NCBI GenBank assembly: GCA_005799495.1
Contig: SYGP01000031.1
Coordinates: 124,001 to 188,000 of the forward strand
Direction of reading: 5' to 3'
Source of the DNA: Planctomycetia bacterium
Lineage (GTDB): Bacteria > Planctomycetota > Phycisphaerae > Phycisphaerales > SM1A02
Length of the DNA: 64,000 nt
Shown: positions 1 to 64,000 of the stretch, piece by piece
Layout of the letters: every line of letters starts with the position of its first letter
Numbering within the stretch: the first letter of the stretch is position 1
Made by a program: the position numbers and the translations under genes
Notes under the pieces: generated by a model
What the model was told of the DNA's origin: nothing
The model's input: the letters and a program-made list of their open reading frames with translations, nothing else
Databases searched by the model: none

Positions 1-2
1 CG

Positions 3-650
3 CAAGCCTGGGGTTGTCCCGATGCGCCGCCACTCCCGGAGGGAACGCCGCCGCCGCCGAGCGACGCGCCAAAGCCCCAGGACGAGGACGGTGCGCAGTG
101 GCTGCTCTGGATGGATCGATCCGCGCAGGAAGGAGCGTTCATCCCTTGGAAGCCATTCGATCACCCGACACTCGGCCCCGTGGAGATCGGCGGCTTCGTG
201 CCACGGGCCCGCAGCGAGCCTCCTGCAGCGGACCTGCCGCGCCTCGGCGCAGCGACCGCCGACTTTGCTGCGCAGCTGATCGCAGGCTGCCCAAAACCGC
301 GGCTGACCAACATCCGAGTGCGTACGCTCGCAGCGGGGATCACGGACATCGAGGCGGAGATCGTGAACGAGGGGTGGCTGCCCACGGCGCCCGCCATGGG
401 GAGAAACAGCAAGCGAGCCAATCCTGTTGTGGTGAGTCTCTCCCCTGCGAAAGCGCAGGTGCAGAGTGGACAGCGCGTGACGATCGTGGATGGCCTCGAG
501 GGCGCGGGCGGTCGACGGTCGCTGCACTGGATCGTGCAAACATCGCGCGGCGAGCCGATCCACATCGACCTTCGATGGCGCCCGCAGCAGACGCTCCGCA
601 CGACGGTGATCGATGGAGCAGTCACCGTCCAAGACGAGGTGCTGCCATGA
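3..650 (+). CDS. M14 zinc carboxypeptidase, C-terminal part (5' end outside window)
   Basis: The frame is open from the first bases of the window to a TGA, so only the last ~215 residues are present. The segment contains the phrase WKPFDHPTLGPVEIGG, typical of the region that follows the catalytic domain in large bacterial M14-family metallocarboxypeptidases, then a beta-rich C-terminal domain. The zinc-binding part would lie upstream and cannot be seen. The next gene is a second M14 peptidase that starts inside this stop codon (ATGA), so the two were probably duplicated and are co-transcribed. Which substrate is cleaved cannot be told. Confidence 0.8.
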   Translation, partial: QAWGCPDAPPLPEGTPPPPSDAPKPQDEDGAQWLLWMDRSAQEGAFIPWKPFDHPTLGPVEIGGFVPRARSEPPAADLPRLGAATADFAAQLIAGCPKPRLTNIRVRTLAAGITDIEAEIVNEGWLPTAPAMGRNSKRANPVVVSLSPAKAQVQSGQRVTIVDGLEGAGGRRSLHWIVQTSRGEPIHIDLRWRPQQTLRTTVIDGAVTVQDEVLP

Positions 651-2407
651 TGCTTCGCGCGACTCTTGCATCTGCGGCGATCGGCCTGCTGGCGTTCCCG
701 TGCAGCGGACAGCAGCGGATCGATGGTGCAACGACGATCGCTTGGAATCGCTACTACGACTCTGCGGAAGTGGACGCAGTCATCGACACGCTCGTGAAGG
801 CCTATCCATCGCTTCTGACGATCGAAACCATCGGCGCATCCGCCCAAGGTCGCCCACTCCGAGTCATCACCCTTAACAACCCTGCGACGGGGCCGGCGGA
901 TGCGAAGCCGGCCATGTGGATCGACGGCAACATCCACGGGAACGAACTGCAGGCAACGGAGACGGTTCTCTACTCGATCGATGCGCTCTGCCGTGGCCAC
1001 GGCAAGGTCAAGCCGTTGACGGAGCTTGTGGATGGCTGCGCGTTCTACTTCCTTCCGTCCCTGAACCCCGATGGACGCGCGGCATGGTTCTCCATGCAGG
1101 CAAGCCCGCACGCCTTCCGCACCGGGCTCGTGCCGACGGACAATGACCGCGATGGGGTCTGCGACGAGGATGGACCCGACGATCTCGACGGGGACACATC
1201 CATTGGACAGATGTGGCGCCGAGATCCGTTTGGAACGCATCGAAGGAATCCTCGCGATCCGCGAGTCCTGGAGATGGTGCCGCACGAACCCCGTCCGGAT
1301 GGGACCATCGAGTACGGCAATTGGTCGTACGCGGGCAGTGAGGGGATCGACAACGATGGCGATGGTCAGGTGAACGAGGACGGTCCAGGCGGCTATGACA
1401 TGAACCGCAACTGGCCATGCGATTGGCAGCCCGACCACATCCAAGGCGGAGCCGGCGACATGCCATTGAGTTACCCGGAGACTCGTGCAGTTGCGCAGTG
1501 GATCCTTCGGCATCCGAACATCGCGGCTTCGCAGAGCTATCACAACGCAGGCGGCATGATCCTTCGAGGACCTGGGGCGTCGTACCGCGAGGGTGAATAC
1601 TCGGGATCTGACCGTGCGGTGTACGACTCGATCGCTGCAGCGGGCGCTGAGATGCTGCCCTTCTACACGCCGATGGTGATCTACAAGGATCTGTACACGG
1701 TGCACGGTGGGTTCGTGAACTGGATGGCGGAGTCGCTTGGCATCATCTCGTTCACCGATGAACTCTGGACCGATCGACGGATCCTGCAGAATGGGAGTGA
1801 GCCATCCGCGGAACAGATGATGCGGTGGCGCGATCGGCTGCTGTTCGGTCAGACCATCACCGACTGGACCGAACGGCCGCACCCTGACTTCGGCACCGTG
1901 CTCGTCGGCGGTCCCAACAAGTGGTCGAGCCGCCTTCCGCCACCGTTCATGCTCGAGGAGGAGGCGCACCGCAACTTTGCCTTCACCGCGTTCCATGCGG
2001 GACAGATGCCCCGCGTGGCATTCCGCAGCGTGGAGGCGAAACCGATGGGAAGCGACACTTGGGCGGTCACGGTGGAGATCATGAACGATCGCCGCATTCC
2101 AACGCGAACTGCGCGCGCTGCTGCGTGCTCGATTGGAATGCCCGACACACTGACTTGGACATCCACGGCCGCGGACGGGCCAACTGTCGTTGCCGCCGGC
2201 CCCGTCCCCAACCGTCTTGAGCCCGGGTTCGATCCAGTGGATTCAGAACCTGCGCGTCTGCGCGTGGACGATGGCATTCCAGGTCTTGGGGCTCGTGCGT
2301 TCCGCTTCCTGGTTCGGGGAACGCCTGGGCAAAGGGCAACACTTCGATTCGCGGGCGAGAAGTTCAGGGCAGTCGAGACCGATGTTGTCCTGCCGAAGGG
2401 CCCATGA
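647..2407 (+). CDS. Secreted M14-family zinc carboxypeptidase
   Basis: A 586-residue exported metallopeptidase. The start is the first ATG of ATGATG, overlapping the previous stop; it gives a hydrophobic signal peptide (residues 3-20). M14 landmarks are in order: HGNE (His97, Glu100) as the HxxE zinc motif, MNRNWP (~252-257) as the substrate-carboxylate Asn-Arg pair, the third zinc ligand His299 in SYHNAGG, and catalytic Glu372 in FTDELW. An insertion between the first two motifs (~165-246) carries two acidic DxDxDG-like loops (DNDRDG, DNDGDG) that look like calcium sites. Role inferred: digestion of extracellular peptides. Translationally coupled on both sides. Confidence 0.9.
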   Translation: MMLRATLASAAIGLLAFPCSGQQRIDGATTIAWNRYYDSAEVDAVIDTLVKAYPSLLTIETIGASAQGRPLRVITLNNPATGPADAKPAMWIDGNIHGNELQATETVLYSIDALCRGHGKVKPLTELVDGCAFYFLPSLNPDGRAAWFSMQASPHAFRTGLVPTDNDRDGVCDEDGPDDLDGDTSIGQMWRRDPFGTHRRNPRDPRVLEMVPHEPRPDGTIEYGNWSYAGSEGIDNDGDGQVNEDGPGGYDMNRNWPCDWQPDHIQGGAGDMPLSYPETRAVAQWILRHPNIAASQSYHNAGGMILRGPGASYREGEYSGSDRAVYDSIAAAGAEMLPFYTPMVIYKDLYTVHGGFVNWMAESLGIISFTDELWTDRRILQNGSEPSAEQMMRWRDRLLFGQTITDWTERPHPDFGTVLVGGPNKWSSRLPPPFMLEEEAHRNFAFTAFHAGQMPRVAFRSVEAKPMGSDTWAVTVEIMNDRRIPTRTARAAACSIGMPDTLTWTSTAADGPTVVAAGPVPNRLEPGFDPVDSEPARLRVDDGIPGLGARAFRFLVRGTPGQRATLRFAGEKFRAVETDVVLPKGP

Positions 2408-3738
2408 ACGGCGCGACTTCGGCGTGCACGGACATCGTCGTGGTCGGCGCAGGTGCCGCGGGGCTCTTTGCAGCGACGTGGGCAGCGAGAACCTGCCCCG
2501 ATCTGCAGGTCATTGCACTCGATGGCGCCAAAACGCTCGGCGCGAAGATCCTGGTGGCGGGCGGCGGTCGATGCAATGTGACGCATCATGCGGTGGAGAC
2601 ATCGGATTACCGCGGCGCCCCACCCGCGCTCATCCGCTCCGTTCTGCGCCGTTTTCCCGTCGAAGAAACCATCCGCTTCTTCACGGAAATCGGCGTGGAA
2701 CTGAAGCGCGAAGAAACGGGCAAACTCTTTCCCGTCACCGACAAGGCACGCACCGTGCTCGATGCCCTGCTCAGCGCGGCCGCGGCTGCCGGCGTTCATG
2801 TCGTGCATCCATGCCGCGTGGAATCCATTTGCGCCCTCAGCGACTGCTTTGAACTGGCGACGGAGCGCGGGCCGATGCGTTCGCGCTGCGTGATCCTGTG
2901 CACCGGCGGAATGAGCCTGCCGCGCTCGGGGAGCGACGGCGCGGGCTTCGTGATGGCACGAACGCTCGGCCACTCCACGACGCCTCTCATCGAACCGGCG
3001 CTCGTGCCACTGACGCTGCCCGAGGGACATTGGCTTCGCCAACTCAGCGGCGTTTCGCTCCCCGCACGCATCACACTCGTGCTCGCCTCCGGCACTCGCA
3101 TGCTCGTGCACGGCAAGCCCCTGAAACCCATCGACAGTGCGGTGCTCTGCACGCACTTCGGTCTCAGCGGACCAGGCATCCTTGATGCAAGCCGCCACTG
3201 GATTCACGCGCGCGACTTGGATCCTGCGGCTCGCCTGGTCATCCAGTGGCTGCCTGGGCTTTCGGCTGAGGCGCTCGATCAGCGACTGCTCGAAGTGAAG
3301 GGGCGGAGCGTGCTTGCCGCGCTCCACGGATTGCTGCCCGAGCGCTTTCTTCGAGCCGCGTGCGCAGAGGCGAAGATTGAGCCCGCCGCTGGCGTTCAAC
3401 AGATTCAGCGCGATCGAAGGCAGATGCTCACGCGGCTTCTCTGTGCGTGCGAGGTCATCCCAAACGGCACTCGCGGATTCACTGTCGCCGAAACGACCGC
3501 AGGCGGAATCCCCCTCGACGAGATTGACCTCGCAACGATGATGAGCCGCCGCGCGGAAAACCTGTTCGTGTGCGGCGAGATGCTCGATGTCGATGGACGC
3601 ATTGGCGGCTTCAGCTTCCAGTGGGCGTGGGCAAGCGGGTTCGTTGCCGGATGCGCGGCCGCAGTTCGGGCGCGTTCCCTTCGCGCCGCGGCACTCGCGG
3701 GGACATCTGCACCGCGCGTGCGCGAGGTCTCCGAATGA
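2404..3738 (+). CDS. HI0933/BaiN-family NAD(P)/FAD-dependent oxidoreductase
   Basis: A 444-residue soluble flavoprotein. The N-terminus carries a Rossmann FAD motif (VVVGAGAAGLFAA, ~13-25), followed by GAKILVAGGGRCNVTH, the signature of the HI0933/YhiN/BaiN family. The C-terminus has the family closing block GEMLDVDGRIGGFSFQWAWASG, cited here in two parts: GEMLDVDGRIGG then FSFQWAWASG. The reaction is not settled for most members; some reduce bile-acid or related enones. The ATG overlaps the stop of the carboxypeptidase by four bases, so it belongs to the same operon, but no shared pathway is evident. Confidence 0.88.
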   Translation: MNGATSACTDIVVVGAGAAGLFAATWAARTCPDLQVIALDGAKTLGAKILVAGGGRCNVTHHAVETSDYRGAPPALIRSVLRRFPVEETIRFFTEIGVELKREETGKLFPVTDKARTVLDALLSAAAAAGVHVVHPCRVESICALSDCFELATERGPMRSRCVILCTGGMSLPRSGSDGAGFVMARTLGHSTTPLIEPALVPLTLPEGHWLRQLSGVSLPARITLVLASGTRMLVHGKPLKPIDSAVLCTHFGLSGPGILDASRHWIHARDLDPAARLVIQWLPGLSAEALDQRLLEVKGRSVLAALHGLLPERFLRAACAEAKIEPAAGVQQIQRDRRQMLTRLLCACEVIPNGTRGFTVAETTAGGIPLDEIDLATMMSRRAENLFVCGEMLDVDGRIGGFSFQWAWASGFVAGCAAAVRARSLRAAALAGTSAPRVREVSE

Positions 3739-4532
3739 CTCGTGCTGCCTTCATCGACCTCATTCGCCGCGAGGGACTTGAGCGGTGGCCGGACCTGGAC
3801 GCTCAACATGCCACGGGGATCGCCGACGCGGCGCGCTTGCTCGCGGGTCTGCGCGGCTCGGTCGTGATCGACCATCCCTGTGTCCAAGGCCTTCGCATGG
3901 ATCTCGATGGATCCGTTGGCGCGAAGATCTTCTGCCTCCTCTGTGCGGGCGCGTATGAGGCTGGCGACTTCGATCTCTATCAGTCGCATCTGGCCCCTGG
4001 CGAGCGCGTCCTCGAACTCGGTGGCGGCATTGGCATCACCGCCGCTCGTTGCGCACAGATCACCGGCCGTGAAGTGGTCGTCGTGGAACCCAATCCGCAC
4101 CTGCACGACCTGATCCGCCGACAAGCCAACTTGAACGGCGTCAGCGTGCGGATCGATCCACGGTGTGCGACCGGCACGACCGCGGCGGAGCACATTTCAT
4201 TCCTCCTTCATGAGGAAATGTGGCGTTCATCGATGCTGGCGGAGCCGGGCGAGTCCTACCAGCAGATTCAAGTGGCGACCGTGGCAATCAACTCTTTGCT
4301 CGACGCGATCCGTCCGGATGTGCTCATCGTCGACATCGAGGGCGCGGAATGCGACCTGTTCCAGGAAACGCCCAAGCATTTTCCGGCGAAACTGTTCATC
4401 GAAGTCCATGTGCCGAGGATTGGCGAAGTGGCATCCGCAGATCTTGTGGAACGCCTCACGCGCCACGGCTACGCGCTGACCGACCACCGCGACTGGATGT
4501 TCTTCTTCGAGACAGCGGCCGAGCGCGCGTGA
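3735..4532 (+). CDS. FkbM-family SAM-dependent methyltransferase
   Basis: A 265-residue class I methyltransferase. The ATG at the ATGA overlap with the previous gene is preferred over upstream in-frame starts that lie inside that gene. The SAM-binding motif I is VLELGGGIGITAA (~92-104), followed by VVVEPNPHLHDLI (motif II acidic residue) and DVLIVDIEGAECDLF, the DxEG-type block typical of FkbM proteins. The FkbM family O-methylates sugars and small secondary metabolites; the acceptor here is unknown. It ends the four-gene overlapping operon and converges with the HIT gene, one stop abutting the other. Confidence 0.85.
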   Translation: MTRAAFIDLIRREGLERWPDLDAQHATGIADAARLLAGLRGSVVIDHPCVQGLRMDLDGSVGAKIFCLLCAGAYEAGDFDLYQSHLAPGERVLELGGGIGITAARCAQITGREVVVVEPNPHLHDLIRRQANLNGVSVRIDPRCATGTTAAEHISFLLHEEMWRSSMLAEPGESYQQIQVATVAINSLLDAIRPDVLIVDIEGAECDLFQETPKHFPAKLFIEVHVPRIGEVASADLVERLTRHGYALTDHRDWMFFFETAAERA

Positions 4533-4997
4533 TCACGCGCCCCGCCAACCGACGAGTTCATCCGTCACACGCCCCCGCACCACGGCGATCATGCGATCCA
4601 CGGCACTCACGTCCGCTGGTGCGCGTTCGCCACGCTCCACGGCGCGGTACCAATCGGCGACCGCCCAGGCGCGCGTGCCCTCGCAGGCCGGATCCCGCGG
4701 AATGATGTGGGCGTGCAAGTGCGGCGCACCCTCGCCAAACATGAGGACATAGACGCGCGGCACCTCCGCAGCGGTGCGAAGCGCTCGCATGCATGCCCCA
4801 AGCACTTGCGCGAACTCACGCTCCTCCTCTGCATTGAGATCCGCCACACTCGCGAGATGCCGTCGACTACAGAGCAGAAACCACCCACAGAGCGGCGCAG
4901 GGTGCGGATGGTGGCGAAGGATCCAACGCGCGCTCTCCCACGCAACGAGCTGTGCGTGTGGAACATGCGCGGTGCACACCGAACACTCTGGCGCCAT
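4533..4997 (-). CDS. HIT-family hydrolase
   Basis: A 154-residue member of the histidine-triad family, nucleotidyl hydrolases/transferases that act on mono- and dinucleotide conjugates. The triad HLHAHII (HxHxHxx) is intact near residue 106. A CSVC zinc-type pair near the N-terminus is as in many HIT proteins. The ATG shares its A with the TGA of the MazG-like gene (TGATG), which indicates translational coupling and rules out the longer in-frame start upstream. Together the pair looks like nucleotide housekeeping. The physiological substrate cannot be read from sequence. Confidence 0.88.
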   Translation of the reverse strand: MAPECSVCTAHVPHAQLVAWESARWILRHHPHPAPLCGWFLLCSRRHLASVADLNAEEEREFAQVLGACMRALRTAAEVPRVYVLMFGEGAPHLHAHIIPRDPACEGTRAWAVADWYRAVERGERAPADVSAVDRMIAVVRGRVTDELVGWRGA

Positions 4998-5281
4998 CAC
5001 TTGATGCCCTTGGGCCCACCCTGCTCGAGGTACTTCTCGCGAAGCGCTTGTTCGAGATCGACATCGCAGATGTTCGCCAGCGTGCACATCCATGCGAGAC
5101 AGTCCGCGAACTCTTCTCGAAGATTCGCGGGATCCCCACTGCCCTTCTCAAACTGACCAATGGCATGTGCGAGTTCGCCAAACTCCTCCGCAAACCACAC
5201 GAATGTCTTCGATGGTCCGCGCGCCCGGTCGGTAGCGTCGTATCGCTCGCGAATCAGACGCTGAAAATCGCCGATCTCCAT
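4997..5281 (-). CDS. MazG-like nucleotide pyrophosphohydrolase
   Basis: A 94-residue all-alpha NTP pyrophosphatase subunit. The MazG metal motif is present as EEFGEL (~28-33) and, further on, EEFADCLAW (~58-66), the paired ExxE/ExxD helices that bind Mg2+. Such short proteins hydrolyse noncanonical or excess (d)NTPs to monophosphates. The start is the ATG lying 7 bases after a TAGCCT hexamer with no Shine-Dalgarno sequence; an upstream in-frame start would put 22 unrelated residues in front. The next gene (HIT) starts within the stop codon. Confidence 0.88.
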   Translation of the reverse strand: MEIGDFQRLIRERYDATDRARGPSKTFVWFAEEFGELAHAIGQFEKGSGDPANLREEFADCLAWMCTLANICDVDLEQALREKYLEQGGPKGIK

Positions 5282-5288
5282 GGTGTGG

Positions 5289-5294
5289 AGGCTA
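5289..5294 (-). promoter_or_regulatory. -10-like hexamer of the mazG-hit pair
   Basis: TAGCCT on the minus strand, 7 bases before the ATG at 5281, with no Shine-Dalgarno sequence. This implies a transcript starting at or within a few bases of the start codon. Confidence 0.5.
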
Positions 5295-5383
5295 CTCCAA
5301 CGCAGCGCGATCCCCACTCCTTGCCGGCATCCAGGAACGCGGTGCACCGACGAACACCAAGCAAGGTGCTTTCGACGGATCGC

Positions 5384-7045
5384 TTACGGATTCCCAGGGA
5401 CTGGATCGCAGTTACAGGGTCCCCAGCTGCTCAGCAGGATCGTCAGGTCACTGCCATCCACCGCCTTGTTGTTGTCAAGATCGACGCGCGCGTCGCTCGG
5501 CAGGGAGCCACCCCAACGCTCGATCAGATACCCCAAGTCAAGGCCGCCGACTTCGAGGTCACCGTTGAAATCTCCCAAGCAGGTCCCGTCCACTCCCGCA
5601 TACACCATCACCACACCCTGGGTGATTTGCGTGTTGTTGGCCCCTGGAGCGCCAACGAACACCAGCCCGTTGCCCACATCCAGACACGATCCGAACTGCG
5701 CGTTTTCCACAAAGCAGTCCACCGCCGGATCACTTGTTGTGTCAGAGCCGAACGGGTGTATGGTCAACCCCAACTCCCAGTCCGAGCAACCGACCAAGCG
5801 AGAAAACTGATAGACGACTCCACGGGAGCCCAACTCGTTGGGCGGGAGACCCGCATCGAATCCAGGGACGCCAACAAAGAACGCGTCGCCATACATCCTC
5901 ACAGAACTGCCGAACAGTTCTCCCACAACTGGGAATGGGTGCTGGAGAATCTGCAGCGGAGCGAACAGGGGCCAAACAGACGAGTTCGAGACGCGTTCGA
6001 AGGCACTTGCAGAGCCAGGCGAGAGTGCGCCACCCGGAGCACCGACGAACAGTCTGCTTCCCGTGAGGTGCATCGATGAGCCAAATTCCTCGTTGGCGAC
6101 AGCCTGCCCGACCCGCGTGAGCACCTGCCGCAGCTTCCACGGACCCCATGTGGGCTGCGGGCTTTGAGCAGTCGGCAGGATGACAGGAGTGCCGTCTGGG
6201 AGATTGCGCTCGAAGACAAAGACAAGCCCCTGCTTGTCCACAGTGAGTGTTCGACGCTTCGCACCCACGACCAGAACATCACCGTGGAGAGCGACGGTTC
6301 CGCCGAACAATCCGCTCTGCGCCGACAAAGAGGACATCCCGGGAAGGATCGGGGAACCAATCAAGGCCTTGTCGACGAAGTTCCCCTGCGAGTCAAGCTC
6401 GAAGATGGTGACCGATCCACAGTCGACCGAAGGGGCATCGTCGGTTGGGGCACCGACCGCCACGGTCACTGGAAATCCATGCCGACTGTCGATGGCAACT
6501 GAACTGCCAAAGAGGTCAATCGCCTTCGGACTGCGGTGAACCAGCTCTTGCCCCATCAGTGCCCAGTTGTCAGGGCCGCCACCGCCTCCCGGCGATCGCC
6601 GCAATACGTGCGCGGCACCGGATTGTGGCAATCCGACTCCACCCGGCCCACCATTGCGCCCTGGACTTCCGACAACAAGCCACCCATTGTCCCCAACGAT
6701 CGCAGAGCCAAACTGGTCGTTTGCACGGACGTCACCGACAATCAACGAAGTTTCGTGCGTATACCTGCCAAGGCTGCCGATCGGCTTGTAAATGTGAATG
6801 ACTCCGGAGTTGGTTCGGATGGTTTGAAGGGGAGGCCAGTAGTCATATCGCGGCGCACCGACCGCAACATAATCGGGCGCCCACACAATCGACTCACCAA
6901 AGCGGTCATTCGAGTTGCCTCCGAGCAACGGGGCGTTGAGTCCATCGAGTTCGCCCTGCCACTGGGACCAACAGGGGCAGACCACCACGGACGCCGAAAA
7001 CAGCGCCACGAACCACGATGCGCAGAGCCTTGAGACCTGCCCCAT
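5384..7045 (-). CDS. Secreted FG-GAP repeat protein with C-terminal dockerin-like domain
   Basis: A 553-residue exported protein. Residues ~8-28 form a signal peptide ending near WSQ. The body repeats a unit of the type DRFGESI / DQFGSAI / DLFGSSV / GLFGGTV / EEFGSSM / ELFGSSV / AQFGSCL followed by a strand such as YVAVGAP or LFVGAPG, about seven blades, as in FG-GAP/integrin-alpha beta-propellers. The last ~60 residues hold two calcium-loop segments, GDFNGDLEVGGLDL and VDLDNNKAVDGSDL, a dockerin-type pair common in Phycisphaerae exoproteins. Probably surface-bound or released. No function beyond binding can be assigned. Start supported by TACAGT 7 bases upstream. Confidence 0.82.
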   Translation of the reverse strand: MGQVSRLCASWFVALFSASVVVCPCWSQWQGELDGLNAPLLGGNSNDRFGESIVWAPDYVAVGAPRYDYWPPLQTIRTNSGVIHIYKPIGSLGRYTHETSLIVGDVRANDQFGSAIVGDNGWLVVGSPGRNGGPGGVGLPQSGAAHVLRRSPGGGGGPDNWALMGQELVHRSPKAIDLFGSSVAIDSRHGFPVTVAVGAPTDDAPSVDCGSVTIFELDSQGNFVDKALIGSPILPGMSSLSAQSGLFGGTVALHGDVLVVGAKRRTLTVDKQGLVFVFERNLPDGTPVILPTAQSPQPTWGPWKLRQVLTRVGQAVANEEFGSSMHLTGSRLFVGAPGGALSPGSASAFERVSNSSVWPLFAPLQILQHPFPVVGELFGSSVRMYGDAFFVGVPGFDAGLPPNELGSRGVVYQFSRLVGCSDWELGLTIHPFGSDTTSDPAVDCFVENAQFGSCLDVGNGLVFVGAPGANNTQITQGVVMVYAGVDGTCLGDFNGDLEVGGLDLGYLIERWGGSLPSDARVDLDNNKAVDGSDLTILLSSWGPCNCDPVPGNP

Positions 7046-7052
7046 ACACAGG

Positions 7053-7058
7053 ACTGTA
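7053..7058 (-). promoter_or_regulatory. -10-like hexamer of the FG-GAP gene
   Basis: TACAGT on the minus strand, 7 bases before the ATG at 7045; no Shine-Dalgarno sequence lies between. Confidence 0.5.
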
Positions 7059-7080
7059 CGAAAGCCGCATCCCCTTGCCT

Positions 7081-7109
7081 AGAAAGGTTTCAAAGAAATC
7101 GACCTTTCT
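7081..7109 (-). terminator. Possible terminator hairpin downstream of tRNA-Arg
   Basis: An 8-bp inverted repeat (AGAAAGGT / ACCTTTCT) with a 13-base loop lies just after the 3' end of the tRNA. There is no strong T-run after it, so it could equally be an RNA-processing or chance structure. Confidence 0.3.
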
Positions 7110-7124
7110 TGCCGATCGGAAAAC

Positions 7125-7197
7125 GTCCTCGGCGCGATTCGAACGCGCAACCTTTGCCTTCGGAGGGCAACGCTCGATCCAATTGAGCTACGAGGAC
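7125..7197 (-). tRNA. tRNA-Arg (anticodon CCG)
   Basis: A 73-base cloverleaf on the minus strand. The acceptor stem pairs GTCCTCG with CGAGGAC; the D stem pairs GCTC with GAGC; the anticodon stem pairs TTGCC with GGCAA around the loop CTCCGAA, giving anticodon CCG (reads CGG); the T stem pairs GCGCG with CGCGC around TTCGAAT. The 3' CCA is not encoded and would be added by a nucleotidyltransferase. CGG decoding fits the high-GC codon use of the neighbouring genes. Confidence 0.96.
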
Positions 7198-7224
7198 CTT
7201 GATTTCGATGCTATCGCAGTCCCC

Positions 7225-7230
7225 TACCCT
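7225..7230 (+). promoter_or_regulatory. -10-like hexamer of the MFS gene
   Basis: TACCCT, 8 bases before the TTG at 7239. Its position is the main support for that unusual start codon. Confidence 0.45.
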
Positions 7231-7238
7231 CCGCCGCC

Positions 7239-8483
7239 TTGAGCCACCCCAACGCATCCCCTGCCACCTCTGTGTCTTCGCCTGAAAGCGGCGCGGGCGC
7301 GCATCGCACAACCTTCCGTGCCATGCTGTGGCTGACCATACTGAACTCATTCGCCACAGGAATCCTGTGGAATGGACTTGGGTTCATCACCGACTCGGTC
7401 TACCGCTTTTCGGAGACGGAAACCTACAGCTTGTTCATTGCCACGGGCGCCGCATACACCGTGACCGCGTTCCTCGCGGGAAGTGTGCTCCGACGATTCG
7501 CAGCTCGCCTGAACGCCCGCCATGCCATGCAGTGGATCTTTGTCGTGCAGGGCGGCGTCGCGCCGCTGGTTTATGTAGGTTCGTCGAGTACTGGGCTTCT
7601 GGCGGTTGCACTGACAACAAGCATGACGGGGGCCGCTCTCTGGCCCATCGTCGAGTCGTACATCTCGGCAGGTCGATCCGCGCACGAAGTTCGCAAGACG
7701 CTTGGCATCTGGTGCATCGCATGGATGGCATCCGTCACCGCAGTTCTCCTGATGATGGCACCGCTGCAGGGCGGCAGCGGCTGGTTGGATCCGCGGCTCA
7801 GCGTGTTCTGCATCTTGCCTCTGAGTGCCGTTTCGCTGTGGATCATCCGCAAGGTGCCGGATCATCCAGAGCACCATCACGCCGAACCGGAAACCCACGA
7901 TCCGCGCGACCGATTCCTCCTGGCATCCGCACGCGCTCTCTTGCCCGCGTCCTATCTGCTCGTCGGCGCACTCAGTCCGCTGATGCCCTACCTGCTCGCG
8001 CGAATGGATGTCTCCGCCCACAACCAAACACCGCTCACCGCCACATGGCTCGGTCTGCGCACGATGACGGCAGCGGCGCTCGGGGTGCTCGCATTCTGGC
8101 ACGGGCGTTGGGGCACGCTGCTGCTCGGCGCTGCCCTTCTCGCTGGTGGGTTCGCGCTGGTTGTTGGCGTTCCATCCCTGATCGCCATTGCCGTCGGGTT
8201 GGCGCTCTTCGGCATTGGGCACGGCATCATCTACTACACGGCGATCTACTATGCGCTGCGCGTGGGCAACGCCGCGGTCGACGCCGGCGGCGTTCATGAA
8301 GCGCTGATTGGGGTCGGCTATGTGCTCGGTCCGCTCGCGGGCCTCGCTGGGCACCTGCTCGGCGGCGGCGGATGGACAGTGCTGCTGTTGTGGTTCCTTC
8401 TCGGCGTGTTTGCCGTCCCTGCTGCGCTGCCTTGGTGGCGTGAGCGGCGTGCGAAACGCCGCGCGTCAGTCCCGGGCGGCTGA
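7239..8483 (+). CDS. MFS transporter
   Basis: A 414-residue integral membrane protein with about twelve hydrophobic segments, the first at ~30-48 and the last near 385-402, arranged as two six-helix halves around a charged central loop rich in His and Glu (~205-225). That layout is major facilitator superfamily; no motif identifies the substrate. The TTG start is chosen because a TACCCT hexamer sits 8 bases upstream; the nearest ATG (7323) would leave only a few residues before helix 1 but cannot be excluded. Its 3' end overlaps the convergent photolyase gene by 18 bases. Confidence 0.8.
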   Translation: MSHPNASPATSVSSPESGAGAHRTTFRAMLWLTILNSFATGILWNGLGFITDSVYRFSETETYSLFIATGAAYTVTAFLAGSVLRRFAARLNARHAMQWIFVVQGGVAPLVYVGSSSTGLLAVALTTSMTGAALWPIVESYISAGRSAHEVRKTLGIWCIAWMASVTAVLLMMAPLQGGSGWLDPRLSVFCILPLSAVSLWIIRKVPDHPEHHHAEPETHDPRDRFLLASARALLPASYLLVGALSPLMPYLLARMDVSAHNQTPLTATWLGLRTMTAAALGVLAFWHGRWGTLLLGAALLAGGFALVVGVPSLIAIAVGLALFGIGHGIIYYTAIYYALRVGNAAVDAGGVHEALIGVGYVLGPLAGLAGHLLGGGGWTVLLLWFLLGVFAVPAALPWWRERRAKRRASVPGG

Positions 8484-9923
8484 CTTCCCGCTGCTGATCT
8501 TCTGCAGTGCAGCAAGCGCTCGTTCGCGAGCGGTCGGGTGATCGACGATCGGCCGTGGGTATGTCTCGCCAAGGAGCACGCCACTCGATGCAAGCACCAT
8601 CGGCGGCGCTTCCCACGGTTGATGGATGAACTCGCTCGGCACTTTCGCCAGCTCCGGCACCCACCTGCGGACGAACTCGCCGTCGGGATCGAACTTCTCA
8701 CCTTGCAGGATCGGATTGAAGATCCGGAAGTACGGCGCCGCATCGGCACCGCACCCCGCGCTCCACTGCCATCCGAGCGTATTGCTTGCGAGATCCGCAT
8801 CGCACAATGTGTCCCAAAACCAACGCGCGCCCTCCTGCCACGATTGCAGCAGATGCTTGACGAGGAAACTCGCCACGATCATGCGAACACGATTGTGCAT
8901 CCAACCCGTCGCCCACAACTGCCGCATGCCAGCATCGACAATCGGGTAACCGGTTTGCCCGCGTTGCCAGGCACGCAAGTGCTTCGTCGATGGCTGCCAC
9001 GGGAACTTGGCAAACTCGGGGCGCAGCGGCTTGGATGCGGTTGCCGGAAAGTTGCACAGCACATGAGCGGCGAACTCGCGCCAGAGGATCTCCGCGAGGA
9101 ACTTCGATGCACCGGACGATTTGCCGGCATCACTGCGCGACACATCGCTCCAAACGCGGCGGGGCGAGATTTCCCCCCAGTGCATGTGCGGACTGAGGCT
9201 TGACGAGCCATCCTGCGCGGGAATGTCGCGCGCCTCCCCATAGTCGCGCATCGGCTGCGCCATGAACGCGGCCAGCCGCTTCTGTGCGCCGAGCTCGCCC
9301 GGTGTCCACCGTCCTTGCATGGAGCCAGCCCAATCGAAGGTGGGCAGCAGTCCGAGCGATTCCAGCGTGCACCCTGCGGGCCTCTGGGCGACCGAGGGCA
9401 GCGCGCGCGGTGCGGGAAGCGGATCGCCGATGGCGACATGGGCGCGCAGTGACTTTGCAAACGGCGTGTAGACCTTGTACGGAACGCCGCTGCCCGTGCG
9501 GAGTACCGCGGGATCATGCAGCAGCGCGCCCGCATGCGCAGCGAACGAAACACCCACTGCCGCCAAGGCTGATCGCACGCACTCTTCCTGCGCAGGACCA
9601 GCGGGTTCGAAGCGCTGCGAACAGTGGACGCTGCCGGCGCCCAACTCCTTCGCAAGTTTCACGAGTCCATCGGCTGTCGCCCCGCGCTGCAGCAGGAGCG
9701 GCGCACCGATCCTTCGGAGCTGCGTTCCAAGCGCCTCGAGTGAATGGTGCAGCCACCACCGTCCCGCACCACCCGAAGCCCACTCTCCCTCCGCGGCGTC
9801 ATCCAGAATGAACACCGGCTGCACAACCCGCCCGTTCGCGGCCGCGGCATGAAGCGCAGGATGATCGTCGAGCCGAAGGTCCTGACGGAACCAGAGGATG
9901 GCGGGCTTCTCGCGTGCTGTCAT
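8466..9923 (-). CDS. phr: Deoxyribodipyrimidine photolyase (class I, cryptochrome/photolyase family)
   Basis: A 485-residue FAD enzyme that uses light to split cyclobutane pyrimidine dimers. The N-terminal antenna-binding domain begins with ILWFRQDLRLDDHPAL; the C-terminal FAD domain carries HMHWGEISPR, WREFAAHVL, GYPIVDAGMRQLWATGWMHN (cited up to its Asn) and WQWSAGCGADAAPYFRIFNP, all in the canonical order. Length is normal for bacterial class I enzymes. It follows the TIGR01777 gene with a 4-base overlap and is therefore its operon partner; photolyase and TIGR01777-type epimerases are often neighbours, though the link is unexplained. Confidence 0.95.
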   Translation of the reverse strand: MTAREKPAILWFRQDLRLDDHPALHAAAANGRVVQPVFILDDAAEGEWASGGAGRWWLHHSLEALGTQLRRIGAPLLLQRGATADGLVKLAKELGAGSVHCSQRFEPAGPAQEECVRSALAAVGVSFAAHAGALLHDPAVLRTGSGVPYKVYTPFAKSLRAHVAIGDPLPAPRALPSVAQRPAGCTLESLGLLPTFDWAGSMQGRWTPGELGAQKRLAAFMAQPMRDYGEARDIPAQDGSSSLSPHMHWGEISPRRVWSDVSRSDAGKSSGASKFLAEILWREFAAHVLCNFPATASKPLRPEFAKFPWQPSTKHLRAWQRGQTGYPIVDAGMRQLWATGWMHNRVRMIVASFLVKHLLQSWQEGARWFWDTLCDADLASNTLGWQWSAGCGADAAPYFRIFNPILQGEKFDPDGEFVRRWVPELAKVPSEFIHQPWEAPPMVLASSGVLLGETYPRPIVDHPTARERALAALQKISSGKSAARD

Positions 9924-11341
9924 CGCGCCCTCCCCAGTTCAAAGCGAAGCGCAGACTCGAGGTCGGGAAACAGAAATGGATAACCGCTCGCGGTCAGCGC
10001 GGATGGTTTCACCCACGAACCACCGAGCAGCAGTTCTTCGCCCATCGATCCGAAGAGAAGGCGGACGATCGGCGCAGGAAGCGGAGCCATGCATGGCCTG
10101 CGGACCACGCGCGCAAGCGTGCGCGCGAAGTCCATCTGAGAAACGGGCGCGGGCGCCACGGCATTCACCGCTCCATGCAGCGATGGCGTTTCAATGCACC
10201 AGTGCGCGGCGCGCAGCAGGTCATCGACATGAATCCACGACATCCCCTGCTCCCCGCTTCCCACGCGCCCGCCAGCACCGAGCAGGAACGGCAACAGCAA
10301 CTTCCCAAGAACTCCTGAGCGCGCTTGCAACACGATGCCAATGCGAAGGCGGACGGTCCGAATGCCTCCCTTGGTTGCCGCTGCGGTCGCGTCCTCCCAT
10401 GCCGCCGTCACATCCGCGAGGAACCCATCGCCGCGCGCTGCCGACTCATCCACTGCAGGACCCGATCGGTTGCCGTACCAACCGATCGCCGATGCGCAGA
10501 TCAGCGACTGTGGCGGCGTCGGGAGCGCGGCAAGCGTCTCACACAGGGAGCGAGTGCCATCTGCCCGGCTCGATCGGATGCGGTCCTTGCGCCGCGCAGT
10601 CCATCGGCCCGCAGCGATGTTCTCACCCGCAAGGTGAACGACTGCATCGATCCCCGAGAGCGCATCTGCATCCCACGCGCCCTGCGGATTCCAGCGCACT
10701 TCATCGCTGCCCGCGGGTGTCCCGCGCACGAGCCGAATGACGCGGTGCCCCGCGGTGGTGAGGAATGCGTGCAACGCTCGCCCCACGGCACCGCTCGCTC
10801 CCGTCACTGCAATGACGCGCCGAGGACTCTGTGCAAAGCGAGCGTGCCAAGCCAGATCGTGCTGTGTCCGCTGGTGCCGAAAGGCAAACATGCGTTCAAG
10901 CGGTGCCGTCCACACACTGCGCGGAGTGAGCGCTCCGAGACCGAGCGGCGGGGAGAAATCCACGGTGTCCCGCAGCGTGCTTCGAGAAGCAGTCGCGGCC
11001 AGGAAGTCGTGCCGATGAACCCAGTGAGCGAAGGGACCGCGCAGGGATCGGTCCGTGAAGCCTGCCGAACGATCCACCGCTTCGTGACGCGCGGTCCACC
11101 GCAATCCCAGCGGATCTCCGAGTTGCAACTCCGTGATCGAGCCATTCGCAAGCGGCTCGTTCCGCAGGACGCGGACGGGCTGCCATGGAGGAATGAGGCG
11201 ACCGATCGCCCCCGGCGCGAAGTGCCAGGCTGCGAGCGCCTCGCGCGCGACTGGAACCTCACACTCCGTTTGGTATCGAATGATCTTCAGGGTGGGCTCC
11301 GTTCGTGCGCGGCGAAGTCTAGGCAGCCCCGAGACAGCCAC
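9920..11341 (-). CDS. TIGR01777-family SDR epimerase with N-terminal SRPBCC domain
   Basis: A 473-residue two-domain protein. Residues ~18-165 resemble the SRPBCC ligand-binding fold (polyketide-cyclase type) that precedes many TIGR01777 proteins. The rest is an atypical short-chain dehydrogenase: the NAD(P) motif VTGASGAVGRALHAFL (~177-192), VVHLAGENIAAGRW, SAIGWYGNR with the family Tyr, and GMSWIHVDDLLRA. Function of the family is unsettled. The assigned start is GTG. A TAGACT hexamer inside the first dozen codons suggests the true start may be slightly later, but no standard start codon follows it before the SRPBCC domain. Confidence 0.85.
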   Translation of the reverse strand: MAVSGLPRLRRARTEPTLKIIRYQTECEVPVAREALAAWHFAPGAIGRLIPPWQPVRVLRNEPLANGSITELQLGDPLGLRWTARHEAVDRSAGFTDRSLRGPFAHWVHRHDFLAATASRSTLRDTVDFSPPLGLGALTPRSVWTAPLERMFAFRHQRTQHDLAWHARFAQSPRRVIAVTGASGAVGRALHAFLTTAGHRVIRLVRGTPAGSDEVRWNPQGAWDADALSGIDAVVHLAGENIAAGRWTARRKDRIRSSRADGTRSLCETLAALPTPPQSLICASAIGWYGNRSGPAVDESAARGDGFLADVTAAWEDATAAATKGGIRTVRLRIGIVLQARSGVLGKLLLPFLLGAGGRVGSGEQGMSWIHVDDLLRAAHWCIETPSLHGAVNAVAPAPVSQMDFARTLARVVRRPCMAPLPAPIVRLLFGSMGEELLLGGSWVKPSALTASGYPFLFPDLESALRFELGRAR

Positions 11342-11377
11342 TCATTTCGGTCCGCAACGCGTCACGGCATCCGCTTC

Positions 11378-11383
11378 TATCCT
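11378..11383 (+). promoter_or_regulatory. -10-like hexamer of gmhA
   Basis: TATCCT, 8 bases before the ATG at 11392; the intervening bases are GC-rich and contain no Shine-Dalgarno sequence. Confidence 0.45.
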
Positions 11384-11391
11384 CCGCGGCC

Positions 11392-11973
11392 ATGCAGGGA
11401 CTTCCCGATCCTGAGTCGTGCTTTGCGGCGCGGCTTGGTCAGGCTCAGCGCGGTGTCGCCCAACTCGCAGCACTGAAGAGTGATGTGATCCGCTGCGCGC
11501 AGCTCGTGCAGCAGACGCTGCGTGATGGACGCTCCGTCCTCACGTGCGGGAATGGCGGCAGTGCCGCGGAGGCGCTTCACTTTGCAGAAGAACTCTCTGG
11601 GCGCTACCGATCGAATCGACCGGCACTCGCTGCGGTCAGCCTGAGTGCAGACCCGACCGCGCTCACCTGCATCGCGAACGACTTCGGCTTCGACCATGTG
11701 TTCAGTCGACAGATTGAAGCGATCGGTCGCAGTGGCGACGCGCTCATCGTGCTGTCCACTTCGGGCAACAGTCCGAACATCCTGCGTGCGCTGGATGTGG
11801 CGCGGGCGCGCGGGCTGCGGACGGTCGGACTTCTCGGGAATGACGGAGGGAAGGCAGTGTCGGCATGCGATGTGGCCGTGATCGTCCGAGGCGTGGATGG
11901 CGCCGCAGTGCAAGAGGTTCACCAAATGGTCATTCATATCGTCTGCGAGACCCTCGAACCTGCCAACCCCTGA
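11392..11973 (+). CDS. gmhA: D-sedoheptulose-7-phosphate isomerase (GmhA-like SIS protein)
   Basis: A 193-residue SIS-domain isomerase that would turn sedoheptulose 7-phosphate into D-glycero-D-manno-heptose 7-phosphate, the first step toward LPS or glycoprotein heptose. Seen: CGNGGSAAEALHFAEEL (~52-68), the phosphosugar loop STSGNSPNIL (~123-132), SLSADPTALTCIANDFGF, and the C-terminal VQEVHQMVIHIVCE helix with the metal-binding Glu and His of GmhA. Length is normal. No other heptose gene is near, so heptose use is inferred only from this enzyme. Confidence 0.9.
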   Translation: MQGLPDPESCFAARLGQAQRGVAQLAALKSDVIRCAQLVQQTLRDGRSVLTCGNGGSAAEALHFAEELSGRYRSNRPALAAVSLSADPTALTCIANDFGFDHVFSRQIEAIGRSGDALIVLSTSGNSPNILRALDVARARGLRTVGLLGNDGGKAVSACDVAVIVRGVDGAAVQEVHQMVIHIVCETLEPANP

Positions 11974-12028
11974 CCGAGCGCCTCTGTCGTGCCGAGCGAA
12001 GAGCCGCTCGGCACCTTCCCATCGAACC

Positions 12029-12034
12029 TAGGAT
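12029..12034 (+). promoter_or_regulatory. -10-like hexamer of the first membrane-thioredoxin gene
   Basis: TAGGAT, 6 bases before the ATG at 12041, without a Shine-Dalgarno sequence. Confidence 0.5.
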
Positions 12035-12040
12035 CCCTGT

Positions 12041-13123
12041 ATGCGCGGACCTCGCCTCCACTTCCTGATCTGCCGACTCATCGTGCCGCTCTGGCTGTTG
12101 GCCGGCGCGAGCTACAAGTTGTGGGAGCGAAATCCCAAACTGCTGCCGCCGCCCGTGCTCAACACGGTGCTTGCGCTCGATCCGCTCATCTGGCTTGACG
12201 GCGCTGCGTGGATGGACTCGGCGCTGCGGCTGATCGTGCTCTCCGAGTTCGTGCTGGTGGGCGTGATGCTTGCCATGCCGAGATTGGCCCGCCCCGTCGC
12301 GGTCGCGGTTCTTGCGCTCTTCTGCACCATCCTTCTCGCCGTGATCGTGCCCGAATATCAGAAAGGTGGTTGGGCGCAGGCTTGGAAGGGATCGTGCGGG
12401 TGCTTCGGCGCGAGCGGACCGAATCCAGTCATCATGCTTGGAATCGATGCGGCGCTCCTCATGCTCGCGCTGCTTGCGCGGCCGACTCCTGCAACGGCTG
12501 CGTTGCCACGGCTCTTCGGACTCGGGAGTGCAGGCATCGTGACGCTGCTTGCCGCGAGCGTCGTTTCCTTCGTTCCCGACCGCGCCGCCATCGTGATCGA
12601 CGATGCCCAAGCTGCGGCTCCATCCCCGGCCGCGGATTCGCCGAGCGCGTCCGCCGCAGCCGTTCAAGCAGTGGATCCTCCACCCACTTCCGCCAGTCCG
12701 TGGCCCAAGCGCCCCGCCACTGCACAGCCGTATTACATCCCAGACTTCGCGAAGTGGAAGGGAACGCGCCTCGACTCCCAAGACATCGCCCTGCTCACTT
12801 CACCACCGCCACCAGATTCCATCAACTCCGGGAGTTGGATCGTCATGCTCTACCGCGAGGACTGCGATCACTGCCATGAGATCCTCCTGAACCATTTCTC
12901 AGGCGACCTTCCCATCCCCGTGCTGGCCATTGCGATCCCGGATACCGACCCCGCGGGAGCGCTCGAAATGCCTTGTGGCAAGTGCGAACTTCGAAAGCTG
13001 GTGAAAGGCCCCGACTATGTGCTCACGACTCCCGTGCTCTTGCGCCTGCAGGACGGAGTGATCCGTGATGTGGTGACAGACCATGCAGACACCGACGGCA
13101 TCAACCGCATCACAGTCCGCTGA
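12041..13123 (+). CDS. MauE/DoxX-like membrane domain fused to a thioredoxin-like domain
   Basis: A 360-residue protein. Residues ~8-155 make a four-helix MauE-like module with GSCGCFG, a motif of quinone-linked disulfide-handling membrane proteins; a fifth helix (~163-178) leads to an Ala/Pro/Ser-rich linker, then a periplasmic thioredoxin-like domain (~265-360) with the redox pair CDHC and a second pair in MPCGKCELRKL. The architecture suggests passing electrons or disulfides between quinone and a periplasmic thiol. The downstream gene overlaps it by 41 bases and encodes a paralogous thioredoxin domain. Function inferred from fold and motifs only. Confidence 0.72.
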   Translation: MRGPRLHFLICRLIVPLWLLAGASYKLWERNPKLLPPPVLNTVLALDPLIWLDGAAWMDSALRLIVLSEFVLVGVMLAMPRLARPVAVAVLALFCTILLAVIVPEYQKGGWAQAWKGSCGCFGASGPNPVIMLGIDAALLMLALLARPTPATAALPRLFGLGSAGIVTLLAASVVSFVPDRAAIVIDDAQAAAPSPAADSPSASAAAVQAVDPPPTSASPWPKRPATAQPYYIPDFAKWKGTRLDSQDIALLTSPPPPDSINSGSWIVMLYREDCDHCHEILLNHFSGDLPIPVLAIAIPDTDPAGALEMPCGKCELRKLVKGPDYVLTTPVLLRLQDGVIRDVVTDHADTDGINRITVR

Positions 13124-14090
13124 TCGCCCGCGTGCGGGCGGGGCCCTCCGAGTGGGCGCTGCACTGCTCTTCGCGTTCACCGCTGGGCTGTGGATCGCCG
13201 GCGGTGCGGCACGACTTCCGACATGGCTCGATACCGCAGGTCAGCGCCTCGGACTTGACGAAATGCGCACGACTCAGGTGGTGATTGGCTTCCTGATCGC
13301 GAGCGCTGCCACGCTCGCCTTCGCGGGAGTCCGTTCGAGAGCCGCCCTCACCATCGCTCGTGCTCTCCTGGTGGTGTTCGCCTTCACAGCCGTCGCCACG
13401 ATTGCATCCGAGTTCGCGCGACCGTCGGCCGGATCACTGCTTGCTGCGCTCGCATGGCCAGTGGCAGCGGCGGCATCCGCGCTCATTCTGCACCGAATGT
13501 CCGATCGCGTCAGTCGAAACGCACCAGTGCCTTTCCGTTCGCCCGGGCTGATGATGGTGGCGCTGATCGGAGTCTGGACAGCGAGTCTCGCCGTGGCGAG
13601 CCGCCTGCCGATTGAAGAGTCGGGGCGCCCACCCGCCAAGTCGGGTCCCACAGAGGACACCATCGTGCTCGATCCCGTCTCATGGCAAGGTCGCACGCTG
13701 CCGGACACGCCGCTGTCCCGCATCTTGCCCGTCCTGACACCGCTCACGCTCGAGGGAGACTCTGTCATCGTTCTCTACAACCCCTCGTGCGGGCACTGCC
13801 GCGAGCTGTTTGAAAAGCACTTCGCGGCGGCGGATCCCACTCGGCGCGTGATTGCGGTGGAAGTACCACCGCCGCCCGGCATCCTCCCCGTTGCGGGTGA
13901 TGGACTCGGTCCTGTGCCTTGCGAGAATTGCGAAAGGCTGGAGTTGCCGGCGGGCAAGACCTATCTCCTGAAACCTCCGACGATCGCAGTGCTCCGCGAA
14001 GGGCGCGTCATCTGCGCAACGGACAACGACCACGACACGTGTCTCGCGCAACTCGCCGCCACCAAGGCTCCAGCAGATACCGCGCGATGA
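13083..14090 (+). CDS. Membrane protein with C-terminal thioredoxin-like domain (paralogue of the preceding gene)
   Basis: A 335-residue protein with about five hydrophobic helices (~22-40, 64-82, 88-108, 118-135, 155-172) and a C-terminal thioredoxin-like domain. CGHC follows SVIVLYNPS, matching the placement of CDHC after SWIVMLYRED in the upstream gene, and a second cysteine pair lies in VPCENCERLEL. Unlike its partner it lacks the MauE GSCGCFG motif. The ATG is inside the upstream gene (41-base overlap), so the two are surely co-transcribed and coupled. No substrate can be named. Confidence 0.7.
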   Translation: MQTPTASTASQSADRPRAGGALRVGAALLFAFTAGLWIAGGAARLPTWLDTAGQRLGLDEMRTTQVVIGFLIASAATLAFAGVRSRAALTIARALLVVFAFTAVATIASEFARPSAGSLLAALAWPVAAAASALILHRMSDRVSRNAPVPFRSPGLMMVALIGVWTASLAVASRLPIEESGRPPAKSGPTEDTIVLDPVSWQGRTLPDTPLSRILPVLTPLTLEGDSVIVLYNPSCGHCRELFEKHFAAADPTRRVIAVEVPPPPGILPVAGDGLGPVPCENCERLELPAGKTYLLKPPTIAVLREGRVICATDNDHDTCLAQLAATKAPADTAR

Positions 14091-14094
14091 CCGC

Positions 14095-15132
14095 TCACCG
14101 CACGCGGCGCGCACGCGCAGGGGCGGCTCGGCATTCGATCACCAGCTCCCGTGAACGCACCTCGATGCGCACGTCATCGGACGTGAATGTCCGGGTGCGC
14201 GTGTTGGCATCGCATGCGGCGCGTGCCACCGCCCGGAGGACCCGAGGCGCAATGCCCGATTCACGCAGCAGCGGATGGAAACCCAAGATCGCCGCAGTTC
14301 GCTGCGCGCCCACTTCGCTTGGCACACTCCGAGGAATGTGCGTCGAGGACCAGGGCGGCCGCAGCGCGATCTGCGACAGCGCCCAAGCCCCATCGCGTGC
14401 ATGGCCGGATGCATCCACCGCGTGCTGCGCGATGCGCGGCCAGCGTTCTCGCAGCAGCGGCGTGATCCGTGCCCGCAACCAACCGCGCGCGGATCGGATG
14501 TTCGAGTTCGAGCGGTCTTCCCGCCACGCCACGGCGCACCGGGAACACAGCGACTCAAGTTGAGCACGCGTGCAGCCAAGTGCCGGCCGTACGAATCGAA
14601 CATCCGACTGCGGCGACGCGTGGCGCGACCAGGGAATGAGCGCAAGGCCACGGTGCGCCGTCCCGCGACCGAGCCGCATCAGCAGCGTCTCGAGGACATC
14701 ATCGGCATGGTGCGCGAAGAGCACCACCGTTGCACCCGCTTCGACTGCACATCGCTCGAGCGCAGCAAGCCGAAGCCGCCTCGCGCTCGCGGAAATGCCG
14801 GTGCGGCCACGGGTCGGGTGCACATGGACAACCTGCAGCGAAACGCCGAGCTGCGCGCACAGCTGCGCACAGTGATCCGCATCCGCGTCCGCTTCCGCTG
14901 CGCGAAGATGGTGATGCACATGCGCCGCACCCACCAGGGCAGGCGCGTCTCGTCCACCACTCCATGCCCATGCGCAAAGCAAGAGGGCGGTCGAGTCAAC
15001 CCCCCCGCTGAGCGCAACCAAGACTCGATCTTCTCCACCGACACCGCAGCGCTCGATGAGCGCTGCCCGTGCCCGCACGCATGCGCGCGCGCGCCGCACG
15101 AGGCACCGCAGTCGGCGATCGGTGGCGTTCAC
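14095..15132 (-). CDS. tilS: tRNA(Ile)-lysidine synthase
   Basis: A 345-residue N-type ATP pyrophosphatase that converts C34 of the CAU-anticodon tRNA-Ile to lysidine. The PP-loop SGGVDSTALLL is at ~42-52, followed by AAHVHHHLR, and FAHHADDVLETLLMRLGRGTA, which is cited for its HHADDVxET core. The C-terminal part is short and divergent compared with the E. coli enzyme, as in many TilS proteins without the full tRNA-binding tail. The start is GTG, placed 6 bases after TAGCAT. It converges with the thioredoxin-like gene four bases away. Confidence 0.9.
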   Translation of the reverse strand: MNATDRRLRCLVRRARACVRARAALIERCGVGGEDRVLVALSGGVDSTALLLCAWAWSGGRDAPALVGAAHVHHHLRAAEADADADHCAQLCAQLGVSLQVVHVHPTRGRTGISASARRLRLAALERCAVEAGATVVLFAHHADDVLETLLMRLGRGTAHRGLALIPWSRHASPQSDVRFVRPALGCTRAQLESLCSRCAVAWREDRSNSNIRSARGWLRARITPLLRERWPRIAQHAVDASGHARDGAWALSQIALRPPWSSTHIPRSVPSEVGAQRTAAILGFHPLLRESGIAPRVLRAVARAACDANTRTRTFTSDDVRIEVRSRELVIECRAAPARARRVR

Positions 15133-15136
15133 GCAC

Positions 15137-15883
15137 TCATGCTACGGCGCTTCGCAGCCGCTTCGGCGAACGATGGGCTCGTGCGACATGCTGTGCCCCA
15201 TGTGCCGCCGGCGCTGCGGAGGCCCTCCCGAACACCGCGCCGTTCACGGCAGCGATGATCTCTGCGGGATCGTGCGCGGTCGCCGTCGCGCCGATTTCGT
15301 CCGCAAGACCGTCGGCACGAGCAAAGACGCCCGCACCGCAGATGACGGGCATCGTGCGGTCGCGGTGGGTTTCCCGCAGACCATCGATGAGCTGGCGAAT
15401 CCGCGGTGCATCGCTCGCCGCGGCAGCAAAGACGACCACTGCATCTGGCTGGCGCTGCGCAATCTCCTGCATGATTTCGTCATTGGCAACGCCACCCGCG
15501 GCGAACAGCACTTCATAGCCGGCGGCCTCCAGCAAGTCGGCGCAGAGTTGACCTGCCGTGTCCTCCGACTCTTCCGGTCCGCACACACAGAGCAGCCGAC
15601 GACCGTTGCGCTGGGACTGGCCGTAACGAGCCTGCGCCTGATCCACCAGCATCCGCAGGATCCGCGTCGCGTATCGGTAGGCGAGCGCCGTCAGTTGATC
15701 CTGTCGCCACATTCGGAAGATCACTTGCATCGATGGCCAGTACAGACGCTGCGCGATCTCGCTTGCGGAGAGTCCGGCCGTTTCAAGTTGGCTGTGCAGA
15801 ACGCGGACACCTGCGCGGTCGCCGCTGACACAGAGTTGAAGAAGCCGTTCCAAGGTGAGGTCGATGTTGAGAGTGTGACTCAT
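15137..15883 (-). CDS. B12-binding-domain protein lacking the cobalamin histidine
   Basis: A 248-residue soluble protein with the two-part fold of cobalamin sensors. Residues ~10-80 resemble the four-helix B12-binding cap (SGDRAGVRVL, WRQDQLTALAYRYATRIL); residues ~95-215 resemble the Rossmann B12 domain (LLCVCGPEESEDTAGQL, GYEVLFAAGG). The DxHxxG motif that supplies the lower axial His is missing; the matching stretch reads EESEDTAG. It may bind another ligand or cobalamin base-on. No DNA-binding domain is fused and none is adjacent. The ATG was chosen over an upstream GTG that adds 15 unrelated residues. Confidence 0.7.
   Translation of the reverse strand: MSHTLNIDLTLERLLQLCVSGDRAGVRVLHSQLETAGLSASEIAQRLYWPSMQVIFRMWRQDQLTALAYRYATRILRMLVDQAQARYGQSQRNGRRLLCVCGPEESEDTAGQLCADLLEAAGYEVLFAAGGVANDEIMQEIAQRQPDAVVVFAAAASDAPRIRQLIDGLRETHRDRTMPVICGAGVFARADGLADEIGATATAHDPAEIIAAVNGAVFGRASAAPAAHGAQHVARAHRSPKRLRSAVA
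15139..15144 (-). promoter_or_regulatory. -10-like hexamer of tilS
   Basis: TAGCAT on the minus strand, 6 bases before the GTG at 15132; it fixes the choice of this GTG. Confidence 0.5.
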
Positions 15884-16001
15884 GGTGCAGGAGAGATCGT
15901 CAGCCCACCACACACGCAGCGAGCGCACAGGAAATGCCTTGTGCTCCGGCGTTATCCGCGCCTTGTGATCGTGCTTATCAGCCCTTACGGCACGCGGTGC
16001 C

Positions 16002-16007
16002 TACGAT
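16002..16007 (+). promoter_or_regulatory. -10-like hexamer of menG/ubiE
   Basis: TACGAT, 6 bases before the ATG at 16014, without a Shine-Dalgarno sequence. Confidence 0.45.
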
Positions 16008-16013
16008 GCAACC

Positions 16014-16823
16014 ATGGTCCGTGTTCCTCCACCATCCGATCCGGCAACTGTTCCCGCGTCCCATGCGGGGAAGCCGGCCTGGGATGGTCAGGCTCTTCAG
16101 GGAAACCCGCACCGCCGCGACGACAAGGCTCAACGAGTGCAAGAGATGTTCACGGCAATCGCGCATGCGTATGACCTGAACAACCGGCTGCACTCCCTTG
16201 GGCTCGACCAATCCTGGCGCAGACGGACGGTTCGCCTCGTGGAGCCAGTCGTGGGATCGCGGGTGCTCGATGTCGCGTGCGGGACGGGCGATCTTTCCGA
16301 GGCATTTGCCAGAGCGGGTGCAATGGAGGTGACGGGGCTCGACTACACCGCCGCGATGCTCGACCACGCGCGGGTGAAGGCGGCAAAGGCTGGCGGAACG
16401 GTGGCGAGCATTCGTTACCTGCAGGGCGATGCACAGAACCTTCCCTTTCCAAACGGATCCTTCGACATCGTCAGTATCGCTTTCGGCATTCGGAATGTCG
16501 CCGACCCATCCAAGGCACTCGCCGAGTTCCGCCGCGTGCTCGCTCCAGGCGGGCGCGTGGCGATTCTTGAATTCAGCCGCCCCAAAGCTGGTTTTGTGCG
16601 CTTTGTCAGTGACCTTTACACCCAGCGAATCATGCCGTGGACGGCGAGCCTGATCGCACGGGATGGTTCGGGTGCCTACCACTATCTCCCTAAGTCGGTC
16701 GAGACATTCCTCGATCCATCGGCACTCTCGGCGCACTTGTGTTCTGCCGGATTCGCCCATGTCACGGCCCATCCCATGACGATGAACACTTGCACGGCTC
16801 TGATCGGTCGCGTGGCTTCCTGA
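16014..16823 (+). CDS. ubiE: Demethylmenaquinone / 2-polyprenylphenol methyltransferase (UbiE/MenG)
   Basis: A 269-residue SAM methyltransferase acting at the last step of menaquinone (or in the ubiquinone) pathway. After a ~40-residue disordered head come the family signatures: YDLNNRLHSLGLDQSWRR (~54-71), motif I VLDVACGTGDLSEAF, GDAQNLPFPNGSFDIVSIAFG (motif described at Asp-Ala-Gln-Asn-Leu-Pro-Phe), GIRNV, and LEFSRPK, with YHYLPKSVETF near the end. Since no ubiquinone gene is visible and planctomycetes use menaquinone, MenG is the more likely role. Confidence 0.93.
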   Translation: MVRVPPPSDPATVPASHAGKPAWDGQALQGNPHRRDDKAQRVQEMFTAIAHAYDLNNRLHSLGLDQSWRRRTVRLVEPVVGSRVLDVACGTGDLSEAFARAGAMEVTGLDYTAAMLDHARVKAAKAGGTVASIRYLQGDAQNLPFPNGSFDIVSIAFGIRNVADPSKALAEFRRVLAPGGRVAILEFSRPKAGFVRFVSDLYTQRIMPWTASLIARDGSGAYHYLPKSVETFLDPSALSAHLCSAGFAHVTAHPMTMNTCTALIGRVAS

Positions 16824-16834
16824 GAGGACATCGC

Positions 16835-16840
16835 TATACT
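16835..16840 (+). promoter_or_regulatory. -10-like hexamer of the amidohydrolase-like gene
   Basis: TATACT, 10 bases before the ATG at 16851. The gap is the longest of the hexamer-start pairs in this window, leaving a predicted leader of only a few bases. Confidence 0.4.
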
Positions 16841-16850
16841 CGGCTCGAAC

Positions 16851-17765
16851 ATGATCTTTGATGTGATGACTCGCGCATGGCACTCGCCAGAGCAACTCGG
16901 CTTCGAGCTCGCCGAGGGTGTTCGGCAGGCGGGGCGAAGGTCGGGTGGCCTCGATGCGTCGGTCGGGGGCCACGCACGCGCCATGGAGCAGATCGGCTGC
17001 GTGCTCGTGCACGGCTTTTGCTCGCACGCACTGTCCGCCACCGTCCCCAATGAGTTCGTCGCTGAAGTTGTCGCGCGCAAACCCAACCGGGCCGTTGGCG
17101 TTGCCGGCATCGATCCAGTCTCGCCAGGCTGGAGCGATGACCTTGATCGTGCGAGAGCACTCGGGCTTGCAGCGGTCAGCATCTCGCCCGCAGCGCAGGG
17201 CTTCCATCCGACGCACTCCGCTGCCATGCGTTTCTTCGAACGCTGTTCCACTCTCGGACTCCCGGTCTTTGTCAGCCGGCCGGGCATGCGCACCTCATCC
17301 ATGATCCTTGAGTACGAGCGCCCCACCGCATGGGACGAAGTCGCACGGACATTCCCGGCACTCAAGGTCGTGCTCTCGGGGGTTGGGCACCCTTGGGTCG
17401 ATGAGACCATCGCACTGCTTGGGAAGCACCCTGGGATTTTTGCAGAGACCAGCGGACTGGTATCGCACTCCTGGCGCTTGTACACCGCACTGTTGCAGGC
17501 GTTCGAGGCTGGCGTGATCGACAAGATCTTCTTCGGCTCTGGATTCCCCTTCGTGCTTCCATCGACCGCGGTCGAATCGATCTATTCGCTGAACTCCTAC
17601 TCGCTTGGAACGCCGCTGCCGTCGATCCCGCGCGCGGCGCTTCGCGCCATCGTGGAGCGCAATCCCGTGACGACGCTGGGCATTCGTTCACCCCTGGCCA
17701 TCGGCCAACAGAGCGCACGAGACTCCAATTCCCCCGCGCAGGCAACTCAGGGCAGCGCCATCTGA
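16851..17765 (+). CDS. Amidohydrolase-2-like TIM-barrel protein with degenerate metal sites
   Basis: A 304-residue protein matching the overall shape of the amidohydrolase-2 (ACMSD-like) family: an N-terminal first strand MIFDVMTRAW, long alternating helices and strands, FPALKVVLSGVGHPW (~166-180, usual place of a metal-binding His) and DKIFFGSGFPF near residue 224. The first strand normally holds HxH; here the stretch reads VMTRAW. The conserved Asp of the GSDxP motif is Gly. It therefore probably lacks hydrolase activity or uses an altered site. It follows ubiE by 27 bases but has its own -10-like box. Confidence 0.68.
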   Translation: MIFDVMTRAWHSPEQLGFELAEGVRQAGRRSGGLDASVGGHARAMEQIGCVLVHGFCSHALSATVPNEFVAEVVARKPNRAVGVAGIDPVSPGWSDDLDRARALGLAAVSISPAAQGFHPTHSAAMRFFERCSTLGLPVFVSRPGMRTSSMILEYERPTAWDEVARTFPALKVVLSGVGHPWVDETIALLGKHPGIFAETSGLVSHSWRLYTALLQAFEAGVIDKIFFGSGFPFVLPSTAVESIYSLNSYSLGTPLPSIPRAALRAIVERNPVTTLGIRSPLAIGQQSARDSNSPAQATQGSAI

Positions 17766-17817
17766 CTTTCTGCATTTCCGTCGCGGCGTGAGCGCCAAGT
17801 GGCTCAACGGTTGGCGG

Positions 17818-17823
17818 TACATT
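17818..17823 (+). promoter_or_regulatory. -10-like hexamer of the lipoprotein gene
   Basis: TACATT, 7 bases before the GTG at 17831. Confidence 0.4.
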
Positions 17824-17830
17824 TGCGAGC

Positions 17831-18454
17831 GTGCAACGTGGCGGATGGTCATCCTCGACTCGAGTGCTGACATTCGTTGTCTGCGTTTTTCTCGGCGGCT
17901 GCGGCGTGACCGCGCCCGAGAGACTCGAGTGCACATCGATGGGAGACACTCCTCGAACGCTCCCTGTGGCGGATGGGCGCTCGACCTACACGCTCGAGCT
18001 TGCCAACACGGAGTTCCTGCACAGCAGTCTTTCGCCCGAACAGTTCGATGAGTCGCCGATCCCAGACGGTTACATCCTGCATGCTGAACTGATGTGGATT
18101 CCCAAGGCTGGCAAGACCGCCGTGGATCCGCAGGCGACCAATGTCTCGCTCCGCCTTGTGGTGATCTCCGGTGGAGAACTCGGGTTGTACGGGGGCGGTG
18201 GGTTCGCCTGGCCGCAAGGTGAACCGGGTGCGCCGCAGTACGGCCTTGACCTCGTCGGCTCGAACCTCACGCTGCTCGCCGCAACGCCAGGCTTCGTGGA
18301 CCTGCTCAGCCCATCACAGATCACGGGGCGCCTTCTCGCGGACCTTGACCCTGAGATGACCCGTCAAGTGCGGCGCGCAGCAAGCCAAGCCGTCACGAAC
18401 GCGCTCAAGCGCGTGCAGTGGGTTGGGCCGCGCGCAAGCGAACGCTGGCGCTGA
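17831..18454 (+). CDS. Conserved-type lipoprotein of unknown function
   Basis: A 207-residue predicted lipoprotein. Residues 10-23 form a hydrophobic segment ending in the lipobox LGGC, so the mature protein would be anchored at Cys24. The remainder is mostly beta-strand with a Gly-rich stretch (LGLYGGGGFAWPQG, ~113-126) and a C-terminal amphipathic helix. I do not recognise a domain. The GTG start is supported by TACATT seven bases upstream. The gene converges with the NUDIX gene, 11 bases apart. Confidence 0.68.
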   Translation: MQRGGWSSSTRVLTFVVCVFLGGCGVTAPERLECTSMGDTPRTLPVADGRSTYTLELANTEFLHSSLSPEQFDESPIPDGYILHAELMWIPKAGKTAVDPQATNVSLRLVVISGGELGLYGGGGFAWPQGEPGAPQYGLDLVGSNLTLLAATPGFVDLLSPSQITGRLLADLDPEMTRQVRRAASQAVTNALKRVQWVGPRASERWR

Positions 18455-18465
18455 ACCAAGTGTCG

Positions 18466-19221
18466 TCATCGAATGGGACGATCGTGCCGCGTCACGCGGT
18501 CCGCGATCTCGCGCATCGCATGCGTGCACGGCGATACGGGAGACGGCATGTCGGACAAGTCGACCAACCGCAGCTCGGTGTACTCCCAGTTCGGCGGCGC
18601 ATCCGGCTCGCCAGCCAATTCGATGCCGTGAACGATCTCCCAGTTTCCCGCGACCTGGTCGAACAGAAGCGCCTGCTGCCGCGCCGGAGCTGCAGCGGCA
18701 ACGGCACACTCCTCCATGAGTTCGCGCACGATCCCAATGCTTGGATTCTCGCCCGGTTCGGCAGAACCGCCGGGAGCAAACTCCCATGCGCCTGGATAGG
18801 TCGCGCAGGTCATCGCCCGCCGACCGACCAAGCAGCGCCCATGCAAGTGTGCGATCGCCTTCACTCCGAGTCCGCGATACCCGCTCGCGACGCCGAGGGT
18901 CCGAACCGCGCTCATGCGATAGGTGGTCTGCACCACGTGGATCGTTGCACCGCCGTGCCCATCCCGCTGAACCGCCGTCACATGCCAGCACGGGCCATCC
19001 ACGAGCCGCGGGTTGCGTTCACACAACAATGACCAAGTCTGATCGATGACTCCCAGATCGCACGGCGGGATCCACGCGGTCGAGGAAACGGCGAGCCGCG
19101 CGGGGCGGCGAAGCCAAAGGATTCGGTGGGTTGGCGAGTTCATGTGAACGGTTCTTGGCAGCCAAAGTCGATCCTCGTCCATTGTCGCCGCCAAACTGGG
19201 GATCACGGGCCGCATGACCAT
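18466..19221 (-). CDS. NUDIX hydrolase
   Basis: A 251-residue protein (225 if the ATG at 19143 is used) with a complete Nudix box at ~153-174: Gly, then five residues (SAEPG) to Glu, seven more to RELMEE, with Cys where the box usually has Gly. The family cleaves nucleoside diphosphates linked to another moiety. The preceding ~100 residues are not a recognised domain; HVVQTTYRMSAVRTLGVASG is a plausible strand pair leading into the fold. Three in-frame ATGs (19221, 19182, 19143) compete and none has a clear ribosome site or hexamer, so the start is uncertain. Confidence 0.8.
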   Translation of the reverse strand: MVMRPVIPSLAATMDEDRLWLPRTVHMNSPTHRILWLRRPARLAVSSTAWIPPCDLGVIDQTWSLLCERNPRLVDGPCWHVTAVQRDGHGGATIHVVQTTYRMSAVRTLGVASGYRGLGVKAIAHLHGRCLVGRRAMTCATYPGAWEFAPGGSAEPGENPSIGIVRELMEECAVAAAAPARQQALLFDQVAGNWEIVHGIELAGEPDAPPNWEYTELRLVDLSDMPSPVSPCTHAMREIADRVTRHDRPIR

Positions 19222-19411
19222 CGCACAGGGAAGATGAAATCTTGTCTTCGAGTGTCATCGGGATCCTCCACAACCATTGGTACGGAGCTTCGGCCCCAAC
19301 CCAAGTAGTTGGGTGTGCAGCCAGGAGTCTGCGCCAAAATCATTCGAACGTGCGATGAATTGTGCCGAAATGACCGCAGTTTGCTGCGTTTTCAATCCGA
19401 TAGTGATGTCC
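19222..19411. other. Non-coding divergent region with two small hairpins
   Basis: The 190 bases between the NUDIX gene and the 72-residue gene carry no convincing gene. They contain ACCCAA-GTAG-TTGGGT (19299-19314) and a nearby GCAG...CTGC pair, and are less GC-rich than the genes around them. They presumably hold both promoters. A GATAGT hexamer at 19399-19404 lies 7 bases before the ATG at 19412. Confidence 0.4.
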
Positions 19412-19630
19412 ATGAACCGCCTCTTCAACTCAGGATCCGTGGACAGCCTTGTGGAGTCAATCGTGACGCTCAACCCGGGTGCAGACCGCGACTGGTTGGT
19501 GACATTCGACGCCTACGACCTGGCCCGCTACCTGCAGCACCTCGAGTGCGCGCTCGAGCCACGTGAGAGTGCAACCCCGTGGGAACGCCTCGGCGACACC
19601 CCTGCGATCGTCAGTCGCACCGCTGCCTGA
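19412..19630 (+). CDS. Small hypothetical protein (72 residues)
   Basis: A short soluble protein with a well-behaved composition: LVESIVTLNPGADRDWL, DAYDLARYLQHLECAL and a C-terminal IVSRTAA. I do not recognise a family. The ATG at 19412 is preferred because GATAGT, close to the TATAGT-type -10 sequences found elsewhere here, lies 7 bases upstream; two earlier in-frame starts add residues without predicted structure. It ends 19 bases before the convergent response-regulator gene. Coding status rests on codon texture and position, so confidence is moderate. Confidence 0.55.
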   Translation: MNRLFNSGSVDSLVESIVTLNPGADRDWLVTFDAYDLARYLQHLECALEPRESATPWERLGDTPAIVSRTAA

Positions 19631-19649
19631 ACCAGCGATCCCCTCCTCG

Positions 19650-20120
19650 TCAGTCGGGGTTCTTTCCCAGCAAACTGCTCATTCGGCGCTTGAGGAGCCG
19701 AAGGGACAGGAGCCCGCGAACCCGCGCAAGCAATTCAACCTTGTTGACTGGTTTCGACACGAAGTCATCGCAGCCAGATTCGACGGCGCGCTCCATGTCG
19801 CCAAGCTCGTGAAGCGCGGTCACCATGATGACGACCGTCTCCCGCGTCGCGGGATTTTGCTTGATCCGCTTGCAGACATCGAATCCAGACACCCGCGGCA
19901 TCATGACATCAAGCAGCACGAGGTCTGGACGCTCCGCCTCGACCCGCTTCATTGCCTCGACCCCATCCTGTGCGAGCACGATCTTGCACGGCAGCGACTC
20001 CATGTAGGCCTGGATCAATTCCAGATTCTGTGGGTTGTCATCCACGATCAGGACCCTTCCCTCGGACAGGTCTACTTCGTGTGCTGACGCGTTTTCTGCT
20101 GGCGATCGGCTCGCTGCCAT
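19650..20120 (-). CDS. Single-domain response regulator
   Basis: A 156-residue receiver protein without an output domain. Seen: the acidic pair in VLIVDDNPQNLELI, the phospho-acceptor Asp in DLVLLDVMMPRVSGFDVC, the Thr switch in IIMVTALHE-like VVIMVTALHELG, and the Lys in FVSKPVNKVEL. A basic C-terminal tail (~130-156) follows. A TACTAT hexamer 7 bases before the ATG at 20120 argues for this start rather than the ATG nine bases upstream, which overlaps the hexamer. No histidine kinase is nearby, so its partner is unknown. Confidence 0.85.
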   Translation of the reverse strand: MAASRSPAENASAHEVDLSEGRVLIVDDNPQNLELIQAYMESLPCKIVLAQDGVEAMKRVEAERPDLVLLDVMMPRVSGFDVCKRIKQNPATRETVVIMVTALHELGDMERAVESGCDDFVSKPVNKVELLARVRGLLSLRLLKRRMSSLLGKNPD

Positions 20121-20127
20121 CCCCGAC

Positions 20128-20133
20128 ATAGTA
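20128..20133 (-). promoter_or_regulatory. -10-like hexamer of the response-regulator gene
   Basis: TACTAT on the minus strand, 7 bases before the ATG at 20120; it overlaps an alternative upstream ATG and so decides against it. Confidence 0.45.
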
Positions 20134-20140
20134 CGCCCTT

Positions 20141-23100
20141 TCACCCCCGCAGCGATGCGAGTGCGGAAGAATGGTCGTCGATGGCGCGCACCGCGAGCTC
20201 CAAGGGATGGAACGCCGTCCGTCCGCAACCATCGTGAATCTGGTGGCGGCAGCTCGTTCCAGGGGCAGCGACGAGCGCTTCGGGCGCCTTCGCCAACTGG
20301 GGCAGCAGGTCAAGCTGCGCAATCCGCTGCGACAACGGGTAGGTCTCCGACTTGAAGCCGAAACTCCCCGCCATGCCGCAGCAGCCGGTCTGCAGCACGC
20401 TCGCGCGATCCCCGAAGATGCGCCGCAGCAGCCCAATCGATGACGGTCCCCACAGTGCCTTCTGATGACAATGCGCGTGCAGCACCACCTGCTCCTTCGG
20501 TTCCACGAAGTTCGGCTTGCGCGGGTGGCGATCCCACTCGCGGTCGATCCACTCCTCCACCATCCATGTGCGGGCGGCAAGCCACTGCAGGTCTTGCGGC
20601 GACAAACGCATCTTCAAATCAAGCCAGTCGTCCTTCACCGCGGAGACGCAAGATGGCTCGAGCCCGAGCAGCGCCACCGCCTGCTCGCGCTTCATCGCAT
20701 CGATCAGCGACTGCGCCGTCTGCGCGCTTCGATTGGAAGCCTCCGCAAGCATGCCGCAGGAGATCGCCGCACGACCGCAGCAGCCGGCATGCGGCAAGAC
20801 GACTCGATATCCAAAGGCCTCCAGCAGCTCCACCGCCGCACGACCAACCTGCGGCTGCGACCACTGCGAAAAGCAGTCGGGCATCAGGAGGACAGTCGGC
20901 CGATCCTCGAGCGTCATCGGCCCGTCCGTCTGAGCACGCGTTCTCGCGCGGCGTTCCAACCATCCGCGGAGCGATGGACCGACCGGCGGCAGTGACCGCT
21001 CGGGGGAAAAGCCGAGTACGGCGGCCACGGCCCTGCGCACGGGCGCGAGCTGCCGAAGCGCTTCTGCGATGGGCCATACCGAGCTCGCCAAACGGTTCAC
21101 CGCGCGAACCCTGCCGAGCGCGCGGATCCGCCAGGGCACACTCCCCCGCCGCCAGTGAGCCTGCGCCGAGTACTCCGCCTTCAACTTTGCGAGATCCACA
21201 TTGCTCGGGCACTCGGTCTTGCACGCCTTGCACGAGAGGCAAAGCTCGAGCGCCTCCTGCACGAACGGATCCTGCCAGCGCTGCGCCGCTGTGCCGTGAC
21301 CGAGTTGCCCCGTGATCGCCAGGCGCAGCGCGTTGGCCCGCCCCCGCGTGGTCTGCTTCTCATCCTTCAGGACGCGAAACGATGGACACATCGTGCCGCC
21401 CGGCGTGAGTCTTCGGCAGAGCCCTGCGCCATTGCACTGCTCGAGCGCATGGTCGAATCCTCCTTCCGCGTCGTATCGGAAGAATGTTTGCGTCTCCGAT
21501 GGCGCGTGAATGAAGTGACGATCATCGGGACGGACACGCAGCTTGGATGTGATCAGCGTCGGATCATCCGGCGCCACCAGGTTGCCCGGGTTCATCAGAC
21601 CTTTGGGATCAAAGATCGCCTTGATGCGTCGGATGCCGTCCACCAGTTCCGCACCCAGGACGCGAGTGAGCAGCGGACTGCGCACGCGGCCATCACCATG
21701 TTCGCCACTGAGCGCTCCCTCGTAGCGCACCACGAGATCGGCCACCTCGCGTCCGATCGATTGCATCATGCGAAGCCCCTGCTCGTCATGTGCGCAGATG
21801 AGCGGCCGAATATGCAGGCAACCCACCGACGCGTGTGCGTAGTACGCGGCCGTGCTTCCATGACGCTGCACGATGGCGCGAAAGTCACGGACGAAGGCGG
21901 CCAGCCGCGAGGGATCGACCGCTGTGTCTTCCACGAAGGTCAAAGGCTTCCGATCGCCGGGAACTGCGTGCAGCAGAGGCTCGCCGGCCTTTCGAAGGCG
22001 CCAGGCGGCATCCATCTGCGATGCACCGAAGTGACGCGCCAGAGGCGCATCGGGAATCCTTCGCATCAGGTCATCCATCCGCTGCGCGATCTCGGATTCG
22101 GATGCGCCAAACCACTGCACATACATCACGGCCCCGAGCCGACCCGACTTCGGAGTCGGCATCACGGCTACATCTCGGCTGTAGAGCGCATTGCGCTTGG
22201 CCATCTCGATCACCATGTCATCCACCAGTTCGACTGCGCTCGGCTTCGTCGCGAGCATTTCTCCCAGCGGCGCGAGCGCTTCTTCCACGCTCTCGAAGCC
22301 GAGAATCGCGAGCCCTCGCACCTTGGGGCGCTCCACCAGCGACACCTCGGCGCGAAGCGTGGTGCCCAGTGTGCCCTCGGAACCGCAGAACAGATGAGCC
22401 AGGTTGACCCTCTCGAGCCGCTTCGGATCGGATGCTTCGATCTGCGCGAGCATGAGATCCAGATTGAGTCCATCCGTATGTCGCAGGATCTTGGGGAATC
22501 GCCTTCGAATCTCACCGGCGAGCGGACGGACAACATCCGCCACACGCTGCGTCAGAACCGCGACATCCGCGTTGCTCTCGGCAGCTCCCTCGTCGAGGCG
22601 AAGGACTCGTCCATCGGCGAGCGCGACATCGAGTGCGATGACATGCTCGACAGTCCGTCCAAAGAGGATCGAGTTTGCCCCTGCGGAGTTGTTGCCAATC
22701 ATGCCACCGATCGTCGCGTGACTGGATGTCGCGACATCGGGCCCGAACATCAGTCCGAAGGGCACAAGAGCCTGGTTGAGCTGGTCCAGCACGACACCCG
22801 GTTCAACGACTGCTCGCCGATGTAGCGCATCGATTCGCTCGATGGCTCGGCACGATGCGCTGAAGTCGATCACGACGGCTTCATTGACGGTCTGACCCGC
22901 AAGCGCGGTTCCACCCCCGCGCGGCAGCATCGCACATCCATGCTGCGCACAGACGCGAACCGCTTCAATGCCGTCAGCGATCGATGCCGGGATCACGACA
23001 CCAATGGGTTCCACCTGGAAGATGCTGGCATCCGTGGCGTAGAGCATTCGGTCACCGCGCCCGAAGCGCACCTCGCCCTGCACGCGATCGACCAGGTCCC

Positions 23101-23191
23101 GATGAACCCTCTGCCGAGCATGCTCGACCATGACGGGCAAGGAGATGTTGGGTTGCGCGGGTGGCACAGTTCCGAACGATAGCGCGATCAA
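20141..23191 (-). CDS. FAD-linked oxidase fused to Fe-S/CCG domain (YdiJ/D-2-hydroxyacid dehydrogenase type)
   Basis: A 1016-residue oxidoreductase in which GlcD-like and GlcF-like parts are joined. The N-terminal FAD-binding PCMH domain has MLPRGGGTALAGQ (~86-98) and IGGMIGNNSAGANS; the FAD-linked oxidase C domain follows, with YYAHASVGCLHIRP and GEHGDGRVRSPLL. Then come ferredoxin cysteines (CLSCKACKTECP, ~655-666) and two CCG blocks (HAGCCGRAA, QTGCCGMAG). Likely oxidises a 2-hydroxy acid such as D-lactate and feeds the respiratory chain. The TTG start overlaps the upstream stop (TTGA); a GTG at 23167, 8 bases after TATCGT, is an alternative. Confidence 0.88.
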   Translation of the reverse strand: MIALSFGTVPPAQPNISLPVMVEHARQRVHRDLVDRVQGEVRFGRGDRMLYATDASIFQVEPIGVVIPASIADGIEAVRVCAQHGCAMLPRGGGTALAGQTVNEAVVIDFSASCRAIERIDALHRRAVVEPGVVLDQLNQALVPFGLMFGPDVATSSHATIGGMIGNNSAGANSILFGRTVEHVIALDVALADGRVLRLDEGAAESNADVAVLTQRVADVVRPLAGEIRRRFPKILRHTDGLNLDLMLAQIEASDPKRLERVNLAHLFCGSEGTLGTTLRAEVSLVERPKVRGLAILGFESVEEALAPLGEMLATKPSAVELVDDMVIEMAKRNALYSRDVAVMPTPKSGRLGAVMYVQWFGASESEIAQRMDDLMRRIPDAPLARHFGASQMDAAWRLRKAGEPLLHAVPGDRKPLTFVEDTAVDPSRLAAFVRDFRAIVQRHGSTAAYYAHASVGCLHIRPLICAHDEQGLRMMQSIGREVADLVVRYEGALSGEHGDGRVRSPLLTRVLGAELVDGIRRIKAIFDPKGLMNPGNLVAPDDPTLITSKLRVRPDDRHFIHAPSETQTFFRYDAEGGFDHALEQCNGAGLCRRLTPGGTMCPSFRVLKDEKQTTRGRANALRLAITGQLGHGTAAQRWQDPFVQEALELCLSCKACKTECPSNVDLAKLKAEYSAQAHWRRGSVPWRIRALGRVRAVNRLASSVWPIAEALRQLAPVRRAVAAVLGFSPERSLPPVGPSLRGWLERRARTRAQTDGPMTLEDRPTVLLMPDCFSQWSQPQVGRAAVELLEAFGYRVVLPHAGCCGRAAISCGMLAEASNRSAQTAQSLIDAMKREQAVALLGLEPSCVSAVKDDWLDLKMRLSPQDLQWLAARTWMVEEWIDREWDRHPRKPNFVEPKEQVVLHAHCHQKALWGPSSIGLLRRIFGDRASVLQTGCCGMAGSFGFKSETYPLSQRIAQLDLLPQLAKAPEALVAAPGTSCRHQIHDGCGRTAFHPLELAVRAIDDHSSALASLRG

Positions 23192-24438
23192 CCGCTCGAC
23201 ACCGACGATGCGTGAGCAGCGTGGAGATCGCGCAGGCGAGCAAGGTAGGCCAATCCGGGCGAAACACCGCGACGGTGCATCGCTGCACGCAAGGTCTCCT
23301 CGAAACGACCGAATCGGTAGGGCTGCGTGCGCTCAGGAGTCATCCATGCGAATCGATGAACGAAGGTCGGCGGTCGTGCGACGGCGATCATGGCGCCCGT
23401 GCCCATGGTGCTACCGGTGTTGAGCGCAACCAGAATGGCGATCTTCACATGGTCCGCGATCACCCCGCCATAAAACGCGCGCCCCGTGCGCTCGGTGTTG
23501 CCCGCAGCATCGAGCCGCGTACTGACCTCGCCATAGGTGTTCAGCAAGTTGGAGTTGCAGGTACCCGCTCCGATATTGACCCACTCCCCGACCATCGCAT
23601 CGCCGAGGTGCCCCTCATGGGTCTTGTTGCTGAACCCCTGCAGGACCACGGATCCGACCTCGCCGCCCACCTTGCACCAGGGACCGATCACACTGCGCGC
23701 CTTGACCTGCGCACGGTCGACGATCGTCGCGTGATCCAGCACGGCAACAGGTCCCGTGACGACGGCACCTGGGCGAATGACTGCCCCGGCAGCGAGCAGC
23801 ACAGGACCATCCGTTGTGTCGATGACGGAACCAGGAAGAACCTTGGCGGTTGGATCCATGAGCAGTGCGTGATGTCCAAATCGGTGCACCCCGGTGGTGC
23901 TGCGGTCCACCCACTCTCCCGATCGACTGAGCAGCGCAATGTCCGCGGGAAGACTTCGCTCGAGACGATTCAAGAGATCCCACGGCGCACCCACGAGGTG
24001 TCCATGCGAAAGCTGTGCCTTCTGCGCCGCGGACAAAGTGCGCTCCCAGTGCGTTGGGCGCTCCAAGACGCGCTCCGCATCGCGCCGCGCAAGCCGCGCG
24101 ATCGCGAGGCGGCCATCGGCGGACGCACGCACCGCATTGGCACCGAGCGTTGCGACATCCTCGAGGCAATCGAGCGTGCCGTTGATGAGAATCACATCAC
24201 CACTGCCCGCGGGCAGGCGCGATACCCCCACCACCGACGCTCCATGCCGCTCCGTACACACTGCCTGCAGGTGTTCAAGCGGATAGATCGCATCGACGCG
24301 CCCGAGCACGAGCCGCGCACGCTCGAGGCAGGTCAGTGCCCCAAGCCGCTGCTCGAATGATGCACGCAGATCGGAAAGCGGTCCAAATCGCGACAGCCCA
24401 TCATCGAACAAGACGACCTGCGTTGCATGCTCGGTCAT
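23188..24438 (-). CDS. Alternative GlmU-family sugar nucleotidyltransferase/acetyltransferase
   Basis: A 416-residue protein of the type called UDP-N-acetylglucosamine diphosphorylase/glucosamine-1-phosphate acetyltransferase in Bacteroidetes and planctomycetes. The N-terminus VVLFDDG and RFGPLSDLR is the short atypical pyrophosphorylase-like domain; the C-terminal half is a left-handed beta-helix of hexapeptide repeats (~220-360: VLPGSVID, GAVIRPGAVVTG, ARSVIGPWCKVGGEV, MVGEWVNIGAGTCNSNL). Likely makes UDP-GlcNAc for peptidoglycan, in keeping with the adjacent mre genes. Start supported by TAGAGT 6 bases upstream. Confidence 0.82.
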   Translation of the reverse strand: MTEHATQVVLFDDGLSRFGPLSDLRASFEQRLGALTCLERARLVLGRVDAIYPLEHLQAVCTERHGASVVGVSRLPAGSGDVILINGTLDCLEDVATLGANAVRASADGRLAIARLARRDAERVLERPTHWERTLSAAQKAQLSHGHLVGAPWDLLNRLERSLPADIALLSRSGEWVDRSTTGVHRFGHHALLMDPTAKVLPGSVIDTTDGPVLLAAGAVIRPGAVVTGPVAVLDHATIVDRAQVKARSVIGPWCKVGGEVGSVVLQGFSNKTHEGHLGDAMVGEWVNIGAGTCNSNLLNTYGEVSTRLDAAGNTERTGRAFYGGVIADHVKIAILVALNTGSTMGTGAMIAVARPPTFVHRFAWMTPERTQPYRFGRFEETLRAAMHRRGVSPGLAYLARLRDLHAAHASSVSSG

Positions 24439-24444
24439 GGCGGC

Positions 24445-24450
24445 ACTCTA
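24445..24450 (-). promoter_or_regulatory. -10-like hexamer of the GlmU-like gene
   Basis: TAGAGT on the minus strand, 6 bases before the ATG at 24438, overlapping the last codon of mreD. It suggests the GlmU-like gene can be transcribed independently of the mre operon. Confidence 0.45.
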
Positions 24451-25038
24451 CTCCCGAATGATCCGCGCTTGTCCGCCCCCGCGCTGCCGACTGATGACGG
24501 ACGGGAATCCCCAGATCGCGCCGCTGCGCAGCAACAGCCAACCCACGGGCACAGCGCACACACCTGTGGACATCGCCGTCAGCAGTTGCATACCAAACTC
24601 ACCGAGCGCACTTCCACTGCCCCACGGAGCCGGCGAGTCCGGGTACCAGGACCGAAGAGCCCACCATGCCGTCCAAAAGAGCCCTGCCGACAGGGCGAGC
24701 ACACATGCCAGAACGCCCAGCGCAAGCGGATTCTTCCGAACAACGACGCCACGTAGGGACAACACCGCCTCCGAGCCGAAGAACACACCAAGGGTCCATG
24801 GCGCAATCAAGTAGAGCGGCGCCCGCGGGCCAGCCATCGACGGTTCCGAGAGATCCACAAGAACTCCTGCCAACAGCGCATACCAGCGGGCTGCCGCAGG
24901 CTCAGCCTGCATGGCTGCGAACGCCACGACCACACAGACAAGGCGCGGCGTCACTCCCCCGAGTTCGAGAACACCCATGAACGACACATCGAGCACGAGC
25001 GCCGCGAAGAGCACTGCAAGTGCGAGAGGCCACCTCAT
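24448..25038 (-). CDS. mreD: Rod shape-determining protein MreD
   Basis: A 196-residue membrane protein with about five to six hydrophobic helices. Sequence identity to MreD is weak, as usual for this protein, but size, topology and position directly after mreC (4-base overlap) make the call. MreD works in the inner membrane with MreC and MreB in the elongasome that guides lateral-wall synthesis. The C-terminus WGFPSVISRQRGGGQARIIRE is basic and cytoplasmic. Confidence 0.82.
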   Translation of the reverse strand: MRWPLALAVLFAALVLDVSFMGVLELGGVTPRLVCVVVAFAAMQAEPAAARWYALLAGVLVDLSEPSMAGPRAPLYLIAPWTLGVFFGSEAVLSLRGVVVRKNPLALGVLACVLALSAGLFWTAWWALRSWYPDSPAPWGSGSALGEFGMQLLTAMSTGVCAVPVGWLLLRSGAIWGFPSVISRQRGGGQARIIRE

Positions 25039-25877
25039 GGTGGGCCTCCGCCCGACACTCGAACGACGACGTCTCCCACCCGAGAACCATCCACCGCAGG
25101 GTCGATGATGGCTTCCCCCCGAAGTGGCTGCGAGTCCTTTCGCCGAACTTCACGAACCACCCCGATCCGCATCCCCTGCGCACCCGGCGGCCAAGCCGTA
25201 TCGCGCACGCGAACCATGTCGCCCGCGGCCACGGCGGAACCCAGGTCCACGTCCCCCCTCAGTTGCCCACGCCCATCAGGCACGATCTGGACTGCGATCG
25301 ACTCGGGGCGTTTGGCGCCCTCCTGTGCCGCCGGCGTGATGTAGGCGTCCACTCTTCCACACGCTCGGTCTACGACGGACATCACGGTGCTCGTGACATT
25401 TCCGACATCTGGAGCGATTCGACCCGCGATGGCGTCCCCGCCGAAAAGAACCACATCGCCCGCAGCGATTCCTTGGCGCGATCCGCAGTTGAGCTTCAGG
25501 GCAAATCCACCGCCGCTTGCACTGCGGGTCAGCACCGATGCAGCTGCGTACTTCGCATTCCCATCGCGGGAAGTTCTGGCCGCCACCTCATAGGCTCGGA
25601 GGCGCTTCTCCAGTTCCTGCACCTTGATCTGTTCGGCGTGCCAGAGACCGCGGTATCGATCACGCTCCTCCACGACGCTCGCATCTGCCTCCTGCGGTCC
25701 ACCCCTGTCGGGTCGAAGCCACTGGCGCAAGGATGTTCCGGCATGTGCGAGCGGCGAAAGCGGAACCCACAGCACAGCCGAGAGATCTGAAGACCATGGC
25801 GCCACCCACCGCGCCGGCATCAAGCCAAGCAGCATCACGAACGCGACAGCGATGACGATCGGCGGAATGCGGCGCAC
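25035..25877 (-). CDS. mreC: Rod shape-determining protein MreC
   Basis: A 280-residue bitopic protein: a signal anchor at ~5-20, a helical/coiled segment (~65-100, rich in Glu and Arg, including EERDRYRGLWHAEQIKVQEL) and a C-terminal two-barrel periplasmic domain with GSRQGIAAGDVVLFGG and GSRVGDVVVRV, typical of MreC. It links MreB filaments and the cell-wall synthases. The start is GTG, 38 bases after mreB's stop; mreD overlaps its end. Length and layout fit the family. Confidence 0.9.
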   Translation of the reverse strand: MRRIPPIVIAVAFVMLLGLMPARWVAPWSSDLSAVLWVPLSPLAHAGTSLRQWLRPDRGGPQEADASVVEERDRYRGLWHAEQIKVQELEKRLRAYEVAARTSRDGNAKYAAASVLTRSASGGGFALKLNCGSRQGIAAGDVVLFGGDAIAGRIAPDVGNVTSTVMSVVDRACGRVDAYITPAAQEGAKRPESIAVQIVPDGRGQLRGDVDLGSAVAAGDMVRVRDTAWPPGAQGMRIGVVREVRRKDSQPLRGEAIIDPAVDGSRVGDVVVRVSGGGPP

Positions 25878-25915
25878 GCAGGGTGGCCCCTCTCAGTTGC
25901 GCGTGCGGCGCCCGA

Positions 25916-26983
25916 TCAGAGTTCCTCGACGTTCGACTCAAGAATGGACTTGTACTGCTCCAGGTTCTCCAGATAATCCGCCGTGCCTCGAGCAACGCAG
26001 GTCAGGGGATCCTCGGCGATCTTGACGACAAGTCCAGTGCGATTGGCGAACAACTTATCGATGCCGCGAAGCAATGCGCCTCCACCAGCCACCGTGATGC
26101 CGTTGTGCGGCAGGTCCGGGTTGCAGAGGTCGGCAGCAAGTTCAGGATCGGCCTCGCGAAGCGTCTTGACAACTTCGTCACAGATCTTCTTGAGAGGCTC
26201 GGACAGTGCTTCGCGAACCTCGACCGAGTTGACCTCGATCTGCCGGGGCAGCCCCGTCGATACATCGCGTCCACGCACCTTCATTGCCAGCTCTTGCTCG
26301 AGAGGCCAGGCGCTGCCGATGCGAATCTTGATCTGCTCGGCCGTCTGCTCGCCCACGCGAAGTCCGCGCTTTTCTTCGAGATGAACGATGATCGCCTCAT
26401 CGAAGTCATCTCCCGCCACGCGCAAGCTCGATGCCTTGGCGATATCCGCCAAACTCAGGATGGCAATCTCGCTGGTGCCTCCGCCGATGTCCACCACCAT
26501 GCTCGCAACTGCATCGTCAAAAGGCAGTTTCGCGCCCATGGCCGCCGCCATTGGCTCCTCCAGGAGGAAAACCTTTCGCGCTCCTGCACGCTCCGCACTG
26601 TCGAGCACTGCACGCTTCTCCACCGCCGTGATGCCTGAGGGAATCGAGATCACGACGCGAGGTCCAAAGATGCGGCTACGCCCCATCACCTTCTGAATGA
26701 AGTACTTGAGCATCGCCTCGGTGATCTCGAAATCCGAGATGACACCATCCTTCAGTGGGCGGATCGCTTGAATGGAGCCTGGGGTGCGCCCAAGCATCTC
26801 CTTGGCGGCAAAGCCCACCGCCGCGCCATTCATGAGCACTTGGTTCGTGCCCTTGCGTACCGCCACCACCGAGGGTTCGTTGAGAACGATGCCCTCGCCT
26901 CGGACACACACCAGCGTGTTGCATGTCCCAAGGTCGATCCCCATGTCGACGCTGAACCAACTCATCATCTTGTCAAGTGTCAT
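25916..26983 (-). CDS. mreB: Rod shape-determining protein MreB (actin homologue)
   Basis: A 355-residue bacterial actin that polymerises under the inner membrane and orients cell-wall synthesis. Phosphate-1 GIDLGTCNTLV (~15-25), IGGGTSEIA-type phosphate-2 (VVDIGGGTSEIAILSL), and the adenosine motif ITVAGGGALLRGID are all intact; IPSGITAVEKRAV is characteristic of MreB. The ATG has the strongest ribosome-binding site in the window (AAGGAGGTG, 7 bases upstream), in contrast with the leaderless-looking genes. It sits inside an operon that begins with two small accessory genes. Confidence 0.97.
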   Translation of the reverse strand: MTLDKMMSWFSVDMGIDLGTCNTLVCVRGEGIVLNEPSVVAVRKGTNQVLMNGAAVGFAAKEMLGRTPGSIQAIRPLKDGVISDFEITEAMLKYFIQKVMGRSRIFGPRVVISIPSGITAVEKRAVLDSAERAGARKVFLLEEPMAAAMGAKLPFDDAVASMVVDIGGGTSEIAILSLADIAKASSLRVAGDDFDEAIIVHLEEKRGLRVGEQTAEQIKIRIGSAWPLEQELAMKVRGRDVSTGLPRQIEVNSVEVREALSEPLKKICDEVVKTLREADPELAADLCNPDLPHNGITVAGGGALLRGIDKLFANRTGLVVKIAEDPLTCVARGTADYLENLEQYKSILESNVEEL

Positions 26984-26990
26984 GTTCGGC

Positions 26991-26999
26991 CACCTCCTT
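26991..26999 (-). promoter_or_regulatory. Strong Shine-Dalgarno sequence of mreB
   Basis: AAGGAGGTG on the minus strand, 7 bases before the mreB ATG; the best anti-Shine-Dalgarno match seen here. It marks mreB as a gene translated from an internal operon position. Confidence 0.75.
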
Positions 27000-27026
27000 G
27001 GCCATTGGGTTTCTCGCCCTCCGACG

Positions 27027-27401
27027 CTAGCGCGACGGAATCGTTCCGATCGGATTGCCTTCCTGTGCAGTCCCTTCCACTCCCGCCAGATTGTCGAGCG
27101 CGATCAACGCGCAACCTACCAAGAGCGCGACAGCCGCAGCGGCCAACACGCCCGTGTAGATGTTCAGTTCTCCACCAGCCTTTCGCGCCTTCGGCGCTGC
27201 AGACGGCTTGGTCTTCTCGGTCTTGACCTTGGACGACTTGTCAGGCACAGCCTTGCTCTTTCGCCCAAAGAGCCCCTTCTTCTCAGCGGTCACCGCTGGC
27301 GCGACGGACTCGCCAAACTCGACCGGCGCGGCATCACCCTCCGCGTTCGCGGGAACCACAGGGTTCTTGGGTGCCTTCTTGCCTATGCCGAGGAATGCCA
27401 T
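27027..27401 (-). CDS. Small single-pass membrane protein in the mre operon
   Basis: A 124-residue protein with a soluble, Lys/Pro/Ala-rich N-terminal ~85 residues and one C-terminal transmembrane helix (~91-113: ...VLAAAAVALLVGCALIAL...), followed by a short tail. I do not recognise it. It opens MAFLGIGKKAPKNP and contains a second GLFGRKSK motif, so it may carry two copies of a short FG[IR]GKK-type element. Location directly upstream of mreB suggests a shape or envelope accessory role. The ATG was chosen because the upstream in-frame extension runs antisense-like through the neighbouring gene. Confidence 0.65.
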   Translation of the reverse strand: MAFLGIGKKAPKNPVVPANAEGDAAPVEFGESVAPAVTAEKKGLFGRKSKAVPDKSSKVKTEKTKPSAAPKARKAGGELNIYTGVLAAAAVALLVGCALIALDNLAGVEGTAQEGNPIGTIPSR

Positions 27402-27454
27402 ATGGGTCTTTCTTCGCGGGTCTTTCTTCGTCCTTGGAGAAACGGCCGTCCGAT

Positions 27455-28354
27455 TCACTGACCCTTGCGGATCGTCACCTTTTGTCCAGCGCGAACCGCG
27501 CCGCGACCTGCCGCATCTTCCATTTCCACCGTACCAACAGCCTTGTTGACATCCACCGAGGTGATTTGAAGCTTCCCGATGAAACGCGAACCATCTCCGA
27601 TGGTCATCACCCAACCAACCTTGACGCCATCGCGGCTGCCCGCGTCGATCTCCGCGTAAACGCCGCCATCCGTTCGGCGCACATTGACGATCTTGGCAGC
27701 GAGGTTGCGGTCCGCCACCTCTGCAACCGGCGCAGAAGTCGAAGCCTGCTGCTCCTGTTCGGATGGTCCGTAGCGCGCCGTGAACGCCTGCACCACCTGA
27801 TCGGACTTCGCCTTCGAACTCGACAGGGACGCGACCTGCTCGCGCAGATCTCCGAGAGCCTCCTGGGCCATGCGCAGGTCGCTCTCAGTCTTGCCAAACT
27901 TCTGCTCGACATCGATCTTCATGCGTTCGCAGTCGGTGAGTGATGTGCGCTGCTTGTCCAACTCCTCGCTGATGGTCTTGATGAGTTCCATCTTCGCCCG
28001 ATCACCGTCCGTCACAACGGCGAGCGACTGCTCGAGGCTCGCGAGGCGAATCTTCGTCTGCGCCAACTCGCCGTCCGCCGAGCGAATCTTCGCCATGGCC
28101 TGAGCGAGTTCCGCCTGCAGCCGCCCCTTCTCCGCATCGAGATCCTTGATCTGAAGCGCAGCGTCACTCTCCGCCTTGGATCGCAGCGCTCGCTCCGTCT
28201 CGAGTTCGTTGCGACCTGCTGCAACCTTCGTTTCCGCATCCTTGACCTGCTGCCGCAGCGCGGCTTGATTGCTCGACTGCACGGCAGCGAGTGGCACGAT
28301 GGCAACCGCAAGAAGCGAAACGAGTACGACGAAGACCTTGGTGAGAATGTGCAC
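27455..28354 (-). CDS. Membrane-anchored coiled-coil protein at the head of the mre operon
   Basis: A 299-residue protein. A signal anchor (~5-24: KVFVVLVSLLAVAIVPLAA) leads into a long coiled coil (~28-185) rich in Ala, Glu, Lys and Gln, then a C-terminal beta domain (~215-299) with phrases such as GVYAEIDAGSRDGVKVGWVM and GQKVTIRKG, reminiscent of the MreC barrel (compare GSRQGIAAGDVV in mreC). Function unknown; an extra-cytoplasmic partner of MreC is a fair guess. The GTG start is chosen because the anchor then begins at residue 5; ATGs at 28414 and 28420 are alternatives. Confidence 0.68.
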   Translation of the reverse strand: MHILTKVFVVLVSLLAVAIVPLAAVQSSNQAALRQQVKDAETKVAAGRNELETERALRSKAESDAALQIKDLDAEKGRLQAELAQAMAKIRSADGELAQTKIRLASLEQSLAVVTDGDRAKMELIKTISEELDKQRTSLTDCERMKIDVEQKFGKTESDLRMAQEALGDLREQVASLSSSKAKSDQVVQAFTARYGPSEQEQQASTSAPVAEVADRNLAAKIVNVRRTDGGVYAEIDAGSRDGVKVGWVMTIGDGSRFIGKLQITSVDVNKAVGTVEMEDAAGRGAVRAGQKVTIRKGQ

Positions 28355-28531
28355 GGGGTTGACCTTGCAGATGATTGCCGAACGCAATACCGCCTCAGAG
28401 AGTCCCCTGAGCATCCACATCGATCCAGCGTCACCGCCGAGTCCGAGGCGAACGTCAGGGCGCCGATCCGACAGCGTCGACCATGATGGCAGACTGAAGC
28501 GGCACTGGCCCGAGACCGAAACCAACCACCA

Positions 28532-28560
28532 TTTTTACTTCAGAAAACCCCCGTTGTCAA
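28532..28560 (-). promoter_or_regulatory. Near-consensus sigma-70 promoter for the mre operon
   Basis: On the minus strand a perfect -35 TTGACA (28560-28555) is followed by exactly 17 bases and the -10 TAAAAA (28537-28532, then T). It lies immediately after the stop of the Lnt-HEAT gene and points at the coiled-coil gene, with a predicted leader of ~170 bases. It is the best housekeeping-type promoter seen in the window. Confidence 0.7.
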
Positions 28561-28564
28561 CGCA

Positions 28565-31500
28565 TCAGCGCGCCCGAGCGGCAGAATCGGTCGCACCGAT
28601 GGGAGGGAGTGCCTCCGTGGGCTTGGCCGTCGCCCGCAAGTACGCCGCGGCGGCGGAGATCGCCACCAAACTGTCCGGGTCCTGCATGAGCGGTGCAACT
28701 GCAGCAGCCGCGCGGGCGCCGCCGAGCCATCCGAGCGTTGAAGCGGCTTGCGCGCGAATCGAACCGTTCGGATCCTTGATGGCGGTCAGGGAAAGTACGA
28801 AGATCGGGTCCACATTTGGCTCGCCAATCCGCACGAGCGCCGTTCCAGTCAAAAGCCGAATCTCCATGGGGCGCTCCATCGATCCCCGCCCATTCCAGAT
28901 GCCGATCAAACTGCCGCGCGCGCCACGATCGTTCACTTCGCCGACCATCTGGCACGCCAGTGCGATCAACTCGGCTTGCTCGCTCGGAGCGAACAAAGCC
29001 GCGCGGATCGGATCGTATTGCCGGTAGTCGCCCATCTTGCACATCGCCTCCGCGGCTTGCAGTTCGACGATGCGCGTTCGGATCTCATCGGTGGTCCGAA
29101 GCGGGCGACCGATGCACGCTTCGATCAGCGGAATCGCCGAGGGGTTTCGCAACTCGCCGAGGACAAAGAACGCATTGGAGCGAGTCTCCGGATCCTCACT
29201 CATCGCCAAGCGCAGGAGCGGATTGAGATCCATTCGCTGCCCGAGACGCGCAAGCGCAAAGAGCGCCGACGCTTGCACGGAAGGGTTCGCATCAAGCAGC
29301 AACGGCTGCAGGAGAGTCGCACAGCGGTCGATCCGCTTCCGCCCGATCATGACTGCCGCAGCGAACCGAACGCCGGGACTGGGATCGCCGAGCAGCTTGC
29401 ACGCAACCTCTGCAAGTGCATCGGGTCTCGTCTGAAGTGCCTCGAGTGCGTGGGAGCGGAGGATCGCTGCCTCACTCGACGCCGCGCGTGCAATCAGATC
29501 GAACGCCATCTGTTCATTGGCATCGACTCCGACAAAGGTGAACTTGACGGACGGCACCGATGAATCCGTTGGCGTGGTTGCCGCAGCCGGCGGCGTTGGT
29601 GCTGGCGCTGCCGCTGGAACTTCAGCCGCCGCAGGCGCGGGAGCCGGCGGCGCGATTGCCACAGGTTGCGGCTGCGGATCAGCCACTTTCGAGGCAGGAG
29701 GGATCACGGACGCAATCGGCATGGACTCCGTTGTCCCGCTGATGGCTGCATCAATCGGCTGCGGTTCGGGCTCCGCCGCGGCGCCTTGCGATGGTGCGGG
29801 CCGCGTGCTCGCCAGACCCGATGCGCGCCCAGAATCTGGATTGACGGGCGCCCCTTCCGCCTGCCCATCGACGCTGCGCGATGACCAGCCCGTTCCGCTG
29901 AACACGGCGCGAGGCTGCGATTCCTCGCTGCAACCGATCCAGAGCAGCGGGAAGATCACAACGAGGAGTGCCGAAACTCTCTGCAGGCTCCGCCGCCCTG
30001 GCACAACCATGATCGCCAGCAAGAACGCCACGACAGGAGAGAATACATCGCCCACGCGACCGTAGAGGGGCTGGCGGTCATCCATCGGCAACTCAGCGAC
30101 AAAGCCGCCCGCAAGACGCGGTGCGACCTCGGCTCCCTCAATCGGCACTCCCCTGCTGTCGAACGCACGCGAGCGTCCGGTGTTCGCAGCGCGCACCATG
30201 GGCAGGCGATTCTCGATGCAACGCCAGCGCGCCAGCAGCTCATGCGTGTGCCGCCCCGAATCGCAGTCACCAAACCATCCGTCATTCGAGAGATTCACCA
30301 ACAACTTCGCCTGTTTCCGCCCGGCATCATCGTGCGTGATCCGACGCACGACCTCCGCCATGGTGTCCTCGAAGCAGATCGGCGTCGCCAACTCGATTCC
30401 ATCCTCCACCGTGCTCACTCCATCGGCCCCGCGCCTACGCAGCAGCAGGCGGCGCGGCACCGACGCCGTATCGAGATCGAACTGCATGCCAGTCGCACCG
30501 ATGGCAAGGAGCCGATCTTCGAGCCATTTCCAGTTCGAAATGTAGGGCATGGTTTCGCCGAAGGGAGTCAAGTGGATCTTGTCGTAACGCTGATAGGGCG
30601 GCTCCCCGTCCACCAGATACGCGCTGTTGAAGTGCTCGCTCCAAGCCCAGCGTTCCCCGTTCTCCCGGAGACCGATGTACACGGGACTTCCGACGATGAG
30701 AGGCGCATCGATGCGCCTCGAAACATCCGCTGCGAGCGTGGCAAACCTCTCGCCAGGCCACCACGAACCCTCCACCAACTTCCGAACCGTCGCGGGCTCG
30801 AGTCCGAAGCCCGGCAACATCGTTTCAGGCCAGACTGCACAGTCGAGGTTGCCGCGGTCGCGTGATGCCCGGACAAGTTCGATCGTTGCCCTCGCGAACG
30901 ATGCAGCATCCTCCTCTTGCTGCTGGCGGCTCCATCGCAGCTTGTTGCTTGTCGGCACATTGGTCTGGACGACTGCGACACGCAGCTGCGACCCAGCAGG
31001 AGCACTGCGCTGCAGCGCGTCCCACTCCGAGAGTCGGTGCGCTCCATACGCCATCGCTCCGACCCAAGCGATCAACACTGCGATGCCCCCCTGCAGCACA
31101 TGTCGCCTCAGGGTCGGATCCGGCGTTCCCCGTCGGAGACAGATCAAATCGACGAGCACGCCAACCGTTCCGCCGACGAGCAGGGTCACGAGCGGAACAC
31201 CGCCCACATCCGCCAACTGAGCCAACACAGGAAAGTCCACGAGCGGCTGCGCAAAGGCGAACCATGGGTAGCCATGGAAGATCACCGTCCCCTGCAACCA
31301 CTCCAGGGTGATGAGAACGGCAGGAAGGCGGATGGCACGCGGCAGGTGACGCCCAATGAACCCGCGGCGGGTTCGCCGCATGATCCAGACGCCCGCGACC
31401 GCGTACAGCGCGAGATATCCGCACAGCACGGGATATCCAGCGAGCGTCACGCCGATCATCCAGCGGTGAAACCACAGCCACACCGCAAGCGCGCTGGCAT

Positions 31501-31702
31501 AGAGCGCCCACCACATGTGATGCGGCAGCCGATCGCTGCTCGCGAGCAGCGCCCATCCGAGCGGGACGATCAGCGCCACCGGCCAGAGCGAAAAGGGTGG
31601 GAACGCCAGCACCAGACAGACGGGAGTCAGGACGCAGAACAGCAGCGCAAGCGGTGTCGACGGAACAAGCGTGCCCGCCCCAATCAGTGATGGGCCTTTC
31701 AC
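28565..31702 (-). CDS. lnt: Apolipoprotein N-acyltransferase fused in frame to a HEAT-repeat lipoprotein-like domain
   Basis: A 1045-residue open frame. Residues 1-~565 are a complete Lnt, which N-acylates lipoprotein cysteines: membrane helices, then a nitrilase domain with Glu in CAVWPETMLPGF, Lys in YQRYDKIHLTPFGE and Cys in TPICFEDTM as triad, and the usual last helix after RVGDVF. There is no stop there. The frame runs on into RRSLQRVSALLVVIFPLLWIGC, which looks like a lipoprotein signal with its lipobox, a Pro/Ala linker, and HEAT repeats. The second half might be made separately from ATG 30010. The GTG start lies one base past the accD stop. Confidence 0.85.
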   Translation of the reverse strand: MKGPSLIGAGTLVPSTPLALLFCVLTPVCLVLAFPPFSLWPVALIVPLGWALLASSDRLPHHMWWALYASALAVWLWFHRWMIGVTLAGYPVLCGYLALYAVAGVWIMRRTRRGFIGRHLPRAIRLPAVLITLEWLQGTVIFHGYPWFAFAQPLVDFPVLAQLADVGGVPLVTLLVGGTVGVLVDLICLRRGTPDPTLRRHVLQGGIAVLIAWVGAMAYGAHRLSEWDALQRSAPAGSQLRVAVVQTNVPTSNKLRWSRQQQEEDAASFARATIELVRASRDRGNLDCAVWPETMLPGFGLEPATVRKLVEGSWWPGERFATLAADVSRRIDAPLIVGSPVYIGLRENGERWAWSEHFNSAYLVDGEPPYQRYDKIHLTPFGETMPYISNWKWLEDRLLAIGATGMQFDLDTASVPRRLLLRRRGADGVSTVEDGIELATPICFEDTMAEVVRRITHDDAGRKQAKLLVNLSNDGWFGDCDSGRHTHELLARWRCIENRLPMVRAANTGRSRAFDSRGVPIEGAEVAPRLAGGFVAELPMDDRQPLYGRVGDVFSPVVAFLLAIMVVPGRRSLQRVSALLVVIFPLLWIGCSEESQPRAVFSGTGWSSRSVDGQAEGAPVNPDSGRASGLASTRPAPSQGAAAEPEPQPIDAAISGTTESMPIASVIPPASKVADPQPQPVAIAPPAPAPAAAEVPAAAPAPTPPAAATTPTDSSVPSVKFTFVGVDANEQMAFDLIARAASSEAAILRSHALEALQTRPDALAEVACKLLGDPSPGVRFAAAVMIGRKRIDRCATLLQPLLLDANPSVQASALFALARLGQRMDLNPLLRLAMSEDPETRSNAFFVLGELRNPSAIPLIEACIGRPLRTTDEIRTRIVELQAAEAMCKMGDYRQYDPIRAALFAPSEQAELIALACQMVGEVNDRGARGSLIGIWNGRGSMERPMEIRLLTGTALVRIGEPNVDPIFVLSLTAIKDPNGSIRAQAASTLGWLGGARAAAAVAPLMQDPDSLVAISAAAAYLRATAKPTEALPPIGATDSAARAR
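30040..30045 (-). promoter_or_regulatory. Possible internal -10-like hexamer within the lnt fusion
   Basis: TATTCT on the minus strand, 8 bases before an in-frame GTG (30031) and 29 bases before the ATG (30010) that begins the lipoprotein-like signal. It could drive separate expression of the HEAT half. Coding constraint makes a chance match plausible. Confidence 0.25.
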
Positions 31703-31703
31703 A

Positions 31704-32540
31704 TCAGTTGCCGGAGTAGTCGATGATGCGGCTGATCTCACTGCGAAGATTCGCTCGGTGGACGATTCGATCGACGAATCCTGCGTCGAGCAGGAACTCG
31801 CTGGTCTGGAAGCCTTCCGGCAACTCCTGGCGGATCGTTTGCCGCACCACGCGCGGACCTGCGAACCCAATGAGTGCCTTGGGCTCGGCAAAGATCAGAT
31901 CGCCGAGCATGGCGAAGCTTGCCGTCACACCACCCGTGGTCGGGTCGGTGAGCACCGAGATGAAGAGTCCACCTGCCGAGTCGAGTCGGGCAAGGGCCGC
32001 GCTTGTCTTCGCCATCTGCATGAGCGAAAACCCTGACTCCTGCATGCGAGCACCACCCGAGCAACTCACCACGATCAGCGGCAGCCGCTCGGCAAGCGCC
32101 GTCTCGACGGCGCATGTCACCTTTTCGCCGACAACGGATCCCATGGATCCAGCGAGAAAGTGAAAGTCAAGCACGGCGAGCACGACACGCCGCCCTTTGA
32201 TGAACCCCTGCCCGACCTGTGCGCCGTCCGGCGAACCCGTGGCACGTTGCGCCTGTTCGAGACGCTCCGGATAGGGCTTCAGATCCACGAACTTCAGCGG
32301 ATCCGATGGCGCAAGATCCGCCTGAAGCGGTTCGAAGGTGCCCGGATCGAGCAACTGCTCCACGCGTTGCCTGCCGCCGATGCGCATGTGGTAGTCGCAC
32401 TTGGGGCAGACCATGAGGTTCTGCTCCACCGCTTTTCGAAAGAGCGTCTCGCTGCACGCTGGGCACTGCATCCAAAGCCCGTCGGGCACCGCGCGCTTGG
32501 TGGCGGGAGCCGCGGCCACATCCCAGGTCGGCTGAGCCAT
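31704..32540 (-). CDS. accD: Acetyl-CoA carboxylase carboxyltransferase subunit beta
   Basis: A 278-residue subunit that, with AccA, transfers CO2 from biotin to acetyl-CoA at the first step of fatty-acid synthesis. An N-terminal C4 zinc ribbon (CPAC at ~26-29, CPKC at ~45-48) is followed by the crotonase-fold carboxyltransferase with SCSGGARMQEG-like SCSGGARMQES, TDPTTGGVTASFAMLGD and GFAGPRVV. The ATG at 32540 is favoured because TAGAAT lies 7 bases upstream and overlaps the alternative ATG. lnt follows directly. Confidence 0.96.
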   Translation of the reverse strand: MAQPTWDVAAAPATKRAVPDGLWMQCPACSETLFRKAVEQNLMVCPKCDYHMRIGGRQRVEQLLDPGTFEPLQADLAPSDPLKFVDLKPYPERLEQAQRATGSPDGAQVGQGFIKGRRVVLAVLDFHFLAGSMGSVVGEKVTCAVETALAERLPLIVVSCSGGARMQESGFSLMQMAKTSAALARLDSAGGLFISVLTDPTTGGVTASFAMLGDLIFAEPKALIGFAGPRVVRQTIRQELPEGFQTSEFLLDAGFVDRIVHRANLRSEISRIIDYSGN

Positions 32541-32547
32541 GCGCCCC

Positions 32548-32553
32548 ATTCTA
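32548..32553 (-). promoter_or_regulatory. -10-like hexamer of accD-lnt
   Basis: TAGAAT on the minus strand, 7 bases before the ATG at 32540; the closest match to TATAAT among the short-leader genes. Confidence 0.55.
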
Positions 32554-33252
32554 TCGACCGCGATTCCTGTGAACGCCCCGAATCGAGGCGATCGCCGATC
32601 TGCGGCTTGCAGAGCCAAAGACATGCGCGCCCGCCACGAGCGCGTCGCAGCCCGCATCGCGGCATGCGGCCGCCGTATCGGATGCGATGCCGCCATCCAT
32701 CTCCACGCGGCGCAGCGGTCCGCACCGCTTGCGGATGGCGCGGACCTTCGGGAGCGACGATGGCAGGAACGCCTGCCCACCAAATCCAGGCTCGACACTC
32801 ATCACGAGAAAGAGATCCGCCTCGTCCAAGAACGGCGACAGGGCAGTCCAGGGAGTCTTGGGCTTGATGGCAATTCCAGCCGTCAGCCCGGCTTCCTTGA
32901 TGCGGCGCAACAGCAGGCGCGGATTGCGTTCCACCTCGAGATGAAAGGTGATGTTGTTCGCCCCAGCGCGCACAAACGGATCGATGAAGTCCCGCGGGTT
33001 CCGGATCATCAGGTGCACATCAATCCACACCCGCGGAGCTGCGCGGCGCACCGCAGCACACACCGCTGGCCCCATCGAGAGGTTGGGCACGAAGTGACCA
33101 TCCATGATGTCGACATGGATGAAGTCGGCACCGCTGCGCACGACGTCACGAACCTCCGCGCCGAGGCGAGTGAAATCAGCCGAGAGGATCGATGGTCCGA
33201 CGAGCGGTGCAGTCAAGGGACCACGAAATGGACACACGGGGGCTCCTGCCAT
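32551..33252 (-). CDS. rpe: Ribulose-phosphate 3-epimerase
   Basis: A 233-residue TIM barrel that interconverts ribulose 5-phosphate and xylulose 5-phosphate. Family motifs are all present: PSILSADFTRLG (~20-31), HVDIMDGHFVPNLSMGP, DVHLMIRNPR, MSVEPGFGGQAF and VEMDGGI with the metal-binding His and Asp residues. The ATG at 33252 gives the usual short head; an in-frame start 33 bases upstream is possible. It lies 35 bases after the TlpA-like gene and ends 10 bases before the accD start. Confidence 0.96.
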   Translation of the reverse strand: MAGAPVCPFRGPLTAPLVGPSILSADFTRLGAEVRDVVRSGADFIHVDIMDGHFVPNLSMGPAVCAAVRRAAPRVWIDVHLMIRNPRDFIDPFVRAGANNITFHLEVERNPRLLLRRIKEAGLTAGIAIKPKTPWTALSPFLDEADLFLVMSVEPGFGGQAFLPSSLPKVRAIRKRCGPLRRVEMDGGIASDTAAACRDAGCDALVAGAHVFGSASRRSAIASIRGVHRNRGR

Positions 33253-33287
33253 GTCGCCTCGCCTCACGCCGCGCTGCGTCCGCACGA

Positions 33288-34421
33288 TCAGGGCTTCGCG
33301 GGCACGGTTTCGACAGATCCCGCGGACGATCCACCGGACATCCTCTCGTCGGTGGGCACCTTCACCTTGACGCCCTTCTTGAGCGCAAGTTCGTAGGCTT
33401 CGAGCGTTGCCTTGAACTTGGGCTTGCGACTCGGGCTCGCGATGCGATACGCCTTCTTCTGCGCATCCACTGCCTTCGCGAAGTCACCGCGCGCAAACTC
33501 CACGCCCGCGATGGTCGACAGCGCGTTCGGGTCATTCTTCCCCGCGACCTTCAACATCGCTTCCGCTGCCTGCATCGCCAGGTCGTAGTCGTAACTCTTG
33601 TTCGCGGGATCCGACGAAAGCTCGACTGCAAGATCGCGCAGTGCATCTGCGTCACCGATCGATACGAGCCCCTTCAGGAGTTCCGCCGCGTACGCCTTCG
33701 CGCCCGCGTCGTTGTTCTCCACATTCAGCATCACTTCGTACTTCTCGATGGCGATCGGCGCGAAAATCGCTGGATCGAGGGCGATCACCTCATCGAAGCG
33801 CTTGTAGCCATCCTTGTAGTTCTTCGCATCGATCGCGCGGCGTGCCGCATCGATGAGAGGCTGCCCCTTCTTCGTCAACACTGGGTCGTAGCGTCCCGTG
33901 AGCGACAGCCGCACTGCAGTCTCGAACTCAGGTGCCATGGGGTGTCCGATGTAGACCACCTTGCCCGTGGTCTGCCCCGACTGCACCGTCGTGACGAACG
34001 CGCAGGGGATTCCCTTCTGCCCGGATGCGGTCATGAACGCCTCATTGACCTTCTTCTCTCCATCGACCGCCACGGGATAGGACATTTCGGAGCCACGCTT
34101 CTTCACGAAGGGCTCGACCTTCGAGCGATTCTCATCACTGACACCCACCACCACGAGACCTTGATCCTTGTAGGACTGGTACAACTCGTTGATGTGCGGA
34201 ATCGATCGAAGGCATGGACCGCACCATGTGGCCCAGAACTCCACGACCAGCACCTTGGTGCCCGACGCGGACAAGTCTTCGATGCTGCCTTGAACGAAAT
34301 CGAGCCCATCGAGCGCGGGGGTCGCATCACCCACGGCAAGTTTCTTCTGATCTTGCGGAGCGATCGGCGCGAGACCGAGTGCGGCAACGATGGTGAGAAC
34401 GAGGATGTGGGCGGTTCGCAT
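33288..34421 (-). CDS. Exported TlpA-type thioredoxin with C-terminal helical repeats
   Basis: A 377-residue periplasmic protein. A signal peptide (~1-20) precedes a TlpA/ResA-like domain with the redox motif WATWCGPCLRSIP (~62-74) and the cis-Pro region QKGIPCAFVT. From ~185 on, the protein is helical with TPR-like units (DAKNYKDGYKRFDEVIALDP, GDFAKAVDAQKKAYRIA). It probably reduces or isomerises disulfides of exported proteins; the repeats may dock a partner. A TATAGT box about 30 bases upstream and an AAGGAAA ribosome site show a conventional leader. Confidence 0.87.
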   Translation of the reverse strand: MRTAHILVLTIVAALGLAPIAPQDQKKLAVGDATPALDGLDFVQGSIEDLSASGTKVLVVEFWATWCGPCLRSIPHINELYQSYKDQGLVVVGVSDENRSKVEPFVKKRGSEMSYPVAVDGEKKVNEAFMTASGQKGIPCAFVTTVQSGQTTGKVVYIGHPMAPEFETAVRLSLTGRYDPVLTKKGQPLIDAARRAIDAKNYKDGYKRFDEVIALDPAIFAPIAIEKYEVMLNVENNDAGAKAYAAELLKGLVSIGDADALRDLAVELSSDPANKSYDYDLAMQAAEAMLKVAGKNDPNALSTIAGVEFARGDFAKAVDAQKKAYRIASPSRKPKFKATLEAYELALKKGVKVKVPTDERMSGGSSAGSVETVPAKP

Positions 34422-34428
34422 GATGGGA

Positions 34429-34435
34429 TTTCCTT
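34429..34435 (-). promoter_or_regulatory. Ribosome-binding site of the TlpA-like gene
   Basis: AAGGAAA on the minus strand, 7 bases before the ATG at 34421. Confidence 0.55.
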
Positions 34436-34448
34436 TGGACTTTCCTCG

Positions 34449-35684
34449 TCAACTATAGCTTGGCTCGGCGGTCCGATCGATCGCTTCGAGGCACTTGAAT
34501 GCCTTGCCCTCGAGCATCTCGAGCGACGCGCCACCTCCCGTGGAGATGTGACTGAACCCAGTCGCGGAGCCGCTCGCCTCCACCGCTGCGGCAGTATCGC
34601 CCCCACCAGCCACGCTGGTGGCGCCCGCCTTCGTCGCACGCACCACGGCGGCTGCAACGGCTGCAGTTCCGGCATCGAAGGGCTTCCACTCGAACGCGCC
34701 GAGCGGTCCATTCCAGAGGATGGTGCGAGCGGCCGAGACCAGCCGCGCGTAGTGCGCGGCGGTCGCTGGCCCGATGTCAAGACCCATCTGATCCGCGGCA
34801 ATCGCGCCGACGGCGACACTCGTTGCCACCCCCTCCTTCAGTTCCGCGCCGCACACATGATCCGAGGGCAACTCGATCCGCGTGCGACTGCCCGCCGCCT
34901 GCTGCAGGATGTCTTGGGCTTGCGCGAGCATGTCATCCTGAACGCGCGACCGCCCCACGGCAACACCCTGCGCCTTCAGGAAGGTGTACGCCATTGCGCC
35001 GCCCACCAGGATCGAGTCCACACGCCCGATGAGATTGCGAAGAGCAGCCAACTTGTCCGAGACCTTCGCGCCGCCGACGATCGCCACAAAGGGACGCTCG
35101 GGCGTCTCCAGGACTCCCTGCAGAAAACGGATCTCACGGTCGAGCAGCAAACCCGTCACGGCTGGCTTGCCCGCGGCGCGGAACGCCAGCGGCAGTGCAT
35201 GCATGGAAGCATCGGTGCGATGCGACGCGCCGAAGGCGTCGTTGCAGTACACATCAGCGATTGCCACCAACTGCGCGGCGAGGGCCGCGTCACCCTTCTT
35301 CTCGCCCTTCTCGAAGCGCAGGTTCTCCAGCAGCAGGACATCGCCAGCCTTCAGTCCACGCGCTGCATCGGCGGCTTCGATGTCGGTACAGCGCGAACCC
35401 ACCAATCGCAGACCCACCAGATGCGGCGACAACTCCTTCAAACGCCCCGCAATGGGTGCCATCGAGAACGCCGCTTCGTGCCCCTTGCCTTCCGGACGGC
35501 CGAGGTGTGACGCGAGAATCACACTTCCGCCGCGCTGCAGCACGGATTCGATGGTCGGAATGGTGAGGCGGATGCGACGGTCATCGCTGATGCGCCCGTC
35601 GTCCTCCTGGGGAACATTGAAGTCTGCGCGGATGAACACGCGCTTGCCGGCGACATCCGTTTGGTCAATTCGTGAGAGTGCCAT
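34449..35684 (-). CDS. pgk: Phosphoglycerate kinase
   Basis: A 411-residue glycolytic kinase (1,3-bisphosphoglycerate + ADP to 3-phosphoglycerate + ATP). Seen: RVFIRADFNVP (~16-26), ILASHLGRPEGK, LLENLRFEKGEKKGD, DVYCNDAFGASHR, AIVGGAKVSDKL, and the nucleotide-binding C-terminus SVAGGGDTAAAVE with FSHISTGGGASLEML. Length is standard. The ATG at 35684 follows TACCCT by 7 bases; the divergent miaA ATG is only 25 bases away. Confidence 0.97.
   Translation of the reverse strand: MALSRIDQTDVAGKRVFIRADFNVPQEDDGRISDDRRIRLTIPTIESVLQRGGSVILASHLGRPEGKGHEAAFSMAPIAGRLKELSPHLVGLRLVGSRCTDIEAADAARGLKAGDVLLLENLRFEKGEKKGDAALAAQLVAIADVYCNDAFGASHRTDASMHALPLAFRAAGKPAVTGLLLDREIRFLQGVLETPERPFVAIVGGAKVSDKLAALRNLIGRVDSILVGGAMAYTFLKAQGVAVGRSRVQDDMLAQAQDILQQAAGSRTRIELPSDHVCGAELKEGVATSVAVGAIAADQMGLDIGPATAAHYARLVSAARTILWNGPLGAFEWKPFDAGTAAVAAAVVRATKAGATSVAGGGDTAAAVEASGSATGFSHISTGGGASLEMLEGKAFKCLEAIDRTAEPSYS
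34452..34457 (-). promoter_or_regulatory. -10-like hexamer of the TlpA-like gene
   Basis: TATAGT on the minus strand, overlapping the pgk stop codon; it would give a leader of about 25 bases with a ribosome site, unlike the leaderless pattern. Confidence 0.4.
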
Positions 35685-35691
35685 CGCGAGG

Positions 35692-35701
35692 AGGGTACAA
35701 C
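35692..35701. promoter_or_regulatory. Overlapping divergent -10-like hexamers of pgk and miaA
   Basis: Minus strand TACCCT (35697-35692) lies 7 bases before the pgk ATG. Plus strand TACAAC (35696-35701), a weaker match, lies 8 bases before the miaA ATG. The two share two bases in a 25-base intergenic region. Confidence 0.45.
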
Positions 35702-35709
35702 CACGACGC

Positions 35710-36648
35710 ATGAGTCCCCCGAGCGTCCTCCTCATCATCGGTCCGACCGCGAGCGGCAAGAGCGCACTCGCGGTGGCTGCCGCGCGCCGCATCGCAGGTG
35801 CCGAGATCGTCAGTGCGGACTCCATGCAGATCTACCGCGGGATGGATATCGGCACGGCGAAGCCATCCCTCGCACTCCGCGCGGAGATCCCCCATCATCT
35901 CCTGGACATCGCAGACCCGCATGCATCGGGCTTCACGGTCGAGGACTGGCTGAACGCCGCACGCGAACTGCTCGACTCGTTCGCCACCCGAGGAACGACT
36001 GCCATCATCGTGGGCGGCACCAACCTGTATGTCCAAGCGCTGTTGTCGGGTCTGTTCGAGGGTCCGCCCGCTGACATGGAACTCCGCGCGCGCCTGCAGG
36101 CGCTCGGAGGAGATGCGCTCCATGCGCAGTTGCAGCTGGTCGATCCCGTGGCCGCCGCGCGGATCCACCGAAACGATGTTCGACGCTTGATCCGCGCGCT
36201 CGAAGTGCACGCGCTCACCGGTCGCCCGCTCTCGGAGCTCCAGCAGCAGTGGCGCGCCACGCCGCCTGCGCTTCCCGATGGCTGGCGATGCATCGGGCTG
36301 CTCCCCGACAGTGTCGCCAATGCGCGCCACATCAATGCGAGGGTCGTTCACATGATGGAGGCAGGGCTCTTGGATGAAGTGCGCGCGCTCCTCGCTCGCG
36401 GCATGCTCGGGGCACAGGCCGCGGAGGCGGTTGGCTACCGAGAACTCTCCGTGCACCTGCGCGGACTTCGGCGGCTCGACGATGCAGTCGAAGACACGAA
36501 GCAGCAGACCCGGCGACTTGCCCGGCAACAGCGCACATGGCTTCGTCGCTTCCGACAGATTCCCCACTCCGTCTGGTCGAGCGAGATCCTCGACGAGGAT
36601 CGCGCAGAAAAATTTCTTCACAATGTTCTCGGACAGGAGATCGCGTGA
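35710..36648 (+). CDS. miaA: tRNA dimethylallyltransferase
   Basis: A 312-residue enzyme that prenylates A37 of tRNAs reading UNN codons. The P-loop GPTASGKSALA (~10-20), DSMQIYRGMDIGTAKP (~36-51), GGTNLYVQALL and the RNA-binding region with RRLIRALEV are all present, along with the closing QQTRRLARQQRTWLRRF. Its substrate DMAPP comes from the MEP pathway genes further along. The ATG 25 bases from the pgk start is the first that gives a normal N-terminus. Confidence 0.95.
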   Translation: MSPPSVLLIIGPTASGKSALAVAAARRIAGAEIVSADSMQIYRGMDIGTAKPSLALRAEIPHHLLDIADPHASGFTVEDWLNAARELLDSFATRGTTAIIVGGTNLYVQALLSGLFEGPPADMELRARLQALGGDALHAQLQLVDPVAAARIHRNDVRRLIRALEVHALTGRPLSELQQQWRATPPALPDGWRCIGLLPDSVANARHINARVVHMMEAGLLDEVRALLARGMLGAQAAEAVGYRELSVHLRGLRRLDDAVEDTKQQTRRLARQQRTWLRRFRQIPHSVWSSEILDEDRAEKFLHNVLGQEIA

Positions 36649-36721
36649 TTTTTGCTGCAATATCGCCATCTCAGTGGAATTCCGTGGCGAGCCCTCCCCC
36701 ACTCGGTCGATGCGTTTCCGC

Positions 36722-36749
36722 TTGACTTTCATTTCCATCGCTGCATGAT
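36722..36749 (+). promoter_or_regulatory. Candidate topA promoter
   Basis: TTGACT (36722-36727), 16 bases, then CATGAT (36744-36749), which ends 11 bases before the topA ATG. The predicted leader would be only a few bases. Confidence 0.35.
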
Positions 36750-36760
36750 GTCGCCCCTTC

Positions 36761-39631
36761 ATGGCTAAGAAATCCACCACGAGCAAGACAGGAAAGAAGA
36801 GTTCCGCTCCGGCGTTCACTGCCGGTGACCAGTTGGTCATTGTGGAAAGCCCTGCCAAGGCCACGACCATCACCAAGTACCTCGGGCCAGGGTTCAGGGT
36901 GGAGGCGTCCATCGGTCACATTCGCGACCTTCCAGCGCGTGCAGCCAAAGGCAGCAAGCAGCCCGTGCCGGGCATCGATCTCGACGACGACTTCAAGCCA
37001 ACCTATGTCGTGGACGCAGATCGCGAAGCGCAGGTCGCCAAACTTCGCAAGATGGCCAAGACCGCCAGCAGCATCTGGTTTGCAACCGATCTCGACCGCG
37101 AAGGTGAGGCGATCGCATGGCATCTCGCCGAGCTGCTCGAAGTGGATCCGCGAAAGGCGAAGCGTGTGGAGTTCGATGAGATCACGAAGTCTGCGATTCT
37201 CCAGGCCTTTCAGAAGCCTCGGGCGATCGATCTCGATCGGGTGAACGCGCAGCAGGCGCGGCGCATCCTCGACCGCATCGTGGGTTACATGGTCAGCCCT
37301 GTTCTGTGGAAGAAGGTGGCGGGCGGATTGAGCGCAGGGCGTGTGCAGAGCGTCGCCCTCAAACTGATCGTGGACCGCGAACGAGAGATCCGCGGTTTCC
37401 AGCCCGACGAACAGTGGAAGGTCGAGGCTGCCATGACTCCCGACCAGACGCGCGGCCAGGCGCTTTCGAAGGCGTGGGATGCCTTTCTTGCGCAGCGGGA
37501 TGAGCGCGGCAAGGGACCGACGATCAAGGAGCAGGCTCACTGGCTCGCCGAGCGCAATGGCATCGAGTGCGAACTCGTGCAGGTGGGCGGTAAGCCCATG
37601 GACCTGAGCCGCGAGGTTCCCAAGTACGAGGATCTCGCGGGATTCGGCACTCCAAAGTGTGCGATCGAGGTACCGGAGTGGGTTCGCCGCAAGGTGGATG
37701 AAGACAAGGCAAACAAGACGCCGATCCCCCAGCCTGCCACCTGGTACGACGCGGGCGAGGCACTCCTGGCTCGGGTGAAGTCCGTCGCGGAAGCGGTGGG
37801 ACTGGAAGATGTGAACATCGATTTCGCGCCCAAGAAATCCACGATCGATCTGCGCGGGGAGGATGAACCCATCGGTTTCGCTCGCTGGCAGCGAGTCGTT
37901 CGCGGCACCATCGGCACTGGAGTCCGCTACCGAGTTCGAAGCATTGAGCGAAGCGCGACGAGCAGCCGACCGAAGGCGCCCTTCATCACCAGCACGCTTC
38001 AGTCGAGCGCCAGTTACGCCCTCGGATACGCCGTCAAGCGCACGATGAGCACGGCGCAGCAGCTCTACGCGGGAGTGAGTGTTCCGGGCGAGGGCAGCGT
38101 GGGACTCATTACCTACATGCGAACCGACAGTACGAACCTCAGCGGTGAGTCGATCGCTGCAGTGCGCGCCTTCATCGGAAAGCAGTATGGTCCGAAGTAC
38201 TTGCCCGAAAAGCCCCGCTTCTACGGTTCAAGCAACAAGAGCGCGCAGGAGGCGCACGAGGCGATCCGGCCGACGAGTGTGCTGCGAACCCCCGAGAGCC
38301 TGCGGAGTGCCCTGACCGATGATCAGTGGCGGCTCTACAACCTCATTTGGCAGCGCTTCGTTGCCTGCCAGATGACGGACGCGCAGTACGAATCGACGAG
38401 CGTGCTCCTCGAACGCAGCGACAAGGCAACAGGCGCCGTCTTCAAGGCAACGGGGCGCGTCGAGGTGTTCGACGGCTTCACGAGAACGGGCATTCGTGGC
38501 GACGGAGATGACCAAGAGCTCCCCCCGCTGAAGGAGGGTCAGGAGATGGCGCCGTTCTGGCTGTCGCCCAAGCAGAGGTTCACCTCGCCGCCGGGGCGTT
38601 TCAGCGAAGCGAGCCTCGTCAAGGAGCTCGAGAAGCAAGGCATCGGTCGCCCGTCCACGTACGCGTCCATCATCGGCACCATCGAAGAGCGAAACTATGT
38701 GGAGCAAGTGAGTCGCTCGTTTCATGCAACCGACATCGGGATGGCAGTCTGCTCATTCCTTGAGCAACCGTTCAAGGAAGGGTTCATGGATGTCGGCTAC
38801 ACGCGCCGCATCGAGGAGGAGTTCGACGAGATCGCGCAGGGCAAGGTCGAGTGGCATGCCATGCTGAAGCAGTTCTATTCGCCCTTCCAATCCGTGGTGG
38901 CTGGACTGATGAAGGTGGATCATGTGAAGGCGGAGGCAGAGCCATCGCCGTATGCCTGCCCCTTGTGCGGTCGCCGCTGCGAGTATCGCCTCGGCAAGAC
39001 CGGGCGATTCCTCTCGTGCAGCGGCTTCCGCGAGAAGGTCCTCGTTCCTCAGCCTCCCACCAAGAGCGGAAAGGCGCGCAAGCCCAAGGAAGAGTCCGCG
39101 TGCGCCTATGCGGCTCCGGTCAACCGACAGGGGAAGCCGTTGCTCCCCGAGCGGGTCGACATCAAGTGCCCCGTCGATGGCGCGCACATGGTGCTCCGCA
39201 CGGGCAGGTTCGGCGATTTCCTGACGAGCAGCAATCCACAGACCAAGTTCATCCTGAACCTCGACCGGAAAGGGTGCGTCAGATTCCCATCACCCAAGCC
39301 GCTCCTGACCGACCTCCCCTGCCCCAAATGCGGCACCGCGATGAACCTCCGAAATGGCAAACGCGGTCCATGGCTCGGCTGCAGCGCGTTCCCGAAGTGC
39401 CGCGGTCGCGAGAGCTGGGCAAAGGTCGAGGACAAGAAACAGAAGTCGCTCGAGAAGGCGCTTGCAGTGCACGACGCGAGTCAACCGAAGTTTGAGCTGA
39501 CGACGATGTCGGGGAAACCGATTGCTGAGGGCACCCCTGTGGCGGACCTGCTTGCACCGAGCAGTGAAGCGCAGCTGAAGCTGCATCCCGACTTCGAGCG
39601 GGACCTCAGCTCCCGCAGCGCGGTCGCCTGA
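36761..39631 (+). CDS. topA: DNA topoisomerase I (type IA)
   Basis: A 956-residue enzyme relaxing negative supercoils. TOPRIM motifs LVIVESPAKATTI (~25-37) and FATDLDREGEAIAWHL (~106-121) are intact; the catalytic Tyr is in SVGLITYMRTDST (~445-457). Compared with E. coli TopA there is an additional stretch of roughly 120-150 residues between GFQPDEQWKVEA and PFITSTLQSSASY. C-terminal zinc-ribbon modules follow: CPLCGRRC and CPKCGTAM, with degenerate ones between. Basic N-terminal tail MAKKSTTSKTGKKS. A TTGACT/CATGAT pair lies just upstream. Confidence 0.96.
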   Translation: MAKKSTTSKTGKKSSAPAFTAGDQLVIVESPAKATTITKYLGPGFRVEASIGHIRDLPARAAKGSKQPVPGIDLDDDFKPTYVVDADREAQVAKLRKMAKTASSIWFATDLDREGEAIAWHLAELLEVDPRKAKRVEFDEITKSAILQAFQKPRAIDLDRVNAQQARRILDRIVGYMVSPVLWKKVAGGLSAGRVQSVALKLIVDREREIRGFQPDEQWKVEAAMTPDQTRGQALSKAWDAFLAQRDERGKGPTIKEQAHWLAERNGIECELVQVGGKPMDLSREVPKYEDLAGFGTPKCAIEVPEWVRRKVDEDKANKTPIPQPATWYDAGEALLARVKSVAEAVGLEDVNIDFAPKKSTIDLRGEDEPIGFARWQRVVRGTIGTGVRYRVRSIERSATSSRPKAPFITSTLQSSASYALGYAVKRTMSTAQQLYAGVSVPGEGSVGLITYMRTDSTNLSGESIAAVRAFIGKQYGPKYLPEKPRFYGSSNKSAQEAHEAIRPTSVLRTPESLRSALTDDQWRLYNLIWQRFVACQMTDAQYESTSVLLERSDKATGAVFKATGRVEVFDGFTRTGIRGDGDDQELPPLKEGQEMAPFWLSPKQRFTSPPGRFSEASLVKELEKQGIGRPSTYASIIGTIEERNYVEQVSRSFHATDIGMAVCSFLEQPFKEGFMDVGYTRRIEEEFDEIAQGKVEWHAMLKQFYSPFQSVVAGLMKVDHVKAEAEPSPYACPLCGRRCEYRLGKTGRFLSCSGFREKVLVPQPPTKSGKARKPKEESACAYAAPVNRQGKPLLPERVDIKCPVDGAHMVLRTGRFGDFLTSSNPQTKFILNLDRKGCVRFPSPKPLLTDLPCPKCGTAMNLRNGKRGPWLGCSAFPKCRGRESWAKVEDKKQKSLEKALAVHDASQPKFELTTMSGKPIAEGTPVADLLAPSSEAQLKLHPDFERDLSSRSAVA

Positions 39632-39683
39632 AGCACGCGACGAGCGCGGACATGCACGCGGTGCGCTCAGGATCCTGCCGACT

Positions 39684-41000
39684 TCACGGTCGGGCTGGTT
39701 TCGCGCTTGGATACGCAAGCATCACCAACAGCAAGCAGCCGAGCGCCATCCACATGGGAACGCTGAACAACTTCTGGTAGTCCATCGCCCCGCCCTGAGA
39801 CGCCCAGCCGCCGACGATGTTGGCGGCAAAGATGCTGCCGACGATCGTGCCAATGCCGACGATCACCAGGTTGAAGAGATTCTGGGCGGTGGCACGCACA
39901 TCCTTCGTGGTGTGTTCATCCACGATCATGAACGCCACAAAGATGAAACACCCAAAGCAGAGTCCATGCAGCGCGATGCCCGCGATCACGAACGGCAGCG
40001 ACGGCGCGTAGGCCCAGAGCGCCATGCGCGCCGCATAGGCCGCAAGTCCCACCAAAAGCAGCTGTTTCCGTGAGAGGAACTTCGTCAGGAGCGGCATGGA
40101 TGCAAGAACCAGAATCTCCGTCATCTGTCCGATGGTCATGAGTCCGCCGCCGACGCCGAAGAGCTGGCTGATGGTGTTGTCGAACCAAGTCTTCTCCCCC
40201 ACCTTGGCCTGCACGCCGCTGATGAATCCATCCGCCTGCACAAAGTAGAACTGATGGATCACGCTGACGGGCACCGCGACGAGGAACAGCAGGAGGAGCG
40301 GCTGTCGCATGATTTCACCCAACGCTTCCAACCATGCCGTGTTCTGCTTCGCATCCTTGGTCGGCGGTGTGTGTGGCAGCGTGAAGCAGTAGAGCCCCAT
40401 CAGGACTCCGATCGCTGCGCTGACTTGGAAGGCGACGGCACGCCCTGCGTTCTGCGCTGCAGCGATCTCCTCCGGCGATCCGCTCGCTGGCGTGTGCATT
40501 CGGAAGAGGATCTGTCCGACCGTGATGCCCACAGCGATCCAGCCCAGTGTTCCCCACAACCTCACGGGACCGAAGTCCTGGTCGCGGTTGGGCAGATGGG
40601 CGAATGCCAGCGAGTTGGTTAAGGCCATGGTCGGTGCGTACACGAATCCGTACAGCGCCGAGAGCCCGAGGAATGTGTTGAAGTCACTTGTGACGCCCAT
40701 CAGGTACACGAGCAGCGCACCGACGAGATGACTGACCCCGAGGATCCTTTGCGTGGCAAAGGTGCGATCGGCAAGTTGCCCCGCGATGAATGGACCGAGG
40801 ACTGCGCCGATGGCTCCAGCGGAGAAGCAGTAGCCGACCTGTGCACCCGTGAACTTCAGGTGTCCGCTCAGATAGGCGTACAGCACGGGCAACCAGGCAC
40901 CCCATGTCGCGTACTGCAGCAGCATCATGATCGAGAGGCGCGAACGAAGGTAGATGATCGGCGCGGAGGCTGAGGAAGCGTTCGCTGGTTCGGTGTTCAT
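39684..41000 (-). CDS. MFS transporter of the nucleoside:H+ symporter (NupG-like) type
   Basis: A 438-residue membrane protein with twelve helices. The N-terminal helix LSIMMLLQYATWGAWLPVL and LGGYL-like spacing, FYFVQADGFISGV after the central loop, and the overall order match the NupG/XapB nucleoside-symporter family found widely in planctomycetes. It may import nucleosides or related compounds; the substrate is not proven. The ATG at 41000 is supported by TACTCT 8 bases upstream. Any longer reading in this frame would run antisense through ispG. Confidence 0.85.
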   Translation of the reverse strand: MNTEPANASSASAPIIYLRSRLSIMMLLQYATWGAWLPVLYAYLSGHLKFTGAQVGYCFSAGAIGAVLGPFIAGQLADRTFATQRILGVSHLVGALLVYLMGVTSDFNTFLGLSALYGFVYAPTMALTNSLAFAHLPNRDQDFGPVRLWGTLGWIAVGITVGQILFRMHTPASGSPEEIAAAQNAGRAVAFQVSAAIGVLMGLYCFTLPHTPPTKDAKQNTAWLEALGEIMRQPLLLLFLVAVPVSVIHQFYFVQADGFISGVQAKVGEKTWFDNTISQLFGVGGGLMTIGQMTEILVLASMPLLTKFLSRKQLLLVGLAAYAARMALWAYAPSLPFVIAGIALHGLCFGCFIFVAFMIVDEHTTKDVRATAQNLFNLVIVGIGTIVGSIFAANIVGGWASQGGAMDYQKLFSVPMWMALGCLLLVMLAYPSAKPARP

Positions 41001-41008
41001 CGCTGCGG

Positions 41009-41014
41009 AGAGTA
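41009..41014 (-). promoter_or_regulatory. -10-like hexamer of the NupG-like gene
   Basis: TACTCT on the minus strand, 8 bases before the ATG at 41000; faces the ispG hexamer across a 72-base intergenic region. Confidence 0.45.
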
Positions 41015-41060
41015 AGCCTGCAACCGATTGTGTGCAGATCGAACTTTGGGCCGCCGCCGC

Positions 41061-41066
41061 TACACT
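41061..41066 (+). promoter_or_regulatory. -10-like hexamer of ispG
   Basis: TACACT, 6 bases before the ATG at 41073; no Shine-Dalgarno sequence. Confidence 0.5.
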
Positions 41067-41072
41067 TGGACC

Positions 41073-42326
41073 ATGAACGAACGCAGGCACACTCGCCAAG
41101 TCACCATCGGTGATGACCGCGTCGGACGCGTCACGATCGGAGGTGGTGCGCCCATCCGCGTGCAAACCATGACCGCTGGCTACACACACGACATTGACGC
41201 ATGTGTGGCGGAGATCGAGCGTTACCGTGCCGCTGGCGCCGATGTCGTCCGCGTGGCGGTCCCCGAGCGCAAGGACACGGAAGCGCTCAAGGAGATCCTG
41301 AAGCAAGTGCGCGTCCCCATCGTCGCTGATGTGCACTTCCACTACCAGCGGGCATTGGAAGCCGTCGAGGCAGGCATCCACAAGATTCGACTGAATCCAG
41401 GCAACATCAATGATCGGGACCAGGTCAACAGGGTGATTGATGCGTGCAAGGAGCGCGGAATCCCGATCCGCATCGGCGTCAACGAGGGATCGATCATCGA
41501 GCGCAAGGACAAGCAGCGGCGGATGGAGGAACTCGGCAAGTACTTCGCCGGTCACCGCTCCGGCCATCTGCTCGCACTCATGATCGCCAAGCTCGAGGAG
41601 TATGTCGACATCTTCCGCGAGCGGGACTTTCACGACATCGTGATCAGTGCCAAGAGCATGGACGCGGCACTCGTCATCGACATCTACACGGAGATCGCGG
41701 CGCGCTTCGATTACCCCCTGCATCTCGGTGTGACCCACGCTGGAACGAAGGACAGTGGCGCGATCCGCAGTGTGGTCGCACTCGGCACACTCATCGCCAA
41801 CGGCATCGGTGACACGGTCCGCATCTCGTACGCCAGCGACCACATCGACGAGGTGAAGGATGCACTCGAAATGCTCTACTGCCTTGGCAAGCGCGAGCGC
41901 AAGGGTGTCGATCTCATTGCCTGCCCGACCTGCGGGCGCATCCAAGTTGATCTGTTCACCCTCGTCAAGGAAGTCGAACGCACCTTGATGCCCGAGATCG
42001 TGTTGCCGATCAAGGTCGCCGTGATGGGCTGCATCGTGAACGGTCCCGGCGAAGCAGAGGGTGCCGATGTCGCCGTCTTTGCCGGCGACCGCCGCGGCAT
42101 CATCTATGTGCAGGGCGAACGGGTTGCCAATGTCGAAGAGAGCGAGATTCTTCCACGCCTTCTCCAAGAAGTGAAGGAGTTCGAAGCCAAAGTCAAGGCC
42201 GGTGAGGCGAGACTCGGTGAAAAGCGCGTGGAAATCCTTCCCCCCGCCCCGATCGGCGAACTCGGAAGCGGTCATGCGAAGATCGCCTCAGGTCAAGTCG
42301 AGCAAGTGACGATCGGGCGAAGCTGA
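41073..42326 (+). CDS. ispG: 4-hydroxy-3-methylbut-2-enyl diphosphate synthase (IspG/GcpE)
   Basis: A 417-residue Fe-S enzyme of the MEP isoprenoid pathway, turning MEcPP into HMBPP. The TIM-barrel half has PIRVQTMT (~28-35), VVRVAVPERKD, VADVHFHYQRAL and KIRLNPGNI; the C-terminal half carries the 4Fe-4S ligands CPTCGR (~289-294) and CIVNGPGEAEGADV with the catalytic Glu. A short Lys/Glu-rich tail follows. The ATG 6 bases after TACACT is chosen over an upstream frame extension. Confidence 0.96.
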   Translation: MNERRHTRQVTIGDDRVGRVTIGGGAPIRVQTMTAGYTHDIDACVAEIERYRAAGADVVRVAVPERKDTEALKEILKQVRVPIVADVHFHYQRALEAVEAGIHKIRLNPGNINDRDQVNRVIDACKERGIPIRIGVNEGSIIERKDKQRRMEELGKYFAGHRSGHLLALMIAKLEEYVDIFRERDFHDIVISAKSMDAALVIDIYTEIAARFDYPLHLGVTHAGTKDSGAIRSVVALGTLIANGIGDTVRISYASDHIDEVKDALEMLYCLGKRERKGVDLIACPTCGRIQVDLFTLVKEVERTLMPEIVLPIKVAVMGCIVNGPGEAEGADVAVFAGDRRGIIYVQGERVANVEESEILPRLLQEVKEFEAKVKAGEARLGEKRVEILPPAPIGELGSGHAKIASGQVEQVTIGRS

Positions 42327-42363
42327 TCGAACCTCGGACTCGAGTCAGACGAATCGAATGGAT

Positions 42364-42368
42364 AGGAG
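42364..42368 (+). promoter_or_regulatory. Shine-Dalgarno sequence of the prepilin-like gene
   Basis: AGGAG, 7 bases before the ATG at 42376; marks this gene as having a conventional leader, unlike its neighbour ispG. Confidence 0.6.
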
Positions 42369-42375
42369 ATAACCC

Positions 42376-43539
42376 ATGAACGGACTCACCCCATCGGATC
42401 GGATCGGTCGCGCGCAGGGAAGACGCCGGGGAACGCGCGCGTTCACCATCGTCGAGCTCCTCGTCGTCATCGCCATCATCGGGCTGCTCCTCGGACTGCT
42501 GATCGGCGGGTTGCGAGCGGCCATTGCGTCGGGCAAGCAGACCAAGGAAGCCAATCGACTGAAGCAGGTGCTGTTGGCATGGCAGATGTACAGCAATCAG
42601 TACGAAGATCGCCTTCTCCCGGGCTATCTCGAACAGTGCATGGGCGACGATGGAGTCCAGACCGGTGCGCAGGACGGCGCCTCCTGGCAAGTGCGTTTCC
42701 GAAACAAGCGCGGTCAGGAATTGGCTCCGGAACTTTGTCAGGCGTATCCGTGGCGGCTCGCTCCCTTCCTGGACTACAACTATGACGCAATCCTCGGCTG
42801 GCGGCTCGACATCGCCGAGGATCTCGATACGGCGCTTGCCTTGGAGACTGATCAGGTCCAGGATCTGCCCGAGTGTCTTGCCTCCGTCGGCGGGAACATG
42901 GACGGGGCGGGCACCGAGTTGCAACCTGCGTTCGGCTACAACGCCTACTACCTCGGTGGATGGTGGCGCTGGACCAACGGCACTCCGCGACTGACATTCG
43001 CCAATGTGACGCAGACACAAGGCGGTACGAGCGGCACCACAACGACAAGCGTGACGGCATTGGCCCAATCGAACATCAGTCGCCCAGCCGAGATCGTTGC
43101 CTTTTGTGCGAGCACATTTCTCAATGCATCCCCGAACCCCTACGAGAAGTTGAACGACACGCTCGCGGGTGCACCATGGGTCGTCCCGCACAAGTTGGGC
43201 GCGACGGATGTGTGGGGTTTTGGTGGAGCCAACCTGGAATCGATCTCGCTGAACCAAACGGGTGACGCGGGCGGCGATGCGCTCTCGGCTTCGGTGCCCG
43301 CCGTGTTCCGCAGCTGGCTCTCACCCGGGCCGCGGTTGCTTGCCGCCCCAGCGCCCCAAGGTGACATCGGGCATCTCTTGGTGTATCAGAGCCAAGCGAT
43401 CCCCTTCGAGCGCTACGGCAAGGCAGTCTCCGTGGGCTGCTGCGATGCGAGCGTCAAGTTCCTCACGCTCAAGGCGCTGAACGACCTCCGTCTCTGGGTT
43501 CCCTCCGCCGACACTGCGCAGTTCTCCCACTCGAACTGA
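42376..43539 (+). CDS. Prepilin-like protein with type IV N-methylation signal
   Basis: A 387-residue exported protein of the pseudopilin type multiplied in planctomycetes. A basic leader (residues 1-22) is followed by AFTIVELLVVIAIIGLLLG, the type III signal cleaved by prepilin peptidase; the usual Gly at the cleavage site is Ala here, while Glu+5 is present. The large C-terminal domain has Gly/Thr-rich loops and ends with a segment (HLLVYQSQAIPFERYGKAV...VGCCDASVKFLTL) like the DUF1559-type product motif, though the match is loose. Role in secretion or adhesion unknown. Good ribosome site upstream. Confidence 0.82.
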   Translation: MNGLTPSDRIGRAQGRRRGTRAFTIVELLVVIAIIGLLLGLLIGGLRAAIASGKQTKEANRLKQVLLAWQMYSNQYEDRLLPGYLEQCMGDDGVQTGAQDGASWQVRFRNKRGQELAPELCQAYPWRLAPFLDYNYDAILGWRLDIAEDLDTALALETDQVQDLPECLASVGGNMDGAGTELQPAFGYNAYYLGGWWRWTNGTPRLTFANVTQTQGGTSGTTTTSVTALAQSNISRPAEIVAFCASTFLNASPNPYEKLNDTLAGAPWVVPHKLGATDVWGFGGANLESISLNQTGDAGGDALSASVPAVFRSWLSPGPRLLAAPAPQGDIGHLLVYQSQAIPFERYGKAVSVGCCDASVKFLTLKALNDLRLWVPSADTAQFSHSN

Positions 43540-43595
43540 GACCCCTCGAAACCTGTGCGACCGACCCGGGCATGCCCCCACGGCGGCTGCCTCTG

Positions 43596-45230
43596 TCATC
43601 CGTTTGGATAGTCCGCTTCGAGAGCTGCGCTTGCAATCGTGACATCGTCGGAATACTTGATTCCATTCGCATGCTGCTTGAGGCAGTTCATCAGGCGGTC
43701 AACATCTTCACCGCAGGATCGGCTCCCCGCGAGAGCGGCGGTCACTCGCGCTGACCCCAGCATCTCGCCCTCGGCGTTGCGCTGTTCTTCCACCCCATCG
43801 CTGAAGATGACGAGCCGATCACCCGTCGCAAGCGGAATGTCATTCAGGTCGTACTCGAAGCCCTCCACCACCCCCACGGGAACGCCGCCGGACAACCCGA
43901 TGCTTCGCACCGCACCAGACTCATCCACCACGCGCATGTACGCATGTCCCGCATCAACAACGCGTGCCCGGCGAAGTGTGGCGTCGATGTTCGCCATCAC
44001 CAACGTTGCGAACTGTCCCGATACGGCGCGGGCGCAGACGAAGTCCGACAGGTCGCGAACCGCCTTCAGAGGCACGACTCCAGCCGACAGTGACGCATCG
44101 AGATGCGCAGTCATCGCAGCCATCAACAGACCAGGTCCGAGCCCCTTTCCGCTGACATCCCCGAGGCAGAGGCTCAAGCCGATCCCGTCTGGAGACACAT
44201 GGGTTGAAAAGATGTCCCCCGCCACCACCTCGCCGGGAAGCGAAACCATCTTCCAAACCACCCCATTCCTCCGCCCCGACTGCGCACCCATCATGCGCTC
44301 TTGCACCTGACGCGCACTGTTCAACTCCTCGAGCAAGTCGCGCTGCCGCTCTTCCATGTCGCGCTGTTGCAGGCGCGCGAAAGCCACGCCGCACCATCGC
44401 CCCAAGGCGTGGGCAAAGGACAGCACCTGGTCGAAATCGACCCGTCCCACGAACTCGTCGAGGTAGAGGCATGTGTCGATGGCTGCGGATCCCGACGCGA
44501 TTGGAACGCACACCGCCTCGTTCGCACCAGACCCGATCATGCTCTGCGACGGAGAACTCGCAAAGTCATCCCGAACGCACACCGGCCTGCCCGCAAGCCC
44601 AGCCTGAATGAGCGTTCTGCTGAGCGGACGGATCTTGGAGGAGCCCTTCGGCCACTCGGCGATCACCGTGACATGCTGCGCCCGAGGGTCCGACCGAACC
44701 ACGAGCGCGCGCTCGCACTGCGTTCCCTCCACGCATGCGCGAACGACCTGCTCCGCGCACGCCGCCTCTGCGCCGCCGGAATAGATCGACACCGACGCGG
44801 CGATGAGGAGTTCAAGCATCCGCTGGGAGTCGCTGCGTGCGGCGGTGCTCTCCATGACCTGCACGGCTGCAGAGTCCACATCCGAATCCGGCGCGATGGT
44901 CATGGACTCTGGCACTTGATCACCCACATCCACCCGAAGCGTCCAGTGAATCACTCCGATGCGATCGCCATTTCGCAGGGCCACCGGCAGCCGCGGCTCA
45001 AGCAACGTCCCGTTCAGCCGCGTTCCGTGGCGACTTCCAAGGTCGCTGAGCGTCCACTTGCCGTTGATCGCTCCGATGGAAAAGTGCTGCCGCGAAATCG
45101 ACGGATGATCAATGCGGAGGTTTGCACCCGTCGAACGTCCAGCGACGAACGACTTGGTCCCCGGCTGAATCACGGCGGGCGAGGCGGGACATTCCCCGAG
45201 CGGAACGATGTTGCACGGCAGGTCGCTCAT
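43596..45230 (-). CDS. FHA-GAF-SpoIIE (PP2C-like) phosphatase
   Basis: A 544-residue signalling protein. Order: FHA domain (~25-95: FVAGRSTGANLRIDHPSISR, LSDLGSRHGTRLNG), which binds phosphothreonine; a GAF-like sensor (~130-290); a coiled linker (QQRDMEERQRDLLEELNSAR); and a SpoIIE/PP2C phosphatase (~320-540) with VAGDIFSTHV, LCLGDVSGKGLGPGLLMA, and DRLVIFSDGVEEQRNAEGE, whose Asp residues bind Mn2+. Probably dephosphorylates an anti-sigma-factor antagonist or similar target in response to a Ser/Thr-kinase signal. A GTG at 45257, directly after the upstream stop, is an alternative start. Confidence 0.88.
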   Translation of the reverse strand: MSDLPCNIVPLGECPASPAVIQPGTKSFVAGRSTGANLRIDHPSISRQHFSIGAINGKWTLSDLGSRHGTRLNGTLLEPRLPVALRNGDRIGVIHWTLRVDVGDQVPESMTIAPDSDVDSAAVQVMESTAARSDSQRMLELLIAASVSIYSGGAEAACAEQVVRACVEGTQCERALVVRSDPRAQHVTVIAEWPKGSSKIRPLSRTLIQAGLAGRPVCVRDDFASSPSQSMIGSGANEAVCVPIASGSAAIDTCLYLDEFVGRVDFDQVLSFAHALGRWCGVAFARLQQRDMEERQRDLLEELNSARQVQERMMGAQSGRRNGVVWKMVSLPGEVVAGDIFSTHVSPDGIGLSLCLGDVSGKGLGPGLLMAAMTAHLDASLSAGVVPLKAVRDLSDFVCARAVSGQFATLVMANIDATLRRARVVDAGHAYMRVVDESGAVRSIGLSGGVPVGVVEGFEYDLNDIPLATGDRLVIFSDGVEEQRNAEGEMLGSARVTAALAGSRSCGEDVDRLMNCLKQHANGIKYSDDVTIASAALEADYPNG

Positions 45231-45257
45231 CGGGTGCCGATCATCCCGCCGTGCCAC

Positions 45258-45947
45258 TTACGACAGCACGGTTTCCTTTGTCATCTCCCGTGCCAATGCC
45301 TCTGCCTTTCGAAGCGAGGAATCCGGGTCACCGCCATGGCGTTCCACCCCAAGTTTCGCGCTTGCCACGAGTCCCTCCATGACGCCGATCGCCTTGTCGG
45401 AGTGCGAGCGGAAGTACATGTATGGGAAGAGCGAGATGAGCGCGACCACCAACCCGCTGGCCGTGGCGACGAGGGCCTCGGCGATTCCAGCGGACACAAG
45501 CCGTGGATCGCTCAGCGTGTCCTTGCCGCCAAGCAGTTCGAAACTCCGGATGATTCCCGAGACGGTTCCCAGAATCCCCAGCATCGGTGCAGCGGTGACG
45601 ATCGTCGAGAGAATGTTGAGGAACCGCTCAAGCCGCGGGCGCTGACGCTCCACCGCCGCAATGGCAATGGCGTCCGATGGACCGTCGCTCGCGAGATCCG
45701 CTGCAACGGCTGCGAACGGACCCTTGTCTTCCTCGGCAAGCACCAGAACGGTGTCCGCATCATTCATTCGAAGTGCGTTCACCATGGCACGCAGTCGGAC
45801 GCGTGAGCCACGTGAGCCCATGCGGCGCCAGAACCAGATGCGTTCGACGGTGAGTGTCACCGACACGATGCTCAGCACAAGCAGCGGCCACATCACGGGC
45901 CCGCCGCGCTCCATCAGAAGATGGAAGTTGCTCCAGAGAAACTCCAT
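45258..45947 (-). CDS. ExbB/TolQ/MotA-family proton-channel protein
   Basis: A 229-residue inner-membrane protein with three helices (~16-35, ~112-135, ~155-178). RLERFLNILSTIVTAAPMLGILGTVSGIIRSF, cited for its core APMLGILGTVSG, and LVSAGIAEALVATASGLVVA are the pore-helix signatures of ExbB and TolQ. The family uses the proton gradient to power TonB, Tol or gliding machinery. The usual partner ExbD/TolR is not adjacent; instead the FHA-SpoIIE phosphatase follows. The ATG is 6 bases after TATGCT. Confidence 0.87.
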   Translation of the reverse strand: MEFLWSNFHLLMERGGPVMWPLLVLSIVSVTLTVERIWFWRRMGSRGSRVRLRAMVNALRMNDADTVLVLAEEDKGPFAAVAADLASDGPSDAIAIAAVERQRPRLERFLNILSTIVTAAPMLGILGTVSGIIRSFELLGGKDTLSDPRLVSAGIAEALVATASGLVVALISLFPYMYFRSHSDKAIGVMEGLVASAKLGVERHGGDPDSSLRKAEALAREMTKETVLS

Positions 45948-45953
45948 TCGAGG

Positions 45954-45959
45954 AGCATA
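45954..45959 (-). promoter_or_regulatory. -10-like hexamer of the ExbB-like gene
   Basis: TATGCT on the minus strand, 6 bases before the ATG at 45947, without Shine-Dalgarno. Confidence 0.5.
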
Positions 45960-45985
45960 TCGGAGGACATGCCACCGCCGTGCGT

Positions 45986-45991
45986 TACACT
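45986..45991 (+). promoter_or_regulatory. -10-like hexamer of ispA
   Basis: TACACT, 7 bases before the ATG at 45999; the same hexamer as at ispG. It decides between three in-frame ATGs. Confidence 0.5.
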
Positions 45992-45998
45992 TTGCGGG

Positions 45999-46883
45999 AT
46001 GGCTGGAGCGACCGCGTGCGAGCAGGATGTGTTCACACCCGAACTGCTCGGGTCCATCGAGCGTGAACTCGAGCGGCATGTCGATGCCGCGGCCTATTCC
46101 CCCAACCTTCTGGCTGCGGTTCGGCATGCGCTGCTCGGGGGCGGAAAACGGCTCCGACCTCTGCTGTCCGTGCGCTGCGCAGAGGCCGTTGGCGGCGTCG
46201 AGCGAGATGCGCTCTCGGCTGGGGCTGCTGTTGAAATGGTGCACGCATTCAGTCTGGTCCATGACGACCTGCCGGCGCTCGACAACGATCTTGTGCGGCG
46301 CGGGCGTCCGACGGTGCACGTGGCCTTCGGTGAAGCCATGGCGATCTTGGCTGGCGATGCGCTTCTTGCGTTGGCGTTCCAGGCTGCTTCCGCGACGCCG
46401 AGGCATGCCGATGCCGTGGTTCGGTCCGTCGCCTCGGCAACGGCGCAGATGATCAATGGTCAAGTCCTCGACACGCTCGGGGGTCATGCGCCTGAACTCT
46501 CGGCGCTCGGGCGGCTCCAAGCCATTCACACGCAGAAGACTGGTGCACTCATCCGCTGTGCATGCACCATCGGAGCGAGCGCCGGAGGCGCGAAGCCCAC
46601 GCAACTCGAGGCCATCACGAATTGGGGTGAAACGATCGGACTGATGTTCCAAGCGGTCGATGACCTCCTCGATGTCACGCAGTCCGCCGAGCATGTCGGA
46701 AAGGCGGTCGGCAAGGATCAGGACGCCGGGAAGATGACCTATCCCGCCGTGCTCGGCGTGGACGCGACGCGCACAGAGATCGAACGCCTGCGCTGCGACG
46801 CCGTGAACTCGCTCTCCGCGTTTGGTTCGTCCGCCGATCCGCTGCGACTCTTGACGGAGTATCTCGCCGGGCGCACTCGGTGA
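45999..46883 (+). CDS. ispA: Polyprenyl synthetase (farnesyl/geranylgeranyl diphosphate synthase)
   Basis: A 294-residue all-helical prenyltransferase that chains IPP onto allylic diphosphates. Seen: GGGKRLRPLL (~48-57), first Asp-rich motif LVHDDLPALDND (~87-98) with the two-residue insertion of bacterial short-chain FPP synthases, KTGALI, second motif FQAVDDLLDVT and GKDQDAGKMTYPAVLG. Product most likely C15 or C20; chain length cannot be read with certainty. Dxs follows about 115 bases downstream. Confidence 0.94.
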   Translation: MAGATACEQDVFTPELLGSIERELERHVDAAAYSPNLLAAVRHALLGGGKRLRPLLSVRCAEAVGGVERDALSAGAAVEMVHAFSLVHDDLPALDNDLVRRGRPTVHVAFGEAMAILAGDALLALAFQAASATPRHADAVVRSVASATAQMINGQVLDTLGGHAPELSALGRLQAIHTQKTGALIRCACTIGASAGGAKPTQLEAITNWGETIGLMFQAVDDLLDVTQSAEHVGKAVGKDQDAGKMTYPAVLGVDATRTEIERLRCDAVNSLSAFGSSADPLRLLTEYLAGRTR

Positions 46884-46923
46884 TGGATGTCGACGCGGAG
46901 TGCCGTCGATCCAAGCCTGTTTT

Positions 46924-46954
46924 TTGAACGCTTTCGGCTTCCCGCCCCTATACT
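46924..46954 (+). promoter_or_regulatory. Candidate sigma-70-type promoter of dxs
   Basis: TTGAAC (46924-46929) and TATACT (46949-46954) with a 19-base spacer, about 45 bases before the dxs ATG. It would give a leader of ~40 bases that contains the GGAAAGG ribosome site. Confidence 0.45.
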
Positions 46955-46999
46955 CCGAGGAATATCGTTCTCCGAGACCTGCGAACACGGAAAGGTTCC

Positions 47000-48958
47000 A
47001 TGAGCATCCTGCACACGATCCAAACGCCCGCCGATCTCAAGGCGCTTTCTCCCGCACAACTGCCTCAGGTGTGCCAGGAGATCCGGCAGGCCATCTGCGA
47101 TCAGGTGGCGCGCAGCGGCGGCCATCTCGCGCCAAATCTCGGGGTCGTGGAACTCACGGTTGCGATGCACTATGTCTTCGACTTCGCGCATGATCGCCTG
47201 CTGTTCGATGTCGGTCATCAGTGTTACTCCCACAAACTCTTGACGGGCCGCCAGCACTTGTTGTCGAAGCTCCGTCAGCGTGGGGGCATGGCTGGTTTTC
47301 CGGAGCCACGCGAGTCACCCTTCGATCTCTTTTCGGTGGGTCACGCTGGAACGGCAATCTCGACTGCGGTCGGCATGGCGCGGGGAGACACCCTGAACGG
47401 GGAGGGTTGGTCACCCGAAAACGGCCAAGGGCGGCGCACGGTTGCTGTCATTGGCGATGCATCGATCGTGAACGGCGTCGCGATGGAGGGGCTCAACAAC
47501 GCTGGCACGCTCCATCGGCAGTTCCTTGTCGTCCTGAACGACAACGGCATGAGCATCGCGAAGCCGCAGGGCGCCGTCGCCTCCTACTTTGCGCGGCTGC
47601 GCCTGTCGCAGACATACGGTGAGTTCAAGCGGCGCGCCAAGGACATGGCGACCCGCATGCCGGGCGGCGAGCGGCTGAAGGATCTTTACCACCGCATGGG
47701 CGAGTCATCGAAGGCATTCATCGCAGAGAACCACTGGTTCGAGCACTTCGGCATCGTCACGGTGGGCCCGATCGACGGACATGACTTGCCCACGCTCATC
47801 GAGTTCCTCAACGAGGCAAAGCACTTCGACCACCCGATGGTGCTGCATGTGAAGACCGTGAAGGGCAAGGGATTCGGGTTCGCAGAGCAGGATTCCTGCA
47901 CCTTCCATTCGCCGAGCCCGTTCACATTGGAAACGCTCGAGAACGAGGGGTGCCGAGTCGAACTGAAGAAAGGTGGACGCTCGTTCACCGCTGCCTTTGG
48001 CGATGCCATCGGCGATCTGATGGCTTCCGATCCGCGCGTTGTGGCATGCACGGCCGCGATGCCCGACGGGACGGGCATCAGCAAGGTCATCGAGCGCTAC
48101 CCCGAGCGCGTGTGGGACAGCGGCATCTGCGAGAGCCATGCCCTCGACATGATGGCCGGCCTGGCCAAGACAGGTTGGAAGCCCTTCTTTGCGGTGTACT
48201 CCACCTTCCTGCAGCGCGCATTCGATCAAGCCTTCCAGGAGGCTGCACTGCAGGGATTGCCGGTTCGCCTCTGCCTCGATCGTGCGGGACTCGTCGGCGG
48301 TGACGGCGCAGTCCATCACGGATTCTGCGACATTGCCCTGCTCTCCGTGCTTCCCAAGGCATGCGTCATCGGCGCGATGGACGAGCCGAGCCTGAAGGGC
48401 GCACTGGCGTTCATGGCGGAGTATGGCGAGGGCATTTCCTCCGTGCGCTATCCCCGCGACAATGTGAGTCCGCGCTTTGCCCAAGCGCCGTGCCCACCTT
48501 TCGAGCTCGGGCGTGCGCGCCCACTGATCACGCCCGACCATCCCGATGTTGCCGTGGTCGCCTTCGGCACTTCTGTGATCGATGCAGCGACAGCCATCGA
48601 TTCTCTCGGCGACGATGTTTCCGCCGCTCTCTACGACGCTCGCTTTGCGAAGCCCGTGGATGATCAGTTGCTGCGAACGCTGCTCGAAGCAGGCATTCCG
48701 ATCGTGACGGTCGAGGACCACTCGATCCGCGGCGGATTTGGCAGCAATGTCCTTGACGCGTGCAACCGGCTTGGATTGGACACCCGGCTTGTCACGCGAC
48801 TTGCCCTCCCCGACGGTTGGATTTACCAAGGGGAACGCAAGGAGCAGTTGATGGAGGCCGGCATTGACCCCGCCTCCATCGCTCGCACGCTTCGCATGGT
48901 GGCTTCGGCACCAGTGGAGCGGACGCCATCAGCCAAGACCGTGAACCACCGATCCTGA
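47000..48958 (+). CDS. dxs: 1-deoxy-D-xylulose-5-phosphate synthase
   Basis: A 652-residue thiamine-diphosphate enzyme and first step of the MEP pathway (pyruvate + glyceraldehyde 3-phosphate to DXP). Seen: LAPNLGVVELTVAMHYVFD (~40-58), DVGHQCYSHKLLTGR, FSVGHAGTAISTAVGMA, the ThDP-binding segment VIGDASIVNGVAMEGLNNAG, where the usual Gly of GDG is Ala, AVYSTFLQRAFDQ and LCLDRAGLVGGDGAVHHG. C-terminal transketolase domain intact. Translated from a conventional leader with GGAAAGG four bases before the ATG. Confidence 0.96.
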   Translation: MSILHTIQTPADLKALSPAQLPQVCQEIRQAICDQVARSGGHLAPNLGVVELTVAMHYVFDFAHDRLLFDVGHQCYSHKLLTGRQHLLSKLRQRGGMAGFPEPRESPFDLFSVGHAGTAISTAVGMARGDTLNGEGWSPENGQGRRTVAVIGDASIVNGVAMEGLNNAGTLHRQFLVVLNDNGMSIAKPQGAVASYFARLRLSQTYGEFKRRAKDMATRMPGGERLKDLYHRMGESSKAFIAENHWFEHFGIVTVGPIDGHDLPTLIEFLNEAKHFDHPMVLHVKTVKGKGFGFAEQDSCTFHSPSPFTLETLENEGCRVELKKGGRSFTAAFGDAIGDLMASDPRVVACTAAMPDGTGISKVIERYPERVWDSGICESHALDMMAGLAKTGWKPFFAVYSTFLQRAFDQAFQEAALQGLPVRLCLDRAGLVGGDGAVHHGFCDIALLSVLPKACVIGAMDEPSLKGALAFMAEYGEGISSVRYPRDNVSPRFAQAPCPPFELGRARPLITPDHPDVAVVAFGTSVIDAATAIDSLGDDVSAALYDARFAKPVDDQLLRTLLEAGIPIVTVEDHSIRGGFGSNVLDACNRLGLDTRLVTRLALPDGWIYQGERKEQLMEAGIDPASIARTLRMVASAPVERTPSAKTVNHRS

Positions 48959-49035
48959 GCAAGCCGCCCATCGCGTCTTCGGCGCGGGGCCCCGGAACTT
49001 TCGTCCTGTTCCAAGCCGTCGACTTCCTGCGGTCG

Positions 49036-49041
49036 TACCGT
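49036..49041 (+). promoter_or_regulatory. -10-like hexamer of the YraN-like gene
   Basis: TACCGT, 7 bases before an in-frame GTG at 49049. If real, translation starts at 49049 rather than at the GTG at 49040, which lies inside the hexamer. Confidence 0.35.
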
Positions 49042-49447
49042 GTTTGGTGTGGCTCGTGCACGACACCAAGAACTTGGCGCGAGGGGCGAGGACGCGGGGG
49101 CGCAGTGGCTCATCTCACAGGGACTCGTGCTCCTCGCACGCAACATCCGTCGGGGTCGTGACGAAGCAGACCTTGTCTTCAAAGACGCTTCGTCGAACCT
49201 CCTGATCATCGTGGAGGTGAAGACGCGAACGCATCCGCTGGCGTGGCCCGAGGCGCGGGTCGATGGAGGGAAGTCCGCAGCACTGCTTCGGCTCGCGCAC
49301 AGAGCCCTCATCGAGACTCCACGGTGCAGCGGCGTGCGGATCGACGTGCTGTCGGTGAATCTCCCGAGGCTTGGCGCTGCGTCCTTCCACTGGTTCCGAG
49401 ATGCAGTGCCCGTTCCGCTCGCTTGGATTCACTCGCGCGGCAAGTAG
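49040..49447 (+). CDS. YraN-family (UPF0102) putative endonuclease
   Basis: A 135-residue protein with the restriction-endonuclease-like fold: LGARGEDAGAQWLISQGLVLLARN (cited at GEDAGAQWL), RGRDEADLVFKD with the catalytic Asp, IIVEVKTRTH with the ExK motif, then DVLSVNL. YraN proteins are common next to rnhB or rsmI, and their substrate is not settled. Two GTG starts compete (49040, 49049); the second follows TACCGT by 7 bases. Its 3' end overlaps the convergent SurA-like gene by 19 bases. Confidence 0.88.
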   Translation: MFGVARARHQELGARGEDAGAQWLISQGLVLLARNIRRGRDEADLVFKDASSNLLIIVEVKTRTHPLAWPEARVDGGKSAALLRLAHRALIETPRCSGVRIDVLSVNLPRLGAASFHWFRDAVPVPLAWIHSRGK

Positions 49448-50754
49448 CGAGCGATCGCGATGTCGGTCAAACGCCGAGTCATCTGATCGATGTCATTCGT
49501 GACCCAACGGTCTCGAAGCGATGCGAGGTAGCGGAACTGTTCGTACCGTGCCCGCTGCTCCTGCAGTCCACCACGGATTCTTCGCTGCAGCGTTGGATCG
49601 AAGATGGGGCGCGCCTCGATGATCTCCTCCGCGAGCACGCAGAACCAGTACACGCTCGTTCCGCGCTTGACCTCGTTCGTCGGCTTTCCCTGCTCGGCCG
49701 CTGCAAGCGCCTTGCGGATGTCCTCAGCCAAGTCGAGCCCGGCGATGCCCGACGGAGGCAGCTTGTCCTGCCGCCATACACCATCGCGCTCCATGCCCGC
49801 GATCTTGGCAACATCGACAAACGACTCGCCTCGGGCAAAACGCGCGCGGACATCCGCGAGCATCGCGGTCTCCGACTCGGTCACGCGGATGCGACCGATC
49901 GTCACGATGGGCGACGGATCGAACTCCTTTTCCAGGATGCTGTACTGCCGCTCCACATCTCGCCAGCTCACGATCGTGCGCGGTCTCACGCGGCGACTGA
50001 GCAGGTTCTGCGCGAGTGCCTCATCACGGCGCTCCTGCAGGTACTGATCCATCGTCATCCCGAACTGGTCTTGCAGCGACTGCGTTGCCTCCGTGCGATT
50101 CCCGCCATAGCCGGATACGGTCTGTTCCTGGACGCTCTGCAGCCATGCAAAGAGCCCTTCACGCATCTCCGAGGTCAGCATGCCCTCCGCTTCCGCGATG
50201 ATGAGTTCATTGTTGATGTACTGCTCGAAGCGCTCTGCCACGAGTTGTGCAATCATGCGCTGTGCGGCGGCGCGAGGATTCTCTGCAACGATTCGCAAGA
50301 TGCGATCCTCGATCGACTGCATGAACTTGCTGGCGTAGACGGGACGGCCATTGATCTGCCCAACGAGGCTGTCGACCGTCCACCGCCCCCCCGGCTTGAC
50401 GCGAATGTCCTCGGTCGGCGCGAGAGTCGCCACGGTCTTCTCCGTTCCGTCCGACCCCGTCTCGACCACCGACTTCTGCGTGACCACCTTTTCACCGCCG
50501 CTCTCCTGCTCCACTTCGCTCGTGGATCGGACAGTTGGTGAGGCGAAGACGCTCGGCGGCACCTGAACGACATCGCTCGGGGTGACCTGCCCCGCCTTCG
50601 CGTTGAAGTCGCTCGCCCCCACTTCGATCGCCGTATCGGGACGGTCCACGAGTTTCCTGCAGCCTCCAACCGCGAGCCCGACAACCACGGAAACGAGCAA
50701 GAACGAGCGAAACCCGCATTCGAGGAGAGAAAGGGGGCTCGCGTGCCGATCCAC
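49429..50754 (-). CDS. SurA/PpiC-like chaperone lipoprotein
   Basis: A 441-residue predicted lipoprotein. The signal ends in VVVGLAVGGC (Cys ~31), so the protein is lipid-anchored. After a Ser/Val-rich linker comes a helical SurA-N-like region (VGQINGRPVYASKFMQ, then RMIAQLVAERFEQYINNELI) and a C-terminal parvulin-like part (IVTIGRIRV, ESFVDVAKIAG, VYWFCVLAEEI). The parvulin motif is degenerate, so chaperone activity is more likely than prolyl isomerisation. The GTG start at 50754 is fixed by TACGCT 6 bases upstream. Confidence 0.78.
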   Translation of the reverse strand: MDRHASPLSLLECGFRSFLLVSVVVGLAVGGCRKLVDRPDTAIEVGASDFNAKAGQVTPSDVVQVPPSVFASPTVRSTSEVEQESGGEKVVTQKSVVETGSDGTEKTVATLAPTEDIRVKPGGRWTVDSLVGQINGRPVYASKFMQSIEDRILRIVAENPRAAAQRMIAQLVAERFEQYINNELIIAEAEGMLTSEMREGLFAWLQSVQEQTVSGYGGNRTEATQSLQDQFGMTMDQYLQERRDEALAQNLLSRRVRPRTIVSWRDVERQYSILEKEFDPSPIVTIGRIRVTESETAMLADVRARFARGESFVDVAKIAGMERDGVWRQDKLPPSGIAGLDLAEDIRKALAAAEQGKPTNEVKRGTSVYWFCVLAEEIIEARPIFDPTLQRRIRGGLQEQRARYEQFRYLASLRDRWVTNDIDQMTRRLTDIAIARYLPRE

Positions 50755-50760
50755 GCCCAA

Positions 50761-50766
50761 AGCGTA
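50761..50766 (-). promoter_or_regulatory. -10-like hexamer of the SurA-like gene
   Basis: TACGCT on the minus strand, 6 bases before the GTG at 50754. Confidence 0.5.
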
Positions 50767-50790
50767 CCGCAGCAGATACACCGGGAGACC

Positions 50791-50796
50791 TATACT
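50791..50796 (+). promoter_or_regulatory. -10-like hexamer of the DUF1844 gene
   Basis: TATACT, 6 bases before the ATG at 50803. It is divergent from the SurA-like hexamer across 48 bases. Confidence 0.55.
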
Positions 50797-50802
50797 TTCC
50801 CC

Positions 50803-51294
50803 ATGAGCGATCCTTCCCCCGAGCCAAGACTGCATGTCGACAGCGACTGGAAAGCACAAGCAGAGGCGGAACGGGAAAAGCTCAAGAAGATCGATACGCA
50901 GCGGAGTGAGAAGCCTGACGCAAACGCCGACGACCTTCCGCCTGCAGACTTTCGGACGATTGTGGGGATGCTTGCGACGCAGGCACTTGGTGGGCTTGGG
51001 GCCTATGGGGATCCCAAGACTCGCCGCGTGGTGGTTGATCTTCCTGCCGCGCAGTTTGCCATCGATCTGCTTGGCGTGCTCGATGCGAAAACCAAAGGCA
51101 ATCTCACCGCTGATGAGTCCAAGGAACTGACGGGCATCCTGACTGAACTGCGTGCACGGTTCGTGCAGTTTGCGCAGATGGTCGCGGCGCAGGCCGCTCA
51201 GGGCAGCACCGACCCCTCCCACGCTGCGGCGGCCACTCCACCTGGGGGGCCGTCAGCGTCACCGCCCAAGGGCAAGATCATCTTCCCAAGCTGA
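50803..51294 (+). CDS. DUF1844-family protein
   Basis: A 163-residue soluble protein. The core ADFRTIVGMLATQALGGLGA (~48-67) followed by AAQFAIDLLGVLDAKTKGNLT and a helix with LRARFVQ is the DUF1844 pattern, found in planctomycetes, acidobacteria and deltaproteobacteria without known function. The N-terminus is charged and probably disordered, the C-terminus Pro/Ala/Gly-rich. The divergent SurA-like gene is its only visible association. Confidence 0.88.
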   Translation: MSDPSPEPRLHVDSDWKAQAEAEREKLKKIDTQRSEKPDANADDLPPADFRTIVGMLATQALGGLGAYGDPKTRRVVVDLPAAQFAIDLLGVLDAKTKGNLTADESKELTGILTELRARFVQFAQMVAAQAAQGSTDPSHAAAATPPGGPSASPPKGKIIFPS

Positions 51295-51313
51295 ATCGGG
51301 CGACGACCTGTTT

Positions 51314-51330
51314 CGGAGGCAATGCCTCCG
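51314..51330. terminator. Small GC-rich hairpin after the DUF1844 gene
   Basis: CGGAGGC and GCCTCCG with a 3-base loop lie between the DUF1844 and GT-C genes, which converge here. There is no T-run on either side, so termination activity is doubtful. Confidence 0.3.
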
Positions 51331-51345
51331 CCGCGCCCCCCCCCT

Positions 51346-52704
51346 TCATCCGCGAAAGGCGGGCAGAAACACCATCACGGCGCTCATCGTGATTTGGACT
51401 GCCGCAAGCGCCAAGAAGGGCAGCCTCACTTCGCTCGGTGTCCAGTCCGCACCGACCCCGCGTACCGAAGCAACCGCCAGCGGCAACAGAAGAAGGAGCG
51501 GCAGGTCGACATAGCGCTCCCACGCTTGACTGTTCGCACTCAGCGCTGCAACGATCGCGAGCGCTGCACAGCCAAGCGTCACTTGCCAACCCCGTGCGCC
51601 AGGCGCCGTGGACTGTGCGGCAATTCCGGCCACAAACACCGCTCCCGCGCATGCCAGAAACATCACGATGACACTTCGGTTCATCACATGGGGAGTGCGC
51701 TCAATCACTTGCCAGATCGGCCCACCCCAGCGCCCGTCATCCTTGTTGAAGTCCGTCGCCGGTATCACCGAAATGAGCAATCCAATCAAGACGGCCGCCG
51801 CGAGCACGCGGAGTGCGGGACGCATTCGAGAGCGAATCAGGAACGGCGATCCCCAGAGCCCAAGCAGCGAGAGTGCAAGCGCTGGAAGCGCAGGATTGAA
51901 TCCCGCCGCGTGTTGTGCGCGGTACACCGGAGGCACCAACCCTCCCCACAACGACACAAGCCCCGCAAGCACCACGCATGGCATCAGCACCGCCACGATT
52001 GCAGATCCAACGATCGCAGCACGCGAGGGAGAGACTCCTGAAGTGCCGACCACCCCACGAGGCGATTGCAGCACGCTCCACGCGGCGCAGGCGATCGGCG
52101 CAACAATCCAGATGGATGGCTGACGCACGAACACGGCAAGCGCTGCGGCGAATCCAGCTGCGAGAATCCACGGTGGCGTCAAGGGCCGCATGAGCACGCT
52201 TGCCATCGCCACCGCAGACCACATCAGCGCGGAGACATCCGTTGTCATCCAGATGCTGCCCGAGAGCATGTAAGGACTGGCGAGAAGCGGCAGACACATC
52301 ACGCATGCCGTGATCGGATCCACGACTCGCCGCAGCGCCATCCATAAGACTGCAAGAGTGGCCGCGCCAGCCAGACTTGCCACAAGACGCTGCAGGATCC
52401 GCGACCGCACCCCTGCAGCATCGAGCGATGCGATCGCAAGGTGAAACCCTGGGCTCGTTGCGGATGGATAGTCCGCGAGCGCCTCGCGGAGGGGAGGTGC
52501 TCCTTCCTCCCCACGCAAGGACGCTGAGAAGCGTTCCATCACATGGACATGATGCTCATCCTGATCCCACGCCTCGCTTGTTCCCCCTCCACCGAAGAGA
52601 ATGACTGGCCAGGTCAGCAGCACGAACGCGCCGAACAGCAGCGCGAGCCAGCCCCCGCCTCGGGGGGCATTCGGGCGGGCGGGTGCGGCAGTCGGCGCGG
52701 GCAT
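51346..52704 (-). CDS. GT-C-type membrane glycosyltransferase, ALG10-like
   Basis: A 452-residue membrane protein with about ten helices. The first outer loop begins DQDEHHVHVMERF and continues to YPSATSPGFHLAIASL, which resembles the loop of ALG10/DIE2 glucosyltransferases, where an early acidic residue is catalytic; TTDVSALMWSAVA and AVFVRQPSIWIVAPI also match that family's second segment. Such enzymes use polyprenyl-phosphate-linked sugars as donors. Acceptor unknown. It follows the UbiA-type gene by 7 bases, in the same operon, which would supply a lipid-linked donor. Confidence 0.68.
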   Translation of the reverse strand: MPAPTAAPARPNAPRGGGWLALLFGAFVLLTWPVILFGGGGTSEAWDQDEHHVHVMERFSASLRGEEGAPPLREALADYPSATSPGFHLAIASLDAAGVRSRILQRLVASLAGAATLAVLWMALRRVVDPITACVMCLPLLASPYMLSGSIWMTTDVSALMWSAVAMASVLMRPLTPPWILAAGFAAALAVFVRQPSIWIVAPIACAAWSVLQSPRGVVGTSGVSPSRAAIVGSAIVAVLMPCVVLAGLVSLWGGLVPPVYRAQHAAGFNPALPALALSLLGLWGSPFLIRSRMRPALRVLAAAVLIGLLISVIPATDFNKDDGRWGGPIWQVIERTPHVMNRSVIVMFLACAGAVFVAGIAAQSTAPGARGWQVTLGCAALAIVAALSANSQAWERYVDLPLLLLLPLAVASVRGVGADWTPSEVRLPFLALAAVQITMSAVMVFLPAFRG

Positions 52705-52711
52705 GGATGGT

Positions 52712-53650
52712 TCAGATCAGCAGCGCTCGCCGCAGTGCGTCCTCCATGCCGGTTGCATAGAGCGCAAGCCACACACCAACGCCAAAGAGAACGACACTCA
52801 CAAGGACAACTCGGTCCGAGCGCAGCGCCTCGAGCGGCGAGTCACTGAGTCCCTGCATGGCACGGTGGTAGAAGCGGTGAACGACGATGAGCACGAGCGG
52901 CGTGAGCATCGCCAGACCAAATGCTCGCACGCCGAACAATCCCTGCGCGTGGGCACTCAGCGTGTACATCAGGAACATGAGCACGGTGAGCCCACCGCTG
53001 ATGCTGAGAAGCCAGTTCAGTTCGCCCGCATCGCCGTACCCCGCGCGAGGTCGCCAATCCGCCGTCCCGGCGCGGCGTGATGAGGAGAGATCGCACATTC
53101 GCTTGATGAATGCGAGATACAGGGTGAGGAAGAACACGCAAAGCAGAAGCCAGATCGACACGGGCACGTCGATCGCAAGAGCTCCTGCCACGGCCCGCAC
53201 GCAGAATCCAGTCGCGATCGTCGCTGCATCGACGAAGATGAGCCGCTTCAATCCGATGTTGTAGAACGCCTGCAGCGCCAGATAAGCGACGACCGCCCAC
53301 ACGACCGCGACATGCACCGCCGCTGCCAGGGCAAGCGCCGCAGTTCCGACAACCACGCCAAGCACCACAGCAGTGGCGACAGACACCTGCCCGGACGCAA
53401 CGGGCCTCCGTCTCTTGACGGGATGCAGACGATCCTCCGCCGCATCGAGCGCGTCGTTGATGCAGTACCAGCAGCTCGCCGCGAGACAGAACGCAGCGAA
53501 TGCCATCAGTTCCGCCACCCCTTTCGCTTGGACGGCAGCGGCCTCGCTTCCGCGGCCTGCGCCAGGCAGCCAGAAAACGATCGGCACGAGCACAAACACA
53601 TTCTTCACCCAGTCCGCCGGGCGGAGCAGACGAATCCAGGGATGCATCAT
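52712..53650 (-). CDS. UbiA-superfamily prenyltransferase, decaprenyl-phosphate phosphoribosyltransferase type
   Basis: A 312-residue membrane protein with about nine helices. The opening WIRLLRPADWVKNVFVLVP and the Asp-rich motif NDALDAAEDRLHPVKRRRP (NDxxDxxxD with trailing KxRP) match the UbiA members that attach phosphoribose to polyprenyl phosphate rather than those that prenylate quinones. In actinobacteria this makes the arabinan precursor. Start is one of two adjacent ATGs. Its downstream partner is the ALG10-like GT-C protein, consistent with a lipid-sugar pathway. Confidence 0.78.
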   Translation of the reverse strand: MMHPWIRLLRPADWVKNVFVLVPIVFWLPGAGRGSEAAAVQAKGVAELMAFAAFCLAASCWYCINDALDAAEDRLHPVKRRRPVASGQVSVATAVVLGVVVGTAALALAAAVHVAVVWAVVAYLALQAFYNIGLKRLIFVDAATIATGFCVRAVAGALAIDVPVSIWLLLCVFFLTLYLAFIKRMCDLSSSRRAGTADWRPRAGYGDAGELNWLLSISGGLTVLMFLMYTLSAHAQGLFGVRAFGLAMLTPLVLIVVHRFYHRAMQGLSDSPLEALRSDRVVLVSVVLFGVGVWLALYATGMEDALRRALLI

Positions 53651-53714
53651 GGGTTTATCGACCCTGATGCCTTCGTGAGGCGAGGAATTCCATGCAATGC
53701 GTTCGCGCTGGGCA

Positions 53715-54962
53715 TCACAGCAGATCCATCAGAACGGAGTCTGCCAGTTGGAAGCCGCGGTCAGTCAGGCGCAGATGCGTTCCCCCTTGCGACAGGAGAC
53801 CAGATCCCACATGCCGTTCGATCGCCGCGCGGCGCTTCGGTCCGCCACTTCCTCGCTCCAGCAACTGCTCGACCCGAGTGCGTTCCATCCCCCCGACCAC
53901 CCGCAGCCCAAGCATGAACGCCTCCCCCACCTGACCATCTTCACTGAGCAACTCCACATCCTGCACGGGCGAACTTGGGCCCTCCGCAAGCCAATCTCCC
54001 AGCCGCGGCACATTCCGCCAGCGAACACCTTGCGCATGGCTTGAGGCACTCGGCCCGAGCCCGAACCAGTCCCCATTGCGCCAATACAACAGGTTGTGCA
54101 GGCACTGCGCACCGGCACGCGACCAGTTGCTGACCTCGTAGCGCTCGAAGCCAGCCGCCGCGAGTGTCTCAACGACGCAGTCGTACTGAGCCGCTTCATT
54201 GTCATCGGAGACGCGTTGAACGACTCCTTGCCTGAGTTTCATCGTCAGCGGCGTGTTGGGTTCGTAGACAAGCCCATAGGCACTCAGGTGATCCGTCTGC
54301 AGCGAGATCGCAGCGCGCAAGTCCGATGCACACTGCTCCACCGTGCTCCCTGGCGCAGCAAAGATGAGATCGAGGTTGATCTGAGGAACGCCCGCAGCGC
54401 GGAGCAGCGAGACGGCGCGCGCCACGGATGCAGGATCATGATCGCGCTCGAGTGCGCGCAGCAGTGATCGGTCGAATGACTGCGCGCCGAGACTGACGCG
54501 CCGCACGCCGAGCCCACGGAGTTCCTGCGCCATCGCGACATCGACCGTCTCGGGGTTGGCTTCAATCGTCCACTCGACATCCGCGGCCATCGGAAGCCGC
54601 GCTCGAAGCCCTTCCACCATCTCCCGCAAGAGCATCGGTGGCAGCATGGTTGGCGTTCCACCTCCAACGAATACGCTCGTCAGCGGACTTTGCACAAAGC
54701 GCGCGGCTGCAGCCGCCTCGGCAAGCAACCGCTCGACGAACGCAGCGCTGCGATTCTCGGAGTCCACGAACGAATAAAAATCGCAGTAGTGGCACTTGTG
54801 TCGGCAGAACGGCACATGCACATACAGCCCCTCGTAGTGCGGGCTTCCGCGCGTCTGCGCGGCTTCCGCCGCACCCTCCGCAGATCGAATCGTTGTTGCG
54901 GCACCAGTGTCACGATCACTGACGCGCACTCCAGCAACCGAAATGTCCATCTTCGACTGCAC
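53715..54962 (-). CDS. hemW: HemW-like radical SAM protein (haem chaperone)
   Basis: A 415-residue radical SAM protein of the HemN/HemW family. The cluster motif CRHKCHYCDF (~53-62) has CxxxCxxC followed by Phe, as in HemW; true coproporphyrinogen oxidases have Cys there. Also seen: FVGGGTPTML, TIEANPETV, GAQSFD, DLIFAAPGST and GLGPSASSH, with the HemW C-terminal domain. HemW binds and delivers haem. The GTG at 54962 is chosen because TACCCT lies 7 bases upstream; ATGs at 54950 and 55004 are alternatives. Confidence 0.93.
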   Translation of the reverse strand: MQSKMDISVAGVRVSDRDTGAATTIRSAEGAAEAAQTRGSPHYEGLYVHVPFCRHKCHYCDFYSFVDSENRSAAFVERLLAEAAAAARFVQSPLTSVFVGGGTPTMLPPMLLREMVEGLRARLPMAADVEWTIEANPETVDVAMAQELRGLGVRRVSLGAQSFDRSLLRALERDHDPASVARAVSLLRAAGVPQINLDLIFAAPGSTVEQCASDLRAAISLQTDHLSAYGLVYEPNTPLTMKLRQGVVQRVSDDNEAAQYDCVVETLAAAGFERYEVSNWSRAGAQCLHNLLYWRNGDWFGLGPSASSHAQGVRWRNVPRLGDWLAEGPSSPVQDVELLSEDGQVGEAFMLGLRVVGGMERTRVEQLLERGSGGPKRRAAIERHVGSGLLSQGGTHLRLTDRGFQLADSVLMDLL

Positions 54963-54969
54963 AGGACCA

Positions 54970-54975
54970 AGGGTA
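54970..54975 (-). promoter_or_regulatory. -10-like hexamer of hemW
   Basis: TACCCT on the minus strand, 7 bases before an in-frame GTG at 54962. Confidence 0.4.
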
Positions 54976-55019
54976 GTCGGACTCCCTCCCTGCGAAGCGC
55001 ACATCGAGCCCCGCTCGGC

Positions 55020-56366
<1,347 letters not shown>

Positions 56367-56391
56367 GCCGCGCGCCAATCACTGACGCCAA

Positions 56392-59300
56392 TCAACGACG
56401 CTGCAAACGACCGGCGGGCTTGGCAGGCTGAACGGGCTGCGAGGCATCATCTGCCAGACCGCCGCCCGCACAGAAGATCTGCGCCAGTTGCACGCACGAT
56501 TCATCCCAGGCGAGAGAGCAGCACTCCGGCTGAACCTTGCCGCAGATGAGGAAGCAGCAGTTCTCTTGCGCGCAGAACGGCGTTGACTGTGCTTCAAAGC
56601 ACGATCCCGTCGCATCGCTGCCGCAGCTCGGGCCATCACAACCACAGGAAACGATTCCTTGGGCAATCTTCACGCAGTTGCTGTCCCAAGAGGAATCGCA
56701 GCAGAATGGATCTGCTACGCACACTGCCTCGCAGCAGTCGATGTTGGCGCAGGATGGACCAGCATGCGGGAAACAGCATGGACCTGTTCCCGCGTCGCCA
56801 CACTCCGGCGGAGGGCACGCGGCATCGGGTCCGCGCGCGCAGGATTCCAGCGCCGCCGCCACGCAAGTCACATCCCAGACCACCTCGCAGCAGAACGCAT
56901 CTGCTCCACACACCAGCGTGCAGCAGGCCAAGTCGTTGCATGCCGTGCGTTCATGCGGCTCGCAGCAGGGTCCCGAACACGCATCGCCACACTCCTTCGC
57001 ACAGTTGCAGGACTCTGATCCGAGCGCCAACTCCACGCAGAACTCATCCCAGAAGAAGTCGCGGCAGAAGTTCTCCGTGTCGAGTTCGCACACCGCCTCA
57101 CAACATGCGGCATCTCGGCACTTCGGAGCGTCATAGTGCACGAGACAGCAATCACCCGCAGCCTCATCTCCGCACTCGATATCCGAGGCGCAGTTCTCCG
57201 TGTCCTTCTGAGCCATCTCGGCACACACATCGTCCCACTCCGTATCGCAGCAGTACGGATCCTTGCGGCAGACTTCGATGCAACATGGCGCGTTGCTGCA
57301 GCCCTGGCCAAGATGACCGAGGAAGCACGGCCCGTTCAGCGGCGATCCGCAGCCCGATGAGCAGCGCTGCTCGGCGGTCTGCACGCAGAAGCCGTCCCAG
57401 CCCGTCGAACAGCAGAACGGATCGACCGCACACACCGTTGAACAGCAGAACGCATCACGGCAGTACGGCGCATCATGCGGCAGCAGACAATCGCCACTGC
57501 ACGGGTTGCCACAACCAGGTAATCCACAGCAGAGACCGCGTGCAAGGGACACGCACTCTTGATCCCATCCAATCGTGCAGCACTGTGCATCGTTGAAGCA
57601 CACGGCGCTTGCACACGCCACATCCTCGCAGCCTGGGTTGTCATGCACCTCGGTGCAGGAACCGATGCAATCGGCAGTCCAAGCCGGAGCGGGACGGCAG
57701 CGCTGGAATGCGAGAGTCACGCACGCCTGATCCCATGCGTTGCTGCAGCACGATGGCCGTTCGAAGCAAACCGCATTGCAACAGGAGGGATCGATGCTGC
57801 CGGGTGTTGAGTGCACCGAAAACGAAGATCCCGTCCCTGGACATCCGCCCACCGTGACGCAGACAAAAGGCGCCAGGTCCGCGCACGCCTGATCCCACAC
57901 GATTCGACAGCAGTTCGGCTCGATGGAACAGACTGCAGCAGCACACTCCACATCGGAGCAACTTCGTTGCGGGTGCGCTTGAAGGCAATCCCCTCGGCCG
58001 CTGCCAGCACCCGTGGGCAACTGGCAGCCGAAGCCGAGAGTTGCATAGGTGAGCGCCTGCTGCACACAGATGGAATCCCATACTTGCACACAGCAGAATG
58101 GGTCGAAAGAGCAAACCTGCCCGCAGCACGCGCTGTCACTGCATCCCTGCAGGAAGCTCGCCACAAAGCAGGTGCGTCCGTCGTCGGAGCCGCACTGCGT
58201 CTTCTCTTTCCGGCAGAGCGCCTCCGCAGTCTCCACGCAGTTGGAGTCCCACTCTTGCGTGCAACAGAAGGAATCGGTGGCACACACCAGCTCACAGCAG
58301 GGCGCGTTGTCGCAGAAGGGCGTCAAATGCGGCGTGAGGCAATCCTCGGCAAACACATCGCCGCATCCACCACACTCCGTCGCAACCAGCTCGACGCACT
58401 TTTCATCCCACTCGATATCACAGCAATTCGGCTCCACCTCGCAGACCTTCGAGCAGCACGCTGGATCCTCGCAACCTGGCTCCGCGTGTGCGACCAGACA
58501 ACTGCCCGTTGCGGTATCACAGCTCGGATTCGATGCGCAGAAACTGGACGCAGCTGCGACGCAAGACGCGTCCCAGTTCACGCCGCAACAAAATGGATCG
58601 CTGTTGCAGACACTGTTGCAGCAGGTCGTGGAGCTGCATCCGGGCGTCGTGTGGACCACGAAGCAACCCTGCTCCTCGCCCCCGCCGCCGCAGGCACAGG
58701 ACACGCCTGAACACAACTGCAGCGTTTCACTGACGCACTGAACGTCCCAAACGATGTTGCAGCAGTACGGATCCAACTTGCACACCGTGGTGCAGCACTG
58801 GGCATCATTGCAGTATGGAGTACCGTGGGAGAGACAGCAATCCCCCGCCGCCGGGCTTCCGCACGCGAGGTCGGGGCAAAAGAGTCCCGCATTGTCGATG
58901 CACGCCTGATCCCATCGCACCGTGCAACACTGGGGATCGACCACACACACGGTCTGACAGCACTGTGGGTCACTGCAGTACGGAAGCGGAGATGGAACGA
59001 AGCACGTGTTCGGGATGACGGATGCACCGCAGCTCAGGCAGTTGGCGACCGCCAAGTCTGCGCATGCTTGATCCCAAAGCGTGTTGCAGCACGCAGGCCG
59101 CAGCTCACAGACCACCTTGCAGCAGGTGTCATCATTGCATGCGGGCCCCGTTCCCCCGAGCAGGCAGGATCCAGTCCCGAGTCCGCCGCAAGTCCCGCAC
59201 TGATCAGCTGCAAGCAAAACACAGTTCTCCTCCCACGCCAACGAGCAGCACGTGGGCAGGACCGCACACACGAACTCACAACAGTTCTTGTCCGAGCAGA

Positions 59301-60492
59301 ATGGGCCATGGGTTTCGCTACACGGTCCAACCGCATCCGATCCACAGAACTGGTTGACTGCACTCGGCGGATTGGGGGCGCCAGGAGTGTCGATGCCCGT
59401 GATCACCACTTGATCAAAGCCACGGCACGCCTTGTTGTCGTTGTTGCGGTACACATGAAAAGCTGCCTGCTCCTGACCTCCAACGTCGACGGGTTCGACC
59501 TCATAGAGCGGTCCATCGCCGTAAATGCATCCTTGCCCCGTCGGTCCAGTCTCGTTGAGCGACCGATCCACGGAAATCATGTCGACGACGAAGTCCCAGG
59601 GCGGGAAGAGATTCGGCGGGGGCGACGCGCTGTTCGTGAAAGGGGCATCAATCTCACAATCTGAATTGGCATCAATCCGCTGCCCCACGGTGGGTATCGC
59701 GGCCTTTGCCACATACGTGCCCCCAGAGGGACGTCGATAGACCAACATCCATGTCGTGTTGAAGTCGTGCTGATTCGCGAATGTCAGTGACTGCCCCTGC
59801 GGGAGGGTGACCGCCGTGACCCCGTCTGGCGGCTCCAGCGAGCAACTGTCGTCTCGAACGAGCGCGAGTCCTGTCCCGAGGCCTGTCGTTGCGAAGGTGG
59901 CATTCGTCGCACGCAGGTCAATGACCTTCTTGATGAAGCCTTGCTGCAGGCTGGTGCCGTTGCCGCGCGATACTTGCAGCAGGTAAACGCCATTGTTGAA
60001 CCTGTTGTCAAAGGCGAATCCTTGCGGGAAGGACCTCGGCAATCGAAACTCGATGTACCTCTGCTGGGGATCGATCGGATTCGGTACGCCGCTGCGGAAC
60101 TCCGAAATGGTGAAGGCAGGTATTCGACCAGCAGACCCAAGCCCTCCCTGCCCGACAGGTCGGGCGACCTGCACGGCGGTAAGCAGCATGGTTCGGTCGC
60201 GCGTATCGAGGACTCCGTTGCGGTTGAGGTCCGCACACGCTCGGTACTGCTGCGGCGTCGCCGAGAACAGCGCGTTCCATGCCACCACATCATCCGCATC
60301 GACCTTCGTGTCCTCATTGATGTCGCCAACAAAGGACGCGGGTTCGCAGTACTGCGCACGAGCCGGGGACACCACACCAAAGGCAAGGACAGCCAGCACT
60401 CCTGCAAGGAGCGCTGACCAACACCCAGCCTGTGGCAGAGACTTCAATCGCACATCAAATCCGATCGGTTCATCGACCTCTTCTGTCCTCAT
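56392..60492 (-). CDS. Giant secreted protein with 17 cysteine-rich tandem repeats
   Basis: A 1366-residue exported protein. A signal sequence (~25-46, ending ARA) precedes two calcium-loop segments (GDINEDTKVDADDV, ~56-69, and ADLNRNGVLDTRD, ~87-99), a dockerin-like pair, then a beta-rich lamin-tail-like domain (~125-380). From ~383 to the end run 17 repeats averaging ~58 residues with the pattern C...H..P.C.D..CC..VC..DP.CC...WD..C...A...C. The paired Cys and the Trp-Asp are nearly invariant. Not a domain I recognise. The cysteines imply many disulfides. Starts inside the uppS stop (ATGA). Confidence 0.9.
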   Translation of the reverse strand: MRTEEVDEPIGFDVRLKSLPQAGCWSALLAGVLAVLAFGVVSPARAQYCEPASFVGDINEDTKVDADDVVAWNALFSATPQQYRACADLNRNGVLDTRDRTMLLTAVQVARPVGQGGLGSAGRIPAFTISEFRSGVPNPIDPQQRYIEFRLPRSFPQGFAFDNRFNNGVYLLQVSRGNGTSLQQGFIKKVIDLRATNATFATTGLGTGLALVRDDSCSLEPPDGVTAVTLPQGQSLTFANQHDFNTTWMLVYRRPSGGTYVAKAAIPTVGQRIDANSDCEIDAPFTNSASPPPNLFPPWDFVVDMISVDRSLNETGPTGQGCIYGDGPLYEVEPVDVGGQEQAAFHVYRNNDNKACRGFDQVVITGIDTPGAPNPPSAVNQFCGSDAVGPCSETHGPFCSDKNCCEFVCAVLPTCCSLAWEENCVLLAADQCGTCGGLGTGSCLLGGTGPACNDDTCCKVVCELRPACCNTLWDQACADLAVANCLSCGASVIPNTCFVPSPLPYCSDPQCCQTVCVVDPQCCTVRWDQACIDNAGLFCPDLACGSPAAGDCCLSHGTPYCNDAQCCTTVCKLDPYCCNIVWDVQCVSETLQLCSGVSCACGGGGEEQGCFVVHTTPGCSSTTCCNSVCNSDPFCCGVNWDASCVAAASSFCASNPSCDTATGSCLVAHAEPGCEDPACCSKVCEVEPNCCDIEWDEKCVELVATECGGCGDVFAEDCLTPHLTPFCDNAPCCELVCATDSFCCTQEWDSNCVETAEALCRKEKTQCGSDDGRTCFVASFLQGCSDSACCGQVCSFDPFCCVQVWDSICVQQALTYATLGFGCQLPTGAGSGRGDCLQAHPQRSCSDVECAAAVCSIEPNCCRIVWDQACADLAPFVCVTVGGCPGTGSSFSVHSTPGSIDPSCCNAVCFERPSCCSNAWDQACVTLAFQRCRPAPAWTADCIGSCTEVHDNPGCEDVACASAVCFNDAQCCTIGWDQECVSLARGLCCGLPGCGNPCSGDCLLPHDAPYCRDAFCCSTVCAVDPFCCSTGWDGFCVQTAEQRCSSGCGSPLNGPCFLGHLGQGCSNAPCCIEVCRKDPYCCDTEWDDVCAEMAQKDTENCASDIECGDEAAGDCCLVHYDAPKCRDAACCEAVCELDTENFCRDFFWDEFCVELALGSESCNCAKECGDACSGPCCEPHERTACNDLACCTLVCGADAFCCEVVWDVTCVAAALESCARGPDAACPPPECGDAGTGPCCFPHAGPSCANIDCCEAVCVADPFCCDSSWDSNCVKIAQGIVSCGCDGPSCGSDATGSCFEAQSTPFCAQENCCFLICGKVQPECCSLAWDESCVQLAQIFCAGGGLADDASQPVQPAKPAGRLQRR
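56400..59345 (-). repeat. Tandem array of 17 coding repeats (~165-185 bp each)
   Basis: The DNA encoding the cysteine-rich repeats. Units diverge at the nucleotide level (no two look identical by eye), while the Cys, Trp and Asp codons keep their places, so the array is old and under selection rather than a recent slippage product. Repeat 14 has an altered second half (Thr-Glu-Asn-Phe-Cys in place of CC), and repeat 10 lacks its first cysteine. Confidence 0.85.
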
Positions 60493-61256
60493 ACAGTACG
60501 GGCAGACAGCGGATTGGGATCACCTTTCGACAAAGTTGGAGGCAAGACCCCCCCGAATGTGCGCTTGCGAGCCGCGAACTCGGTCGCCGCGTCGCGCAGA
60601 TGTGTGGGACGGAAGTCGGGCCACAACACATCCAGGAAGAGCAGTTCTGCATAACTGAGCTGCCAAAGCAGGAAATTCGACAGGCGCTGCTGCCCAGCCG
60701 TCCGAATCAGCAAGTCCGGGTCTGGAAGGCCGGAGGTACAGAGCGCCGAACTCACCTGCGCCTCGTCGATAGTGTCCACTGCGAGTGAGCCCTCTGTGGC
60801 ACGGGTGGCAAGGTGACGAGCGGCAGCGACCAGTTCGGCTCGAGCACCGTAATTCAATGCCAGCGCCAGCGTGATTCTGTTGCACGCAGCCGTTGCTTGC
60901 TCAGTCGCATCCAGTTCGTCCAGGACGCGGGTCGGCAGCCCGTCTCGCAGACCAACACGCTTCAGGCGCACCCCGCTGCGAACCAGTCCATCTCTCTCTT
61001 CCACCAACTTCTCCACGCAGAGCGCCATCAGCGCATCGACCTCGGCCACAGGACGCGACCAATTCTCGCTGGAAAAGGAATAGAGCGTGAGCACCTGAAT
61101 CCCGATCTCCGCTGCGCATTCCAGCACGGGACGAATGGCCAAAGCGCCAGCCCGGTGCCCGTCGACACGAGGCAGCCCGCGAGACTGCGCCCAGCGTCCA
61201 TTGCCGTCCATGATTATGGCGACATGCTGCGGAACACTTGGCGAATCAACGCTCAC
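60489..61256 (-). CDS. uppS: Isoprenyl (undecaprenyl) diphosphate synthase
   Basis: A 255-residue cis-prenyltransferase that makes the lipid carrier for peptidoglycan and other glycans. Seen: VAIIMDGNGRWAQSRGLPR (~12-30) with the catalytic Asp, GHRAGA, LYSFSSENWSRP, LNYGARAEL and the closing block PDLLIRTAGQQRLSNFLLWQ, YAELLFLDVLWPDF. In the closing block the usual Gly-Glu of RT(S/G)GEQR is Gly-Gln, which is uncommon. Overlaps the genes on both sides by four bases, so it sits in an operon with two secreted proteins. Confidence 0.95.
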   Translation of the reverse strand: MSVDSPSVPQHVAIIMDGNGRWAQSRGLPRVDGHRAGALAIRPVLECAAEIGIQVLTLYSFSSENWSRPVAEVDALMALCVEKLVEERDGLVRSGVRLKRVGLRDGLPTRVLDELDATEQATAACNRITLALALNYGARAELVAAARHLATRATEGSLAVDTIDEAQVSSALCTSGLPDPDLLIRTAGQQRLSNFLLWQLSYAELLFLDVLWPDFRPTHLRDAATEFAARKRTFGGVLPPTLSKGDPNPLSARTV

Positions 61257-64000
61257 TCCGTAATCCTCTCGAACATCAGAATGCGCGGTTCATCGCTCGG
61301 ACGATTCACATTCGATCGGTCCACCACCATCAAGTAGCGCGACTCGTCGATCAGCGTGTTTGGATCGGTCGCATCCCACTTGCCGGTCTGCTGATTCTGT
61401 GCGACCGAGCGCACCCTCAGGTACACGGTGAACACATCGCTGCGGGTTGTCGCGATGTTGGCGATTCCCTTCAGGAGCGCGTTGCGTTCCACCTGGTCGC
61501 CAGCCACTTGACCCAGTGCGAACACTGGATCGAACGCGTTCGTGGTCGTCAAGTTGTCAGTGGCAATCACGCTGGTTGCCAATCGTTCCGTCGCCAGCTG
61601 GGCAGAAAATCGCCCTCCCACGGGCGACAGCGGAGGATGCACCATCGCGGCACCGGTCGATGTCGGTGCCCGCCAACCACTCCCTGCGTCGGTGGGCGGC
61701 GGGTTCACGGGTGCTGGCGTGTGACCGCCGGTGGGTGGCTGAACGACCGGCGGATCCTCGCTCGTTCGGTAGGGATCTCGCCCCGCAAAGTTCACGCTCC
61801 ACGACTTGTTCGCTTGCCAAGTCGTGTTGGCGGCGACGGCCTCCGGATCGTCCTGGAGCTGCGACGGACGGAACTCTCGGTCGAGCACGGCGAGCTCACC
61901 GACGGAAACGAACCCGCGTTCTCCGCGCATGCCTGGGTGGAATGGGAATGGGTCGGTTGCTGGAGGCACTGGAACGAATCCGCGGTCGTCATACTTCGGA
62001 CCATCGAGGAACCCAGGCGCTGCGCGGTAGCGATCGCGGTAGTTGATGATCGTTTCTGGGAAGTTGACTTTGACAAGTGTCGGCGGAAACGGCGGTTGCG
62101 GAGCCCCGCCGACCGCATCTCGGTTGTAACTGAGGTACTGCATGTTTGGAAGCGCCCGAAGTACTTCAAGCGGTGCAGTATTCAGATTGACAAGCCCGGG
62201 AGTCAACGCACCAGTGAACCCGCGTGCAAGCCGCAGTCGACGCTGCTCAAACGCCATCATCTCCCCGTTCTCACCGAGCGCTCCGTCGTTATCGAGGTCC
62301 TTTCGCGCGAAGCCTGCTCGGTCGAGGGTGAAGCCGTCAAGGATCGATGCACCCGCTGGCATCGCAGGTACAAAGCCGACGACGCTGCGGATCGCGGTTC
62401 TGCTGCGCTGGAACTGGAAGCGTGTCGTATCTCGTTGGTCCTGGGGATTGGCACCGAAAGTTGGGAAACCTGCATCTGCGCTCTGTCCGCCACTTCGCGT
62501 CGACGATGTTGAGGTGTCCGTTCCACCGCCAGACTGACCGGCGTTCGCGACTGCATCGCCAACCAGCATCTCGCCCATGGTTCCGCGGACTGTCCAATTC
62601 GATCCCTGCTGCTGCAGCACGGGACCCCACACTGGCACATCGTAAATCTCGGCAACCTGCTCAAACGGACCGTCACGCTGCGCAAGTCGAATCGGGTGGC
62701 GGTAAAAGTCGAGGTTGCGATTCGGCACCCCGGCTCCCGTGTCGCCGTAGATGGTCTCTGCGGCTCCGGTCGCGCTGCCGAAGGGCAGGTACAGCCGCGT
62801 CCGACCGTCGTTGTCCACAAAGGTGCACAACGAGAAGTTGGTTGGCTTTCCCATCAGCGGTCGATTGAACGGCGAGCGCGCACTGCTGACGACAAGCGAA
62901 TCAGGTTTCGTTTGAAGGTCATTCAGCTGGAAGACTTCCCCTGCAAACGGCTCCGGGGGGCCGACTCGAGCGAAGAGTCGCGCCGTGTTCTGCTGACCAC
63001 TCGACAGCGCGACGCTCCGCGGTCCAAGATCATGCGCGAACACATACCTCGGCGAGCGCTCGTTCTCCGTGATCTCAGAGTTCCCGTCGATATCGAGCAC
63101 CCAGGGTCGGCTGATGCGAGTCCATGACATCAGAAAGTCATTCAAACCGATATCGACATGAGGAAACTGCTGCGTTGCACTGCCTGGATCGGGCGCCAGA
63201 TACGGCGGCGGAACGAACTGGTTGTCTTCCTGCCCGGCAGCGGGTGGCTCAAGCATGCGGCGCAACTGATCGAGCCACGCGTTTGTCTGCTGAGGATTGA
63301 GTTGGTTTTCAAGGCGGTCGACGACGAGCGGATAGGAGTTGCCCGCGGCCAAGGGGTCTGCAACAAGTCGAATCAGCGAGATATCCCGACCTTCCTGCGC
63401 ACCACTGATGCGGTTGGCGTAGTAATTGGGTTTCACGCTCCACTTGTTTGAGCCAGCCTCAAGAGCGGGCTCCGCTTCCGTGGGCTGAGATGCATTGAAA
63501 ACCAGGCAATCGGCATAGGGCGTCGACGGATCCTCGAAGAGGTCCGCGACATTGCCGCCGCCCACGGGAAACACTTCCGCGGACGGCACAGCAGCCAATT
63601 CAGCCTGGAGGAGGTTTGGGAATGTTCCCGTCGCCACGCCAGGACGGAGCCATGGATGGGTGAGATCCAAGAAGTTCATCATGTGGGCGCGGAAGTTCAG
63701 GTCACGCCCCGCGCCAACGCCCATGGTCTTTGGAATGGCGAAGACGGTCGCCGTGCGCGGCCCTGATTCCGTTGTTGGACCGAGCACCGGCGTGACTCCG
63801 TATCCCCAGTTCCCGTTGGATGCGCCCGCAGGCGGCTGCAGGAACTGGAACTCCTGACCAAAAACACGCAGTCGATAGGACCAGAGATCGATGGGCGTGT
63901 TGTAGGGATTCGCAATCTGCACTGCGAGCACGACCCTCGCTCCACTGCCGTCGGTCGCGTTCGCCGCTTGTGCGGGGTCGTAACACACATAGGAATTGCC
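61253..64000 (-). CDS. Large protein with helix-hairpin-helix segment (5' end outside window)
   Basis: The frame stays open to the window end, so at least 915 residues are present and the N-terminus is missing. One recognisable part is the helix-hairpin-helix GLVNLNTAPLEVLRALPNM, of the kind found in GspK/ComEA proteins, about 300 residues from the end. The rest has long beta-rich stretches, acidic calcium-like loops (DIDGNSEITENE, DLDNDGALGENGE) and low-complexity Pro/Gly/Ser segments. A GspK-like minor pseudopilin role in a planctomycete secretion system is possible. uppS starts within its stop codon. Confidence 0.65.
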   Translation of the reverse strand, partial: GNSYVCYDPAQAANATDGSGARVVLAVQIANPYNTPIDLWSYRLRVFGQEFQFLQPPAGASNGNWGYGVTPVLGPTTESGPRTATVFAIPKTMGVGAGRDLNFRAHMMNFLDLTHPWLRPGVATGTFPNLLQAELAAVPSAEVFPVGGGNVADLFEDPSTPYADCLVFNASQPTEAEPALEAGSNKWSVKPNYYANRISGAQEGRDISLIRLVADPLAAGNSYPLVVDRLENQLNPQQTNAWLDQLRRMLEPPAAGQEDNQFVPPPYLAPDPGSATQQFPHVDIGLNDFLMSWTRISRPWVLDIDGNSEITENERSPRYVFAHDLGPRSVALSSGQQNTARLFARVGPPEPFAGEVFQLNDLQTKPDSLVVSSARSPFNRPLMGKPTNFSLCTFVDNDGRTRLYLPFGSATGAAETIYGDTGAGVPNRNLDFYRHPIRLAQRDGPFEQVAEIYDVPVWGPVLQQQGSNWTVRGTMGEMLVGDAVANAGQSGGGTDTSTSSTRSGGQSADAGFPTFGANPQDQRDTTRFQFQRSRTAIRSVVGFVPAMPAGASILDGFTLDRAGFARKDLDNDGALGENGEMMAFEQRRLRLARGFTGALTPGLVNLNTAPLEVLRALPNMQYLSYNRDAVGGAPQPPFPPTLVKVNFPETIINYRDRYRAAPGFLDGPKYDDRGFVPVPPATDPFPFHPGMRGERGFVSVGELAVLDREFRPSQLQDDPEAVAANTTWQANKSWSVNFAGRDPYRTSEDPPVVQPPTGGHTPAPVNPPPTDAGSGWRAPTSTGAAMVHPPLSPVGGRFSAQLATERLATSVIATDNLTTTNAFDPVFALGQVAGDQVERNALLKGIANIATTRSDVFTVYLRVRSVAQNQQTGKWDATDPNTLIDESRYLMVVDRSNVNRPSDEPRILMFERITE

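Follow-up and report, generated by a model that had tools for sequence, protein, structure and literature searches.

Lnt and a HEAT-repeat lipoprotein encoded in one reading frame with an internal lipobox: a probable enzyme-substrate polyprotein in Phycisphaerales

The locus raises a simple question: how is a HEAT-repeat lipoprotein made when its coding sequence follows that of apolipoprotein N-acyltransferase (Lnt) in the same frame, with no stop codon in between? In the window, by which we mean the whole stretch of 64,000 nucleotides analysed here, the frame is unbroken on the minus strand from a GTG at 31702, which directly adjoins the stop of accD, to the stop at 28565. A sequence-only reading of this DNA had recognised the fusion and described it as an enzyme linked to an apparent substrate of its own, which we judge a fair description. 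It offered two options, a true fusion or a lipoprotein made separately from an internal ATG at 30010. A third reading, beyond these two, fits best: one product that would be split after translation at a retained lipobox. We give roughly 70% to the view that the ORF is translated as a single Lnt-HEAT lipoprotein polyprotein and cut at a type II signal peptide within the chain, lipidation, cleavage and topology being predicted from the sequence. The features of the ORF are:

28565..31702, minus strand: whole fused ORF of 1045 aa (Lnt, internal type II signal peptide and HEAT lipoprotein)
30002..31702, minus strand: Lnt, residues 1-567, including the last transmembrane helix (TIGR00546, Foldseek)
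30824..30826, minus strand: codon of the catalytic Glu293 (E. coli E267), an invariant column in the alignment of 15 homologues
30578..30580, minus strand: codon of the catalytic Lys375 (E. coli K335), invariant in the same alignment
30374..30376, minus strand: codon of the catalytic Cys443 (E. coli C387), likewise invariant
30008..30010, minus strand: in-frame ATG, the internal start proposed earlier, unsupported (no Shine-Dalgarno match; starts not conserved in fused relatives)
29933..30001, minus strand: basic loop GRRSLQR and second hydrophobic helix, residues 568-590, the putative internal lipoprotein signal peptide (hydrophobicity and charge, AlphaFold)
29930..29932, minus strand: codon of the lipobox Cys591, the proposed site of lipidation and cleavage (Gly590|Cys591; invariance, no changes on the tree)
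29522..29929, minus strand: disordered Pro/Ala-rich linker with a conserved W-S-S-R motif, residues 606-609 (alignment, AlphaFold)
28631..29521, minus strand: HEAT-repeat domain, residues 728-1024 (PF13646, AlphaFold helices)

The N-terminal half of the ORF is, by its sequence, an Lnt with predicted N-acyltransferase activity. The TIGR00546 (lnt) model matches with 207 bits (cut-off 133) over its positions 1-393 of 395, and Pfam matches above the cut-offs comprise LNT_N (28-176), CN_hydrolase (241-521) and, from about residue 730, HEAT_2. In Foldseek, this half matches the structures of Lnt from E. coli and P. aeruginosa (E ~1e-18, TMt 0.71-0.80). The catalytic triad of the E. coli enzyme consists of E267, K335 and C387, and Glu343 and Glu389 are also essential (PMC5500890). 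Matched by the motifs WPET, YDK and ICFE, the counterparts in the window are E293, K375 and C443, together with E383 and E445 for the two additional glutamates; all five are invariant in 15 diverse fused homologues. The earlier claim that the Lnt half is complete, with catalytic Glu, Lys and Cys and the last helix, is thereby borne out. The protein shares the LNT_N and nitrilase domains, the triad and the fold with E. coli Lnt (PDB 5n6h, TIGR00546), but unlike that enzyme it has no stop past the last helix, and its frame runs on into a putative lipoprotein signal peptide and the HEAT part.

Past the last helix of Lnt come the loop GRRSLQR, a second hydrophobic stretch ending in LLWIG-C591, the Pro/Ala-rich linker and the HEAT domain, an arrangement already described from the sequence and now confirmed by the frame, Pfam and AlphaFold. 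In the AlphaFold model of the fused protein (mean pLDDT 85) a helix at 570-590 stops right before C591, residues 590-716 are disordered and the helices of the HEAT domain occupy 728-1024. The HEAT part matches PF13646 with 78 bits (cut-off 27.7) and is built of tandem two-helix repeats, as in the HEAT family. Strong matches to this particular family were confined to the order in a sample of 40 genomes from the phylum. Within the linker, W606 and S607 are nearly invariant in the alignment of 15 fused proteins. A W[GS][ST][KR] motif shortly past the lipobox Cys (29876-29887 in the window, minus strand, residues 606-609) is present in all 35 fused ORFs known to us and in many unfused proteins; perhaps it acts as a sorting or docking signal.

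The fusion was traced through 60 related genomes and 100 drawn from the same family, whose loci were read frame by frame; named records place them in Phycisphaerales (Planctomycetota), and most are metagenome-assembled genomes. An in-frame lnt-HEAT fusion is found in 35 ORFs from nine genera of the family (g1, g2, g6, g16, g18, g43, g47, g57 and g60), a group of freshwater and marine planctomycetes. Within the window's genus the fusion is present in 17 of 17 readable ORFs; every readable genome of the other fused genera has it too, and no genus is mixed. Relatives with two separate genes throughout, named by the sequence-only reading as the contrary outcome, were not what the comparison returned, although most of the other genera do have two: a further 35 genera of the family encode Lnt and the HEAT lipoprotein by distinct genes, and so do 24/24 genomes of the order outside it. 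Such pairs are almost always adjacent and on the same strand (G133 is the exception). A lipoprotein signal peptide of the usual kind opens most of the separate HEAT genes, whose start most commonly overlaps the lnt stop codon by 4 bp. Eighty named contigs fetched separately, which overlap with the first set, give a matching picture of fused and separate genes. Three of the contigs with lnt/HEAT genes (L175, L204 and L215) are labelled Chitinophaga pinensis, Deltaproteobacteria and Vicinamibacteraceae; these labels are probably wrong, since the genes are of Phycisphaerales type.

The two genes have been fused at least twice. In trees built from the Lnt part alone, with the junction excluded, forcing all fusions into one clade was rejected (AU p = 0.00016), which rules out a single origin. 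The best tree found has one fused clade and a separate fusion in genus g47, and the unconstrained tree is not significantly worse. Earlier figures are superseded or to be read with caution: a two-tree test gave p 0.086 with a suboptimal free tree, before the searches were redone, and a first parsimony count of four changes came from a quick tree and may overstate the number of events. One of the fusions may be old enough to span eight sampled genera. The independently fused g47 also retains the lipobox Cys.

All 35 fused ORFs keep the second hydrophobic helix, a Lys/Arg-rich loop ahead of it (2-5 Lys/Arg, with Asp/Glu nearly absent) and a Cys with [GAS] at -1. On the tree, Fitch reconstruction requires no change at the Cys and two at the -1 site, whereas each of the remaining sites between -20 and +11 takes 12-18; lipidation of the Cys with no cut to follow would, however, preserve the [GAS]-Cys pair as well. 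The flanking sequence is scrambled, with a mean pairwise identity of 0.16 before the Cys and 0.13 after it, and Cys591 is the sole invariant residue between 552 and 732 in the alignment of 15 diverse fused proteins. Random placement of Cys residues within these segments gave an equally good site in 18% of ORFs (0.18 per ORF) versus the 100% observed, a comparison that is partly circular, as the search itself required a Cys, and that draws on phylogenetically non-independent ORFs. The Cys sites were assigned by an automatic finder, with three (G007, G014 and G081) assigned by eye. Unfused HEAT lipoproteins have a like tree profile, again with no changes at the Cys, and [GAS]C is present in 80 of 81 unfused relatives.

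The ORF in the window has a basic n-region, a hydrophobic h-region, [GAS] at -1 and Cys at +1, as expected of a type II signal, though not at the N-terminus of the translation product: the signal lies at residues 568-590, and internal starts are unsupported. The strict lipobox rule is [LV][ASTVI][GAS]C (PMC8689077), and WIGC in the window departs from it by the Trp at -3. So do 25 of the 35 fused sites; since only 10/35 fused and 32/81 unfused proteins conform, the lipobox of this lineage is a relaxed one. The 2.36 Mb genome that contains the window encodes two lgt genes above the Pfam cut-off (G000:C4:42995-43897 and G000:C18:5060-6028; L154, L155) and one lspA.

Under the polyprotein reading, the ribosome would make a single chain, and the eight-helix body of Lnt would insert in the membrane. 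The short basic loop after its last helix would lie in the cytoplasm and lead into the ninth helix, which would act as a lipoprotein signal peptide of the ordinary kind and bring the HEAT domain with its linker outside the cytoplasm. Lgt would then add diacylglycerol to Cys591 and LspA would cut before it, freeing the HEAT lipoprotein, while Lnt would keep the leftover ninth helix and acylate the new N-terminal Cys of the HEAT lipoprotein, its likely substrate, as well as every other lipoprotein. Such a scheme poses no bootstrapping problem, because Lgt and LspA precede Lnt in the pathway.

How does this compare with translation of the HEAT lipoprotein from an in-frame internal start, alone or beside the long form? 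The ATG at 30010 is rightly placed ahead of the signal helix, and a start codon of some kind occurs there in many fused ORFs; three of them (G018, G019 and G033) combine an ATG in the signal window with a Shine-Dalgarno-like match. Across the fused set, though, such matches stand at the background level: 4/86 starts in the signal window, no higher than the 216/2525 at start-like codons inside Lnt, against 76/169 in separate genes. Counted by gene, 4/35 fused and 61/81 unfused genes have a Shine-Dalgarno match at such starts (p = 1e-10), and 5/35 fused ORFs have no ATG, GTG or TTG at all at -36 to -15, and 11/35 no ATG. In the window itself, no Shine-Dalgarno match lies upstream of ATG 30010. 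The TATTCT hexamer that had been put forward in support of this start is present where it was placed (30045-30040, minus strand), as is the ATG, but it lacks promoter support, and a search for a promoter-like site found none. As a general mechanism, an internal start with a Shine-Dalgarno sequence or a promoter is ruled out by the background rate and the want of a promoter-like site, and we regard the nested gene as improbable here. Of the two options first proposed, then, the true fusion holds across genera and the internal start is disfavoured. The ribosome-binding signal was lost upon fusion while the lipobox was kept, the pattern expected of one chain that is then processed, rather than of a nested gene or an uncut anchor.

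The main rival of the polyprotein reading is a possible permanent tether, in which the ninth helix stays uncut and, as a transmembrane anchor, keeps the HEAT domain attached to Lnt outside the cytoplasm, perhaps with the Cys lipidated; there the domain could recruit partners or substrates to Lnt. It accords with the one continuous frame and with the fusion in every readable genome of nine genera, and a functional Lnt fusion has a precedent in Rv2051c of M. tuberculosis, an Lnt-PPM synthase whose parts are separate genes in relatives (PMC3460810). An uncut anchor, however, needs neither a Cys nor a small residue at -1, and both are kept in 35/35 ORFs while their neighbours turn over; moreover, the linker is long, disordered and poorly conserved, better suited to a lipoprotein tether than to a rigid docking domain. 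We consider the uncut form unlikely, if less so than the nested gene. A stop codon or frameshift lost between two genes by sequencing or assembly error might be suspected in metagenome-assembled genomes, given that most of the family has two genes here. The fusion is neither chance nor error, since it recurs in frame in 35 ORFs from nine genera, in many assemblies and record sets and with genus-wide consistency; an artefact is ruled out for practical purposes.

Several known systems invite comparison with the proposed polyprotein. Cytochrome b/c1 of Bradyrhizobium, encoded by fbcH, is made as a polyprotein that is split at a signal peptide lying within it, with signal peptidase I as the expected protease. 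There too, one frame encodes first a membrane protein, then the signal peptide and an exported partner; the post-translational split is only proposed in our case, and the expected machinery differs, being a lipobox served by Lgt and LspA. The unfused HEAT lipoproteins beside lnt in other Phycisphaerales share the HEAT family, the gene position, the lipobox and often W[GS][ST][KR] with the fused form, but have a start codon of their own, usually with a Shine-Dalgarno sequence and most often overlapping the end of lnt by 4 bp. In Rv2051c (Ppm1), Lnt is fused to polyprenol-phosphate-mannose synthase and, as here, joined to the product of a gene that adjoins lnt separately in relatives; its partner is a second enzyme, and no internal signal peptide is reported (PMC3460810), whereas here the partner is a likely lipoprotein substrate with a lipobox of its own. 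We found no published Lnt-lipoprotein fusion or internal lipobox in the open-access library searched, which is not proof of absence.

Much of the family shares the gene order rpe-accD-lnt-HEAT-coiled-coil-mreB-mreC, and its part accD-lnt-HEAT-coiled-coil is conserved beyond the family as well. In the window, the cluster tlpA-like/rpe-accD-lnt/HEAT-coiled-coil-mreB-mreC (25035-34421, minus strand), conserved across the family, ties lipoprotein maturation to genes for cell shape. A coiled-coil protein with no Pfam match (27455-28525, minus strand) is encoded between HEAT and mreB, a position conserved throughout the family; it may be a second MreC-like protein, as its C-terminus resembles the MreC barrel by eye. 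Given mreB and mreC nearby, the HEAT lipoprotein may plausibly take part in envelope growth. Much more tentatively, Lnt may start out as a precursor that is set free only once Lgt and LspA, the two preceding steps of its own pathway, have processed the attached lipoprotein, neither free Lnt nor its first substrate existing until then; this would be an enzyme-substrate polyprotein fixed at least twice and possibly coordinating lipoprotein maturation with mreB/mreC.

If the polyprotein reading is true, this would be a rare example in which one protein gives rise to both an enzyme and its likely substrate. Lipoprotein signal peptides are treated as N-terminal, and prediction tools search for them there; Lgt and LspA would then be able to act on polyproteins, and such lipoproteins would be missed by annotation. 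Whether Lnt requires a free C-terminus is a further question that the fused gene puts to a natural test. The conservation of a HEAT lipoprotein particular to this lineage as the neighbour of lnt, next to mreB and mreC, points to an uncharacterised partner or a privileged client of Lnt in Phycisphaerales.
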